A stretch of 48,288 nt of DNA from Granulosicoccus sp. (GTDB taxonomy: Bacteria; Pseudomonadota; Gammaproteobacteria; Granulosicoccales; Granulosicoccaceae): NCBI GenBank assembly GCA_023301795.1, contig JALZVU010000044.1, positions 1 through 48,288 on the forward strand. Reading direction: 5' to 3'. Shown here piece by piece: positions 1 to 48,288 of the stretch. Below the pieces are notes generated by a model that made no database searches, was not told the origin of the DNA, and saw nothing but the letters and a program-made list of their open reading frames with translations. Positions within the stretch are counted from its first letter, which is position 1, and every line of letters begins with the position of its first letter. Position numbers and translations under genes: made by a program.

Positions 1-96
1 GCAACCGCACTGCATGGCTTACCACTGCTTGATCCACAAGGCATGGTAACTATTGAAGCGCTGCAAAAACTTACCGAAGGAGCGACGGCTGCATGA
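1..96 (+). CDS. C-terminal end of an unidentified protein (5' truncated by window)
   Basis: Frame 1 is open from the window edge to TGA at 94-96 and encodes 31 visible residues ending EGATAA. The stop overlaps the start of the next gene in an ATGA arrangement (93-96), which indicates translational coupling and a shared operon with the class II aldolase-family gene. Too little is visible to assign a family. A partner enzyme of the same sugar or polyol pathway is a guess from the coupling alone. Confidence 0.6.
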   Translation, partial: ATALHGLPLLDPQGMVTIEALQKLTEGATAA

Positions 97-857
97 CAAA
101 CAAAGAAACTGCGGCACAGGTCCAACTCGATCGTGAGCAACTGTCACTGGCGTTTCGTCTGGCCGAACGGTTCGGTTTTCACGAAGGCATTTGCAATCAT
201 TTTTCAGTGGCGCTAGAGGGAGATCAGGAGCACTACCTGATCAATCCCTATGGCTTGCACTGGTCTGAGATCACCCCTGACGCCCTGCTCCTGATTGATG
301 GTGACGGCAATATTCTCAAAGGCGATGGCGAGTTGGAGGATTCAGCGCGTTTTATTCATATCTCAGCGCATCGCGCCAACCCTCGACACAAAGCGCTGAT
401 GCATACGCACATGCCCTACGCTACAGCGCTCACTATGCTGGAAGCTGAACACAGTCGGCTGAAAATGGCGCATCAAACCGCCGCAAGATTTGCGGGCAGA
501 ATTGCCTACGAGGATACCTTTGGCGGAATTGCAGTGGACGCAGAGGAAGGCAAACGCCTTGCCACACGTGCGCAAAATGCGCCTCATATCGATGTGGTGT
601 TTCTAGCGGCACACGGTGTTGTTGTAGGCGCACCCACAGTCGCTCAGGCATTTGACGATGTGTATTACCTTGAGCGAGCCTGCCGCCAGCAATTGCTGGC
701 TATGCAGTCCGGGTTGCCACTGCTAGAACTGAGCGATGACGTGGTGAATGTCACCGCTCAACAAAGCCAGCAAACCCTTGCCGAATATTCAGAGAAGCAT
801 TTTGCGGCTTTGGGGCGTGTCCTTAGCGCAAACCCTAATCGAGTGATGACATTTTAG
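93..857 (+). CDS. Class II aldolase/adducin family protein
   Basis: The 254-residue protein has the fold-defining features of the class II aldolase/adducin family. An early segment NHFSVAL matches the N-x-S substrate loop. HTHMPYATAL supplies the paired zinc-ligand histidines, and the later AAHGVVVGAPTVAQAF segment supplies the third histidine. Members cleave or epimerise phosphorylated sugars (fuculose-, rhamnulose-, ribulose-phosphate), but many short bacterial homologues next to oxidoreductases have undefined substrates. It is expected to be cytoplasmic and metal dependent. Its ATG overlaps the stop of the preceding gene by four bases, so it is at least the second gene of an operon. It converges on the polyol dehydrogenase, which fits a sugar-alcohol locus. 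The substrate is unknown. Confidence 0.85.
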   Translation: MTNKETAAQVQLDREQLSLAFRLAERFGFHEGICNHFSVALEGDQEHYLINPYGLHWSEITPDALLLIDGDGNILKGDGELEDSARFIHISAHRANPRHKALMHTHMPYATALTMLEAEHSRLKMAHQTAARFAGRIAYEDTFGGIAVDAEEGKRLATRAQNAPHIDVVFLAAHGVVVGAPTVAQAFDDVYYLERACRQQLLAMQSGLPLLELSDDVVNVTAQQSQQTLAEYSEKHFAALGRVLSANPNRVMTF

Positions 858-858
858 C

Positions 859-887
859 CTAGCGTCAGCTCGAGAATCACACGCTAG
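859..887. terminator. Weak inverted repeat between convergent genes
   Basis: CTAGCGT (859-865) is the exact reverse complement of ACGCTAG (881-887), separated by 15 bases. It sits in the 35-bp gap between two convergent genes, where a shared bidirectional terminator is expected. No U-tract follows on either strand, so its strength is doubtful. Confidence 0.35.
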
Positions 888-892
888 CTGCA

Positions 893-2410
893 CTAGCTCG
901 AAATCTCTACTCCGCTATATTCAGAAATAGCAGCCTCAACCCCCGACTCCCAGATCATAGCTAACCAACGTTCAAACGGCTCTGTAAACGCTGTGCTATC
1001 TGACAAATCACCGTAGATATGCTGTTGTTCCACCCAGCTACGCGGGTTGTCTTTTGCGGCCTTAGCCGCTGACACCAGTGCATCCCAATTAGGATCGTTG
1101 GCTTCAATAACACTGCCGTCTTCACGGGTGCCGTAGCACATGCGTGCCCAAAGCGCTTCGACTAACGCAAGACCTTCCACCGTTGAACCTGCGGCAATGA
1201 CATCACGCACAATCGGCAGTACAAATCCGGCGTGGCGTGATGAACCGTCGAAAGCAACGCGACGGGTAGTGTCTACGATCTCGGGATTGCTGAAACGCTT
1301 GGCGATAAGCTCCACATATTGCTCTGGTGTGATTCCCGGCACAGCATTAACGGTCGTAGCGATCTCTGTTGTTTCTACCTTGCGCAGTAGCGCCGCGATC
1401 AATGGATGTGCCATGCAGCCAGCAATAGTGGTAACCCGGAGCAGTTCACCCGCATTCGCGAGCACCTGATGACCAGCGTTCAGGATACGCAGTTTCATGG
1501 TTTCGTGATCGTGGATGCTGTCTCTGAAGGTAGCACCCGCCTTGTCCCAATCAGGACGACCAGCACAAAAATTATCTTCTATAACCCACTGTCTGAAATT
1601 TTCATGGGTGACTGGAGCTGCATCGTCAATGCCACATGTTTTCGCCAGAGCTATTTCCTTGGATCCCGTGGCCGGAACTATACAGTCCACCATGGCATTG
1701 GGAAATGTGGTGTTAGCTTCGATCCAATCAGCAAGCCCGGGATCACTGAGGCGAGCAAGACCAACAAGCGTACGGCCCAGGATGTCGCCATTGCCTTGGA
1801 GGTTGTCACAACTCTGACCTGTGAATGAGGGATGACCGTTGTCCCTGCGATTTTTCAGTGCCGCCACCATGGCACCGAAAGCTGTTCGGGGCGTAGCGGG
1901 ATTCTGCACGTCATGAACGATGTCTTCATGCTTCGTATCCAAACTACCAGTGTCAAGGTCTACGTAGTAGCCACCCTCTGTAACAGTGAGACTAACAATG
2001 CGAATAGCCGGATCTGACATTTTTTCGATCAACGGGCCGTTTTGCGGATCGATGGGGAGAAAGTCAATCATGGAACCGATGACTTCCACTGACAGACCTG
2101 ACGGGTCGAGCTCTATCAGTGTTGTCAGGCAGTTCTGAGCAAGCAGTTTCTCCCTCATACTGGCATCAGGCGCACGAACACCTGCGCCAATAATTGCCCA
2201 ATCCTGTGCCTCGCCTGCTTGCATGAGTCGGTGCAAATACCAGGATTGATGGGCGCGATGAAAATTTCCGAGCCCGATATGAACAATTCCGGGCTTGAGA
2301 GTCGATCGATCGTAAGTCGGCTTTACCACCGTATCGGGTAGGTCCGACAGGGTCGCATCACTCAAGCGTACGGGATTTGTGATGTTTGCCTGTGTCATCC
2401 GGTTATCCAC
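893..2410 (-). CDS. mtlK: Mannitol 2-dehydrogenase family polyol dehydrogenase
   Basis: The 505-residue product is a full-length member of the long-chain, zinc-independent polyol dehydrogenases (about 490-500 residues). GLGNFHRAHQ (residues 46-55) is the nucleotide-binding and family signature. KLRILNAGH places K306, N311 and H314 at the same spacing as the catalytic Lys295/Asn300/His303 of the Pseudomonas fluorescens enzyme. The reaction would be NAD+-dependent oxidation of D-mannitol (or arabinitol/sorbitol) to the ketose in the cytoplasm. It is the last gene of the minus-strand transporter run, 62 bp after the ATPase gene, so it would act on the imported polyol. Naming follows Rhodobacter mtlK; the Pseudomonas equivalent is mtlD. 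Family assignment is secure, the preferred polyol is not. Confidence 0.93.
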   Translation of the reverse strand: MDNRMTQANITNPVRLSDATLSDLPDTVVKPTYDRSTLKPGIVHIGLGNFHRAHQSWYLHRLMQAGEAQDWAIIGAGVRAPDASMREKLLAQNCLTTLIELDPSGLSVEVIGSMIDFLPIDPQNGPLIEKMSDPAIRIVSLTVTEGGYYVDLDTGSLDTKHEDIVHDVQNPATPRTAFGAMVAALKNRRDNGHPSFTGQSCDNLQGNGDILGRTLVGLARLSDPGLADWIEANTTFPNAMVDCIVPATGSKEIALAKTCGIDDAAPVTHENFRQWVIEDNFCAGRPDWDKAGATFRDSIHDHETMKLRILNAGHQVLANAGELLRVTTIAGCMAHPLIAALLRKVETTEIATTVNAVPGITPEQYVELIAKRFSNPEIVDTTRRVAFDGSSRHAGFVLPIVRDVIAAGSTVEGLALVEALWARMCYGTREDGSVIEANDPNWDALVSAAKAAKDNPRSWVEQQHIYGDLSDSTAFTEPFERWLAMIWESGVEAAISEYSGVEISS

Positions 2411-2472
2411 TGAATTGTCGCCGTGCTAATCACGACGTTTAAAGAAAGCACTCTGTTACCAGAGCATGGCGA

Positions 2473-3492
2473 TCATGCAATCCGATTACCTTGTTCATCG
2501 AATTTGTGGATCATGTCCGCACGTGGTGTCAGATTGATACGGTCGCCGCGAGTAAATCCCACCTCGCCGCCAGCGCGAACGGTGATCATATCGCCTAGAC
2601 CTGTCTCGTGGATGTGAAAGAAAGAATCTGAACCCAAGTGCTCAGATACACCGACAACGCCAGTCCATTTACCGTCTTGACCACCATCAGTGGCCGCAGA
2701 CACGTCAATATGCTCAGGCCTTACACCGATAGTGTGGGCGCCATGACTTGCCGCTACTTCACCACCAATTAAATTCATCTTCGGTGAACCAATGAAACCC
2801 GCAACAAACACGTTTTTAGGGGAGTGATAGAGCTCAAGTGGAGAACCCACCTGCTCGATTATCCCTGCACTGAGCACGACAATCTTGTCAGCCATTGTCA
2901 TGGCTTCGACCTGATCGTGTGTGACGTATACCATGGTGGTATCGAGTCGCTTATGCAGCTCTGATATCTCCAGACGCATACCCATACGAAGCGCTGCATC
3001 AAGGTTGGATAGTGGCTCGTCAAACAGAAAAGCCGAGGGCTCACGCACGATGGCGCGACCAATAGCCACACGTTGCCGTTGGCCACCAGAGAGTTGCCCC
3101 GGCCGACGATCAAGATAATCGGTCAAGTTCAAAACAGATGCAGCACCATCGACACGCTTGTCGATTTCGGCTTTGTCCATCTTGGCCATGCGTAACGGAA
3201 ACGCAATGTTCTTGCGCACTGTCATGTGGGGATAGAGCGCATAAGACTGAAACACCATCGCAAGCCCTCGCTTGGACGGAGGCAGATCAGCAGCCTCTTT
3301 TCCATCAATCTGTATAGAGCCGGATGAAACATCCTCAAGCCCTGCAATGAGCCTCAGAAGCGTTGACTTACCGCAACCTGAGGGCCCGACGAACACGGTA
3401 AATTCACCGTCTTCAATCCGTAGGTCGAGAGGTGGAATAACCTCGGTATCACCAAACTTCTTCTGTACTTTACTGAGAACAATCTGTCCCAT
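2473..3492 (-). CDS. smoK: Polyol ABC transporter ATP-binding protein (SmoK/MalK/UgpC type)
   Basis: This 339-residue ATPase is of the carbohydrate-uptake CUT1 type. Walker [10 protein letters not shown] is at 36-44, signature LSGGQRQR at 134-141 and Walker B FLFDEP at about 155-160, followed by the D-loop SNLD and the switch histidine in YVTHDQ. The remaining third is the regulatory TOBE-like domain with GVRPEHIDV. It hydrolyses ATP on the cytoplasmic face to power the two permeases encoded just upstream. The spacing to the preceding permease gene is three bases, so translation is probably coupled. MalK-type ATPases may also serve other CUT1 permeases, so exclusive use by this system is inferred from position. 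Confidence 0.93.
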
Positions 3493-3495
3493 AAT

Positions 3496-4326
3496 CTATT
3501 TCACCGCGCCGAATGTTAAACCACGGACAAGTTGCTTTTGACTAAACCAGCCCAATAAAAGAATGGGTGCAATCGCCATTGTTGATGCTGCACTGAGTTT
3601 TGCGAAGAACAAGCCTTCAGGGCTTGAGTAACTAGCAATGAACGCCGTAAGTGGAGCTGCGTTCACTGCCGTCAGATTCAATGTCCAAAAAGCTTCGTTC
3701 CAGGCAAGAATAAAGTTGAGAAGTAATGTTGATGCAATACCTGGTAATGCCATTGGCGTTAACACGTAGATGATCTCATCCCGAAGTGATGCACCGTCCA
3801 TGCGTGAAGCCTCAAGGATTTCACCAGGGATCTCACGGAAGTAGGTATACAACATCCACACAATTATAGGCATGTTGATAAGCATCAGCACGATCACCAA
3901 GCCGATGCGCGTATCTAGCAAACCCATTTTGATGAACAACAAATACATCGGATACAACACACCAACCGCTGGCAACATCTTAGTGGAGAGCATCCATAAG
4001 AGGATATCTTTAGTACGTTTTGACGGTACGAATGCCATGGACCACGCTGCCGGCACCGCAATGATGATACCGAGGATGGTCGAGCCACCTGCAATAATTA
4101 CCGAATTCCACAAAAAACGCATGTAGTTAGAACGCTCTTGTACAACTGTATAGTTTTCCAGTGTCCAGTCAAAAAACAAGAAAAGTGGTGGATCACTGAT
4201 CGCCTGAGCTTCTGTTTTAAAACTTGTGAGTATTGTCCACAGGATTGGAAAGAAGATCAGCAAACCAATGGACCAGGAAGCAAGCGTATTGATTGTCTTG
4301 CGACCGGTGGTGACGTTACGAGCCAT
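3496..4326 (-). CDS. smoG: Polyol ABC transporter permease (SmoG/MalG type)
   Basis: The 276-residue inner-membrane protein has six predicted hydrophobic segments. The EAA loop that docks onto the ATPase reads EASRMDGASLRDEI, with the conserved glycine. It has the short N-terminus typical of MalG-like subunits. Together with the permease encoded immediately upstream it would form the heterodimeric channel for a sugar alcohol. The gene follows the first permease by 11 bases and precedes the ATPase gene by three, so these are clearly one transcript. Sequence layout matches mannitol/sorbitol systems of Rhodobacter and Pseudomonas (smoEFGK, mtlEFGK). The exact substrate is inferred from the dehydrogenase. 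Confidence 0.9.
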   Translation of the reverse strand: MARNVTTGRKTINTLASWSIGLLIFFPILWTILTSFKTEAQAISDPPLFLFFDWTLENYTVVQERSNYMRFLWNSVIIAGGSTILGIIIAVPAAWSMAFVPSKRTKDILLWMLSTKMLPAVGVLYPMYLLFIKMGLLDTRIGLVIVLMLINMPIIVWMLYTYFREIPGEILEASRMDGASLRDEIIYVLTPMALPGIASTLLLNFILAWNEAFWTLNLTAVNAAPLTAFIASYSSPEGLFFAKLSAASTMAIAPILLLGWFSQKQLVRGLTFGAVK

Positions 4327-4337
4327 TCTCTATCTCC

Positions 4338-5216
4338 TCACTTATCCAGGTTCTTGCCAACGATGCGCATCAGGAATATCGCAACGATGTTGGCCAGAAT
4401 GATGGCGTAAACCCCACCGGCTGATCCAAGCCCGATATTCTGACTTTCAAGCACTCGCTGGAAGATGAGATAGGTCAATGTTTTGGTGCCAAACGCACCA
4501 CCCGTCGTTACGAATATTTCCGCAAAGATAGACAGCAGGAAGATGGTCTGGATAAGAATCACAACAGCCATCGCACGGCTCATGTGAGGCAGGATGATGA
4601 ACCAGAATCGCTTGAGTATTGGAGCACCATCCATCTCAGATGCCTCCAGTTGCTCGCTATCGAGAGACTGGATGGCCGTAAGGAGTATGAGTGTGGCAAA
4701 GGGTAGCCACTGCCAACTAACAATCAAAATGATCGATTCCATACTGGCTTGGCTGAGCCACTGCACAGGCTCTGCCCCAAAGAAATTCCAGAGATGCGCA
4801 AGAATACCGTTAACTGGATCCATGAACATGTTCTTCCAAACCAGAGCCGAAACGGTAGGCATAACGAAGAACGGGGAGATGACAAGGATGCGAACAATGC
4901 CCTGGCCCCACATGGGTTGATCTAACAAGAGTGCCAGCAATACGCCAAGAACCAATGTAATGACCAGTACGCTACCGACGATAAGGAGCGTGGCCTGCAC
5001 ACTAGGCCAAAAGGCGCTTGAGCCTATGAAGCGAGAATAATTCTCGAACCCCACCCAGTCGAGACCACCACTGATGGTGTCTCCCCGTAATGGCAGATAT
5101 TTCTTGAAAGAAAAGTACAGCGTCATCGTGAGCGGCACCAGCATCCAGCCAAGAAGCAGGACAACGGCGGGCGCTAACATCAGACGGGCTGCAGAGCGCG
5201 AGTGCTGGGTCGCCAT
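4338..5216 (-). CDS. smoF: Polyol ABC transporter permease (SmoF/MalF type)
   Basis: The 292-residue inner-membrane protein begins with a cytoplasmic positive stretch and a first transmembrane helix at about residues 10-35. Five further hydrophobic segments follow. The EAA motif reads EASEMDGAPILKRFWF, contacting the ATPase. Shorter UgpA/SmoF-type proteins lack the large periplasmic loop of E. coli MalF, as here. It lies 330 bp downstream of the binding-protein gene with a terminator-like hairpin between them. The binding protein is therefore probably made in excess of this permease, as is common for such systems. Confidence 0.9.
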   Translation of the reverse strand: MATQHSRSAARLMLAPAVVLLLGWMLVPLTMTLYFSFKKYLPLRGDTISGGLDWVGFENYSRFIGSSAFWPSVQATLLIVGSVLVITLVLGVLLALLLDQPMWGQGIVRILVISPFFVMPTVSALVWKNMFMDPVNGILAHLWNFFGAEPVQWLSQASMESIILIVSWQWLPFATLILLTAIQSLDSEQLEASEMDGAPILKRFWFIILPHMSRAMAVVILIQTIFLLSIFAEIFVTTGGAFGTKTLTYLIFQRVLESQNIGLGSAGGVYAIILANIVAIFLMRIVGKNLDK

Positions 5217-5510
5217 AAAAAGGCGTCTCCTCTGTGGTGTTAGGGTCGAACTAAATGGTGAGGGTTACAATAGCATCGACTGAAGCCCAAAGCCAATACT
5301 TTAAACAAGATAACGGTGACTAAAACCAGTGGCATCATTTTAAGCACCCACCGTCTAATACAGGTATGACATCCGCAAGCGCTCTTGCGAAAACGAACGC
5401 CACTTCACTACAGTGTTTATATGAGCTTGCTTTAGGTTCACTTGGACCTGGCTGAAAGCTTTAGCCGGTATCTTCGGGCGAAGATTGCCGTTGATACTTT
5501 ACGAAAAAGC

Positions 5511-5536
5511 AGAGGGTGCTGAACAAGCCACCCTCT
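5511..5536 (-). terminator. Attenuator-like hairpin between binding-protein and permease genes
   Basis: AGAGGGTG (5511-5518) pairs perfectly with CACCCTCT (5529-5536) across a 10-base loop. Read on the minus strand the stem is followed by GCTTTTTCG, a short U-tract. It begins 10 bases after the stop codon of the binding-protein gene and about 295 bases before the permease start, so partial read-through would feed the permease genes. The remaining 5217-5510 shows no gene. Confidence 0.6.
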
Positions 5537-5546
5537 ACCTAAAGGA

Positions 5547-6851
5547 CTAGCGGTATCCCGCTGCCTCCATTGCATCGTTAGTTAAAGCTTGAGCTTTTTC
5601 CAACGCTTCTTCAACAGTCTGCTGACCAGCATAGGCTGCTGAGAATTCCTGACTTACTTCAGTAGCAATACCAGCGAACTCAGGGATAGCAGCGAACTGC
5701 ACACCAACGTAAGGTGTAGGCTGAACCGTTGAGTCGTTAGGATCTGCTGACAGGATAGATTCCAAAGTCATTGCAGCAAATGGCACTTCCTGGTAGTCAG
5801 GGTTTTCGTACAGTGAAGCACGTGCGCCAGGAGGAACGTTCGCCCAACCTTCTTTCTCAGCTACCAGATCGATGTAGCTAGTTGAAGTAGCCCACTCGAT
5901 GAATTCCTTAGCAGCAGCTTCTTTTTGTGTGCCTGCTGGAATACCCAGAGCCCATGCCCACAGCCAGTTACTACGCTTGCCCAAGCCGTTGTCTGGAGCC
6001 AGTGCAAATCCAACACTGTCAGCAACAGTGGAATCTTCAGCGTTTGTTACGAATGAAGCTGCAACAGTTGCATCAATCCACATGCCACATTTGCCTTGCT
6101 GGAACAATGAGAGGTTTTCGTTAAAACCGTTTGTTGCATATCCTGGAGGACCTGCATCGCCCATCATGTCAGCGTAGAAGTTCAGTGTATCTGCCCACTC
6201 TTGAGTGTCGAACTGTGCATTCCAATCTTCGTCAAACCAGCGAGCGCCGAATGAGTTAGACATAGCAGTGATGAAAGCGCCGCCTTCACCCCAACCAGCC
6301 TTACCGCGCAAGCAAATGCCGTTGATCTCAGCATCACGGTCAGTCATTGCACGTGCAGCTTCAGCAACGAATTCCCATGTAGGTGCATCAGGCATTTCCA
6401 TTCCAGCAGCTTCCATGAGATCAGTGCGGTACATAATCATGGATGACTCACCGTAGAAAGGTGCTGCGTACAAAGTGCCTTCGTGAGAAAGACCTCCAGC
6501 CATTGCTGGAAGAATGTCATCAACGTTGTACTCTTCGCTCAAATCGTCCAATGGGACCAACCAGCCGTTCGCGCCCCAGATAGGAGTCTCGTACATGCCG
6601 ATCGTCATGAGATCGAAAGCGCCGCCTTTGGTAGTGATGTCTGTTGTGACACGCTGGCGAAGTACGTTCTCTTCAAGTGTAACCCACTCAACTGTGTGAC
6701 CAGTTTTCGCGGTGAAGTCGTCAGTGTAGCCTTGCATCCGAATCATGTCGCCGTTGTTAACGGTGGCGATAACAAGATTGTCAGCAGTAGCAGCGTTGGC
6801 GGCCAGTAGCGAAGTTACCGCTGCTGCTGCCAGTGTTAGTTTGAAATTCAT
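5547..6851 (-). CDS. smoE: Periplasmic polyol-binding protein of the ABC transporter (SmoE/MtlE type)
   Basis: The 434-residue protein starts with a classic Sec signal peptide (MNFKLTLAAAAVTSLLAANA, cleavage near residue 23). It continues as a family 1 extracellular solute-binding protein: early TVEWVTLEENVLRQ, then FDLMTIGMYE, APFYGESSMIMYRTDL and GKCGMWIDATVAAS. These segments resemble the mannitol/sorbitol-binding proteins of Rhodobacter and Pseudomonas. It would capture the sugar alcohol in the periplasm and deliver it to the permease pair. It is the first gene of the structural transcript, has its own promoter-like sequence upstream, and is followed by a hairpin that should boost its relative expression. 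The substrate is inferred from relatives and the adjacent dehydrogenase. Confidence 0.9.
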   Translation of the reverse strand: MNFKLTLAAAAVTSLLAANAATADNLVIATVNNGDMIRMQGYTDDFTAKTGHTVEWVTLEENVLRQRVTTDITTKGGAFDLMTIGMYETPIWGANGWLVPLDDLSEEYNVDDILPAMAGGLSHEGTLYAAPFYGESSMIMYRTDLMEAAGMEMPDAPTWEFVAEAARAMTDRDAEINGICLRGKAGWGEGGAFITAMSNSFGARWFDEDWNAQFDTQEWADTLNFYADMMGDAGPPGYATNGFNENLSLFQQGKCGMWIDATVAASFVTNAEDSTVADSVGFALAPDNGLGKRSNWLWAWALGIPAGTQKEAAAKEFIEWATSTSYIDLVAEKEGWANVPPGARASLYENPDYQEVPFAAMTLESILSADPNDSTVQPTPYVGVQFAAIPEFAGIATEVSQEFSAAYAGQQTVEEALEKAQALTNDAMEAAGYR

Positions 6852-6886
6852 ATGTCTTGTGCTCTCCCTCAGTAGTAAGCAGAGCT

Positions 6887-6915
6887 AGAGTAATTGCATC
6901 AAATCTGTGCGTCAA
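6887..6915 (-). promoter_or_regulatory. Candidate sigma70 promoter of the polyol transporter operon
   Basis: On the minus strand TTGACG (6915-6910, 5 of 6 consensus) is followed after exactly 17 bases by TACTCT (6892-6887, 3 of 6). This lies 36 bases before the ATG of the binding-protein gene. A purine-rich ribosome-binding stretch GAGGGAGAG sits between them. The weak -10 box would fit a regulated promoter. Confidence 0.45.
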
Positions 6916-6922
6916 GAAAAAC

Positions 6923-6936
6923 TTTACGCGAGATAA
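6923..6936. promoter_or_regulatory. Candidate LacI-type operator half-site upstream of the transporter
   Basis: TTTACGCG at 6923-6930 is identical to the left part of the near-palindrome at 8086-8099 in front of the adjacent LacI-type regulator gene. The right half here (AGATAA) is degenerate. It abuts the -35 box of the candidate promoter. Shared sequence in the two places where this regulator would be expected to bind is the only evidence. Confidence 0.35.
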
Positions 6937-6961
6937 CTTTTTTTCGAATAGTCGTCGGAAT

Positions 6962-8005
6962 TCATGCAGACTCGCGCACGACTAGTTTGGCCGGAAATAT
7001 TGTTTCAGCACGACGCTCAAACCTACCGCCCTGCTCGATGAGATCGAAAAGGCACTCAACACCCCTATCAGACAAGGCGTCGAAGTCATGCCCGACAGTG
7101 GTCAGCGGCGGGCACGTAAAACGTGAAAAAGGGTGATTGTCATGACCTGCAAGCCGCAGGGCACAGCCCGCATGGTTACCCACTCGTAGCCCTTTCTGGT
7201 GAGCGGCTGCAAGAAAACCAATCGCTAGCCGATCATTACTGCATAACACGGTGGTACTGGGTAACAGACCGTGTTCAATAACACGCATAGCACCGTCGTA
7301 CCCAATCTGTTCAAGGTTCCAGCCCTTACCGTCGATTTGCACCGGCATAGGCTCGAGTCCTAACGCCTGCATTGATGTCTTATAAGATCGCCTCCGAGCG
7401 ATTGAATTCGGGTTTGAAGGGTCTTTCATCTCGAAGAAACAGGGTGCTTCGCCCGTACGGGCAAGATAGGCCGTGCTTTGCCTGACAAAACTATCGTTGT
7501 CAGAACCAACAAAGGCCTGACCTACCCCGGCAATGTTTCTATCAAAGAGCACGGTAGGCACCTCATAGCAGAAATGTTCAAGTGCATCCAGGTTAGACTC
7601 ACGACCCAGTGGCGCTAGCAAAACACCCACAGGGCGCAACGCTCTTAGTCGATCAAAGGCCTCTATCTCAAGCTTTTGCTCGCCGTGCGCACTGAGCAAC
7701 GTTGCCCGAAAACCTGCTTCATGGCAACGGCGCTCAAGGTTGCGCGCTATCTCACCAAACACGGGGTCTGTGAGATAAGGCACCACAATACCAACGTTTT
7801 TGGTCTTGCGCCGATTCTGATCTATGGCGAAAATGTTAGGGCGGTAATCGTACTGCTCTATCGCGGTTTCAATGCGAGCACGTGTGGACTGGCGCACGCT
7901 ATCAGGATCATGAAAATACTTGGATACCGTAGGGCGAGAGACCCCACACGCTATGGCGAACGCCTCCATGTTTCGAATCTTGGGCTGATCAATAGGCTGG
8001 TTCAT
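6962..8005 (-). CDS. LacI/GalR family transcriptional regulator of the polyol locus
   Basis: The 347-residue protein has an N-terminal LacI helix-turn-helix at about residues 13-33 (AFAIACGVSRPTVSKYF) and a hinge near 55-60 (YRPNIFA). A periplasmic-binding-like sensor follows, with NVGIVVPYLTDPVFGEIARN and FVGSDND. The C-terminal part ends with a PAKLVVRES strand typical of the family. The start is well supported by a consensus Shine-Dalgarno AAGGAGGT six bases before the ATG. It is expected to bind a sugar or polyol and repress the transporter operon 110 bp downstream on the same strand. A near-palindrome in its own upstream region suggests autoregulation. Confidence 0.92.
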   Translation of the reverse strand: MNQPIDQPKIRNMEAFAIACGVSRPTVSKYFHDPDSVRQSTRARIETAIEQYDYRPNIFAIDQNRRKTKNVGIVVPYLTDPVFGEIARNLERRCHEAGFRATLLSAHGEQKLEIEAFDRLRALRPVGVLLAPLGRESNLDALEHFCYEVPTVLFDRNIAGVGQAFVGSDNDSFVRQSTAYLARTGEAPCFFEMKDPSNPNSIARRRSYKTSMQALGLEPMPVQIDGKGWNLEQIGYDGAMRVIEHGLLPSTTVLCSNDRLAIGFLAAAHQKGLRVGNHAGCALRLAGHDNHPFSRFTCPPLTTVGHDFDALSDRGVECLFDLIEQGGRFERRAETIFPAKLVVRESA

Positions 8006-8085
8006 GGATGTACCTCCTTCGCTACATTCATGAATCTGCTTTGCGAATTTCGACCAATAACGGAGGTTAAAGTTACCTCAATTAG

Positions 8086-8099
8086 TTTACGCGCGCAAA
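8086..8099. promoter_or_regulatory. Candidate LacI-type operator upstream of the regulator gene
   Basis: TTTACGCGCGCAAA is a 14-bp palindrome with one mismatched pair and a central CG step, as in many LacI-family operators. It lies 81 bp upstream of the regulator ATG. A second imperfect palindrome, GAGGT-7-ACCTC, lies at 8063-8079. Neither has been tested; the shared TTTACGCG core at 6923 supports the first. Confidence 0.4.
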
Positions 8100-8109
8100 T
8101 ATTTTTGTG

Positions 8110-8840
8110 AGGTTTGCATCCGTTTATACCCAAGGCAGGAAATTCAGAAAGCTGACATCCAGAGGTGCGTTGATAGTGACTATCCTGCAGCTACATGAAA
8201 TAGGCGAACGGCAAGATCACTGAAAAGGACGTATTGCACAGAAAAAATTGATCTAGCTCTAGCCAACTGCGGCTCACGTGCCTAGAGACATAGTCGCCCG
8301 CCTGCTACACCAGAAAGGCATGAAAAAGAGTTGTTCGCCAGCCAAGGCTATCGAGTTGCCTGATCGGATGCTAACGCAAGCAGTCCACCCGACTCATCAA
8401 CGATGAGCGTTAGTACCATAGTTGCATTAAAAGACAAGATGCTGATACGCTGGTTAACGATGCTAAGCATGCAGCGATCACCCTTAACGTTTATCGCCGA
8501 CGACATTATGGAATCTTTTGCTGACGAAAGCTCATCGGCAGCGTGTTGGCAAACATGGCCAAAACTGGGCACGCAATCTAGCCCCCCCATCACCAGCACT
8601 TGATTGATCTGGCCACAGAGATTGTGGGAACTGAAAAAGTAAAGGTACATGCTTTTGTTGGAAACATGTTTTCAAGCTATACGTCTGTGGTAGCAAACCT
8701 TAACCAGCACACGTCTAATTTGATTGAAAAGTAACATCAAAAAACGTCTATAAGTATAGGATAGCTTCGAAGACGGTACCTATGCAGCTTGGAGAGCAGC
8801 AAACGATTAACGCCTGTGATAATTATATTTCTCACATCAA
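8110..8840. other. Gene-poor stretch with decayed reading frames
   Basis: No convincing gene occupies this roughly 730-bp stretch between the regulator and a secreted-protein gene. The open frames are short, lack ribosome-binding sites and have no family resemblance I recognise. A plus-strand frame without a start (8582-8734) reads LIDLATEIVG then VHAFVGNMFSSY and ends in TAA after a stop-rich run at a seven-C tract. This resembles the end of a broken gene. I cannot name the ancestor. Confidence 0.35.
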
Positions 8841-8857
8841 CTCACAGGAGCTAGTCG

Positions 8858-9739
8858 ATGTTTTTCAGTAATATTTTTTTTAGTAAAAAGACCTTAGCAA
8901 TATTCAGTTTTTTATCATTCTTCTCATCGTTCGTTTCCGCGGGCACGTTTACACCCGCTGCCGGTACAACAATTACAACCACCAGCGTCACCGTTGCCTG
9001 GCAGAGCACAGGCTCAGAGCAATGGGTTCGGGCATTCAATGCTGACAGTGTCCGAACATTCGACTCTGGACGACAAACCAGCAGTACAGGTCAAGTCGAT
9101 GTTCCAGTTGCGGCATCAACTAGCGAGCTGACAATTATTTTTTATGAAAAAAATACTAATGGTGCCTGGGGATCAACGACACGCACCTACAGTGTCTCAA
9201 TGGATGGATCTGATGGCGATGGCGATTCCGGTGGCGGGGACACCGGCGGAAATGGTGGTGACGACACACTGGCCGCTCTTTCGTGCAGCACTGATCAAAT
9301 AGCAAAATTCAACGGTAGTATTTGGGTTTGTGCGGCTGACGATGTGTCAAACCTTGACGCTGGCGATGTGGTGAGCGCTTTTGAGGCTATCTATTGCGTG
9401 GCCGGTGAAGAACTGATGCGAACAAACAGTGGCAAGGTTGCTTGCCTCACTGCACCTTCAGATTGCCCGATTCTGAATGAAGTGAACGCTCTATTTGCTA
9501 ATGATTTATCTCTGGAACAACAAGGTCTTGAAGTGGGTCGCGACGAAACCAGTTTTTGTTTTGCAAACAACCCGGACCATCGCGTTGCCCTGGAAGGAGG
9601 CGTTTTTGACGCGTTTACTTTGACCTACCGACCTGACAATGATCCTGCTCCAGAACAGATTGTTGAAATCTTTATCGCAGGTCGAGACCGTGCAGCAGCC
9701 TGTGCGGTAGCAATGGGATGTGAGAACTTCGGACGCTAA
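8858..9739 (+). CDS. Secreted protein of unknown function with Ig-like domain and Gly/Asp linker
   Basis: The 293-residue product begins with a long hydrophobic signal peptide ending near VSAG (residue 30). Residues 30-120 look like a beta-sandwich (fibronectin/Ig-like) with alternating Thr/Val strands. Residues 122-140 are a Gly/Asp linker (DGDGDSGGGDTGGNGGDD). The C-terminal 150 residues contain eight cysteines, suggesting disulfides, beginning LSCSTDQIAKFNGSIWVC. A good ribosome-binding site, AGGAG at 8846-8850, sits seven bases before the ATG. It should be exported to the periplasm or outside. I recognise no catalytic motif and no assigned family. It stands alone as a single transcript ended by a perfect 13-bp hairpin. 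Confidence 0.72.
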   Translation: MFFSNIFFSKKTLAIFSFLSFFSSFVSAGTFTPAAGTTITTTSVTVAWQSTGSEQWVRAFNADSVRTFDSGRQTSSTGQVDVPVAASTSELTIIFYEKNTNGAWGSTTRTYSVSMDGSDGDGDSGGGDTGGNGGDDTLAALSCSTDQIAKFNGSIWVCAADDVSNLDAGDVVSAFEAIYCVAGEELMRTNSGKVACLTAPSDCPILNEVNALFANDLSLEQQGLEVGRDETSFCFANNPDHRVALEGGVFDAFTLTYRPDNDPAPEQIVEIFIAGRDRAAACAVAMGCENFGR

Positions 9740-9760
9740 TACCAGCAGTCCTTAGCGAAA

Positions 9761-9796
9761 CTGCCTGTTCAATACTGATATCCATTGAACAGGCAG
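9761..9796. terminator. Bidirectional terminator hairpin
   Basis: CTGCCTGTTCAAT (9761-9773) and ATTGAACAGGCAG (9784-9796) form a perfect 13-bp stem with a 10-base loop, between a plus-strand gene ending at 9739 and a minus-strand gene ending at 9807. A weak TTTCG tail follows on the minus strand only, so termination efficiency is uncertain. Confidence 0.65.
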
Positions 9797-9806
9797 CCCC
9801 GCCCCG

Positions 9807-11693
9807 CTATGGGGTTAGCTCTTTCTTCATTTGCGCCTTAAGCTCTAATTCCCATTCCTGTCTGTTTTCGCGCACGTATCGGGTGTAGCTACTATCCTCG
9901 GAATACAGATTCTCACTGTCATACACAGCGGCCAATTTGCGCATATTGTTCCGATCAAATTCTTCAAACACACCGATTAAACGCGTGGCCTTTTCGCGAG
10001 AATGTCCCAAGGCTTCAAACGTTGAACGCGCAGCACGGATAGAGCTATCGTAGGTTTCACGAATAATGTCACGGCAGCCAACGGACCATAAGTCATAGAC
10101 ATGCATTCGATCCACAGCTCGAGCCACAACATGGATGTGCGGATGGTGTTCCATGACATACCGGGCAAGCCCTGTTATCGCCTGTTTATCGTCAATAGCA
10201 ATAACCAGAACGTCGGCACTCTCAATGCCTGCTGCCGTTAACAGATCAGCACGTGTGGCGTCACCGTAGTACACGCTGATACCAAAATTACTCAGTATTT
10301 CCAGTTGCTCACTGCTGTAATCAACAACGTTAGGGTGAATGTCAGCCGCTTGAAGCGTACGGTTGATGATGCCGCCAAAACGCCCGTGCCCTGCAATGAT
10401 CACTTTTGATTCCGTGCTTATCTCATCTGCATCCCGAGACTGTATGGTGGAGTATCGCGGCGCAATAACCTTGTCATAAACGATAAACAGCGCTGGCGTG
10501 AGCAACATGGATAACGCCACCACCAACAAAAGAATATCAGCAACGGGGCTTGGCACAACCGAGCTTGCCACCGTGAAAGATACTAATACAAAACCAAATT
10601 CGCCCGCTTGCGCCAGCGCCAGTGCAAACAGCCATCTGTCAGCACCACTGAGTTTGAAAAAATAGCCCAGCACTAGCATTACAAGACACTTGAGTACGAT
10701 AAGACCGAGCGTAAGACCCACAATCAGCACAACGTTATCGGCCAACAAGGTAAAGTTGATACTGGCACCCACAGTGATAAAAAATATCCCCAGAACAATC
10801 CCCTTGAACGGCGCAATATTACTTTCCAGTTCATGCCGGTACTGACTATTGGCCATTACCACACCCGCCAGAAAAGTACCTAGCGCAGGCGACAGACCCA
10901 CCATTGTCATCAGCAACGCAATACCTACCACCATCATCAGCGCGGTACTGACAAACAGCTCGCGAAGATTAGCCCGAGCTACATACCGAAAAACAGGCCC
11001 TGTCAGGTACCGCCCTGCCACAATCACAAACCCGACAGCCGCAACAATAGCCAATGCTGCTTGCCACGCAGGTAGGCCCTCCACCAGATTAAGATTCAAC
11101 GACGAACCACCGTGAGAATCAGCTGATGACCCATCAGCACCCGCAGCTCCCCCGGCAGCAAACCCATCCACCAACTCAGGTAGCACAAGCAGTGGAATCA
11201 CTGCCATCATCGGGATCACGGCTATATCCTGAAACAACAGCACAGAAAACCCTGCCTGCCCGCCATCACTGCGCATCAGGCCTTTCTCATTGAATGTCTG
11301 AGTCACGATAGCGGTGGATGACAACACCAGAATAAATCCAATGGCTAATGCCACACTCCAAGGTTGCCCAAACATCATGGCCACCGCCATGATCACTAAC
11401 ACCGTCACACCCACCTGCAACCCGCCGAGAAGAAAAATCCGCGAGCGCATATCCCATAGCACCTTGGGCTGCATTTCCAGGCCTATGACAAACAACATCA
11501 TCACCACGCCAAACTCGGTGAGGTGCTGCAGCCCGATAACATCCACCCCTATCAACGTTAATATGGGTGAGATGATCACACCGGCAATCAGGTAGCCCAA
11601 CACCGACCCCAATCCACATCGGGTAGCTAATGGCACAGCGACAATACCTGCCAGAAACAGGACAAACATAATCAGTAAAAAATCAGCAGTCAT
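9807..11693 (-). CDS. Monovalent cation:proton antiporter-2 (CPA2) with RCK/TrkA-N domain, KefB/KefC-like
   Basis: The 628-residue inner-membrane protein has about a dozen hydrophobic segments in residues 1-400, including GLGSVLGYLIAGVIISP and the conserved ALAQAGEFGFVL of Kef-type antiporters. A cytosolic RCK_N Rossmann domain begins near residue 415 (KVIIAGHGRFGGIINRTL), with the acidic ligand position in PNVVDYS. Such proteins exchange K+ (or Na+) for H+ and may be gated by glutathione adducts or nucleotides. The His-rich/Ser-rich loop near residue 190 (SADSHGGSS) is unusual filler between membrane helices. It is 41 bp downstream of the rhodanese gene on the same strand. Whether it is truly glutathione-gated cannot be told. 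Confidence 0.9.
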   Translation of the reverse strand: MTADFLLIMFVLFLAGIVAVPLATRCGLGSVLGYLIAGVIISPILTLIGVDVIGLQHLTEFGVVMMLFVIGLEMQPKVLWDMRSRIFLLGGLQVGVTVLVIMAVAMMFGQPWSVALAIGFILVLSSTAIVTQTFNEKGLMRSDGGQAGFSVLLFQDIAVIPMMAVIPLLVLPELVDGFAAGGAAGADGSSADSHGGSSLNLNLVEGLPAWQAALAIVAAVGFVIVAGRYLTGPVFRYVARANLRELFVSTALMMVVGIALLMTMVGLSPALGTFLAGVVMANSQYRHELESNIAPFKGIVLGIFFITVGASINFTLLADNVVLIVGLTLGLIVLKCLVMLVLGYFFKLSGADRWLFALALAQAGEFGFVLVSFTVASSVVPSPVADILLLVVALSMLLTPALFIVYDKVIAPRYSTIQSRDADEISTESKVIIAGHGRFGGIINRTLQAADIHPNVVDYSSEQLEILSNFGISVYYGDATRADLLTAAGIESADVLVIAIDDKQAITGLARYVMEHHPHIHVVARAVDRMHVYDLWSVGCRDIIRETYDSSIRAARSTFEALGHSREKATRLIGVFEEFDRNNMRKLAAVYDSENLYSEDSSYTRYVRENRQEWELELKAQMKKELTP

Positions 11694-11734
11694 GGATCTT
11701 CCGTGGTGACGTAATCAATCTATCGTCGGGTAGG

Positions 11735-12565
11735 CTAGTACGTTGCGTGGTAGTGCGATCCTAACTGACATTGGCACTCGGTATCCTTCGGCACTGCTAG
11801 CTGGCAATAATTACATAGTCCAGCACCAGTGGGATCCAGCTGCGGTGTCAACTCCACACGCCCATCAAAGACGAAACAGTTACCGTCCCAATGATCAGCC
11901 TCGCTGTGTTGCAGGTAATTAATCAAGCCGCCTTCGATCTGATACACCTCTTCAAAGCCCTCGGACAACAACCAGGGCGCTGCTTTTTCACACCGAATAC
12001 CGCCCGTGCAAAACGTCACCATTGGCTGAGACTTGTCGAGTGTCCCCTGCTCCAGTGCATTCAGTACGGCTTCTTTGAAATGCCGAAAATGCTTGATATT
12101 CAAATGCGAGGCGGTACGGAAAGTTCCGGATACAATTTCGTAGTCATTGCGAGTATCGAGTAGCGTCAACGGCCGATTCTCATCAAGCCAGCGGTCTAGT
12201 GTTTGGGCCGATACCGCTGGAGCCACAGGACGCGCAGCTTGAAGATTAATACTGTCTTGTCCATCAAACGCGATAATTTCGGTGCGCACCCTCACCCGCA
12301 AACGCTTGTGCGGCACAAAGCTTGAGCTGCTGCGCTTGAGCCAGAGACCTTGCAACGGTTCGTGCGTGTCGAAACACGCCACTGCTGCCTCAATCTGTGT
12401 AGACGTGCCTGCAACGCTCACATTGATACCTTCGCCCGCCAGCAGTACCGCACCCCTCACCCCGATGGTTGATAGCTCATCCTGAAGCTGCGCTTTTAAC
12501 GCCTCGGGATCAGCGATCAGTACAAACCGGTAGCCCGATAAATTGACGATGCAAGTAGGTGACAT
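11735..12565 (-). CDS. trhO: tRNA uridine(34) hydroxylase, rhodanese family (TrhO/YceA)
   Basis: The 276-residue protein has the TrhO layout. The N-terminal ferredoxin-like part carries LLAGEGINVSVAG. The rhodanese domain carries LLDTRNDYE and the active-site loop FCTGGIRCEKAAPWLL with Cys186. A short cysteine tail (CNYCQLAV, CQCQLGSHYH) resembles a metal site. The family performs oxygen-dependent hydroxylation of U34 in certain tRNAs, the first step to 5-(carboxy)methoxyuridine. The frame extends upstream to a TTG at 12622. I prefer the internal ATG at 12565 because family similarity starts there, although neither start has a clean ribosome-binding site. It is shorter than the 350-residue E. 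coli protein, as is usual for many homologues. Confidence 0.87.
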   Translation of the reverse strand: MSPTCIVNLSGYRFVLIADPEALKAQLQDELSTIGVRGAVLLAGEGINVSVAGTSTQIEAAVACFDTHEPLQGLWLKRSSSSFVPHKRLRVRVRTEIIAFDGQDSINLQAARPVAPAVSAQTLDRWLDENRPLTLLDTRNDYEIVSGTFRTASHLNIKHFRHFKEAVLNALEQGTLDKSQPMVTFCTGGIRCEKAAPWLLSEGFEEVYQIEGGLINYLQHSEADHWDGNCFVFDGRVELTPQLDPTGAGLCNYCQLAVPKDTECQCQLGSHYHATY

Positions 12566-12832
12566 TCCTGAGGATAGACCTTGATTTAATAGCAGAACGC
12601 GGCATGTGAACCGCCCTGACAAGCAACACGATAGTAAACGGTGGCCAACTCTACCGTTGATCTATCACCGCTGGTCCACGAGCACATTCACAGCTATCAT
12701 GATTCACAGTTATAATACAGTGTGCCGGCCGATTAGTTATGGCGCAGCCAGAGTGATTGAACTCAGGCTGTATTGACTCTCGACTCACAGCCAGCAAATC
12801 CCTGTTTCCAACGACACAAACCGAGTATCTCC

Positions 12833-13825
12833 ATGAGCTTCAATGCACTTCTGGTAGAAAAAGACGAAGACGGTAAAACGCACGCCTCCGTGCAGAGTAC
12901 GGATGAGTCACAGCTGCCTGAAGCTGATGTCACAATCGATGTCGAGTTTTCCACGGTCAATTACAAAGACGGCTTATGCATCGGCCCAGGTGGCGGTCTG
13001 GTGCGCAACTATCCCCATGTACCTGGTATCGACCTGGCAGGCACCGTGGCCAAGTCAGATTCCGACCGGTATGCTCCTGGTGACAAAGTCGTACTTACGG
13101 GCTGGCGTGTAGGCGAGGCCTGGTGGGGTGGGTATTCGCAAAAAGCACGCGTGAAAAGCGACTGGCTGGTGCCGCTGCCAGAGGGCATCACAACGCGCCA
13201 GGCCATGGCTGTGGGAACCGCCGGTGTGGCTGCTGTGCTTGCCGTAATGGCACTGGAGGATCACGGCCTGAAAACGCAGGATGGCCCGGTGTTGGTCACA
13301 GGCGGCGCGGGCGGCGTAGGCTCAATTGCCATCGCCATCTTGCACAACCTTGGGTATGAGGTGGCGGCCGTAACAGGACGTCCGGAAACCCATGATTACC
13401 TCAAAGGCCTTGGCGCAACCACCATTGTGGCGCGAGAAGAGTTGAACGAGCTGGTCAAACGCCCCCTCGAGACAGAAACCTGGGCAGGCTGCGTGGATGC
13501 TGTTGGCGGTGACATGCTGGCTCGCCTACTCGGCCAGCTAAAATATGGAGCGTCAGTGGCTGCCGTGGGACTTGCCGGCGGTCCCAAACTTAATGCTACC
13601 GTACTGCCCTTTCTACTGCGCGGGGTGAATATTCTGGGTATTGATTCTGTCATGCAACCTTATGACAACCGACTGCGCGCCTGGCAACGGCTGAGCGACA
13701 CACTTCCGATGGATAAGCTTGAGGCCATGGTAAGCCCAGCCACGTTGACTGATCTGCCAGAGCTAGGTAACAAAATCCTAGCGGGCCAGGTACAGGGACG
13801 CGTGGTTGTTGACGTTAACGCCTAA
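12833..13825 (+). CDS. acuI: Acryloyl-CoA reductase-like quinone oxidoreductase (AcuI/YhdH family)
   Basis: The 330-residue medium-chain dehydrogenase/reductase matches the AcuI/YhdH length (about 325-330). It shows the family segments NYKDGLCIGPGG, PHVPGIDLAGTV, LTGWRVGEAWWGGYSQKA and the NADPH-binding VTGGAGGVGSIA at about 156-165. AcuI reduces toxic acryloyl-CoA to propionyl-CoA with NADPH, in DMSP and 3-hydroxypropionate metabolism. No zinc site is present. The ATG at 12833 matches family starts; an in-frame TTG 60 bases upstream is less likely. It stands alone, divergent from trhO, and no DMSP lyase or demethylase gene is visible here, so the physiological substrate is open. Confidence 0.85.
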   Translation: MSFNALLVEKDEDGKTHASVQSTDESQLPEADVTIDVEFSTVNYKDGLCIGPGGGLVRNYPHVPGIDLAGTVAKSDSDRYAPGDKVVLTGWRVGEAWWGGYSQKARVKSDWLVPLPEGITTRQAMAVGTAGVAAVLAVMALEDHGLKTQDGPVLVTGGAGGVGSIAIAILHNLGYEVAAVTGRPETHDYLKGLGATTIVAREELNELVKRPLETETWAGCVDAVGGDMLARLLGQLKYGASVAAVGLAGGPKLNATVLPFLLRGVNILGIDSVMQPYDNRLRAWQRLSDTLPMDKLEAMVSPATLTDLPELGNKILAGQVQGRVVVDVNA

Positions 13826-13843
13826 TCCCAGCTAGTCAAGAAT

Positions 13844-13871
13844 CACGCAATTCTTCCACAAGAATTGCGTG
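13844..13871. terminator. Bidirectional terminator hairpin
   Basis: CACGCAATTCTT (13844-13855) and AAGAATTGCGTG (13860-13871) form a perfect 12-bp stem with a four-base CCAC loop. It is placed between the convergent acryloyl-CoA reductase-like gene and a minus-strand gene ending at 13890. GGTTTCG follows on the plus strand and ATTCTTG on the minus strand. Confidence 0.72.
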
Positions 13872-13889
13872 GTTTCGTCAACAGTCAGG

Positions 13890-15302
13890 CTAAGCCCTGA
13901 ACCCGAACAATGTATTGTTCACGATGTGTTCGGCCGTGCTTGGCGCCAGTGAATTCTCCCAGTTTCCGCGACCATCGGGAATCTGGGAGAGCACATTGCG
14001 AGAATAGATTTCCAGCAGCGCAGGATCACTGCAATCAATCCCGGCAAGGAAATCGTTTTCTAACAGATGCTGATACAAGAATCGCATGTGCTTGGCAACT
14101 TCAATATCCTTGAAGTCTCTCAGGTTGTTATGATCATCCAGCTCTGGATACACAAACAGACGGGTATTATCAGGAAACAGCTTACCAAAGCCTTCCAGTA
14201 TTCCGCCTTCAACACCCACGTATTTTTTCTCATCAAATATTTCTTTTATGTTAACCATACCCAGCACGATGCCAATTTGGCGAGCAGTGTATTGCCGAAA
14301 AAAGGCACGTAACGAAAAATAGCGTGTGTAATCCGAGATCATGACGCTGTATCCCAGCTCGTTCAGCAACTCCACACGCGTGATGAGATCCGCCTCAGGC
14401 ACCATCAGATCCTTACCGTACGCATCGTTAATGGATATCTCAGCAAGTACCACGGTGTTATCGTCATCCACACCGTCCAGCTTTTTAAACGCCTCAAACC
14501 CTTGATCTATCATGTCGCTATTAAGCTTTGTAACAGGCTTAAAAGAGCCACGCGTAGTTAATACATTTTTCTTATAGAGCATCTCTGCAGGCACGCCCAC
14601 CTGCCCATCAGGGGTAAACATGATGGCACGCGTCTTCCAGCTACGAATAAGATGAAGATTTTTTGCGCGGTTATCCAGATCGTCAAAATACGGTCCCTTG
14701 AATTCTATGGAATCGACTTCGATCACACCGTTCGGCAAATTGTCCGTCAGTGAATCAATGAGACGGCGAGGATCTTCAAAATAGTAGAACGCCCCGTAGA
14801 TAATGTTGATCCCCAAAATACCAAGCGTGTCCTGCTGCTGCTCTGCAGTGTCTTCCAGCATGCGTACATGCACTATGATGTCTGAGGGTTCAGCCTGCGG
14901 ATACATCTGCAGCCTGATGCCGCACCACGCATGACATTCGTTACTTCTGTTAAAACTCTTGGCAGACACGGTGGCTGCATAAGAGAAGTAGCGCGAAGAC
15001 TTTGGTCTCAATGTTCCCAATCGCGACACAACCAGTTCAAATTCTTTGTCCAGCATGGCTCTCACACGCGACTGACTGACATACCGGCCACCTTCCTGAA
15101 TACCGTATATGGCATCAGAGAATTGCATATCGTAGGCAGAAATTGTCTTGGCTACCGTGCCCGCTGCAGCACCTGCCAGAAAAAACTGTCGAGCCACTTC
15201 CTGACCGGCACCAATTTCAGCAATGGTGCCGTACTTCTTCTCGTCCAGATTGAGACGTAGCGCTTTGTTAAGCGTGGTGCGTGAACTGACGTTGTTGTCC
15301 AT
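13890..15302 (-). CDS. Conserved protein of unknown function (about 470 residues)
   Basis: The 470-residue product has no signal peptide and a regular, well-conserved look: near the N-terminus YGTIAEIGAGQEVARQFF and GTVAKTISAYDMQFSDAIYG, later YVSQSRVRAMLD, then INIIYGAFYY and a C-terminal RLFVYPEL. I recall broadly distributed homologues carrying contradictory database labels (for example TonB receptor or nicotinate-nucleotide adenylyltransferase). Nothing in the sequence supports either label: there is no signal peptide, TonB box or HxGH nucleotidyl motif. The ATG at 15302 is preferred over an upstream TTG because AAAGG precedes it by five bases. It lies 62 bp after the CaiD-like gene and may share its transcript. 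Function unknown, cytoplasmic location inferred. Confidence 0.8.
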   Translation of the reverse strand: MDNNVSSRTTLNKALRLNLDEKKYGTIAEIGAGQEVARQFFLAGAAAGTVAKTISAYDMQFSDAIYGIQEGGRYVSQSRVRAMLDKEFELVVSRLGTLRPKSSRYFSYAATVSAKSFNRSNECHAWCGIRLQMYPQAEPSDIIVHVRMLEDTAEQQQDTLGILGINIIYGAFYYFEDPRRLIDSLTDNLPNGVIEVDSIEFKGPYFDDLDNRAKNLHLIRSWKTRAIMFTPDGQVGVPAEMLYKKNVLTTRGSFKPVTKLNSDMIDQGFEAFKKLDGVDDDNTVVLAEISINDAYGKDLMVPEADLITRVELLNELGYSVMISDYTRYFSLRAFFRQYTARQIGIVLGMVNIKEIFDEKKYVGVEGGILEGFGKLFPDNTRLFVYPELDDHNNLRDFKDIEVAKHMRFLYQHLLENDFLAGIDCSDPALLEIYSRNVLSQIPDGRGNWENSLAPSTAEHIVNNTLFGFRA

Positions 15303-15364
15303 ATATACCTTTGAGCTGCCTTCTTGCAAATTTTATAGGGTGTGGGGATCCAACTACAAACTCA

Positions 15365-16156
15365 TCAACGCCCTGTCCAAACAGGCTTTCGCTTCTCTAC
15401 GAAAGCCTTGAGTCCTTCTGCCGCATCTTGCGAGCTGTACAGTGTATCCACTGTCGGCAATTGACGCTTGGTTACACGGTTAAGCGCATCGGTGAACTTA
15501 CTATTTTCGGCATCGCGAACGATCTCTTTAATAGCAGCAAATACCAACGGTGGCCCCGCGGCAAGCGTGCTCGCCAGTGCCCATGCCTGATCCAACAACT
15601 GATCAGCTGGATGAATCTGATTAACAAATCCCCACTGTGCAGCCTCCGTAACCTCTAGCCAGCGTCCTGTTAGTAGCATCTCCATGGCGATATGGTAGGG
15701 GATGCGCTTGGGCAATTTGATACTGGCCGCATCGGCAACGGTGCCAGAGCTAATTTCAGGCAATGCAAAACTGGCATGTGAGGCTGCCAGAATGATGTCG
15801 CAGGACAAAGCAATCTCTAACCCGCCACCACAACAGATGCCGTTAACGGCTGCGATAACTGGCTTGTTGAGATTAGGTAACTCCTGCAACCCGCCAAAGC
15901 CGCCCACACCATAATCACCATCAACCGCATCGCCATCGTCAGCGGCTTTCAGATCCCAGCCCGGGCAAAAAAACTTTGGCCCAGCGCCTGTGAGTATGGC
16001 AACCCGCAAATCCGGATTGTCGCGAAAGTCACGAAACACCTCTCCCATCACCCGACTGGTTGCAAGATCGACGGCGTTGGCCTTTGGCCTGTCCAGCGTA
16101 ACTTCAAGGATGCCATCAGAAATGCGCGTTTTAACCGGAGATAATTCTTGCTGCAT
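15365..16156 (-). CDS. Enoyl-CoA hydratase/isomerase family, crotonobetainyl-CoA hydratase-like (CaiD type)
   Basis: The 263-residue crotonase resembles E. coli CaiD (261 residues) closely along its length: LDRPKANAVD, GEVFRDFRDNPDLRVAILTG, a GWDLKAA loop, KPVIAAVNG, ASFALPE and a C-terminal EKRKPVWTGR. CaiD hydrates crotonobetainyl-CoA to carnitinyl-CoA. The ASFALPE glutamate region is kept, but the following loop reads SSGTVADAAS where CaiD has a proline/double-glycine loop, so substrate or activity may differ. It is 97 bp after the acyl-CoA dehydrogenase gene on the same strand, in a block with carnitine dehydrogenase. Assignment to crotonase is certain, to carnitine metabolism probable. 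Confidence 0.85.
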   Translation of the reverse strand: MQQELSPVKTRISDGILEVTLDRPKANAVDLATSRVMGEVFRDFRDNPDLRVAILTGAGPKFFCPGWDLKAADDGDAVDGDYGVGGFGGLQELPNLNKPVIAAVNGICCGGGLEIALSCDIILAASHASFALPEISSGTVADAASIKLPKRIPYHIAMEMLLTGRWLEVTEAAQWGFVNQIHPADQLLDQAWALASTLAAGPPLVFAAIKEIVRDAENSKFTDALNRVTKRQLPTVDTLYSSQDAAEGLKAFVEKRKPVWTGR

Positions 16157-16253
16157 GAACAGGCCTCAAAAGATGCTTGAAAAACAATGCGCTCAGTGTA
16201 ACGGTGTTTTGCTACAGCATGTTTTGCTCAAACAACCTTGCCAGACAGTCATA

Positions 16254-17417
16254 TCAAGCTCCCTTGGCACGCAACAACGATCGGGAAATAATGTGCCGCT
16301 GAATCTCCGATGTCCCTTCCCAGATACGTTCAATCCTTGCATCGCGCCAGATACGCTCTAGCGGTAGATCTTCCATCAAGCCCATACCGCCGTGAATCTG
16401 GATGGCCTCGTCAGCCACCATGGCCAGCATTTCTGTCGCTTTCAATTTGGCCATCGCCATGTCTGCATCGGAAGCAGTGCCTTGCTCGTAACACCACCCC
16501 GCATTCAAGATCATTAATTCGGCAGCTTTCATCTCCATCGCCATGTCTGCTAATTTAAACGACACCCCCTGAAACTTGCCAATAGGCTGCCCGAACTGTT
16601 CGCGCTGCGCCGCATAATCAACCGCGTGGTCAAACGCTCTCTCAGCTCTACCCAAACACGTTGCACCCACTTGCAAACGCGTAGCACCCAGCCAGTCGTT
16701 AGCCACATCAAAACCCTTGTGTACCTCACCCAGCACTTGCTCGGCAGGGATACGACAATCATCAAATTGCAGCACGCAATTGGTATAGCCACGATGCGAT
16801 ACATTGCGATAGCCATCAGTTACGGTGAACCCGTTCGTCCCCTTATCGACAAAGAACGCGGTTATCAGCTTCTTCTTGCCTCTAGGAGTATCTTCCTCAC
16901 CGGTTGCCATAAAGCAAATGGCAAAGTCAGCAATATCAGCGTGTGAGATAAAATGCTTGGTACCGTTAAGCACCCAGTCATCACCATCACGTACAGCGGT
17001 GGCCTTCATCCCGCGAAGATCAGATCCTGCTCCAGGTTCTGTCATCGCAAGGCAATCCCATTTTTCGCCAGCAACACAGGGCGCAAGATATCGCTCGCGT
17101 TGCGCAGGCGTGCCCGCACATAGAATGTTGGATGGCCGCGCTACCGCTGTCCAGTGTAAGGCGTAGTTAGCCCGACCAAGCTCTTTTTCATACAGCAACC
17201 ACGTGGGCGTATCCAAACCGGCCCCGCCAAACTGCTCTGGAATATTGGCCGCATACAGCCCGGCTTCAATGGCTTTTGCCTGAAGCTCTCGCACCAGATC
17301 CATATCCAGCTTACCGCTGCGCTCTATGGCGTCCTCGCAAGGGTAGAGCTCTTTTTCAACAAAGGCTCTCGTGGTCCTTACAACCATTTGCTGTTCTTCA
17401 GACAATCCGAAATTCAT
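16254..17417 (-). CDS. Acyl-CoA dehydrogenase
   Basis: The 387-residue flavoprotein has the full acyl-CoA dehydrogenase layout. It shows MTEPGAGSD (FAD/substrate region, about 125-135), a helical C-terminal half with RAFDHAVDYAAQREQFGQPI, IHGGMGLMEDLPLERIWRD, and the catalytic-base motif WEGTSEIQ with E367. It would oxidise an acyl-CoA to the trans-2-enoyl-CoA, passing electrons to ETF. By length and position it could work with the CaiD-like hydratase on a crotonobetainyl- or gamma-butyrobetainyl-type thioester, but overall it looks like a general acyl-CoA dehydrogenase rather than a close CaiA. The ATG at 17417 matches the usual MNFxLSEEQ start. Confidence 0.9.
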   Translation of the reverse strand: MNFGLSEEQQMVVRTTRAFVEKELYPCEDAIERSGKLDMDLVRELQAKAIEAGLYAANIPEQFGGAGLDTPTWLLYEKELGRANYALHWTAVARPSNILCAGTPAQRERYLAPCVAGEKWDCLAMTEPGAGSDLRGMKATAVRDGDDWVLNGTKHFISHADIADFAICFMATGEEDTPRGKKKLITAFFVDKGTNGFTVTDGYRNVSHRGYTNCVLQFDDCRIPAEQVLGEVHKGFDVANDWLGATRLQVGATCLGRAERAFDHAVDYAAQREQFGQPIGKFQGVSFKLADMAMEMKAAELMILNAGWCYEQGTASDADMAMAKLKATEMLAMVADEAIQIHGGMGLMEDLPLERIWRDARIERIWEGTSEIQRHIISRSLLRAKGA

Positions 17418-17527
17418 GGCAGATTCATGGTGTTAAACATTGCTCGATAAGTATCAGATTCCTATTCTGCAACTACTGCCGACAAATTCCCATCGATTTT
17501 TCTGCGTGCAGACTATCTGCGCTCAGA

Positions 17528-20212
17528 CTACGACTCCATATGGAAGTTATCCACCATCGTGCGCAGCTCTCCGGCTAGCCCTGACAGCTCATGTGTTGAA
17601 TGCTGCGCCTTCTCGGTGCTTTCCAGTGATTGCTTTGCACCTTCTACAGCTAAGGCACTGCTTGAGGCGATATCAGAACTGCCGTCAGCAGCCTCGTTTA
17701 CCGAACGGGAAATAAGCTGTGTAACCGATGACTGCTCTGCCACGGCAGTGGAGATAACCCCCTGGATAGCGTTGATGTCACGAATGATCTTATCAATACC
17801 ACCAATCTCATCAACAGCACTCTCGCTATCAGTCTGAATGGCAGCAATTCTTTGCTCAATCTCCTCGGTGGCTTTCGCGGTCTCCTTGGCAAGCTCTTTC
17901 ACCTCATTTGCCACTACCGCAAAGCCCTTGCCAGCATCTCCGGCACGTGCAGCCTCAATCGTGGCATTAAGCGCCAACAGATTGGTTTGTTCAGCGATAG
18001 AGTTGATCACTTTAACAACCGCCCCTATACCGCTGGATGAGACGCTGAGCTGTCGCACAGTAGATTCAGTGGATTCAGCCAACTTAACCGCTTCAGCAGC
18101 TATTCGCGATGCATCAGATGAATTTCGCGCTATCTCGTTGATGGATGCACTCATCTGCGTTGCCGCCGACGCCACCCCGGTAATGTTAGCTGTAATCTGC
18201 TCTGTTGCCGCCGATACGGATCTGGCCTGATCAGAGGATTTTTGCGCGGTATTGTACATATCGCTATTCAAGCTGCTCAGCTCCTGTGATGCCGTATCCA
18301 AGGTTGCCGCATCAACCTTCACCTTGCCGATAACTTGTGTCAGCTGAGCAACGGTTTGGTTTGCGTGATCACGCAGTCGACCAAAAGCACCCTGATAATC
18401 TGCACTTATTGTTTGTGTCAGATCACACACTGACAAGGCTTCAAATACACGTATCGTATCGTTCAAGACACTTTCACAGCCCGATACTAGAGCATTCATT
18501 CGCTCTCCCAGCATCTTGTTAAACCCTTCACTGTTCTCAAGGTTCAAGCGCTGAGTCAAATCACCTGCTAATGCAGAATCCACAAGCCCTTCTATCTCTT
18601 TTTCAACAGCCAGCTGCTCGGTGCGATCCAGCCATTCCACCACGACACCCAACCGATTTCCCTGTTCATCAAGAATGGGGCTATAGGTCTGACGTAGGGT
18701 CAATTCACCGTATTCGCTGTCCTGCTGCAATGATGCCTGCAAAGAACCAAGCTCGCTGAGCGTCGCACCACCAGGCCTGCGAAAAACATCCAATGAGCTT
18801 CCCACAACCTTTGATACACTAAATCCAGACAGCACTTTTGTCATCTGAACCTGGGCCGCTTCAAACATGCGCGCGGCCGCGTGATTCTGATAGATGATCT
18901 CACCTGTGGCATCGGCCACTAACACTGCTGCCGAGGCGTTGTTCAATGCTTCAGATACCCGCCTCATCTGAGCGGCTGATTCCTTGTCTTGTTGATCACG
19001 CTCAAGCAAATTGGCTTGCATCCTCTGCATGGCGGCGAATACCCCCGTGGCAGGTTGTGAGCTCGTCAGATCCTGACTGAGATCACCCCGTGCGATGGCC
19101 TCCGCAATTCCCTCCATGGTGCCGGGTTCCGTACCCAGCTGCCTACCCACAATCCGTGTAATGAGCAATACCATCGCGATACTGGCAAGCAAGGCAATCA
19201 GCCCGCCAACAATCGCCGTCACTTTACTCATCGCGGAGATCTTAGAAGCCTCAGCCGTGCGCACTTCAATCAGAGCCTTCTCTTCATTCGCAAACGCTTC
19301 GACAACCACACGCAGCTCATCCATGTATTGCTTGCCCAGACCACGACCAATAAAGGCCGCCACATCGTTTATGGTTTGTGGGTACTGGTTTTTCTCTCGC
19401 CGTATTTCAATCTCAGGGTCTGCAGCAACACGCCGCCACTGGCTTGCCAGGGACACTGCCTCAGTCAGCGCTATCCTAGCCGCCGCAACGTCCACAGCTC
19501 CAGCTGACTGATCTAACATTAGAGTAAGGTTGGCAGCATGTTCGTTAAAGTCTGCTTGCCCCTGCACATAGGGCTCCAATGACTCCTCTAAACCTGTCAG
19601 TAAAAAACCACGCTGGCCAGTTTCCTGATTAACCATCGCCAGCAGTATGTTGGTAAGCAAGGCCTCCATCCTCGGTTCACCTGCAGATTCAAACTGTTGG
19701 TGTAAACTTGATATAGCAACACGAAACGCATCGAACGCCTGTTTACCGTCAGTGCGGGCAGACATCACTCGAAAGCGCGCAGCTATTGCCGCGCCTTCGT
19801 TAACTTGTTGACGTAATGCAATAGCTGGGGCCGCATGTTCACCGTACCAGGCAGATTTGAGGGTGCCGATCTGGTCCAGCCGTTCCAACTGCGCCGGGTT
19901 GTCGCTGACATGCTTTTGCGCTTTGGCAAGTGTTTCAGCAAATACTGCCTTACCGTCAACGTAAGGCTCAAGAAACGCCGCCTCGCCGGCAATCAGATAA
20001 CCTTTCAAGCCGGTCTCAGCATCCACCATGGAGCTCTGCAACTTATCGCCATAGCCAATAGCGACATGCGTATGCTCTACCCAATTGAACGCACCGTCCA
20101 TTCGGTTAAGGCTATAGATAATCAACGCCGTTAGCGCCAACGTGAACAACGCCGGCACAGCAAACCCTGCCAGTAGCTTACTGCGCAAGCGCATCTGATG
20201 GAAAAATTTCAT
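17528..20212 (-). CDS. Methyl-accepting chemotaxis protein with tandem CHASE3-like sensor, HAMP and PAS domains
   Basis: The 894-residue chemoreceptor starts with a membrane helix (about 7-34). A periplasmic helical region follows with two CHASE3-like repeats, each marked by [12 protein letters not shown] and [14 protein letters not shown]. After a second membrane helix near 335-360 come HAMP ([20 protein letters not shown]), a PAS-like domain ([16 protein letters not shown]), a second HAMP-like segment ([14 protein letters not shown]) and a C-terminal signalling domain with the hairpin tip [28 protein letters not shown]. The upstream GTG at 20257 is possible, but the ATG at 20212 precedes [12 protein letters not shown] directly before the helix. 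It sits between the carnitine dehydrogenase and acyl-CoA dehydrogenase genes, which suggests but does not prove sensing of quaternary amines. Confidence 0.92.
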
Positions 20213-20449
20213 AACCGTGCTCAGTAGAACCACCACAAACGATCGCCTACCCTGCACAAGTAGGAATCGCGCTATGGAATAGCCGTAGCTGAATAATCAG
20301 CGAGATGGGTATCGGAGCCGTAACGCATTTTAATGCACCGCCCAAGGAGTACAGCGGCACACAACGAGATCTCTTCAGGGTTATTAGGAACAACAGGGCG
20401 TTACAAGGTCTATAAAAATCAGTTAAAGCTACCGCCTATGCGTGCTTGA

Positions 20450-21934
20450 TTACAAAGCTTGACCCACTGCACGCCCCACGCCTTCAGGTGCAGGCAATCT
20501 GGCGTGTAACACAGCAATCGCTTCCAAAGCCTCCAGCACCTCAACATCTGGAATACAAGCTGCGCGCGTCTCCAGCGACACATGAATCAGCATGTGCTCA
20601 CCAGTAGCGAGCAAGGTGCCATTGTCATGATAGAGACAATGAAACAACTGCATTTTTTTACCCGCTCCGCTAAGCACTTGCGTGGTGGTATGAACTTGCT
20701 CGTTGACTCGCACCTCGTCCAGGTGCCGGATATGTGTCTCTACTGTGAAGTAGGATTTACCGTTGTGAATATAGTCCGCATCGCACCCTATCAGCCGCAT
20801 GAATGCATCGGTGGCATCGCCAAAGCACTGAAGATAACGTGCCTCGTTCATGTGATTGTTATAGTCCGTCCAGTCAGGAGGAATTCGCCGGCGGGTGGTA
20901 CGAATGGGGGCTGAGTGATCCGGCTGTGCTTCGATACTGGCAGATTTTGCACCAGCATCAAAGAGCTGCTTTTCATAATCGGCCAGCACAAGCCCCGCGC
21001 CCCATTCATTAGCCTTCAGGGCCTGCTGAATGGCCACCAGATTGTCATCGCGAATGCGCTCAAGCTGACGAATACTATAGTGTCCACTTTGCGCATCGGA
21101 CTGACCGGCAATTAGCTCCACCAATTCCTCGTTATACTCCGGCACATCCATAAGCTTTGTCCAGGGCCAGCTCAGACACGGTCCAAACTGTTCCAGAAAA
21201 TGTCGCATGCCTTGCTCACCACCGGCAATGCGATACGTCTCAAACACTCCCATTTGGGCATAGCGCAGACCAAACCCGAACCTCACAATATCGTCCAGCT
21301 CCTCAGTGGTGGCAATACCATCCTTGATTAGCCACAACGATTCACGCCAAATAGCCTCAAGCAGTCTGTCCGCAACAAAGGCTTCGATTTCTTTTCTGAC
21401 ATGAATTGGGCGCATGCCCAATGACTGATAAAACCCCTTGGCCCGAGTAATGACATCCAGATCAGTTTGCTCACCTGCCACAAGCTCAACCACCGGTAGC
21501 AAGTACACCGGATTAAACGGGTGAGCCACCATCAAGCGCTGCGGGTACTGCATACCTTGCTGCAACTGAGACGGCATAATCCCCGATGTTGAAGAGGCTA
21601 TAACAGCCTCCGATGGCGCATGCGTTTCAATCTGCTGATAAACCGCATGCTTGATCTCCATATTCTCCGGCACGCTTTCAATAATCCACGGTACACCTCG
21701 TACCGCCAACTCTAGACTCTCGCAATACGTCAGTACGCCTTTCACCGGCCGCTGCGCCATCGTCAGTTTGGCGTAGGCTCTATCCGCATTGTCCAGGACA
21801 GCCTGCGTTTTGCTTTTTGCATCAGGTGCAGGGTCATGAAGATTGACGTCAATGCCATTCTCCAAAAGCCGCGCAACCCAACCCGCACCAATAACGCCAC
21901 CACCGATGCACGCAACAATTTTCACGGCATTCAT
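20450..21934 (-). CDS. lcdH: Fused L-carnitine 3-dehydrogenase / betainyl-CoA thioesterase
   Basis: The 494-residue protein joins two enzymes. Residues 1 to about 320 are a 3-hydroxyacyl-CoA dehydrogenase-type domain with NAD motif CIGGGVIGAGWVARL, IIESVPENMEIK and SSTSGIMPSQ, as in L-carnitine dehydrogenase. From about 345 a hotdog thioesterase follows, with PDWTDYNNHMNEARYLQ. The first domain would oxidise carnitine to 3-dehydrocarnitine. The second would hydrolyse betainyl-CoA produced by the neighbouring BKACE enzyme, giving glycine betaine. The downstream gene in the pair overlaps it by four bases on the upstream side, so the three activities are co-translated. The fusion of these two domains is known in some proteobacteria. 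The substrate is inferred from this combination. Confidence 0.88.
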   Translation of the reverse strand: MNAVKIVACIGGGVIGAGWVARLLENGIDVNLHDPAPDAKSKTQAVLDNADRAYAKLTMAQRPVKGVLTYCESLELAVRGVPWIIESVPENMEIKHAVYQQIETHAPSEAVIASSTSGIMPSQLQQGMQYPQRLMVAHPFNPVYLLPVVELVAGEQTDLDVITRAKGFYQSLGMRPIHVRKEIEAFVADRLLEAIWRESLWLIKDGIATTEELDDIVRFGFGLRYAQMGVFETYRIAGGEQGMRHFLEQFGPCLSWPWTKLMDVPEYNEELVELIAGQSDAQSGHYSIRQLERIRDDNLVAIQQALKANEWGAGLVLADYEKQLFDAGAKSASIEAQPDHSAPIRTTRRRIPPDWTDYNNHMNEARYLQCFGDATDAFMRLIGCDADYIHNGKSYFTVETHIRHLDEVRVNEQVHTTTQVLSGAGKKMQLFHCLYHDNGTLLATGEHMLIHVSLETRAACIPDVEVLEALEAIAVLHARLPAPEGVGRAVGQAL

Positions 21935-22839
21935 GCAGGCGCCCTCTTGACCAGGTGCAACTGCTCTCGCACCTCATCCGGTGTCATTATTGTGGCTCCT
22001 AGAGATTCAATGATCGTCACTGCTCGCTCCACCAATTGCGCATTGGTCGCAAGCTGCCCACGACCCAGCATAAGATTATCTTCCAGCCCTACTCGCACAT
22101 TGCCGCCCGCTAACACGGATGCTGCAACGTACGGCATCTGATGACGCCCAAGAGAGAATGCCGACCAGGTCCATGGCTCAGGAATATTATTGACCATGGC
22201 CATCAAGGTATTCAGATCATCTGGAGCACCCCACGGCACCCCCATGCAACATTGCACTAACGCATCCGGCTTCAACACACCCTCTTCCACCAGTTGTTTG
22301 GCAAACCAAAGGTGGCCGGTATCAAACGCTTCTATTTCTGGTTTCACGCCCATCTGCGTCATCATGGATCCCATGGCGCGCAGCATGCCAGGCGTGTTGG
22401 TCATAACGTAGTCACTTTCGGCAAAATTCATGGTGCCGCAATCCAGTGTACAAATCTCCGGTAAGCAAGCTCTGATATGGGCAACGCGCTGCTCAGCACC
22501 AACCATGTCGGTGCCCGCCTGTAACGGTAGCGGGTTATCCGTGCCCCCAAACACCATGTCACCACCCATGCCGGCAGTCAGGTTTAGAACAACATCAACT
22601 GATGCGCTACGAATGCGCTCCGTCACCTCTCGGTACAGTGCCAGATCGCGACACGGCTCTCCACTTTCAGGATCACGCACATGACAATGCACAACGGCAG
22701 CACCGGCTTTAGCGGCATCAATGGCACTGTTCGCTATTTGCTCAGGGGAGCGCGGTACGTGGGGACTCTTGTCCTGTGTGGCACCCGAACCTGTGACAGC
22801 ACATGTGATGAAAACCTTGCGGTTCATAGTTAAGGGCAT
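21931..22839 (-). CDS. BKACE family 3-keto acid cleavage enzyme, probable dehydrocarnitine cleavage enzyme
   Basis: The 302-residue TIM-barrel enzyme belongs to the beta-keto acid cleavage (DUF849) family. Zinc-ligand motif VVHCHVRDPESGEPCRD is near residues 50-66, then EAFDTGHLWFAKQLVEEG, and the CoA/substrate segment GGNVRVGLEDNLML. Members transfer an acyl group between a beta-keto acid and acetyl-CoA. The 4-base overlap with the carnitine dehydrogenase/thioesterase gene points to 3-dehydrocarnitine + acetyl-CoA giving betainyl-CoA + acetoacetate. Acetoacetate could feed the PHA or TCA pathways. The family is secure; the substrate rests on the neighbour. Confidence 0.9.
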   Translation of the reverse strand: MPLTMNRKVFITCAVTGSGATQDKSPHVPRSPEQIANSAIDAAKAGAAVVHCHVRDPESGEPCRDLALYREVTERIRSASVDVVLNLTAGMGGDMVFGGTDNPLPLQAGTDMVGAEQRVAHIRACLPEICTLDCGTMNFAESDYVMTNTPGMLRAMGSMMTQMGVKPEIEAFDTGHLWFAKQLVEEGVLKPDALVQCCMGVPWGAPDDLNTLMAMVNNIPEPWTWSAFSLGRHQMPYVAASVLAGGNVRVGLEDNLMLGRGQLATNAQLVERAVTIIESLGATIMTPDEVREQLHLVKRAPA

Positions 22840-22887
22840 AGCCGGACTCTAGCCTGACGGCTCAGGCTTGTAATAGGTGGAAATAAA

Positions 22888-23187
22888 TTAAAGTACTTGT
22901 CGCGAAAGTACCCTGACACTGGTATCCGGGAAACCGGTGAGTGCATTGAGAAAATCGGCGTGCGCGTCAGGCTCGCTATCAGCCTCATATTCTATGTGAG
23001 TCTGCAGTTCGTCGTGCTTGGATATACCAATGAACACTACCTCATCGCTACATTCATACAGTTCATATTCATTCTCTGCCAGCGCACTTTCATTATGACG
23101 ACTTGAGCTCAGCAACGACAGAATGCGCGCCGCGACATGTGGATGACGGCTTGATACCCGTATCTGGTAACTGCTTGTTGACTCCAT
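22888..23187 (-). CDS. Small acidic protein of unknown function
   Basis: This 99-residue frame starts at ATG 23187, downstream of an AGGGG 12 bases away, and ends 48 bp before the BKACE gene. It begins 19 bp after the stop of the Gfo/Idh/MocA gene on the same strand. The composition is acidic (EADSEPDAHADF), with no signal peptide or membrane helix and a mixed alpha/beta look. I recognise no family. Position in a tightly packed run supports it being real. An extended TTG start at 23256 would overlap the preceding gene and is unlikely. Confidence 0.55.
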   Translation of the reverse strand: MESTSSYQIRVSSRHPHVAARILSLLSSSRHNESALAENEYELYECSDEVVFIGISKHDELQTHIEYEADSEPDAHADFLNALTGFPDTSVRVLSRQVL

Positions 23188-23206
23188 ACTGTAACAACAC
23201 CCCTGA

Positions 23207-24193
23207 TTAAACGTTGACTCGCTTACCCGTTTTACCTGCCTTGTAGATTGCGTCAATCACCTTCTGATTGAGCAAGGAGTCTTCCAATGAAAAAACAGGA
23301 CGCTTGGCAGTTCCCACAGCTTTTGCAAACGCTTCAATCTGGTTTTTATATTGATTGACACCAGTAAACCGGTAAACACGCGTTTCATTGTGACCACTGT
23401 TGTGCACTTTGAGTTCATCACCTTCATACAGGTTGGAGTTGAACGGCGCAGTCAGTTCGATAAACCCTTTATCACCGTGAAACACCATGGTCTGCCGATT
23501 ACCCATTTGCGTGGACACATACATGCGCATGTCAAAATCGGCAAACTCTATCTGCGTATGCGCATAGCGATCTGTGCCGAACAACGGATCAAACTCAACC
23601 GTCGCGGTTAGCGCCACGGGTTCTTGCCCCGTTGCAAAACGCGCTGCAACCGTGGGATAGACGCCAATATCTGGCAACGCACCACCACCAAGTTCGGGAC
23701 GATTACGCATATTGTCAGCGTCTTTATTAAAATAGGTGAACGATGAATCTATCATCCGTAATCTACCGATAACCCCCTTTTTCAGTAGCTCACGCACTTT
23801 GAGCCACTGCGGATGATAAGTCACCATAAACGCCTCGGATACCACTACTCCAGCCTTGTCGCGCGCCTTGATCAATTTATTGATATCAGCTGCCTTTAGC
23901 GATATCGGCTTTTCGCACAACACATGCTTACCAGACTTGGCCGCTGCCAGCGTCCACTCCACATGATGCGATGTAGGCAACGGGATATAGACAGCATCAA
24001 TCTCATCACTTGCCAGCAAAGCTTCATAGGAATCAAATGCGATGGGCGCGTTGAAATGTGCCGCCATTTTTGATGCTTTTTTGGCATCACGAGAGGCAAT
24101 AGCTACCAGCTGCGCATTATCAGCCTGCGCGATGGCCGGCACCACGTGCTCGTAACCAATTTTTGCCGTTGAAAGTATGCCGAATCTGACCAT
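23207..24193 (-). CDS. Gfo/Idh/MocA family NAD(P)-dependent oxidoreductase
   Basis: The 328-residue protein starts with a Rossmann fold (VRFGILSTAKIGYEHVVPAI) and contains the catalytic EKP motif in HVLCEKPISLKAADI, followed by VSEAFMVTYHPQW. It ends with the family's C-terminal alpha/beta domain. Members oxidise or reduce sugars and inositols with a nicotinamide cofactor. The ATG at 24193 follows AAGG by 10 bases and matches the family N-terminus, so it is preferred to a TTG 36 bases upstream. It is the first gene of the minus-strand run leading to the carnitine genes but has no obvious role there. Confidence 0.88.
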   Translation of the reverse strand: MVRFGILSTAKIGYEHVVPAIAQADNAQLVAIASRDAKKASKMAAHFNAPIAFDSYEALLASDEIDAVYIPLPTSHHVEWTLAAAKSGKHVLCEKPISLKAADINKLIKARDKAGVVVSEAFMVTYHPQWLKVRELLKKGVIGRLRMIDSSFTYFNKDADNMRNRPELGGGALPDIGVYPTVAARFATGQEPVALTATVEFDPLFGTDRYAHTQIEFADFDMRMYVSTQMGNRQTMVFHGDKGFIELTAPFNSNLYEGDELKVHNSGHNETRVYRFTGVNQYKNQIEAFAKAVGTAKRPVFSLEDSLLNQKVIDAIYKAGKTGKRVNV

Positions 24194-24300
24194 AGGGTTA
24201 ACGCCTTGCCGGTTGGTGAACAACTTCAATTTCTACAGGTTATCATCAACCGAGCCACATCACGCAACCCTCACTGCAACCACTCACACAAGGTGCGAAA

Positions 24301-25383
24301 ATGCGTTACTCACCCGATGCGTTGAAAAGCTTTGCCTCAGCCGTTCTTGATATCTACGGCTGTGATGCCCTCGAATCCGACATTGTGGCCAGCCATCTTG
24401 TTGATGCAAACCTGACTGGCCACGACTCACACGGCATCGGCATGCTGCCGCTGTATGGCGAGCAAGTGCTGGATGGCAATCTGGTGCCTAACCAATCACC
24501 CGATCTGCAACCCGCCATAGGCGCCATTAGCGTGGTAGATGCCAAACGCGGCTTTGGTCATCGCATGGCACTTCTTGCACTGGACCATGCCATGCAGGAC
24601 ATTGACATCCACAAGGTAGGCATTCTTGCACTTCGCAACTCAGGCCATGTTTCGCGCGTAGGGACCTACTCGGAATATTGCGCGGCACGCGGTTACGTCT
24701 CTTTGCATTTTGTCAACGTAGTAGGTCACCCACCCATCGTTGCCCCACACGGCGCTGCTCAAGGAGGTTTCTCCACCAACCCCATCAGCATGGCCATGCC
24801 CGTCAACGCCCAGGCCAAGCCCCTGCTGGATATAGCGACCAGCACAGTGGCGTTTGGCAAGGTTAGAGTCGCCAACAATACTGGCCAGATGATGCCGTCA
24901 GGTTGCCTGCTTGATGAGAACGGCGTGGAGACTCTGGACCCTGCTCCCATGGCCAATGACCGTCAGGGTTCACTGGCAGCTTTCGGTGCGCACAAAGGTT
25001 CTGGACTCGGCATTTTTGTAGAACTACTGGCCGGCGCACTGGCTAGCGATCACACCATAGCCAGCATGCCGTATCTTCCACGCGGTGTTATCAACAACAT
25101 GTTTTCGATCATCATCGACCCCAGTGCATTCGATGATGCAAAGAGCATCGAGCAACGTACCGAGCAATTCTATGCGTATATCAAAAGCCGCCAGACGGCG
25201 ACCGGCGTTGATGAGGTCTTCATGCCTGGAGAGCCAGAACTCCACAATCGCGAAACAAGGCGTCGTGATGGTATTGATGTGGACGCACAAACCATTGAAC
25301 AAATCATGAGCGTGGTGAAGCAATTTCCCGATGTCAATGATGTACGCTGCAAGCAGATCAGCGCGCATCTACAGCCGGCCTAG
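24301..25383 (+). CDS. Malate/L-lactate/ureidoglycolate dehydrogenase (Ldh) family oxidoreductase
   Basis: The 360-residue protein matches the Ldh family that includes YiaK, YbiC and ureidoglycolate dehydrogenase. Diagnostic segments are HDSHGIGMLP near residue 40, RNSGHVSRVGTYSEY near 107, and PHGAAQGGFSTNPISMAMP with DIATSTVAFGKV. These enzymes use NAD(P)H to reduce 2-keto acids or oxidise 2-hydroxy acids and act as homodimers in the cytoplasm. It stands divergently from the Gfo/Idh/MocA gene with a 107-bp gap that must hold both promoters. Substrate unknown. Confidence 0.88.
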   Translation: MRYSPDALKSFASAVLDIYGCDALESDIVASHLVDANLTGHDSHGIGMLPLYGEQVLDGNLVPNQSPDLQPAIGAISVVDAKRGFGHRMALLALDHAMQDIDIHKVGILALRNSGHVSRVGTYSEYCAARGYVSLHFVNVVGHPPIVAPHGAAQGGFSTNPISMAMPVNAQAKPLLDIATSTVAFGKVRVANNTGQMMPSGCLLDENGVETLDPAPMANDRQGSLAAFGAHKGSGLGIFVELLAGALASDHTIASMPYLPRGVINNMFSIIIDPSAFDDAKSIEQRTEQFYAYIKSRQTATGVDEVFMPGEPELHNRETRRRDGIDVDAQTIEQIMSVVKQFPDVNDVRCKQISAHLQPA

Positions 25384-25412
25384 CCCGGACTATTCATGGA
25401 TAATCCGGGCTA
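25381..25412. terminator. Inverted repeat between convergent genes
   Basis: TAGCCCGGA (25381-25389, including the stop codon of the Ldh-family gene) is the exact complement of TCCGGGCTA (25404-25412), with a 14-base loop. It lies between convergent genes, but no U-tract follows on either strand. Confidence 0.5.
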
Positions 25413-25435
25413 GGCCGCGGCATTCTAATCCAAGC

Positions 25436-26710
25436 TCAAGCAAATCGCCTTGCCGCATCGATCGCTAGGCCCAGCCCTACACTGCCGAACACATCGCCGC
25501 GTTTGTGTGCAGCATCTGGCAACAGTTGCTCAAATGCATACTGCAAGCACGGCACGCTGGACGAGCCTCCAGTATAAAATACACTGGTTATGTCCTGGGC
25601 TTGTACACCCGCCTGCCCAAGCCCTGTCTGCACACACTTACACAAGCTTGCCACAGCGCCTCCAATAGCTTCCTCCATGTCATCTCGTGTGACCAGACAA
25701 TCAACCAACGTGGCCGCGCCACTATCCAGCTGTATGCCTGCACGTACCTCATCTGATAGTTGAATTTTGCTCGACTCCACTGACCTTGCCAGTGCGTGCC
25801 CCAAACGCTGCTCTATAACCGACAATAGCGTATCAATTTTGCCAGGTTCTGCAGCATCCAGTCGCATCTGTTGCACCTGATTCAACACCTGAACGTTGTA
25901 CAACAGTGGTATACGGTGCCAAGTAGCAAGATCAAAAAACACAGATCCCGGCACGGTACGCCCTGATGATTTCACAGCCGTTCCAAAACCCATCGCCGGC
26001 ATAACGCTGTGCAGACTGAACAGACGATCAAAATCAGTGCCACCAATGTGCACCCCCATATTGCCCAGTACATCGTGCGCACGATCTTTGGACGCATGCC
26101 GCTCGGGAGATAATCGGAGCACGCTAAAATCCGCCGTCCCGCCACCAATGTCGACAATAACGACCAGTTCTTCGCGGTTCAGTGTGCTCTCATAATTTAG
26201 CGCCGCAGCAATGGGCTCAAACTGAAATTCGATATGCTGAAAACCTGCTGACGTGGCGATCTCTCGCAACTGCTGCTCAGCATCTCTGTCTCGAGCCTCA
26301 TCATCATCCACAAAATGCACAGGACGTCCGAGCACAACGCTATCAACATTGCTGCGCCCCTGGGCATCTAGCTCGCGCTTGAGATAGAGGAAAAAATCTT
26401 CGATGATGTCCGAGAACGCCACCCGCTTATTCCGGATCAGTGTCTTCTCTTTCATCAGCGAGGTCCCCAACACCGACTTCAGCGAACGCAACAAACGCCC
26501 TTCGGTACCTTGGGTATAGCTGGCCACAGCCTGCCTGCCAAAAGAAACCTCGGTACTCTCGGTAGAGTAGAAGATGGCGCTGGGCACCGAGCGGCCTTCA
26601 CCTGCAACATCCAGCAATTGGGCAGCGGCGTTGCGGAAAAGGCCAACGCTGGAATTAGACGTGCCAAAATCTATCCCTGCAAGCCTGTCCAGTGTTGAAA
26701 TATCTTCCAT
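25436..26710 (-). CDS. Hsp70 family protein, YegD-like
   Basis: The 424-residue protein is an actin-fold ATPase without the substrate-binding half of DnaK. It shows GIDFGTSNSSVG (phosphate 1), VVLGRPVHFV, FEPIAAALNYEST, VVDIGGGTADFSVL (phosphate 2) and FYTGGSSSVP (adenosine site). These match E. coli YegD (450 residues) in order and spacing. YegD's physiological role is not established. The ATG at 26710 lies immediately before the conserved fold, and the 108-base extension to 26818 would run into the divergent gene. It shares a 177-bp divergent promoter region with a glutathione transferase gene. Confidence 0.87.
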   Translation of the reverse strand: MEDISTLDRLAGIDFGTSNSSVGLFRNAAAQLLDVAGEGRSVPSAIFYSTESTEVSFGRQAVASYTQGTEGRLLRSLKSVLGTSLMKEKTLIRNKRVAFSDIIEDFFLYLKRELDAQGRSNVDSVVLGRPVHFVDDDEARDRDAEQQLREIATSAGFQHIEFQFEPIAAALNYESTLNREELVVIVDIGGGTADFSVLRLSPERHASKDRAHDVLGNMGVHIGGTDFDRLFSLHSVMPAMGFGTAVKSSGRTVPGSVFFDLATWHRIPLLYNVQVLNQVQQMRLDAAEPGKIDTLLSVIEQRLGHALARSVESSKIQLSDEVRAGIQLDSGAATLVDCLVTRDDMEEAIGGAVASLCKCVQTGLGQAGVQAQDITSVFYTGGSSSVPCLQYAFEQLLPDAAHKRGDVFGSVGLGLAIDAARRFA

Positions 26711-26887
26711 AGCCGCCACTAATAACAACACCTTGATCTGGTACAACGGTTTAACAGGCACATATTGCAAGCGACGACGTGGATTTCGAGGATCGCATAG
26801 TATACGTGGCCTATGCACAGTTTTGAACGTATCTCACCTCACCGATACCGACATCTAACCCCAATATCAACTGATACTGAAACACTT

Positions 26888-27769
26888 ATGAGCAACGATA
26901 CAGAGTACACCCCACCTGAGGTCTGGAAATGGGAGGCCGAAAGCGGTGGCACCTGGGCAAGCATCAACCGCCCTATCGCAGGCCCTACCAGTGAAAAAGA
27001 GCTGCCCGTTGGCCAGCATCCCTTACAACTGCATTCACTGGCCACACCCAACGGTGTAAAGGTCACGGTTATGCTCGAAGAGTTAGTGGCCGCAGGCTTT
27101 AAAGAAGCAGAATACGATGCCTATGTCATCAGCATCGGCGATGGAGATCAGTTTGGCAGCGGCTTTGTGGACATCAACCCCAACTCCAAAATCCCAGCCC
27201 TGGTGGATCAGAGCACCACACCGCCTACGCGAGTGTTCGAAAGCGGCTCCATTTTATTGTATCTGGCAGAAAAGTACGGGGCGTTCATACCCAAAGACCC
27301 TGCCGGGCGTACCGAGTGCTTGAACTGGCTTTTCTGGCAGATGGGCAGTGCGCCTTATCTGGGTGGCGGGTTTGGTCACTTTTTTACCTACGCACCCATC
27401 AAAATCGAATACTGTATTGATCGATTCACTATGGAAACCAAACGCCAACTGGATGTGCTGGATCGCCACCTTGCCGATAACACGTACATGTGTGGGGATG
27501 AGTACACCATTGCCGATATCGCTATCTGGCCATGGTATGGCGCGGTAGTGCTCGATAATGTCTACCCTGGCGCTGCAAAATTTCTTGACGCGGCCTCGTA
27601 CACGCATGTGATGCGTTGGGCGAACGCCATTGATGCACGCCCAACTGTACAGCGTGGCCGTATGGTCAACCGCACGTTCGGTGAGCCTTCATCTCAGCTG
27701 CACGAACGCCATGCTGCCAGCGATTTTGATACCAATACGCAAGACAAAATTGGTGACGCTGAAAAGTAA
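26888..27769 (+). CDS. yghU: Glutathione S-transferase family protein, YghU-like (disulfide-bond oxidoreductase)
   Basis: The 293-residue protein follows E. coli YghU (288 residues) nearly throughout: INRPIAGPT with LPVGQHPLQLHSLATPNGVK, ISIGDGDQFGSGFVDINPNS, GSILLYLAEKYG, WQMGSAPYLGGGFGHFF and a C-terminal LHERHAASDFDTNTQDK. YghU binds two glutathiones and has disulfide-bond reductase activity. The N-terminal thioredoxin-like domain has TPNG where classic transferases have a Ser/Tyr/Cys, as in YghU. The ATG at 26888 is chosen by alignment, because the 75-base extension upstream overlaps the divergent Hsp70 gene region. Confidence 0.9.
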   Translation: MSNDTEYTPPEVWKWEAESGGTWASINRPIAGPTSEKELPVGQHPLQLHSLATPNGVKVTVMLEELVAAGFKEAEYDAYVISIGDGDQFGSGFVDINPNSKIPALVDQSTTPPTRVFESGSILLYLAEKYGAFIPKDPAGRTECLNWLFWQMGSAPYLGGGFGHFFTYAPIKIEYCIDRFTMETKRQLDVLDRHLADNTYMCGDEYTIADIAIWPWYGAVVLDNVYPGAAKFLDAASYTHVMRWANAIDARPTVQRGRMVNRTFGEPSSQLHERHAASDFDTNTQDKIGDAEK

Positions 27770-27798
27770 TATTGGCCGTCAGTACCTGTCTCTTCTGA

Positions 27799-27838
27799 CT
27801 ACACCACTACTTGGATCGAAAAACAGGTAGTGGGGTAG
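27799..27838. terminator. Long bidirectional terminator hairpin
   Basis: CTAC-A-CCACTACTTG (27799-27813) pairs with CAGGTAGTGG-G-GTAG (27824-27838), giving about 14 pairs including one G-U and one mismatched pair, around a 10-base loop GATCGAAAAA. It lies between the convergent glutathione transferase and hydroxy-acid oxidase genes. No clear U-tract follows. Confidence 0.6.
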
Positions 27839-27941
27839 CCACGGGCTCGAGCACTCAAAATCAGTAATTATGCAGCTACGCTACGAACATACCGTCATAC
27901 CTCTGCCCGAATCCTCTGCCCGGATCAACTCCAGACAATTC

Positions 27942-29093
27942 TCACTGATCGCCCGCATTAACCAACACCGCATCACTGACATCATTTATATCAGTCAGCC
28001 CCAACTGAGCCAGCGTGATACTGGTCTCGTGAGCCAATACACTGGTTAATTCGGCAAGTCCCTGCTCCCCGCGCGCCGCCATGGCATACAACAGCGGCCG
28101 CGCCAGAAATACAAAGTCAGCGCCACTCGCATAGGCCTTGACGATGTCTTCGCCCGAACGCAACCCGCTGTCATAAAACAACGGATAGTCAGCCCCAACA
28201 GCCTCTCGAATACGCTTCAAGCAATCGATAGGCGGCGGCCCACTGTCCAACTGGCGCCCGCCGTGGCTGGACACCTGCACCGCATCCACGCCCATACTCT
28301 TCAGCTTCAGCGCATCATCGCTACTTAGTACCCCCTTGACTACAAGGTTGCCTTTCCACCAGTCACGAATACGCGATAACAATGACCAGTCTGCCCCGGC
28401 CCGACTCGCTGTGCGCTCAAACTCGCCGTACTTACCACCAAAATTACCTAACTCCGGCCGCCCGTGCCGCAATGTGCTCAGCGACCATCGGGGGTGCAAT
28501 GCAAAGTCTATAAACTGCGATGGCCCGATCTTGAAGGGCATCTTGAACCCACGCCTTAGCTCACGCGGACGCCTACCCACTTCCGGCACATCCACAGTCA
28601 GTATCAACGTTTGATAACCAGCCGCATCAGCCCGGTCAACCAGGGCCTTGGACGACGCTTCATTGCCACTGAAGTACAACTGAAACCAGGCACACCCCTG
28701 AGACCACTCAGCCATCGACTCAAGCGATGAGGACGCCGCCGTAGACACCCCACAAGGCACATTATGCTTTGCCGCAAAAGTTGCCAACCACCGATCAGCA
28801 TGTGGTGACGATAAATTGCACATACCAATTGGGCTAACGCCAAATGGCAGATGGGTTTTCTGGCCAAACACATTGACACCCAGACTACGGTGTTCAACAT
28901 TATTGAGCACTCGCGGCTGCAATTGCATCCGCTGCAACTGCTGCCTGTTCAATGCCTCGGCATATTCTTCACCCGCCGCCCCGTCGATATAATCAAAAAC
29001 CAGCCAGGGCAGACGCTTTTGTGCCAGACGGCGAGCATCGCCACTGGTGTGAATTGAATTTTTGTCCAGCATAAAACAATATTTGGGTACCAT
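27942..29093 (-). CDS. FMN-dependent alpha-hydroxy acid oxidase/dehydrogenase (LldD-like)
   Basis: The 383-residue flavoenzyme has the alpha-hydroxy acid oxidase signatures: DYIDGAAGEE near the N-terminus, PFGVSPIGMCNL, ILTVDVPEVGRRPRELR and the catalytic SSHGGRQLDSGPPPID with the active-site His and Arg. Family members oxidise L-lactate, glycolate or mandelate with FMN. The terminal electron acceptor (oxygen or quinone) cannot be told. The gene starts eight bases after the aldehyde dehydrogenase stop. I chose ATG 29093 (AGG four bases before) over a TTG at 29105 and a later ATG at 29072. Working with the aldehyde dehydrogenase, it could process a hydroxy-acid intermediate. Confidence 0.88.
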   Translation of the reverse strand: MVPKYCFMLDKNSIHTSGDARRLAQKRLPWLVFDYIDGAAGEEYAEALNRQQLQRMQLQPRVLNNVEHRSLGVNVFGQKTHLPFGVSPIGMCNLSSPHADRWLATFAAKHNVPCGVSTAASSSLESMAEWSQGCAWFQLYFSGNEASSKALVDRADAAGYQTLILTVDVPEVGRRPRELRRGFKMPFKIGPSQFIDFALHPRWSLSTLRHGRPELGNFGGKYGEFERTASRAGADWSLLSRIRDWWKGNLVVKGVLSSDDALKLKSMGVDAVQVSSHGGRQLDSGPPPIDCLKRIREAVGADYPLFYDSGLRSGEDIVKAYASGADFVFLARPLLYAMAARGEQGLAELTSVLAHETSITLAQLGLTDINDVSDAVLVNAGDQ

Positions 29094-29101
29094 TTTGCCT
29101 A

Positions 29102-30541
29102 TCAACCATGATTTTGAATAATGGTTTTCAACGTGGAAAATTCGTGCAAAGCTGCAAAGCCCTTCTCTCTTCCATGTCCTGATTTACCCACACCACCAAA
29201 CGGCAACTCAATGCCGGCTCCAGCACCAAATCCATTGAGAAACACTTGTCCAACCCGTAGCGCTTTTGCCATTCGCATTTGTATACTGGCGTTATCAGTC
29301 CAGACCCCCGCAACCAATCCATAGTCTGTGTCATTCGCAATGCGTATGGCATCACTTTCATCATCGAACGTCATACAACTAAGCACCGGGCCAAACACCT
29401 CTTCCCTGGCAAGCTCGCACTGTTCATCGACAGGGCCGAACAACGCAGGTGCAACGAAAAACCCGGTATCGGACGCTTTTTCTGAAATTTGCCCACGCGC
29501 AATAACAGGGGCTGTTGCCCGGTCTATAAAACCTTGCACGCGCTTTTGCTGCCTGGCTGAAATCAAACCGCCAAGCTCGGTGTCCTCTTCCGAACCGCCG
29601 GCTGTCAACTGCGTGAACGCTGTGGCCAATCTCTCAACCACTTGATCGTAAATGGAGGCTTGAATCAGAACCCGCGATCCGGCCGAGCAAGTCTGTCCAC
29701 CGTTCTGCACGATGGCGTTACAAAGCACAGGAATTGCGGCATCAAGATTCGCATCGGCAAAAAGAATCTGTGGTGACTTTCCACCCAATTCCAGAGTACA
29801 GCCGATATGTCGTTTGGCGGCTGCACATTGGACCAACACGCCCACCTCTGGCGATCCGGTGAAGGACAGGAAATCGACCCCGGGATGTTCGGCTAGTGCA
29901 GCACCTGCGACAGCTCCTATGCCTGTCACAATATTGATAGCACCGGGAGGAAAGCCAATCTCTGTAGCCAATTTTCCTAATGCTATTGGCACCATACAAG
30001 CATCTTCTGCAGGCTTTAGCACGACCGCATTGCCCATCGCCAAAGCAGGCGCAAGAGTTCTTCCGAACATCTGTGCCGGATAATTCCACGGAATAATGTG
30101 CCCGGTAACCCCGAATGGCTCTCGAATGACCTGTACTTGATAGCCATTCAGATAGGGAATGGTCTCGCCATGAACCTTGTCTGCAGCCGCACCGTAGTAC
30201 TCGAAGTAGCGCGCGGTAGCCACCATATCCGCGCGTGCCTGCTTCATCGGTTTGCCCGTGTCTTGAGCCTCAAGCTGTGCGAGTCGATCACCATTTTCAG
30301 CAATCGCAGTAGACAACCGATACAACAGGCGTCCACGCTCAGTAGCCGTCAGCGTTGACCACTGACCATGATCAAAGGCGTTTCGAGCTGCCCTCACCGC
30401 CTTATCAATTTCTTGCGCACCACCACTTGAAATCGACGTGAATTGCATCCCGTCGCTGGGGCATAAAACAGGCACAACTGCCTCATCTGACGCTGAACAC
30501 CACTCACCATCGATCAAGCAAGTTTGACAATTAATAGACAC
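29102..30541 (-). CDS. Aldehyde dehydrogenase family protein
   Basis: The 479-residue protein is a full-length NAD(P)-dependent aldehyde dehydrogenase. HIIPWNYPAQMF, FTGSPEVGV (NAD-binding), TLELGGKSPQILF (general base Glu), NGGQTCSAGSRVL (catalytic Cys) and the closing GGVGKSGHGREKG are all present. It oxidises an aldehyde to the acid in the cytoplasm. Betaine-aldehyde-type enzymes share this length, but substrate residues cannot be read by eye. It precedes and is probably co-transcribed with the FMN hydroxy-acid oxidase gene. Confidence 0.92.
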   Translation of the reverse strand: MSINCQTCLIDGEWCSASDEAVVPVLCPSDGMQFTSISSGGAQEIDKAVRAARNAFDHGQWSTLTATERGRLLYRLSTAIAENGDRLAQLEAQDTGKPMKQARADMVATARYFEYYGAAADKVHGETIPYLNGYQVQVIREPFGVTGHIIPWNYPAQMFGRTLAPALAMGNAVVLKPAEDACMVPIALGKLATEIGFPPGAINIVTGIGAVAGAALAEHPGVDFLSFTGSPEVGVLVQCAAAKRHIGCTLELGGKSPQILFADANLDAAIPVLCNAIVQNGGQTCSAGSRVLIQASIYDQVVERLATAFTQLTAGGSEEDTELGGLISARQQKRVQGFIDRATAPVIARGQISEKASDTGFFVAPALFGPVDEQCELAREEVFGPVLSCMTFDDESDAIRIANDTDYGLVAGVWTDNASIQMRMAKALRVGQVFLNGFGAGAGIELPFGGVGKSGHGREKGFAALHEFSTLKTIIQNHG

Positions 30542-30710
30542 AGTCGGTTAGCCTCATAAATGGATGAATAGGTATTTCGTAGTGTAAGGCAAAGCGCCGG
30601 TCGCGTTCATCATGCATTAAAAAACCAGACTCAGCGCGTAACTTGTTTGCCATGTCGATAATCAGTAAAGTCCACTCGTCAACCCCGTTTCTTCACATAC
30701 AGGTGATTTA

Positions 30711-31310
30711 ATGCAAAAAATCTATGGACTCACTTTCGCGCTGGTTGCGGCAATCAGCACGCACGTCAACGCAGACAGCCTGCCAAAGGTTACCGGACTG
30801 GAACTGGAAGGAAATCAGCTTAGCTGGGATGCTCAGGAAGGTGCTACTGGCTATAACATCCATCGGGACTTTGGGTACTTTGATACGGTGCGTGGCCAGC
30901 TGAGTTATACCGTGTCAGAAACGGGTAACTACCACGTAATATCGTTTAATGATGCTGGAATGTTTGGCGTCACTCGTACACCTGAGGAAGGTGGGCAGCC
31001 GTATACGTTTGTGGAATTCATGACTGAGGAAGTCACCATTGAAGATTTGATGACATTGCCAAAGGTGACAGGGCTTGCATTAGAGGGTGACCAGCTAAGC
31101 TGGAGCGCGCAAGACGGTGCCACCGGATATAACATTCATCGCGATTTTCAGTATTTTGATACGGTTCGCGACCTACTAAGCTATACGGTATCAGTGCCTG
31201 GTGATTACCATGTCATCTCGTTTAATGATGCCGGGATGTTTGGCGTTACACGTGAGCCAGAAGAAGGTGGGCTGCCGTACACTTTTGTTGTGTTTGACGG
31301 TAATAACTAA
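30711..31310 (+). CDS. Secreted protein with two near-identical 80-residue domains, function unknown
   Basis: The 199-residue product has a signal peptide (MQKIYGLTFALVAAISTHVNA). Residues 24-103 and 116-195 are copies of one domain, differing at 13 of 80 positions by direct count, joined by a 12-residue linker MTEEVTIEDLMT. Each copy begins LPKVTGLxLEG, contains ATGYNIHRDF and HVISFNDAGMFGVT, and ends YTFVxF. The look is a fibronectin type III-like beta sandwich with a GYNIHRD strand where fibronectin domains have Y-x-V-y-R. I find no catalytic motif. It is monocistronic, preceded by a 170-bp divergent promoter region, and should be exported. Confidence 0.78.
   Translation: MQKIYGLTFALVAAISTHVNADSLPKVTGLELEGNQLSWDAQEGATGYNIHRDFGYFDTVRGQLSYTVSETGNYHVISFNDAGMFGVTRTPEEGGQPYTFVEFMTEEVTIEDLMTLPKVTGLALEGDQLSWSAQDGATGYNIHRDFQYFDTVRDLLSYTVSVPGDYHVISFNDAGMFGVTREPEEGGLPYTFVVFDGNN
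30780..31295 (+). repeat. Tandem duplication of a 240-bp coding domain
   Basis: Copy 1 is 30780-31019 and copy 2 is 31056-31295, offset 276 bp. The nucleotide copies diverge mainly at third codon positions while 67 of 80 residues agree, so the protein sequence is under constraint after an older duplication. Confidence 0.85.
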
Positions 31311-31322
31311 TAGCCAATAAAA

Positions 31323-31357
31323 AAGCCGGTACCACCTTACGAGGGTGGCACCGGCTT
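31323..31357 (-). terminator. Strong intrinsic terminator of the PDH-PHA minus-strand operon
   Basis: AAGCCGGT-A-CCACC (31323-31336) pairs with GGTGG-C-ACCGGCTT (31344-31357) around a 7-base loop; 13 of 14 positions pair. On the minus strand the stem is followed by TTTTATTGG, extending the run of T. It begins 36 bases after the phaB stop and also backs onto the plus-strand secreted-protein gene. Confidence 0.85.
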
Positions 31358-31393
31358 CGATATACGTCACACACAGAAAATCATCTGTGCGAC

Positions 31394-32119
31394 TTAGTAC
31401 ATGTGCTGACCACCATTCACGGAGATAGTAGAACCCGTGATGAAACTGGCGTCGTCTGCAACCAGAAATACAACCGTGCGAGCAATATCTTCTGCCCGAC
31501 CCAAACGACCGACTGGAATACCCTTGATGATTTTTTCCAGTACATTCTCAGGCACTGCTCGCACCATATCAGTGTCAACATAGCCAGGAGCGATGGCGTT
31601 AACAGTGATGCCTTTGGCAGCACCTTCTTGTGCCAGCGCTTTAGTGAAGCCGTGAATACCTGATTTTGCAGCTGCGTAGTTGACCTGACCGTACTGACCC
31701 GCCTGACCATTGATAGAACCAACGTTAACGATACGACCAAAATCGGCCTCACGCATGCCTTCGATTACCAGATGGCACATGTTGTAGCAAGAGCCAAGAT
31801 TAGTGTCGATGACCGCCTGCCAAGAAGCCTGGTCCATACGGTGCAACGTGCCGTCGCGAGTGATACCGGCGTTATTGACAAGAACCTGAACCTTGCCGCC
31901 CAAGTCTTTTTCAATCTGCCTGATGCCAGTTTCGCACTGCGCGTAGTCAGATACATCGAACTTGTAGACTGGGATATCGTTAGCTTCAGAAAATTGCTTG
32001 GCACGCTCGTCGTTGCCTGCATAGTTTGAAACTACTTTGTAGCCTTCAGCTTTTAATGCCACGGCAATGGAGGCACCAATGCCGCGAGTTCCACCGGTAA
32101 CAATTGCAATCTTGGCCAT
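31394..32119 (-). CDS. phaB: Acetoacetyl-CoA reductase
   Basis: The 241-residue short-chain dehydrogenase has the cofactor motif TGGTRGIGASIA, VNNAGITRDGTLHRMD and the catalytic S135, Y148, K152 (NVGSINGQAGQYGQVNYAAAKSG). The GQYGQ segment and length are characteristic of PhaB. It reduces acetoacetyl-CoA to (R)-3-hydroxybutyryl-CoA, normally with NADPH. AGGAG precedes the ATG. It is the last gene of the aceE-aceF-lpd-phaA-phaB run, 63 bp after phaA, followed by a strong terminator. Confidence 0.95.
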   Translation of the reverse strand: MAKIAIVTGGTRGIGASIAVALKAEGYKVVSNYAGNDERAKQFSEANDIPVYKFDVSDYAQCETGIRQIEKDLGGKVQVLVNNAGITRDGTLHRMDQASWQAVIDTNLGSCYNMCHLVIEGMREADFGRIVNVGSINGQAGQYGQVNYAAAKSGIHGFTKALAQEGAAKGITVNAIAPGYVDTDMVRAVPENVLEKIIKGIPVGRLGRAEDIARTVVFLVADDASFITGSTISVNGGQHMY

Positions 32120-32182
32120 GCTGTATTACTCCTCGAATTTGTTTGGTTGAATAAACGTGAACGTATAAAAAGCGGTATTCGC

Positions 32183-33358
32183 TTAGTCGCGTTCAATACA
32201 CATGGCGATACCCATGCCGCCACCGATACACAGTGTAGTCAGGCCTTTCTTGGCATCACGGCGTTGCATTTCATGCAGCAGCGTGATTAGTACTCGTGTG
32301 CCTGAGGCGCCGATTGGGTGACCCAATGCTATCGCACCACCGTTAACATTGACCTTGTCTGCATCCCAACCCATGTCTTTGTTAACAGCACAGGCTTGAG
32401 CGGCGAAAGCCTCATTAGCTTCGACTAAATCAAGATCAGAGACAGCCCAGCCTGCCTTGTCCAGAGCTGCATGGCTGGCAGGAATAGGACCAGAACCCAT
32501 GATCTCAGGATCAACACCTGCTGTAGCCCAACTCACGACACGACCCAGAATAGGAGCACCGCGCTTTTCTGCCTCTTCACGGGTCATCATGACTACGGCC
32601 GCTGCACCGTCGTTTAAGCCTGAAGCGTTGCCGGCAGTCACCGAACCTTCTTTGGAGAATGCGGGGCGAAGCTTGGCGAGTGTTTCTGCAGTGGTGCCAG
32701 GCTTGATGTATTCATCAGCATCGACAACGGTATCGCCACGTCGTGACTTGACCGTAACGGGGACGATTTCGTCAACGAATTTGCCAGCCTTTTGAGCGGC
32801 TTCTGCTTTCTGCTGTGAGGCAGCAGCGAAGGCATCTTGTTGTTCGCGACTTATTTCCCATTTGGCGGCAACATTTTCAGCCGTTGTACCCATGTGGTAG
32901 CCGTGAAACGCATCCCACAGACCGTCTGTGATCATGGTGTCAACAAATTCAGCCGAACCCATTTTGTAGCCGTTTCGCAGGTGCGCACAATGAGCGGACA
33001 AACTCATGCTTTCCTGGCCTCCAGCGACAACAACCTTGCTATCTCCAGCGAGCAGCGCCTGGTAGCCCATGGCTACGGTACGCAGGCCGGAACCACACAC
33101 CTGGTTGACGGTAATGGCAGTGCGTGCAGCAGGGATGCCTGCGTGCATGGCAGCCTGGCGTGCGGGGTTTTGCCCACAACCCGCTGTTAGCACCTGCCCG
33201 AAGATGACCTCACTGACGTCATCACCGGACACTGAGCTGCGGCTCAATGCCTCTTTAATGGCAATGGTACCCAACTCGCTGGCAGGCAACGAGGCGAGAC
33301 CTCCAAGGAAAGAACCTATCGGTGTACGTGCTGCACCGGTGATTACTACTTCAGTCAT
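32183..33358 (-). CDS. phaA: Acetyl-CoA C-acetyltransferase (beta-ketothiolase)
   Basis: The 391-residue thiolase carries the acyl-enzyme cysteine C88 in [12 protein letters not shown]347 in [14 protein letters not shown] and the second active-site cysteine C377 in TLCIGGGMG. It condenses two acetyl-CoA to acetoacetyl-CoA, the first step to PHB. Length and motif order match biosynthetic PhaA. GGAG lies nine bases before the ATG. It follows lpd by 38 bp, linking PHA precursor synthesis to the pyruvate dehydrogenase genes. Confidence 0.95.
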
Positions 33359-33396
33359 GCGCTAACTACTCCGTAAATCGATGATTAGTTTGAAAA

Positions 33397-35451
33397 TCAG
33401 TGTTTTTTCTTGGGTGCTATCAAGTCGGTAATCGTGCCTTCGAACATTTCAGCGGCAAAGTTGATCGTCTCAGACAGTGTTGGATGGGCATGTATTGTCT
33501 GCCCAAGATCGGTTGCATCAGCACCCATCTCTATCGCCAGCCCAGCTTCGGCGATCAGATCCCCCGCATGTGGCCCCACTATACCTGCACCGAGCAGTTG
33601 ATCGGTCTCTGGATCAAAAAGCAGTTTAGTGATGCCTTCGGAACGGCCGATAGCCAGAGATCTGCCACTGGCAGCCCATGGGAACACACCCTTACCGACC
33701 TTAATGCCTTGTGCTTTGGCTTCGTTTTCAGTCAGGCCCACCCAGGCAACTTCCGGGTCAGTGTAGGCTACCGATGGAATGACACGGGCATCGAATACGC
33801 GCTTCATGCCAGAGCAGACTTCTGCGGCCACCTTACCTTCGTGCACGGCCTTGTGGGCCAGCATGGGCTGACCAACCACATCGCCAATAGCGAAGATATG
33901 CGGCACGTTGGTTCGTTGCTGCTTGTCAACGTTGATAAAACCGCGCTCATCACCCTCTACACCACAGTTTGGTAGTCCAAGTGTGGCACCGTTGGGACGG
34001 CGGCCTACCGCTACCAGTACCTTGTCGAAAACATCGCTGAATTCACCATCAGGGCCGCTGAAGGTGACATTCATGCCTTTGTCAGAAGCGGTGACGGCGG
34101 TGACTTTGGTTTTCAGATAGATGTTTTCATAGCGCCCTTTAATGCGCGTATGCAATGGCTTGACCATGTCTTTATCAGCACCAGGGATAATCTGATCCAT
34201 GAGTTCGACAATGGAGACCTTAGAGCCCAGAGCATCGTACACAGTGGCCATCTCTAGACCGATAATGCCACCACCCAGAACCAACAAGCGTTTCGGGATG
34301 TCTTTGAGCTCCAGCGCACCCGTGGAATCGATAACGCGAGAATCTTCATGAGGGATGAACGGCAGCTGCACAGGCTCAGAACCAGCAGCGATGATGCACT
34401 GGTCGAAGCTAATCAACTTTTCGCCATCGGGGCTGGTGACCCTCATGGTGTTGGGGCCAGCAAATTGGCCGACGCCCTGAACAACTTGTACCTTACGCGC
34501 CTTGGCAAGACCGGTGAGGCCATCGGTGAGTTTGCCCACGATGCCATCTTTCCAGCCGCGCAATTTATCGATGTCCACCTCAGGTTTGACGAAGGTGAAG
34601 CCATGCTCACCCATCTCTTCATACTCGGTGATAACTTTAGCGCCGTGCAGCATGGCTTTTGAGGGAATGCAGCCAACGTTCAGGCAGACGCCGCCAAGCG
34701 TTGGGTATTTCTCGATCAGTATGGTTTGCAGGCCAAGGTCAGCAGCACGGAAAGCCGCGGTGTAACCACCGGGGCCCGAACCCAGAACAAGGACCTCTGC
34801 GTGCATGTCACCTGTCTGCGGAGCTGTGGGGCGACTGGCAGCAGCCGGAGGAACATCCGCAACAGCTTGAGCAACAGCAGCCTGACCCGTCGAAAGTGTA
34901 AGAATCACAGAGCCTTCGGAGACGTTATCGCCCTCCTTCACTTTGATCTCGACGATGGTGCCTTCAGAAGGTGATGGCACCTCCATAGTGGCTTTGTCGC
35001 TTTCCAGTTCTATTAAGGGATCTTCAGCAGCAACTTTGTCGCCGGGAGACACAAGTATAGAGACCACCGGCACTTCAGCGAAATCGCCGATGTCCGGGAC
35101 GGTGACGTTTACCACTTCATGCACACCGGCAGCAGAGCCATAGCCTGCAGGATCAGCGGATGAGCTTGAACCAGAGACAGCAGGAGCAGATGCTTTGGTG
35201 GTGGCGGCCTGGGCACCGGCGTCAGCACTTTCGATACCAACAATGACGCTGCCTTCTGACACTTCGTCACCTTCTTTCACGTCGATACGTGTGATCGTGC
35301 CAGCCACCGGCGATGGGACTTCCATGGTGGCCTTGTCACTTTCCAGTTCGATGAGAGGATCTTCTGCCTCCACGACATCGCCCACAGCCACCAAGATGCT
35401 GACAACGGGTACGCTGGCGAAATCGCCAATATCCGGTACTTTAATGTCCAT
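33397..35451 (-). CDS. lpdA: Dihydrolipoamide dehydrogenase (E3) with two N-terminal lipoyl domains
   Basis: The 684-residue protein is the pyruvate dehydrogenase E3 with two lipoyl domains fused at the N-terminus (about 1-78 and 115-190), each carrying the modified lysine in ELESDKATMEVPSP (K40, K153). Ala/Ser-rich linkers separate them. The flavoprotein part starts near 217: FAD motif LVLGSGPGGYTAAFRA, redox pair C256/C261 in GGVCLNVGCIPSK, NAD site LVLGGGIIGLEMA and the C-terminal HAHPTLSE. It reoxidises dihydrolipoyl groups with NAD+. It lies 10 bp after aceF. E3 proteins with one lipoyl domain are known from Neisseria and relatives; two is less usual. Confidence 0.94.
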   Translation of the reverse strand: MDIKVPDIGDFASVPVVSILVAVGDVVEAEDPLIELESDKATMEVPSPVAGTITRIDVKEGDEVSEGSVIVGIESADAGAQAATTKASAPAVSGSSSSADPAGYGSAAGVHEVVNVTVPDIGDFAEVPVVSILVSPGDKVAAEDPLIELESDKATMEVPSPSEGTIVEIKVKEGDNVSEGSVILTLSTGQAAVAQAVADVPPAAASRPTAPQTGDMHAEVLVLGSGPGGYTAAFRAADLGLQTILIEKYPTLGGVCLNVGCIPSKAMLHGAKVITEYEEMGEHGFTFVKPEVDIDKLRGWKDGIVGKLTDGLTGLAKARKVQVVQGVGQFAGPNTMRVTSPDGEKLISFDQCIIAAGSEPVQLPFIPHEDSRVIDSTGALELKDIPKRLLVLGGGIIGLEMATVYDALGSKVSIVELMDQIIPGADKDMVKPLHTRIKGRYENIYLKTKVTAVTASDKGMNVTFSGPDGEFSDVFDKVLVAVGRRPNGATLGLPNCGVEGDERGFINVDKQQRTNVPHIFAIGDVVGQPMLAHKAVHEGKVAAEVCSGMKRVFDARVIPSVAYTDPEVAWVGLTENEAKAQGIKVGKGVFPWAASGRSLAIGRSEGITKLLFDPETDQLLGAGIVGPHAGDLIAEAGLAIEMGADATDLGQTIHAHPTLSETINFAAEMFEGTITDLIAPKKKH

Positions 35452-35461
35452 GTCTAAGCCC

Positions 35462-36754
35462 TCAATGCATTAACCGGCGGACGTCGCCCAGCAGGTGTTT
35501 GATGGTTACCGCAAAGCGTGCCGCCAGTGCACCGTCAACAGCGCGATGGTCGTAGCTGAGCGACATGGGCAGCATGTTGCGCGGGATAAACTGTTCGCCG
35601 TCCCAGACAGGTTCCATCTTAGAACGCGTTAAGCCAAGTATGGCAACCTCAGGTGCATTAACGATAGGCGTGAAGCTAGTGCCACCGATACCACCCAGAG
35701 AAGAGATGGTGAATGTCGCACCTTGCATGTCCTGGGATTTGAGTTTTCCCTCTCTGGCCTGACCGGATAAGTCTGCCAGCTCTTTGGATATTTCGATCAG
35801 ACCTTTGCGGTCTGCATCTTTTATGACTGGCACCATCAAGCCGTTTGGCGTGTCGGCTGCAAAGCCAATGTTGTAGTAGGATTTTTTAATCAGCTTGTCG
35901 CCATCAGGGTGAATGGAGCTGTTGAATTCCCAATGAGTTTTCAGGGCCGATACGCTGGCTTTTACAATAAAGCTGAGGAGCGTGACGCGATAGCCCTCTG
36001 TCTTGGCCTGGTTGTCCATCTCCTTGCGGTACTTGTCCAGCTCGGTAATGTCGGCTGATTCCTGATGCGTGACGTGCGGGATGTTCAACCAACTGCGATG
36101 CAAGGCTGGCCCAGAGAGTTTCTTGATGCGAGACATCTCGACATCTTCTACGACACCGAACTTTGAGAAGTCCACCGCTGGGATGGGAGGAATGCCCATG
36201 CCGCCGGATGCCGCTTTAGACGCTGCAGGTGCAGCTGTTTGCGTCGCGCCCTTGAAGTAGGCTGTGACGTCTTCACGCAGAATTCGACCGTTGCGTCCAG
36301 AGCCCTTTACCATGGACAGGTCTGCGCCTAATTGGCGTGCAAAAGCGCGAATCGAGGGAGAGGCGTGAGCTTTGGAGAAGCCAGTTTCGTCAACCGGCGC
36401 TACCGTGGCTGATGAAGCCATGGAAGATGCAGGAGGTGCCGTCGGGATAGGGGCTTTTGACTCAGTCTTGGGGGGCGCAGCAGCGGCAGGCGCTGCTGCA
36501 GGAGCTGGAGCGGCAGATTCTGATTCCATCATGAAGATGACACTGCCCTCAGAGACCAGATCGCCTTCGGCTACCTTGATCTCCTTGATGACACCAGCGC
36601 TGGGGCTCGGGACTTCCATGGTGGCTTTGTCACTTTCAAGCTCCATGAGTGGATCTTCTGCGGCGACGGTATCACCAACGGCCACTAGGATGCTTATGAC
36701 TGGGATATCGGTGAAATCGCCGATATCCGGAACCTTTACTTCAAGCGCTGACAT
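35462..36754 (-). CDS. aceF: Dihydrolipoyllysine acetyltransferase (pyruvate dehydrogenase E2), single lipoyl domain
   Basis: The 430-residue E2 has one lipoyl domain (1-78, K43 in ELESDKATMEV) and an Ala/Pro-rich linker. A peripheral subunit-binding domain follows at about 130-165 (ASPSIRAFARQLGADLS). The catalytic domain ends with SYDHRAVDG (H403). It transfers acetyl from lipoyl to CoA, forming the complex core. E. coli has three lipoyl domains on E2; here one is on E2 and two on E3. AGGAG sits six bases before the ATG. It lies 57 bp after aceE and 10 bp before lpd. Confidence 0.95.
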   Translation of the reverse strand: MSALEVKVPDIGDFTDIPVISILVAVGDTVAAEDPLMELESDKATMEVPSPSAGVIKEIKVAEGDLVSEGSVIFMMESESAAPAPAAAPAAAAPPKTESKAPIPTAPPASSMASSATVAPVDETGFSKAHASPSIRAFARQLGADLSMVKGSGRNGRILREDVTAYFKGATQTAAPAASKAASGGMGIPPIPAVDFSKFGVVEDVEMSRIKKLSGPALHRSWLNIPHVTHQESADITELDKYRKEMDNQAKTEGYRVTLLSFIVKASVSALKTHWEFNSSIHPDGDKLIKKSYYNIGFAADTPNGLMVPVIKDADRKGLIEISKELADLSGQAREGKLKSQDMQGATFTISSLGGIGGTSFTPIVNAPEVAILGLTRSKMEPVWDGEQFIPRNMLPMSLSYDHRAVDGALAARFAVTIKHLLGDVRRLMH

Positions 36755-36811
36755 GCTGTTCTCCTAAGTGCCGTACTGTTGTTTTGTTGTTGATTGCCAA
36801 GTATCCAGCCA

Positions 36812-39469
36812 TTACACCAACCTCGGATTAGGCTTAGCGCCATCGACATTAAATACGGTTAGCGCTTTTTCAAGCGTCTTCTTGTTAACACTGCCTTCTC
36901 GAAACAGAGAAACCATGGCAGCCGCAGCGATATGTTCTGCATCTACTTCGAAAAAGCGGCGCAAGTTAACGCGACTGTCCGAACGACCAAAGCCATCTGT
37001 TCCCAATACAGTAAATGACTGCGGAACGAACTCACGGATCTGTTCGGCGTAGTTTTTCATGTAGTCGGTTGCCGCGATCACAGGGCCTTTGGTGTTTGCC
37101 AGAAACTCGGTGACGTAGGGGACTTTCTGCTCAGCCAACGGGTTCAAGCGGTTGTAGCGCAAGGCGTCTTGTCCGTCGCGTGCCAGCTCATTCAATGAGG
37201 TGGCAGACAAGATATCCGATGTGACGCCAAAGTGTTCCTTGAGTAGCTCAGCAGCCCTCATCGCTTGTACCAAAATAGTGCCGGAGCCCATCAGGTTAAC
37301 GTGCGCTTTGGCTGGTTTCGCGGTTTTTTCCAAACAATACAAGCCGCGAATTATGCCCTCCTCACAACCTTCTGGCATATCAGGGTGCTTGTAGTTTTCG
37401 TTCATCAGCGTTAGGTAGAAAAATACATCGTCTTGATCGACGAACATGCGCTGCAGACCGTGATGCACGATGACCGCGACTTCATGACTAAACGTGGGGT
37501 CGTAGCTGATGCAGTTAGGCACGGTGCTCGCCAGAATATGCGAGTGACCATCTTCGTGCTGCAGACCTTCACCGTTGAGTGTTGTCCGTCCTGCTGTACC
37601 ACCGAGCATGAAACCACGTGCGCGGCTATCGCCGGCTGCCCAGGCAAGATCACCTATGCGCTGAAATCCGAACATGGAGTAATAGATGAAAAATGGAATC
37701 ATGGGCACGCCATGAACGCTGTAGGAGGTTGCAGCAGCCATCCAGTCTGCCATGGCGCCTGCTTCGTTGATGCCTTCCTGCAGGATCTGACCGCTTTTGC
37801 TCTCTTTGTAGTACATCATCTGTTCGGCATCTTCGGGCGTGTAGTTCTGCCCTTTAGGATTGTAGATGCCTACCGAGCGGAACAAGCCTTCCATGCCAAA
37901 TGTTCGACTTTCATCAGGAACGATGGGGACCACTTGCTTGCCAATTTGCTTATCGCGCAGCAAGGTGGTCAATACGCGCACGAAAGCCATCGTGGTTGAG
38001 ATTTCGCGTTCGCCAGAAGATTTTAGTTGAGCTGCGAACTGGGTAAGCTCGGGGATAGCAAGCTTGGGCGCATCGCGCCAGTTGCGTTTCGGGAACTCAC
38101 CACCGAGAGCTTTACGACGATCAGCCCAGTACGCTTTTTGTTCCGGATCGAGAGTAACGAAAGGCGCTGAGGGTAATTCTTCATCGCCAACCGGGATTTT
38201 GAAACGATCACGGAATGCGCGGAGTTGATCTTCAGCCATCTTCTTTTGTTGATGGGTGATGTTCTGCCCTTCGCCAGCGTTGCCCATGCCGTAGCCCTTA
38301 ACCGTCTTGATAAGCAGACAAGTGGGCTGACCGACAGTGTCTGTGGCCTTTTTAAACACGCTGTAGACTTTCTCAGGGTCATGACCACCGCGTTTGAGAT
38401 TCCAGATCTCGTCATCGCTCCAGTCTTTTACCAGCGCTGCCGTTTCCGGATAGCGTCCGAAAAAATGCTCACGCACAAATGCGCCGTTTTTGGCTTTATA
38501 CGTCTGGTAATCGCCATCAACAGTTTCTTCCATCAGACGACGCAACATGCCGCTATCGTCTTTTTCCAGAAGATCATCCCAGCCGCGGCCCCATAGCAGT
38601 TTAAGCACATTCCAACCACTACCGCGAAACTCGCCTTCCAGCTCCTGGACGATTTTGCCGTTGCCACGCACGGGACCATCGAGACGTTGCAGGTTACAGT
38701 TGATGACGAAGATCAGGTTGTCGAGATCTTCACGCGCGGCCAGCGATATGGCGCCGAGAGATTCTGGCTCATCCATTTCGCCATCACCCAGAAAGCACCA
38801 CACCTTTCGATCAGCCATATCGATATGACCACGGTTGTGCATATACTTCATGAAGCGTGCTTGATAGATCGCGCACAATGGGCCAAGCCCCATGGACACG
38901 GTAGGGAACTGCCAGTAGTCAGGCATGAGCCACGGATGTGGGTAGGACGATAAGCCTTTGCCGTTAACTTCAGAGCGAAAATTAAGCAACTGCTCTTCGC
39001 TGATCCGACCTTCCATGAAACTTCTGGCATAGACACCGGGGATAACGTGCCCCTGAAAAAACACGAGATCACCGCCGTGCTGCTCGGTTTGTGAGCGCCA
39101 GAAATGATTGAAGCCAATATCGTACATAACAGCAGACGAGGCGAACGAGGCAATATGGCCACCGTACTCAGAGCTCACCTTGTTTCGGCGAACAACGGTT
39201 GCCATGGCGTTCCATCGATTGATGGTACGGATGCGCCATTCCATGTCCAGATCACCGGGATACTCTTCTTGATCGTCGGTAGGGATGCTGTTCTGATAAT
39301 GCGTGGTGGACGTGAACGGCAAACTAGCGCCATGTTCTCTGGCCTCTTGCACTGCACGATCAAGCAGATAATGCGCTCTGCCCGTCCCATCTTTTGCTAA
39401 AACATCTGCAATGGCGTCACGCCATTCGGACGTTTCAATCGGGTCAATATCGTTAACTTCTTTATTCAT
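36812..39469 (-). CDS. aceE: Pyruvate dehydrogenase E1 component, homodimeric type
   Basis: The 885-residue protein (E. coli AceE is 887) shows the thiamine diphosphate motif GDGEMDEPESLGAISLA followed by INCNLQRLDGPVRGNGK, plus HFWRSQTEQHGGDLVFFQGH near residue 130 and LAGTAGRTTLNGEGLQHEDG-like content in the C-terminal half. It decarboxylates pyruvate and reductively acetylates the E2 lipoyl group. The ATG at 39469 gives MNKEVNDIDP; an upstream TTG at 39487 has no better ribosome-binding site. It is the first gene of a five-gene run that continues through phaB. No PdhR operator was recognisable upstream. Confidence 0.96.
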   Translation of the reverse strand: MNKEVNDIDPIETSEWRDAIADVLAKDGTGRAHYLLDRAVQEAREHGASLPFTSTTHYQNSIPTDDQEEYPGDLDMEWRIRTINRWNAMATVVRRNKVSSEYGGHIASFASSAVMYDIGFNHFWRSQTEQHGGDLVFFQGHVIPGVYARSFMEGRISEEQLLNFRSEVNGKGLSSYPHPWLMPDYWQFPTVSMGLGPLCAIYQARFMKYMHNRGHIDMADRKVWCFLGDGEMDEPESLGAISLAAREDLDNLIFVINCNLQRLDGPVRGNGKIVQELEGEFRGSGWNVLKLLWGRGWDDLLEKDDSGMLRRLMEETVDGDYQTYKAKNGAFVREHFFGRYPETAALVKDWSDDEIWNLKRGGHDPEKVYSVFKKATDTVGQPTCLLIKTVKGYGMGNAGEGQNITHQQKKMAEDQLRAFRDRFKIPVGDEELPSAPFVTLDPEQKAYWADRRKALGGEFPKRNWRDAPKLAIPELTQFAAQLKSSGEREISTTMAFVRVLTTLLRDKQIGKQVVPIVPDESRTFGMEGLFRSVGIYNPKGQNYTPEDAEQMMYYKESKSGQILQEGINEAGAMADWMAAATSYSVHGVPMIPFFIYYSMFGFQRIGDLAWAAGDSRARGFMLGGTAGRTTLNGEGLQHEDGHSHILASTVPNCISYDPTFSHEVAVIVHHGLQRMFVDQDDVFFYLTLMNENYKHPDMPEGCEEGIIRGLYCLEKTAKPAKAHVNLMGSGTILVQAMRAAELLKEHFGVTSDILSATSLNELARDGQDALRYNRLNPLAEQKVPYVTEFLANTKGPVIAATDYMKNYAEQIREFVPQSFTVLGTDGFGRSDSRVNLRRFFEVDAEHIAAAAMVSLFREGSVNKKTLEKALTVFNVDGAKPNPRLV

Positions 39470-39487
39470 GTGATCTTGAGTTCCCAA

Positions 39488-40322
39488 AGATATATTTGTA
39501 CGTCAGCATGCAACCGCGGACAGCCCTGTCGGGTAGCTGTTTAAAGAATACCGGAAAGGCAAACGACAGTGTCAGAGGTGTCAGTGCAGCAGGACGAAGG
39601 GGATAATTCCACGGTAGATGTCGGCTAGTTGTGCCTGTAATGGGCAAACGCCATTCAGGCAGTACTGCGCAGATCCGACGGGTGGAGTCGGTAACAAGGT
39701 TTGGAGGATTAATGCCACGAGCCATGCCGAACTCAGGCACCACACGTTTACTAACGGGTTCTAAATCTGGAATACCAGATTTACGATCATTCACGAAAAA
39801 TTGGGTGAGTGATAACACAATCAGCGTGGACCCAATCCGGTGGACGACATCGCCAGATAAATGGCAAGTGCCGCGGGCATTAAAGCCAGCTTCACCAACA
39901 ACACTCTTAGTAAACTCATCACCACACAGCTCTCACGGCAACTGCCGAGACACTGTGACGCCCATCAAAATGACAAAGCGTGGAGCTAATGTATTGAGTA
40001 TTGATACAGACCATTCCAATTTTCGCTAAGCGCAGTTTACGGTATTCGAGCACAAGTATCGAGGCACATATGGCCCCTGCGATAGTGCGCTCTCCAACTA
40101 CATAGCCTCACCCGATGTTACACGTTTGAACTCAGATAGTGGAAAGCTGCGGGGGCGTGAGGATACCAGCCTGTTCGAATTTCGTGTTGTAGGAGCACGA
40201 GCTTGTTACTCGAACTCAGTTCACAGATTTCAAGCCTATTTTTCACTGTCAATGCTTTAGCACTGCAACATAATCACCGTATTTGAGGTAATGAAAAAGC
40301 ATGAACAGTGCAATATGAAAAT
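39488..40322. other. Intergenic region between aceE and the phasin operon
   Basis: About 830 bp with no convincing gene. Overlapping frames on both strands near 39462-40029 have no ribosome-binding site, no recognisable family and shadow each other. A minus-strand 32-codon frame (39821-39919) would encode a signal-like MSLLRVLLVKLALMPAALA peptide, but no ribosome-binding site precedes it. A 7-bp hairpin AATCTGG/CCAGATT lies at 39765-39782. The aceE promoter must lie at the left side and phasin control sequences at the right. Confidence 0.4.
40173..40215. repeat. Candidate REP-like intergenic palindromic element
   Basis: GTTCGA (40173-40178) pairs with TCGAAC (40210-40215), and inside it TCGTG (40182-40186) pairs with CACGA (40196-40200), with TTGTAGGAGC between. 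The word GTAGGAGC-x-CGAGCTTG resembles the core of Pseudomonas REP elements. I saw only this copy in the window, so the repeat nature is unproven. Confidence 0.3.
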
Positions 40323-40388
40323 GATTTTAAGAGTGACATTCGGTGATTTAGAGAGTGAGATCTGAAGATTTGGAGAGTGCAATCTGGT
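40323..40388. repeat. Three-unit 22-nt tandem repeat upstream of the first phasin gene
   Basis: Units at 40323-40344, 40345-40366 and 40367-40388 each begin GATTT and contain GAGTG at a fixed place. Units 2 and 3 agree at 17 of 22 positions; units 1 and 2 at 14-15. A further AGTGCAAT at 40307, 25 bases earlier, may be a decayed unit. The 22-nt period is close to two helical turns. Confidence 0.6.
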
Positions 40389-40486
40389 GATATATTGATT
40401 TATAATTCACATATAAAGTATATATCCAGCCACAAACCGTTGTTTTCAGTAATTTCAATAAATTTCTCGTTTATTTTGCCGAAAGA

Positions 40487-40528
40487 TGTTGCAATGCAAA
40501 AACAACGTCTCTATACTGCATTGCAACA
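40487..40528. promoter_or_regulatory. Probable PhaR operator: 12-bp inverted repeat bracketing the phasin promoter
   Basis: TGTTGCAATGCA (40487-40498) and TGCATTGCAACA (40517-40528) are exact reverse complements. Each arm is itself nearly palindromic around TTGCA-W-TGCAA. Known PhaR sites in other proteobacteria are TGC-rich palindromes near phasin promoters. The arms cover the -35 region and the start side of the -10, so binding would block RNA polymerase. The repressor is encoded 1.1 kb downstream. Confidence 0.65.
40489..40517 (+). promoter_or_regulatory. Sigma70-type promoter of the first phasin gene
   Basis: TTGCAA (40489-40494, 4 of 6) and TATACT (40512-40517, 5 of 6) are separated by exactly 17 bases. 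Transcription would start near 40524, leaving a 5' leader of about 65 bases before the ATG at 40591. Confidence 0.6.
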
Positions 40529-40540
40529 AGACGCGAAACG

Positions 40541-40552
40541 TGTCTGCAGACA
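40541..40552. promoter_or_regulatory. Perfect 12-bp palindrome in the phasin leader
   Basis: TGTCTGCAGACA is its own reverse complement and contains the TGCA core also found in the two upstream arms. It lies in the predicted leader, 38 bases before the phasin ATG, as a possible third PhaR contact. Confidence 0.4.
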
Positions 40553-40590
40553 AATTTTTTTAGCCTTCCTACTTTTACGAGATAAATAAC

Positions 40591-40941
40591 ATGCAAAACA
40601 TCATTGACAACATGAACGAGCAATTCAAGCAAATGTTCGACGCTCAATCTGGCGGCCTTGAGCCACTTCGCGCCTTCGCTGCGCTGTCTACAGAAACTGC
40701 CGAACAATTTGCTCGTCATAACTACGCAGTAGCAGGTGACTTTCTGGAATTTGCTACAAAATCTGCCAACCTGCCTTTGTCAGGTGACGATGTGCAGGCA
40801 GTTGCTGCAGCACAAGCCGCAGAAGTAACGTCATTTGCTGAGCTGATGGGTACACGCGCCACTGAGTATTCCGATATGGCTCAGGCTTTCGGCACTAAAG
40901 CACGTGATGTAGCAGAAACTGCAACAGCGTCTTTCAAGTAA
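40591..40941 (+). CDS. phaP: Phasin family protein (first copy)
   Basis: The 116-residue protein is all-helical and amphipathic: FKQMFDAQSGGLEPLRAFAALSTETAEQF, then a repeated TSFAELMGTRATEYSDMAQAF pattern typical of phasin_2-type proteins. No cysteine or signal peptide is present. Phasins coat PHB granules and control their number and size. Its promoter has the PhaR-like inverted repeat, so it should be made when PHB is present to titrate the repressor. It is followed 113 bp later by a second, diverged phasin gene. Confidence 0.86.
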   Translation: MQNIIDNMNEQFKQMFDAQSGGLEPLRAFAALSTETAEQFARHNYAVAGDFLEFATKSANLPLSGDDVQAVAAAQAAEVTSFAELMGTRATEYSDMAQAFGTKARDVAETATASFK

Positions 40942-40951
40942 GATATTTGCG

Positions 40952-40977
40952 CGGGGCCTCATAACCTGAGGTCCCCG
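40952..40977 (+). other. Hairpin between the two phasin genes
   Basis: CGGGGCCTCA (40952-40961) pairs with TGAGG-T-CCCCG (40967-40977) with a single bulged T and a 5-base loop. No U-tract follows. It could partly terminate transcription or protect the upstream phasin message, making the first phasin more abundant than the genes behind it. Confidence 0.55.
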
Positions 40978-41054
40978 TAGCGCCGAGAGCCACTTTCAAG
41001 GCGCATTTTCCCCCTTCAGCACATCCTTCGCCTAGCGAAAGTGGAGTTATCAAA

Positions 41055-41459
41055 ATGAAAGCAGTTAACGAGCAGTTCAGTGAGCAGTTTGCAGACATGC
41101 AGAAAAAGACCATGGACAGCCTTGCGCCCATGCAGAACATGAACAATGTAGCCGCACAGGCATTCGAGCGCATTGCGCGAAAAAACTACGACCTGATGGG
41201 TGACCTAGTTGAGTACGCTGTTGCTCAAGTCAAGGTACCTGAGGGCGAGACTGACATGCAGAAAGTATATGAGTCTCGCGTTGCAGACACTAAAGCCTTT
41301 GCAGACAAGGTCAATGCACGGGCTGCAGAGTATGTAGAGTTGGCTGGTGAGTTGGGCGATATGGTAAAAGCGACAGCAACTGCCGAGACAGAAGCTGCTG
41401 CTCCTGCGCCGACCGCCAAGAAAGCTGCAGCTAAGAAGCGTACTGCCAAAGCCAAGTAG
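41055..41459 (+). CDS. Phasin family protein with Lys/Ala-rich C-terminal tail (second copy)
   Basis: The 134-residue protein has a phasin helical core (residues 1 to about 100: FADMQKKTMDSLAPMQNMNNVAAQAF, then DTKAFADKVNARAAEYVELAGEL). It closes with a tail APTAKKAAAKKRTAKAK that resembles histone H1-like AAKK repeats. Such tails in PhaF- and PhaM-type granule proteins bind DNA and link granules to the nucleoid. GGAG sits eight bases before the ATG. It is transcribed with the first phasin and lies upstream of phaR. Phasin assignment is good, DNA binding is inferred from the tail. Confidence 0.84.
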   Translation: MKAVNEQFSEQFADMQKKTMDSLAPMQNMNNVAAQAFERIARKNYDLMGDLVEYAVAQVKVPEGETDMQKVYESRVADTKAFADKVNARAAEYVELAGELGDMVKATATAETEAAAPAPTAKKAAAKKRTAKAK

Positions 41460-41494
41460 TTTGCAGGGCAGCTCTAGTACTGCCAATCAGCGGG

Positions 41495-41522
41495 TGCGGT
41501 TCGTCTTTGTCGACGAACCGCA
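41495..41522 (+). terminator. Perfect hairpin after the second phasin gene
   Basis: TGCGGTTCGTC (41495-41505) and GACGAACCGCA (41512-41522) form a perfect 11-bp stem with a 6-base loop. The tail TCTCGTATATCATT is only mildly U-rich, so it may reduce rather than stop read-through into phaR. Confidence 0.6.
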
Positions 41523-41573
41523 TCTCGTATATCATTATGTAGAGGGACGCCGGAACCCGCTACGAGATCATTT

Positions 41574-42035
41574 GTGAATCAAACTCGAGTCATCAAGAAG
41601 TACGCTAACAGGCGACTGTACGATACTGTGGCCAGCAAACACGTGACCCTCACCGACATCCGCAAGATGATCGTGGAAGGCATTGATATCAAAATACTCG
41701 AGGATACTTCGGGCGATGACATCACTCGCCCTCTCCTGCTGCAGATAATCTCCGAGCAGGAACAAAACGCCGGCCAGCCCATCTTGACCGAAGTTCTGCT
41801 TGCCCAGCTTATCCGTTTTTATGGAAACCCTATGCAGGGTATGATGGCGCAGTACCTTCAGAAAAGCGTTGGCACCTTTGTTAAGCAACAGGGCTCAGTG
41901 CAAGAACAAATGCAAAGTATGCTCTCCAACACCCCTATTGATACCATGCGCGAGCTCATGGAGCAGAATATCAAGGGTTGGGACTCCGTTTTCAAAGGCG
42001 GCACCACCCGAGACGACAGCAGCAAGGATAAGTAG
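41574..42035 (+). CDS. phaR: PHA synthesis repressor PhaR
   Basis: The 153-residue protein begins with the family's very conserved DNA-binding region: RVIKKYANRRLYDT then SKHVTLTDIRKMIVEG, followed by DITRPLLLQIISEQE. The remaining part binds nascent PHA granules. PhaR represses phasin genes and leaves the operator when polymer forms. The start is GTG. It lies between the phasins and phaC; its most likely operator is the inverted repeat in front of the first phasin gene. Confidence 0.93.
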   Translation: MNQTRVIKKYANRRLYDTVASKHVTLTDIRKMIVEGIDIKILEDTSGDDITRPLLLQIISEQEQNAGQPILTEVLLAQLIRFYGNPMQGMMAQYLQKSVGTFVKQQGSVQEQMQSMLSNTPIDTMRELMEQNIKGWDSVFKGGTTRDDSSKDK

Positions 42036-42088
42036 CCCCCGCCTCCGGCGATGTGGCTGACTATGAGCAATCAAGGCGAGGCGATAAA

Positions 42089-43897
42089 GTGAGCGACAAA
42101 GACAAACCAGTCAACGAACAGATTGAAGAGATGTCCAAGACGATCGTGGACACCTGGCAGCAAAATGCGACCATGATGACGCAGCTGTTCAATCAGTCCC
42201 ATGACCTGCTCACCAAGAACATGGAACCACTAAATATGGATCCATCGAGCATGGACCCAATGAATATCGGTCCAGCGTTCACTGAAGCTAACAAGATCCT
42301 GACCAGCGATCCTATGAAGCTCATGCAGGCTAACTACGAGCTATGGAAAGAGCACGTAGCCCTCATGCAGCAGGCCATGATGGATCTGATGAACAAAGGT
42401 AGTGGTGAGGATACAAAATCATCTGACAAGCGTTTTCGTCATGAAGATTGGACTAACAATCCCATGTTCGACTACATCCGGAAGTCTTATCTGATTACCA
42501 GTAAGTGGATGGTCAGCATGATGTCCTCCATAGAAGGCCTGAGTGAAGCCGACAAGAAAAAGATCGTGTTTCATTCGCAGTTGTTAGCGGATGCATTTTC
42601 ACCGTCGAACTTCTTCATGACGAATCCTGAAGCTTTGCGCACGATGGTAGAGTCGAAAGGTGAGAGCGTACTCAAGGGCATGCAGAACCTGCAGCGAGAC
42701 CTTGACCCCGCCACCAGTCAGCTCAGCATTATGATGTCTGATCCGGACGCCTTTGAGTTGGGCAAAAATATTGCCACCACTCCGGGAAAAATCGTGTTTC
42801 AGAATGAGCTTCTTCAGCTGATTCAGTACGAACCCACGACAGCAAAGGTATACGAGCGGCCGCTGGTTATCGCGCCACCTTGGATCAACAAATATTACAT
42901 CCTCGATTTGCAACCCAAGAACTCTTTCATCGCGTGGGCAGTGGCTCAGGGATACACCGTATTTGTTATCTCGTGGGTCAACCCTGATTCAGCGCTGGGT
43001 GCCAAAACCTTTGAGGACTACATGCAAGAAGGCATTTTGAATGTGCTGGATGTGGTCGAAGATGCTACGGGTGTGTCCGAGGTTTCAATGATCGGGTATT
43101 GCATTGGCGGTACTTTGCTCAGTGCCACGCTAGGGTATATGGCATCAATTGGCGACAACCGAATCAAAGCGGCAACATTCTTTGCATCTCAAGCAGATTT
43201 TTCAGAAGCCGGGGACCTAAAGCTGTTCACTGATGAAGCTCAGGTAGATAATCTTGAACGCATGATGGAGGACAAGGGCTATCTGGAAGGCAAATCCATG
43301 GCGACAACGTTTAACATGTTGCGCTCCAACGATTTGATTTGGTCGTTTTACGTTGATAACTATTTACTTGGCAAAGATCCTCTGAAATTCGATCTGCTTT
43401 ACTGGAATGCCGATTCAACACGTATGCCTCGTGAGACGCATTTATTCTACTTGCGCGAGATGTATATCAATAACAACCTGTCAAAGCCAGGCGGCATAAC
43501 GCTCAAAGGTGTACCCATTGACTTGTCGAAAGTAAAAATCCCCATCTACTTACAGGCGGCGAAAGATGACCATATCGCACCCTATCCTTCAGTGTTCAAA
43601 TCAACGGGTTTGTACAGTGGCCCCGTAAGATTCATGCTGGCAGGATCTGGGCATATCGCTGGTGTTATTAACCCACCAGCGGCTGGAAAATACAATCATT
43701 GGATCAACGAAAAACAACCCAAAGACCTGGACGAGTGGATGGACGGTGCTGAAGAGCACGAGGGTTCCTGGTGGAATGATTGGGACAAGTGGCTATCCAA
43801 AAAATCAGGCAAGAAAGTCAACAAGCGTATCCCAGGCTCCGGCAAGCTGGACGTTATTGAAGATGCACCTGGTACGTACGTGTCGATAAAGAGTTAA
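42089..43897 (+). CDS. phaC: Class I poly(3-hydroxyalkanoate) synthase
   Basis: The 602-residue synthase has the lipase-like box GYCIGG with catalytic C338, D494 in AAKDDHIAPY and H522 in GSGHIAGVINPP, spaced as in Cupriavidus necator PhaC (C319/D480/H508). It polymerises (R)-3-hydroxybutyryl-CoA into PHB at the granule surface. I chose GTG 42089 because GAGG (42078-42081) precedes it by seven bases; the longer GTG start at 42053 has no ribosome-binding site. It sits 53 bp after phaR. The N-terminal Met/Asn/Gln-rich stretch (residues 20-60) is a little longer than usual. Confidence 0.94.
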   Translation: MSDKDKPVNEQIEEMSKTIVDTWQQNATMMTQLFNQSHDLLTKNMEPLNMDPSSMDPMNIGPAFTEANKILTSDPMKLMQANYELWKEHVALMQQAMMDLMNKGSGEDTKSSDKRFRHEDWTNNPMFDYIRKSYLITSKWMVSMMSSIEGLSEADKKKIVFHSQLLADAFSPSNFFMTNPEALRTMVESKGESVLKGMQNLQRDLDPATSQLSIMMSDPDAFELGKNIATTPGKIVFQNELLQLIQYEPTTAKVYERPLVIAPPWINKYYILDLQPKNSFIAWAVAQGYTVFVISWVNPDSALGAKTFEDYMQEGILNVLDVVEDATGVSEVSMIGYCIGGTLLSATLGYMASIGDNRIKAATFFASQADFSEAGDLKLFTDEAQVDNLERMMEDKGYLEGKSMATTFNMLRSNDLIWSFYVDNYLLGKDPLKFDLLYWNADSTRMPRETHLFYLREMYINNNLSKPGGITLKGVPIDLSKVKIPIYLQAAKDDHIAPYPSVFKSTGLYSGPVRFMLAGSGHIAGVINPPAAGKYNHWINEKQPKDLDEWMDGAEEHEGSWWNDWDKWLSKKSGKKVNKRIPGSGKLDVIEDAPGTYVSIKS

Positions 43898-43904
43898 CGA
43901 CAAC

Positions 43905-43940
43905 AGGGGTGCCGCCCATAAATACACCACCCTCTTTTTC
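43905..43940 (+). terminator. Weak terminator candidate after phaC
   Basis: GGGTG shortly after the phaC stop can pair with CACCC about 18 bases later, followed by CTCTTTTTC. The stem is only five pairs, but the T-run and position between convergent genes favour termination here. Confidence 0.4.
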
Positions 43941-46900
43941 ACGACGACTTGGACACTATTTTTTCAGTGGTGTCAGTCACTATAGACTGCAGGGATTCTT
44001 CGTCATTGTTCGTCGTATCGTTCAGTGTGCTCAGTATAGGCAGAGGATCTACGAATCGCCACGCCGGCAAGGAGGTCAGCATACTGCTCATGATTGCGCC
44101 GCCGCGAAGCAGGTACAGGATGTAACCCACTGACAATCCTGAAGTGACGGTCACCGATGAACCCACAACGATTCGCGATGCCGCTATCTGAGACTCGGTA
44201 GCGTCCTGTTGTTTGTTAAATTCGTTCGCCAGTGTGGCGTACTGTTCAGGATCTTCGAAAACAGCTGTGGAAAATAGCGCCGCGAGATTGACTGTGTCAT
44301 CAAACACGTTAATACGCAGTACGTCAGCTGGCGTCATTCTCTCGGTGCCCCGCTGTGTAGCCAGAAATTCCGAGAGCACGTTGTCACGCAGCACAGAGTT
44401 CCGCCGGGCATCAGCATTGTCGCTGTCAGACTCAGCAAATTCGGCACTGCCGAACAGCCTGTTGAGTGAATAAACTGAAACAGACGCCAAGGGTTCACTG
44501 GAGTCCTCTGATGTGCTTTCCTGAACGACGAAAGACACGCCGTTATCAGATACTGCTGGTTCAGGCTCCGAAGTGCTGGACTGTATAACACCCCGATTAA
44601 TACTGTCGAATTCGGATTCAAAAAAGCGCTCGAACGGATTGCTGACAGGACTGACAGGCTCAGCTGCACTGATCTCTGGCTCTACTGGCTCAGGTACGAC
44701 AACCTCAGGTTCAGGTGCGATGACAGGCTGCTGATTGATATTCTGTACATTTATCTGAAAACCCAAAGGGGCTGAAGTAAGGGCGTTGGTGTCTGTCGCA
44801 ATAAGCTCAACCCCCACAATGCCAACATCAGCATCGCTTGGAATCCCTGACAGAATGTTGGTTAGCGGATCGTAGCTAAGCCATGCAGGTAGTGGTAAAC
44901 CATCTGTACCGGTGACAGACAGGCTTAGTGGCCCAGCCCCTTCGGGACTGCTGAACAACGAATCTGACAGTGAGGCGCTGTACACATCAAGTTCTGAGAT
45001 AACAACATCCGACAAGCCACCCGCGTCGACAATAACAGGCGCTTGAAGAGCGGCAATGGTGATGTCTACCACGGCAACATTCGATAGATTTCCTGCATCG
45101 TCACGTATCTGATAGCTGAATCTATCGCTGGATTCAACACCAACGTTTACGCTTGCCGGAGGTGTGTATTCAAACGTACCGCTGGCATTGTCAACCGATA
45201 ACACACCAGCAGGTTCGTCGACGATCTCAACAGTGAAGCTCTGTCCTGGCTGCTCGTCACTGTCCAACATATTGAACAATAAGGACTCTGTGCCACCGGC
45301 AAGGGTTGTCACTGAAGCACCATGACGGGTACTTGCCAAATGATCTTGTGCAAGCGGTGCATTATCATTAACAGGCAGCACTAGAAAATCAATACGCACA
45401 GGCTCTGGTGTCAATTGATCATCATCAATCATCAGCTCGACATAAGCATCCGTCGATGGCTCACCCCCCGCATGAACGAATTCAACTCCACTTGGCGCCT
45501 GCACATCACTAAGCGTAAAGGTGTTCACTACATTGCCCGCTATTTGAATCTGGCCTCCGGTGATATCGGTCTGTGTAAAAACGACAGAGACTGCATCTGT
45601 ATCGTTATCCGTCACACCCAGCACCGAGTTATCCAATACCACAGTGCCACCTTCAGCCACACTGAACTGTGGGTTAGCAGTAAACACAGGGTCTACCGGA
45701 TCTGGAATAAAACGCACCTCAAACTGCGTTTGCGCCGAACCACCTCGCTCATCGCTAACCGTTAGTATCAGCTCATCTGTACGTTCAGAAGCAGGTGTCT
45801 CCCCCAAACTCAACCGTGTGTTTAGCGGGTCAAAAACAATCCAGGCAGGCAGAGGTTCTCCACTTACGGTGTTCAGCGAATACACCAGCGGGTCGTTATC
45901 CTGATCATCAAACCTATCCGTGCCAACGACAACACTACTTGTTGTCGACAAAATCTGACCAGGTAATTGACTCAGTAGTACCGGTGCATCGTTTTCGTTA
46001 ACAATGTTGACGGTCACAGATTGTGATGCCTCACCACCATTACCATCACTCGCTGTTATAACAACGCTAAGCGGTAAAATCTCCTGTTCAAAATCAAGTG
46101 CTTCCCCTTCGACCAGTCTTAGCTCATTGCCATTCATTTCAAATCGGCTATCACCAGATGCCGTAAATTCCAACGTATCGCCAGCGTCCGCATCGGTGGC
46201 ATTCACCGTACCAACCGCCCCTCCGGGTAGATTCTCCGAAACGGACATGGTTGACACACTGTTGATAACAGGCTGTTGGTTGATATTCTGTACGTCTATC
46301 TGAACACCAAGAGCAGCCGATTCCAGCCCGTTGGAATCTGTAGCAACAATCTCAATCTGCGCAAGGCCGGTATCAGAATCCCCCGGAGTGCCGGATAGAA
46401 TTCGAGTTGTAGTATCAAAGCTTAACCACCCCGGCAAGGCAGTACCTGATGCGCCAGTCACGGCGAAGCTCAGCGGTACAGCACCCTCTGGACTGCTGAA
46501 CAAAGACTGTGCAAGAGTTGTACTGAAGTCATCACGCTCATCCAGCGCAATGTCTGGCAACCCATTCCCATTAACAACAGGTGGTAGAAGAGCGGTAATC
46601 GTAATGTCTACCGTTGCAACATTCGATAGATTCCCAGCATTGTCACGTATCTGGTAAGTGAATGAGTCGCTTGCATCAACACCCACGTTATCGGAGGCAG
46701 GAGGCGTATAAACAAACGTGCCAGTTACCGGATCAACCTCTACTGTTCCGGCAGGTTCTTCAACAATAACGACACTGAACGTTTGTCCAGGCTGCTCGTC
46801 GGCATCTGACATATTCAATAGCAGCGATGTTTCAGAACCGTCAAGGGCGCTCAATGAATCCCCGTGACGGGTTGATGCACTGTGATCTTGAGCAACCGGT

Positions 46901-48288
46901 GCATTGTCGTTCACAGGCGTTACCTGAAAATCAATGCGCAGCGCAGCTGGCGTCATCTGCCCATCACTCACCGTCAGCTCGACAAACGCATCGGTGGATG
47001 GTTCTGCACCTGCATGGCTAAACTGGACTCTGTCTGGCGTTTGCAGATCGCCAAGCGTGAATGTCGGCTGAACAACTCCATTGATAAGGATTTCACCACC
47101 AACAACTGTTACCACTGTAAACACCACATCGCCAGCTGCAGTATCGGCATCCGCCACACCCAACACCTCGTCATCCAGACTTACTGGCCCACCTTCGAAT
47201 ACTGTCAACTGTGTTATTGCATTGAACGTAGTATCAGAAAATGCACCGCTTGCCGAGCTCTGCTCGTCTGATAAGACAACACCCACTGCAACATGCGTTG
47301 CGACTTCAGGCAGATCGATCTGAGGTCCACTGACATTGCTCTGTGCATCAACCCAGCGCACGTGTGCAGATCCATCGCTGGTTATCACGCTGTTATTGAG
47401 TGGATTAAAACCCACCGCCAACGGTGTCTGTTCACCCAGAAACAGGGTGCCTTGTTGCGGTTGCGGATCGTATTGGAAAACCGAGCTTCTGTCTGGGACA
47501 GACCAATACACGATATTGTTAGCATCATCCACAACGAGCGCATACGGATTCTCAATCTCCGAACTGCTGTTAACAACCAGCGTATTGACAGACGAATTCG
47601 AGCCCCCCACTCCAGACCCTGCAGTCTGCGACGACAGAACTGCCCCATCCAGGCCTGTCTGAGAAGTCCAGTAAATCGTGTCGCTATCAGCATCCAGATC
47701 AATATCCGTGGGTGCATCACTCAGTAAGCGTATCTGGGTACCTTGCCGTTCTTGAATATCAGTAGAGTAAACATCACTGTCAGCGTATTGCAACAGTTGT
47801 GGCATGGACCCCTGCACCGCGACAAAGTAGCGCCCATCATCACGATCTATAGCAAAGGCCACGGCATCTTCATTAACCAATCGCTCTTCCTGTATATCGC
47901 TACCATCAAGGTTTGCACTGTAAATCGCGTGATTGCCTGAATCAAGCCAGTAGATTCGGTGCCCCTGCGCATCGACCTGCAAATCCAGTGGCGCTGAATC
48001 CCAGTCAATTATTTTCTGATTAACCGAATGCTCCGAATCTGAACGGTAGATGGCACCGCTGTCTGCACTCCAGAATGTTAGTGCAGCGTCTTGATTACTG
48101 ACACCACCACCGATGTCTGGCGTGTTGCCGATATTTCTTACACCGTCAATAGACAATTCGCCGCTGGACGCGCTACTACCCGCATTAATGACAGGACTAT
48201 CAGGATTAACGGCGATAACAATTTTATTGTCGAGCAACTCAGGATCACCCAACAACGGATCAACGCCGATGATATCGGTTGGCGTTGC
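43939..48288 (-). CDS. Giant cadherin-repeat surface protein, C-terminal part (5' end beyond window)
   Basis: The frame is open to the window edge, so 1,449 residues of a longer protein are visible. The visible start (DPLLGDPELLDN, DSPVINAGSS, PDIGGG) resembles the end of a right-handed beta-helix region. Next is a YWTD-like propeller segment (RIYWLDSGNHAIYSANLDGSD, TIYWTSQTG). Then CSPG-type, tandem-95-like, dystroglycan-type (LPGWLSFD, LSGTPGDSDTG) and cadherin (VSENLPGGAVGTVNATDADAG) repeats follow, with one block of about 310 residues duplicated. The C-terminal region has an acidic Pro/Glu linker and a conserved-looking hydrophobic segment SGLSVGYILYLLRGG-x-LPAWRFVDPLP. It is likely an adhesin exported to and anchored at the cell surface. 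It converges on phaC. Confidence 0.85.
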   Translation of the reverse strand, partial: ATPTDIIGVDPLLGDPELLDNKIVIAVNPDSPVINAGSSASSGELSIDGVRNIGNTPDIGGGVSNQDAALTFWSADSGAIYRSDSEHSVNQKIIDWDSAPLDLQVDAQGHRIYWLDSGNHAIYSANLDGSDIQEERLVNEDAVAFAIDRDDGRYFVAVQGSMPQLLQYADSDVYSTDIQERQGTQIRLLSDAPTDIDLDADSDTIYWTSQTGLDGAVLSSQTAGSGVGGSNSSVNTLVVNSSSEIENPYALVVDDANNIVYWSVPDRSSVFQYDPQPQQGTLFLGEQTPLAVGFNPLNNSVITSDGSAHVRWVDAQSNVSGPQIDLPEVATHVAVGVVLSDEQSSASGAFSDTTFNAITQLTVFEGGPVSLDDEVLGVADADTAAGDVVFTVVTVVGGEILINGVVQPTFTLGDLQTPDRVQFSHAGAEPSTDAFVELTVSDGQMTPAALRIDFQVTPVNDNAPVAQDHSASTRHGDSLSALDGSETSLLLNMSDADEQPGQTFSVVIVEEPAGTVEVDPVTGTFVYTPPASDNVGVDASDSFTYQIRDNAGNLSNVATVDITITALLPPVVNGNGLPDIALDERDDFSTTLAQSLFSSPEGAVPLSFAVTGASGTALPGWLSFDTTTRILSGTPGDSDTGLAQIEIVATDSNGLESAALGVQIDVQNINQQPVINSVSTMSVSENLPGGAVGTVNATDADAGDTLEFTASGDSRFEMNGNELRLVEGEALDFEQEILPLSVVITASDGNGGEASQSVTVNIVNENDAPVLLSQLPGQILSTTSSVVVGTDRFDDQDNDPLVYSLNTVSGEPLPAWIVFDPLNTRLSLGETPASERTDELILTVSDERGGSAQTQFEVRFIPDPVDPVFTANPQFSVAEGGTVVLDNSVLGVTDNDTDAVSVVFTQTDITGGQIQIAGNVVNTFTLSDVQAPSGVEFVHAGGEPSTDAYVELMIDDDQLTPEPVRIDFLVLPVNDNAPLAQDHLASTRHGASVTTLAGGTESLLFNMLDSDEQPGQSFTVEIVDEPAGVLSVDNASGTFEYTPPASVNVGVESSDRFSYQIRDDAGNLSNVAVVDITIAALQAPVIVDAGGLSDVVISELDVYSASLSDSLFSSPEGAGPLSLSVTGTDGLPLPAWLSYDPLTNILSGIPSDADVGIVGVELIATDTNALTSAPLGFQINVQNINQQPVIAPEPEVVVPEPVEPEISAAEPVSPVSNPFERFFESEFDSINRGVIQSSTSEPEPAVSDNGVSFVVQESTSEDSSEPLASVSVYSLNRLFGSAEFAESDSDNADARRNSVLRDNVLSEFLATQRGTERMTPADVLRINVFDDTVNLAALFSTAVFEDPEQYATLANEFNKQQDATESQIAASRIVVGSSVTVTSGLSVGYILYLLRGGAIMSSMLTSLPAWRFVDPLPILSTLNDTTNNDEESLQSIVTDTTEKIVSKSS
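44718..47215 (-). repeat. Duplicated ~950-bp coding block in the giant surface protein
   Basis: Copy A1 (about 46267-47215) and copy A2 (about 44718-45672) each encode the same order of segments. Both run EGGxVxLDxxVLGVxDxD, then HAGxEPSTDAxVEL, DNAPxAQDHxASTRHG, DEQPGQxFxVxIVxEPAG, SLFSSPEGAxPLS and end VQNINQQPVI. About 600 bp of other cadherin-type sequence separates them. Confidence 0.75.

Follow-up and report, generated by a model that had tools for sequence, protein, structure and literature searches.

Gene content and promoter of the phasin locus

The window, by which is meant the whole stretch of 48,288 nucleotides analysed here from Granulosicoccus sp., contains a PHA locus with two phasin genes, phaR, and the gene of a class I PHA synthase, phaC (Table 1). 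The neighbours of the 22-nt repeat array that is the subject of this study are these PHA genes on one side and pyruvate dehydrogenase genes on the other. A single copy of phaR was found in the genome, and no other regulator gene occurs among the phasin, phaR, and phaC genes. Some 760 bases that run from aceE to the phasin control region (39488-40250) hold no recognised gene; the two open reading frames tested there matched no Pfam family. Four proteins of the HU/IHF family are encoded in the genome.

Table 1. Genes, repeat units, and control elements at the phasin locus (positions in the window)
Feature	Position	Strand	Remarks
aceE	ends at 39487	-
Intergenic stretch between aceE and phasin gene 1			about 1.1 kb; contains the 22-nt array
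Putative distal PhaR dyad	40255..40271	.	CTTTAGCACTGCAACAT; 2 mismatches to the 17-nt YTKNTGCRNYGCANMAR; 231 bp from proximal dyad, centre to centre
Degenerate fourth unit of the earlier note	40301..40322	+	not above background
Repeat unit 1	40323..40344	+	GATTTTAAGAGTGACATTCGGT
Repeat unit 2	40345..40366	+	GATTTAGAGAGTGAGATCTGAA; seen by Tandem Repeats Finder
Repeat unit 3	40367..40388	+	GATTTGGAGAGTGCAATCTGGT; seen by Tandem Repeats Finder
Degenerate counterpart of TTCACA-N5-TGTGAA	40406..40422	.	left arm only; 3 mismatches at -83
IHF-like site	40433..40445	-	CAAACCGTTGTTT, 1 mismatch; 55 bp from proximal centre (66 in relatives)
Proximal PhaR-type dyad over -35 box	40486..40502	.	1 mismatch to consensus, core perfect
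Phasin promoter	40489..40517	+	TTGCAA - 17 - TATACT
Second PhaR-type dyad at presumed transcription start	40513..40529	.	2 mismatches, core perfect
Phasin gene 1	40591..40941	+	Pfam Phasin_2, E 3.7e-07
Second phasin gene	41055-41459
phaR (PHA synthesis repressor)	41574..42035	+	TIGR01848 above cut-off at 41586-41909
Class I PHA synthase gene (phaC)	42053-43897

A consensus scan for sigma-70-like sites performed at chance level (2 found, 1.8 expected), so the phasin promoter is claimed because of its conservation in relatives and not from the scan alone. TTGCAnTGCAA lies over the -35 box in 18 of the 20 upstream regions taken from relatives and is followed there by a TATA-like box; the exceptions are L019, which has a looser pattern only, and L032, which has none. 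The second dyad, counted by eye, is found at the presumed start in 8 of 18 relatives. Judged by the PhaR consensus published for Ralstonia eutropha (YTKNTGCRNYGCANMAR, from the available part of PMC12849132), the dyads over the -35 box and the presumed start are PhaR sites. As expected of a PhaR-controlled phasin promoter, the phaR gene is present and consensus dyads occupy both the -35 box and the presumed transcription start.

Similar arrangements have been described in other bacteria. In the phaP1 promoter of R. eutropha, PhaR dyads are likewise found next to the -35 box and at the start of transcription, a layout that its authors likened to the auxiliary operators of LacI, and in phaP3 further dyads are located well upstream, like the distal dyad of the window (PMC12849132, in the part available). 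The window differs from phaP1 and phaP3, as presented in that part, by the repeat array between its distal and proximal dyads; the fixed IHF-like site and the TTCACA palindrome that characterise the relatives of this strain (see below) are also absent from that part. The YGC-N3-GC core of the window dyads is shared with the PhaR site TGCRNYGCASMA of Bradyrhizobium diazoefficiens (PMC6201568) and with the PhaR site of Sinorhizobium meliloti (PMC12542648). These are alphaproteobacterial promoters, and a tandem array is not mentioned in the accessible portions of the two reports.

The 22-nt array and the search for its motif elsewhere

The array consists of three head-to-tail units of exactly 22 nt each at 40323-40388. 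An earlier note, made from the letters of the sequence, had described three adjacent 22-nt units with GATTT at the start and GAGTG at a fixed position, and this description was borne out: 14 of the 22 columns are invariant across the three units, including GATTT (columns 1-5) and AGAGTG (columns 8-13). The units agree pairwise at 15, 16, and 17 of 22 positions (68-77%), and the clustering of the invariant columns is not significant (run permutation p ~0.10). The three-unit score of the array is 26, a value never reached by dinucleotide shuffles of the window (n=100, maximum 20), of the intergenic region (n=400, maximum 18), or of the local 241 nt (n=1000, maximum 18). Tandem Repeats Finder reported 40345-40386 with a period of 22, which corresponds to the last two units. 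The distance of the array from the phasin promoter had also been given correctly; the last unit ends 100 bases short of the -35 hexamer at 40489, and the intervening stretch (40389-40488), just 3' of the array, is AT-rich with 27% G+C.

Several further interpretations of the repeat were examined and rejected. The possible degenerate fourth unit, placed 25 bases earlier in the earlier note, scores at background: on a profile built from the three units its best score is 5.3 bits, at 40298, a value exceeded at 13 or more unrelated places in the window, with a maximum of 11.9 bits. The units are not sites for PhaR, the best-known PHA regulator; their best alignments with YTKNTGCRNYGCANMAR have 6, 7, and 6 mismatches in 17 positions (5 for the putative fourth unit), where at most 3 were required, in agreement with the statement of the earlier note that the motif is not that of a PHA regulator it could name. 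A coding repeat was dismissed as well: 22 is not a multiple of 3, so the units cannot encode a repeated peptide in one frame, and the 70-aa open frame that overlaps unit 3 in part gave no Pfam match.

Searches for the motif beyond the array gave little. A search of the strain's own genome for the shared blocks, allowing up to one mismatch, recovered every unit of the array exactly and four one-mismatch places, against two places for a reversed control; the only exact matches are the array itself. The 22-nt pattern, with up to three mismatches in the 5.78-Mb genome, recovered two units of the array plus three places outside it, compared with 0 in the reversed control, and three extra matches are too few to judge. 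In a collection of species genomes, a 20-nt pattern with 17 fixed bases had one exact match in each of 14 stretches from unrelated phyla, whereas about 30 are expected by chance in 257 billion bases on both strands; a dispersed motif was rejected, since these matches are no more than chance gives. A search of plasmids with the array returned no match. A repeat scan of 595,683 bases of the strain's own genome, to which each stretch contributed only its top-scoring place for each period, gave further scores of 26 or more either inside open reading frames or in microsatellites whose units are 5-9 nt long. Arrays of this microsatellite-like type (GGTTG, GGTAGYG, GAGGTA, and one 9-nt unit) occur at L109:3740, L114:2414, L106:5547, and L112:2597, some of them perhaps in extragenic positions.

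The phasin control region in genus relatives

A phasin was found in 11 of the 57 genomes searched, the strain's own included, all belonging to one genus; the phasin of the closest relative is 65% identical, so the comparison reaches genus-level relatives only. From 34 phasin matches, an upstream set of 21 loci was assembled, consisting of the window's own locus and 20 loci from 10 relatives. The set excludes matches for which no locus was retrieved as well as second tandem phasin copies, with the exception of L038, which is nearer to the second phasin than to the first yet was counted. L032, which lacks a proximal dyad, was not used for the site counts, and L019, with its looser proximal pattern, entered only the counts of the distal core and the IHF-like site, which gives n=19 for these two and n=18 for the palindrome.

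None of the 20 phasin upstream regions from the 10 genus relatives contains a comparable three-unit array. Their repeat scores are 20 or less, except for a score of 28 in L023 that comes from coding sequence at the phasin start; the unit profile, applied to 19 of the relatives' regions, found nothing clearly above shuffles (in each region at least 10 of 100 shuffles were as good). A DNA search with 40240-40440 covered 48 family genomes including the strain's own and gave no array match in the other 47; one 20-base identity to the array region in relative G008 lies within an unrelated reading frame. Since many of these family genomes gave no phasin match or were outside the phasin search, the informative comparison is that of the 20 upstream regions from 10 relatives. 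With 40180-40600 as the query, the alignments to genus relatives were limited to the proximal promoter, a weak stretch of which was also matched in one genome of another family. The earlier note had proposed aligning the orthologous region of relatives and had named, as evidence against its reading, an array that is absent where the promoter is otherwise conserved; this is the pattern found in the 10 genus relatives, the closest of which has a phasin of 65% identity.

Further upstream, the relatives share a layout of their own. In 15 of 19 promoters, the centres of the proximal dyad and of an upstream PhaR-type core are 139-145 bp apart, against a background rate of 0.0038 per position; L015 has none in that range, L018 and L019 have one at 122 and 123 bp, respectively, and L021 has a two-mismatch match at 138 bp. 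The shift in L018 and L019, from about 143 to 122-123 bp, amounts to approximately two helical turns. Two further elements, whose distances were noticed on the very sequences in which they were later counted, are an IHF-like site (YAANNNNYTGATW, found with one mismatch or none exactly 66 bp upstream of the proximal centre in 14 of 19 relatives) and the palindrome TTCACA-N5-TGTGAA (at -88/-89 from the proximal dyad with at most two mismatches in 13 of 18 relatives). IHF-like matches were called with the IHF consensus. For the 66-bp position, shuffled controls gave a mean of 0.67 and a maximum of 4 of 20 promoters, the window included. The IHF-like site is in the opposite orientation at 54 bp in L010 and L011 and is missing there in L017, L018, and L019; the palindrome is carried by L012, L013, L015-L017, L020-L023, L029-L031, and L033 and is missing at -88/-89 in L010, L011, L014, L018, and L038. 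These counts are neither independent nor blind: the relatives' loci share ancestry, some genomes contribute more than one paralogue, and the sites were first spotted in the sequences used for counting. The fixed distance of the IHF-like site suggests a DNA bend between PhaR operators.

In the window, the array sits where relatives keep the distal core: the position 143 bp upstream falls within unit 2. There is no PhaR-type core with at most one mismatch at 130-155 bp in the window, and the only one upstream is at 231 bp; since about one such core is expected by chance in the 260 positions scanned, this distal dyad may be accidental. Compared with the relatives, the extra length of the window is 88 bp when measured by the proximal dyad, about 94 bp by TTCACA, and 99 bp by the IHF-like site. 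That 88 equals exactly four repeat lengths (4 x 22) was not relied on, because the other landmarks give 94 and 99 and three units are supported. Two IHF-like sequences with one mismatch each were also observed at 40380-40392, overlapping unit 3, and at 40388-40400, which are 108 and 100 bp, respectively, from the proximal dyad.

Origin and possible role of the array

The explanation preferred here, with a probability of roughly 0.55, is that the array is a lineage-specific, minisatellite-like tandem duplication that lengthened the spacing of the PhaR operators and then diverged. Intergenic minisatellites and imperfect tandem duplications occur in bacterial promoters; the array in the window resembles them in its head-to-tail arrangement in non-coding, AT-rich DNA and in its apparent confinement to one lineage. 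The copies in the window are head to tail beyond chance and, among genus-level relatives, restricted to this lineage; what the sequences show are three units that the relatives examined lack and a conserved arrangement of the elements surrounding them. The poor fit of the units to PhaR and the lack of significant clustering among their invariant columns also favour a duplication. Unlike the minisatellites of bacterial promoters, the array has only three units with identities of 68-77%, so active slipping is unlikely. Against this explanation, the columns shared by all units, GATTT and AGAGTG among them, could reflect selection on the units.

Under the duplication model, a short tandem duplication would have arisen in the control region of a PhaR-controlled phasin gene and diverged afterwards. 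In the ancestor, some 143 bp may have separated the distal PhaR-type operator from the one at the -35 box, and growth of the repeat together with neighbouring sequence would have pushed the distal operator out to 231 bp; the extra length of the window exceeds the 66 bp of three units by every landmark, and duplication alone is thus insufficient. PhaR would silence the promoter mainly via the two proximal dyads, at the -35 box and the transcription start, and would leave them upon granule formation. Repression by PhaR through proximal dyads has been reported for phaP1 in R. eutropha (PMC12849132, available part). The array, if active at all, may function as a spacer that weakens or retunes the contact between distal and proximal PhaR.

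Other readings of the array give the units themselves a function. They may be an operator array for an activator, such as one of the AraC type, whose contact with RNA polymerase would take place at the phasin promoter or at a nearer one that escaped detection. AraC-type half-sites are direct repeats about 21 bp apart, and the array shares with AraC-type operators direct repeats at a pitch near 21-22 bp and a position upstream of a promoter. The earlier note had argued that this spacing puts all units on one face of the DNA, as in activator arrays; the geometry stands, 22 bp being close to two helical turns, but positive support for the activator itself was not found. The invariant GATTT and AGAGTG and the other elements of the surrounding control region, which keep their position across the genus, would fit such a reading. 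Proteins other than PhaR do bind phasin promoters: in R. eutropha an XRE-type repressor and H-NS-like proteins, the latter by pull-down, were found with phasin or depolymerase promoters, and the XRE-type protein binds a phasin promoter (PMC11332829, in the part available). However, exact matches to the shared blocks in the strain's own genome are limited to the array, the invariant columns are not significantly blocked, and the consensus scan gave no sigma-70-like site in the interval from the array to the known promoter. Unlike AraC-type operators, the array has no adjoining regulator gene, phaR being the sole one among the phasin, phaR, and phaC genes, and no recognised half-site motif; it is neither conserved in the orthologous promoters of genus-level relatives nor reused in the genome. 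A dedicated activator probably does not bind the units, and the operator reading as a whole is considered rather unlikely.

The degenerate state of the palindrome in the window leads to a related idea, in which the units took over the role of TTCACA-N5-TGTGAA and a factor switched from the palindrome to the repeats. The presence of the palindrome at -88/-89 in most relatives, compared with three mismatches at -83 in the window, is consistent with such a replacement; yet L010, L011, and L014 are also without the palindrome there and have no array, and the profile search of the 19 relatives' regions speaks against it as well, which leaves a replacement quite improbable. A phased operator array for an undescribed factor, which took over phasin control after decay of the palindrome and acts with an IHF-assisted PhaR loop, is judged improbable. 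Alternatively, the array and its downstream edge might be the landing place of a bending protein of the HU/IHF family that replaces the IHF-like site of the relatives, as the two IHF-like matches at this edge and the four HU/IHF-family proteins of the genome would allow; units 1 and 2 have no IHF-like match within the scanned range, however, a one-mismatch site is still present at 55 bp, and the motif is short and degenerate and lies in AT-rich DNA. Such a landing place is highly improbable. With its 22-nt direct repeats and the AT-rich stretch behind them, the array bears a superficial resemblance to plasmid- or phage-type iterons, but it has no plasmid match, and the adjoining genes are aceE, the phasin genes, phaR, and phaC rather than replication genes, with no replication initiator among the selected open reading frames scanned nearby; a plasmid iteron array was rejected on these grounds. 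An RNA element was rejected too, because all Rfam families were away from the cut-off and folding was ordinary (z -0.68 and +1.56). That the array represents iterons, a decayed mobile element, or a structured RNA is scarcely credible.

A search of the open-access literature, at the level of titles and the beginnings of abstracts, for phasin promoters with direct repeats and for PhaR with IHF showed nothing on this architecture among the papers listed, and one for the geometry of AraC direct repeats yielded no papers. The array itself is probably of little importance and of less interest than the fixed layout of the promoter. The phasin promoters of this genus keep a fixed spacing of the -35 dyad, the IHF-like site at 66 bp, the palindrome at about -89, and the distal core at about 143 bp, which suggests a looped repression or activation complex at the genes for the coat of the PHA granule. 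The window offers a natural variant whose loop seems to differ in length, and so allows the loop idea to be tested.
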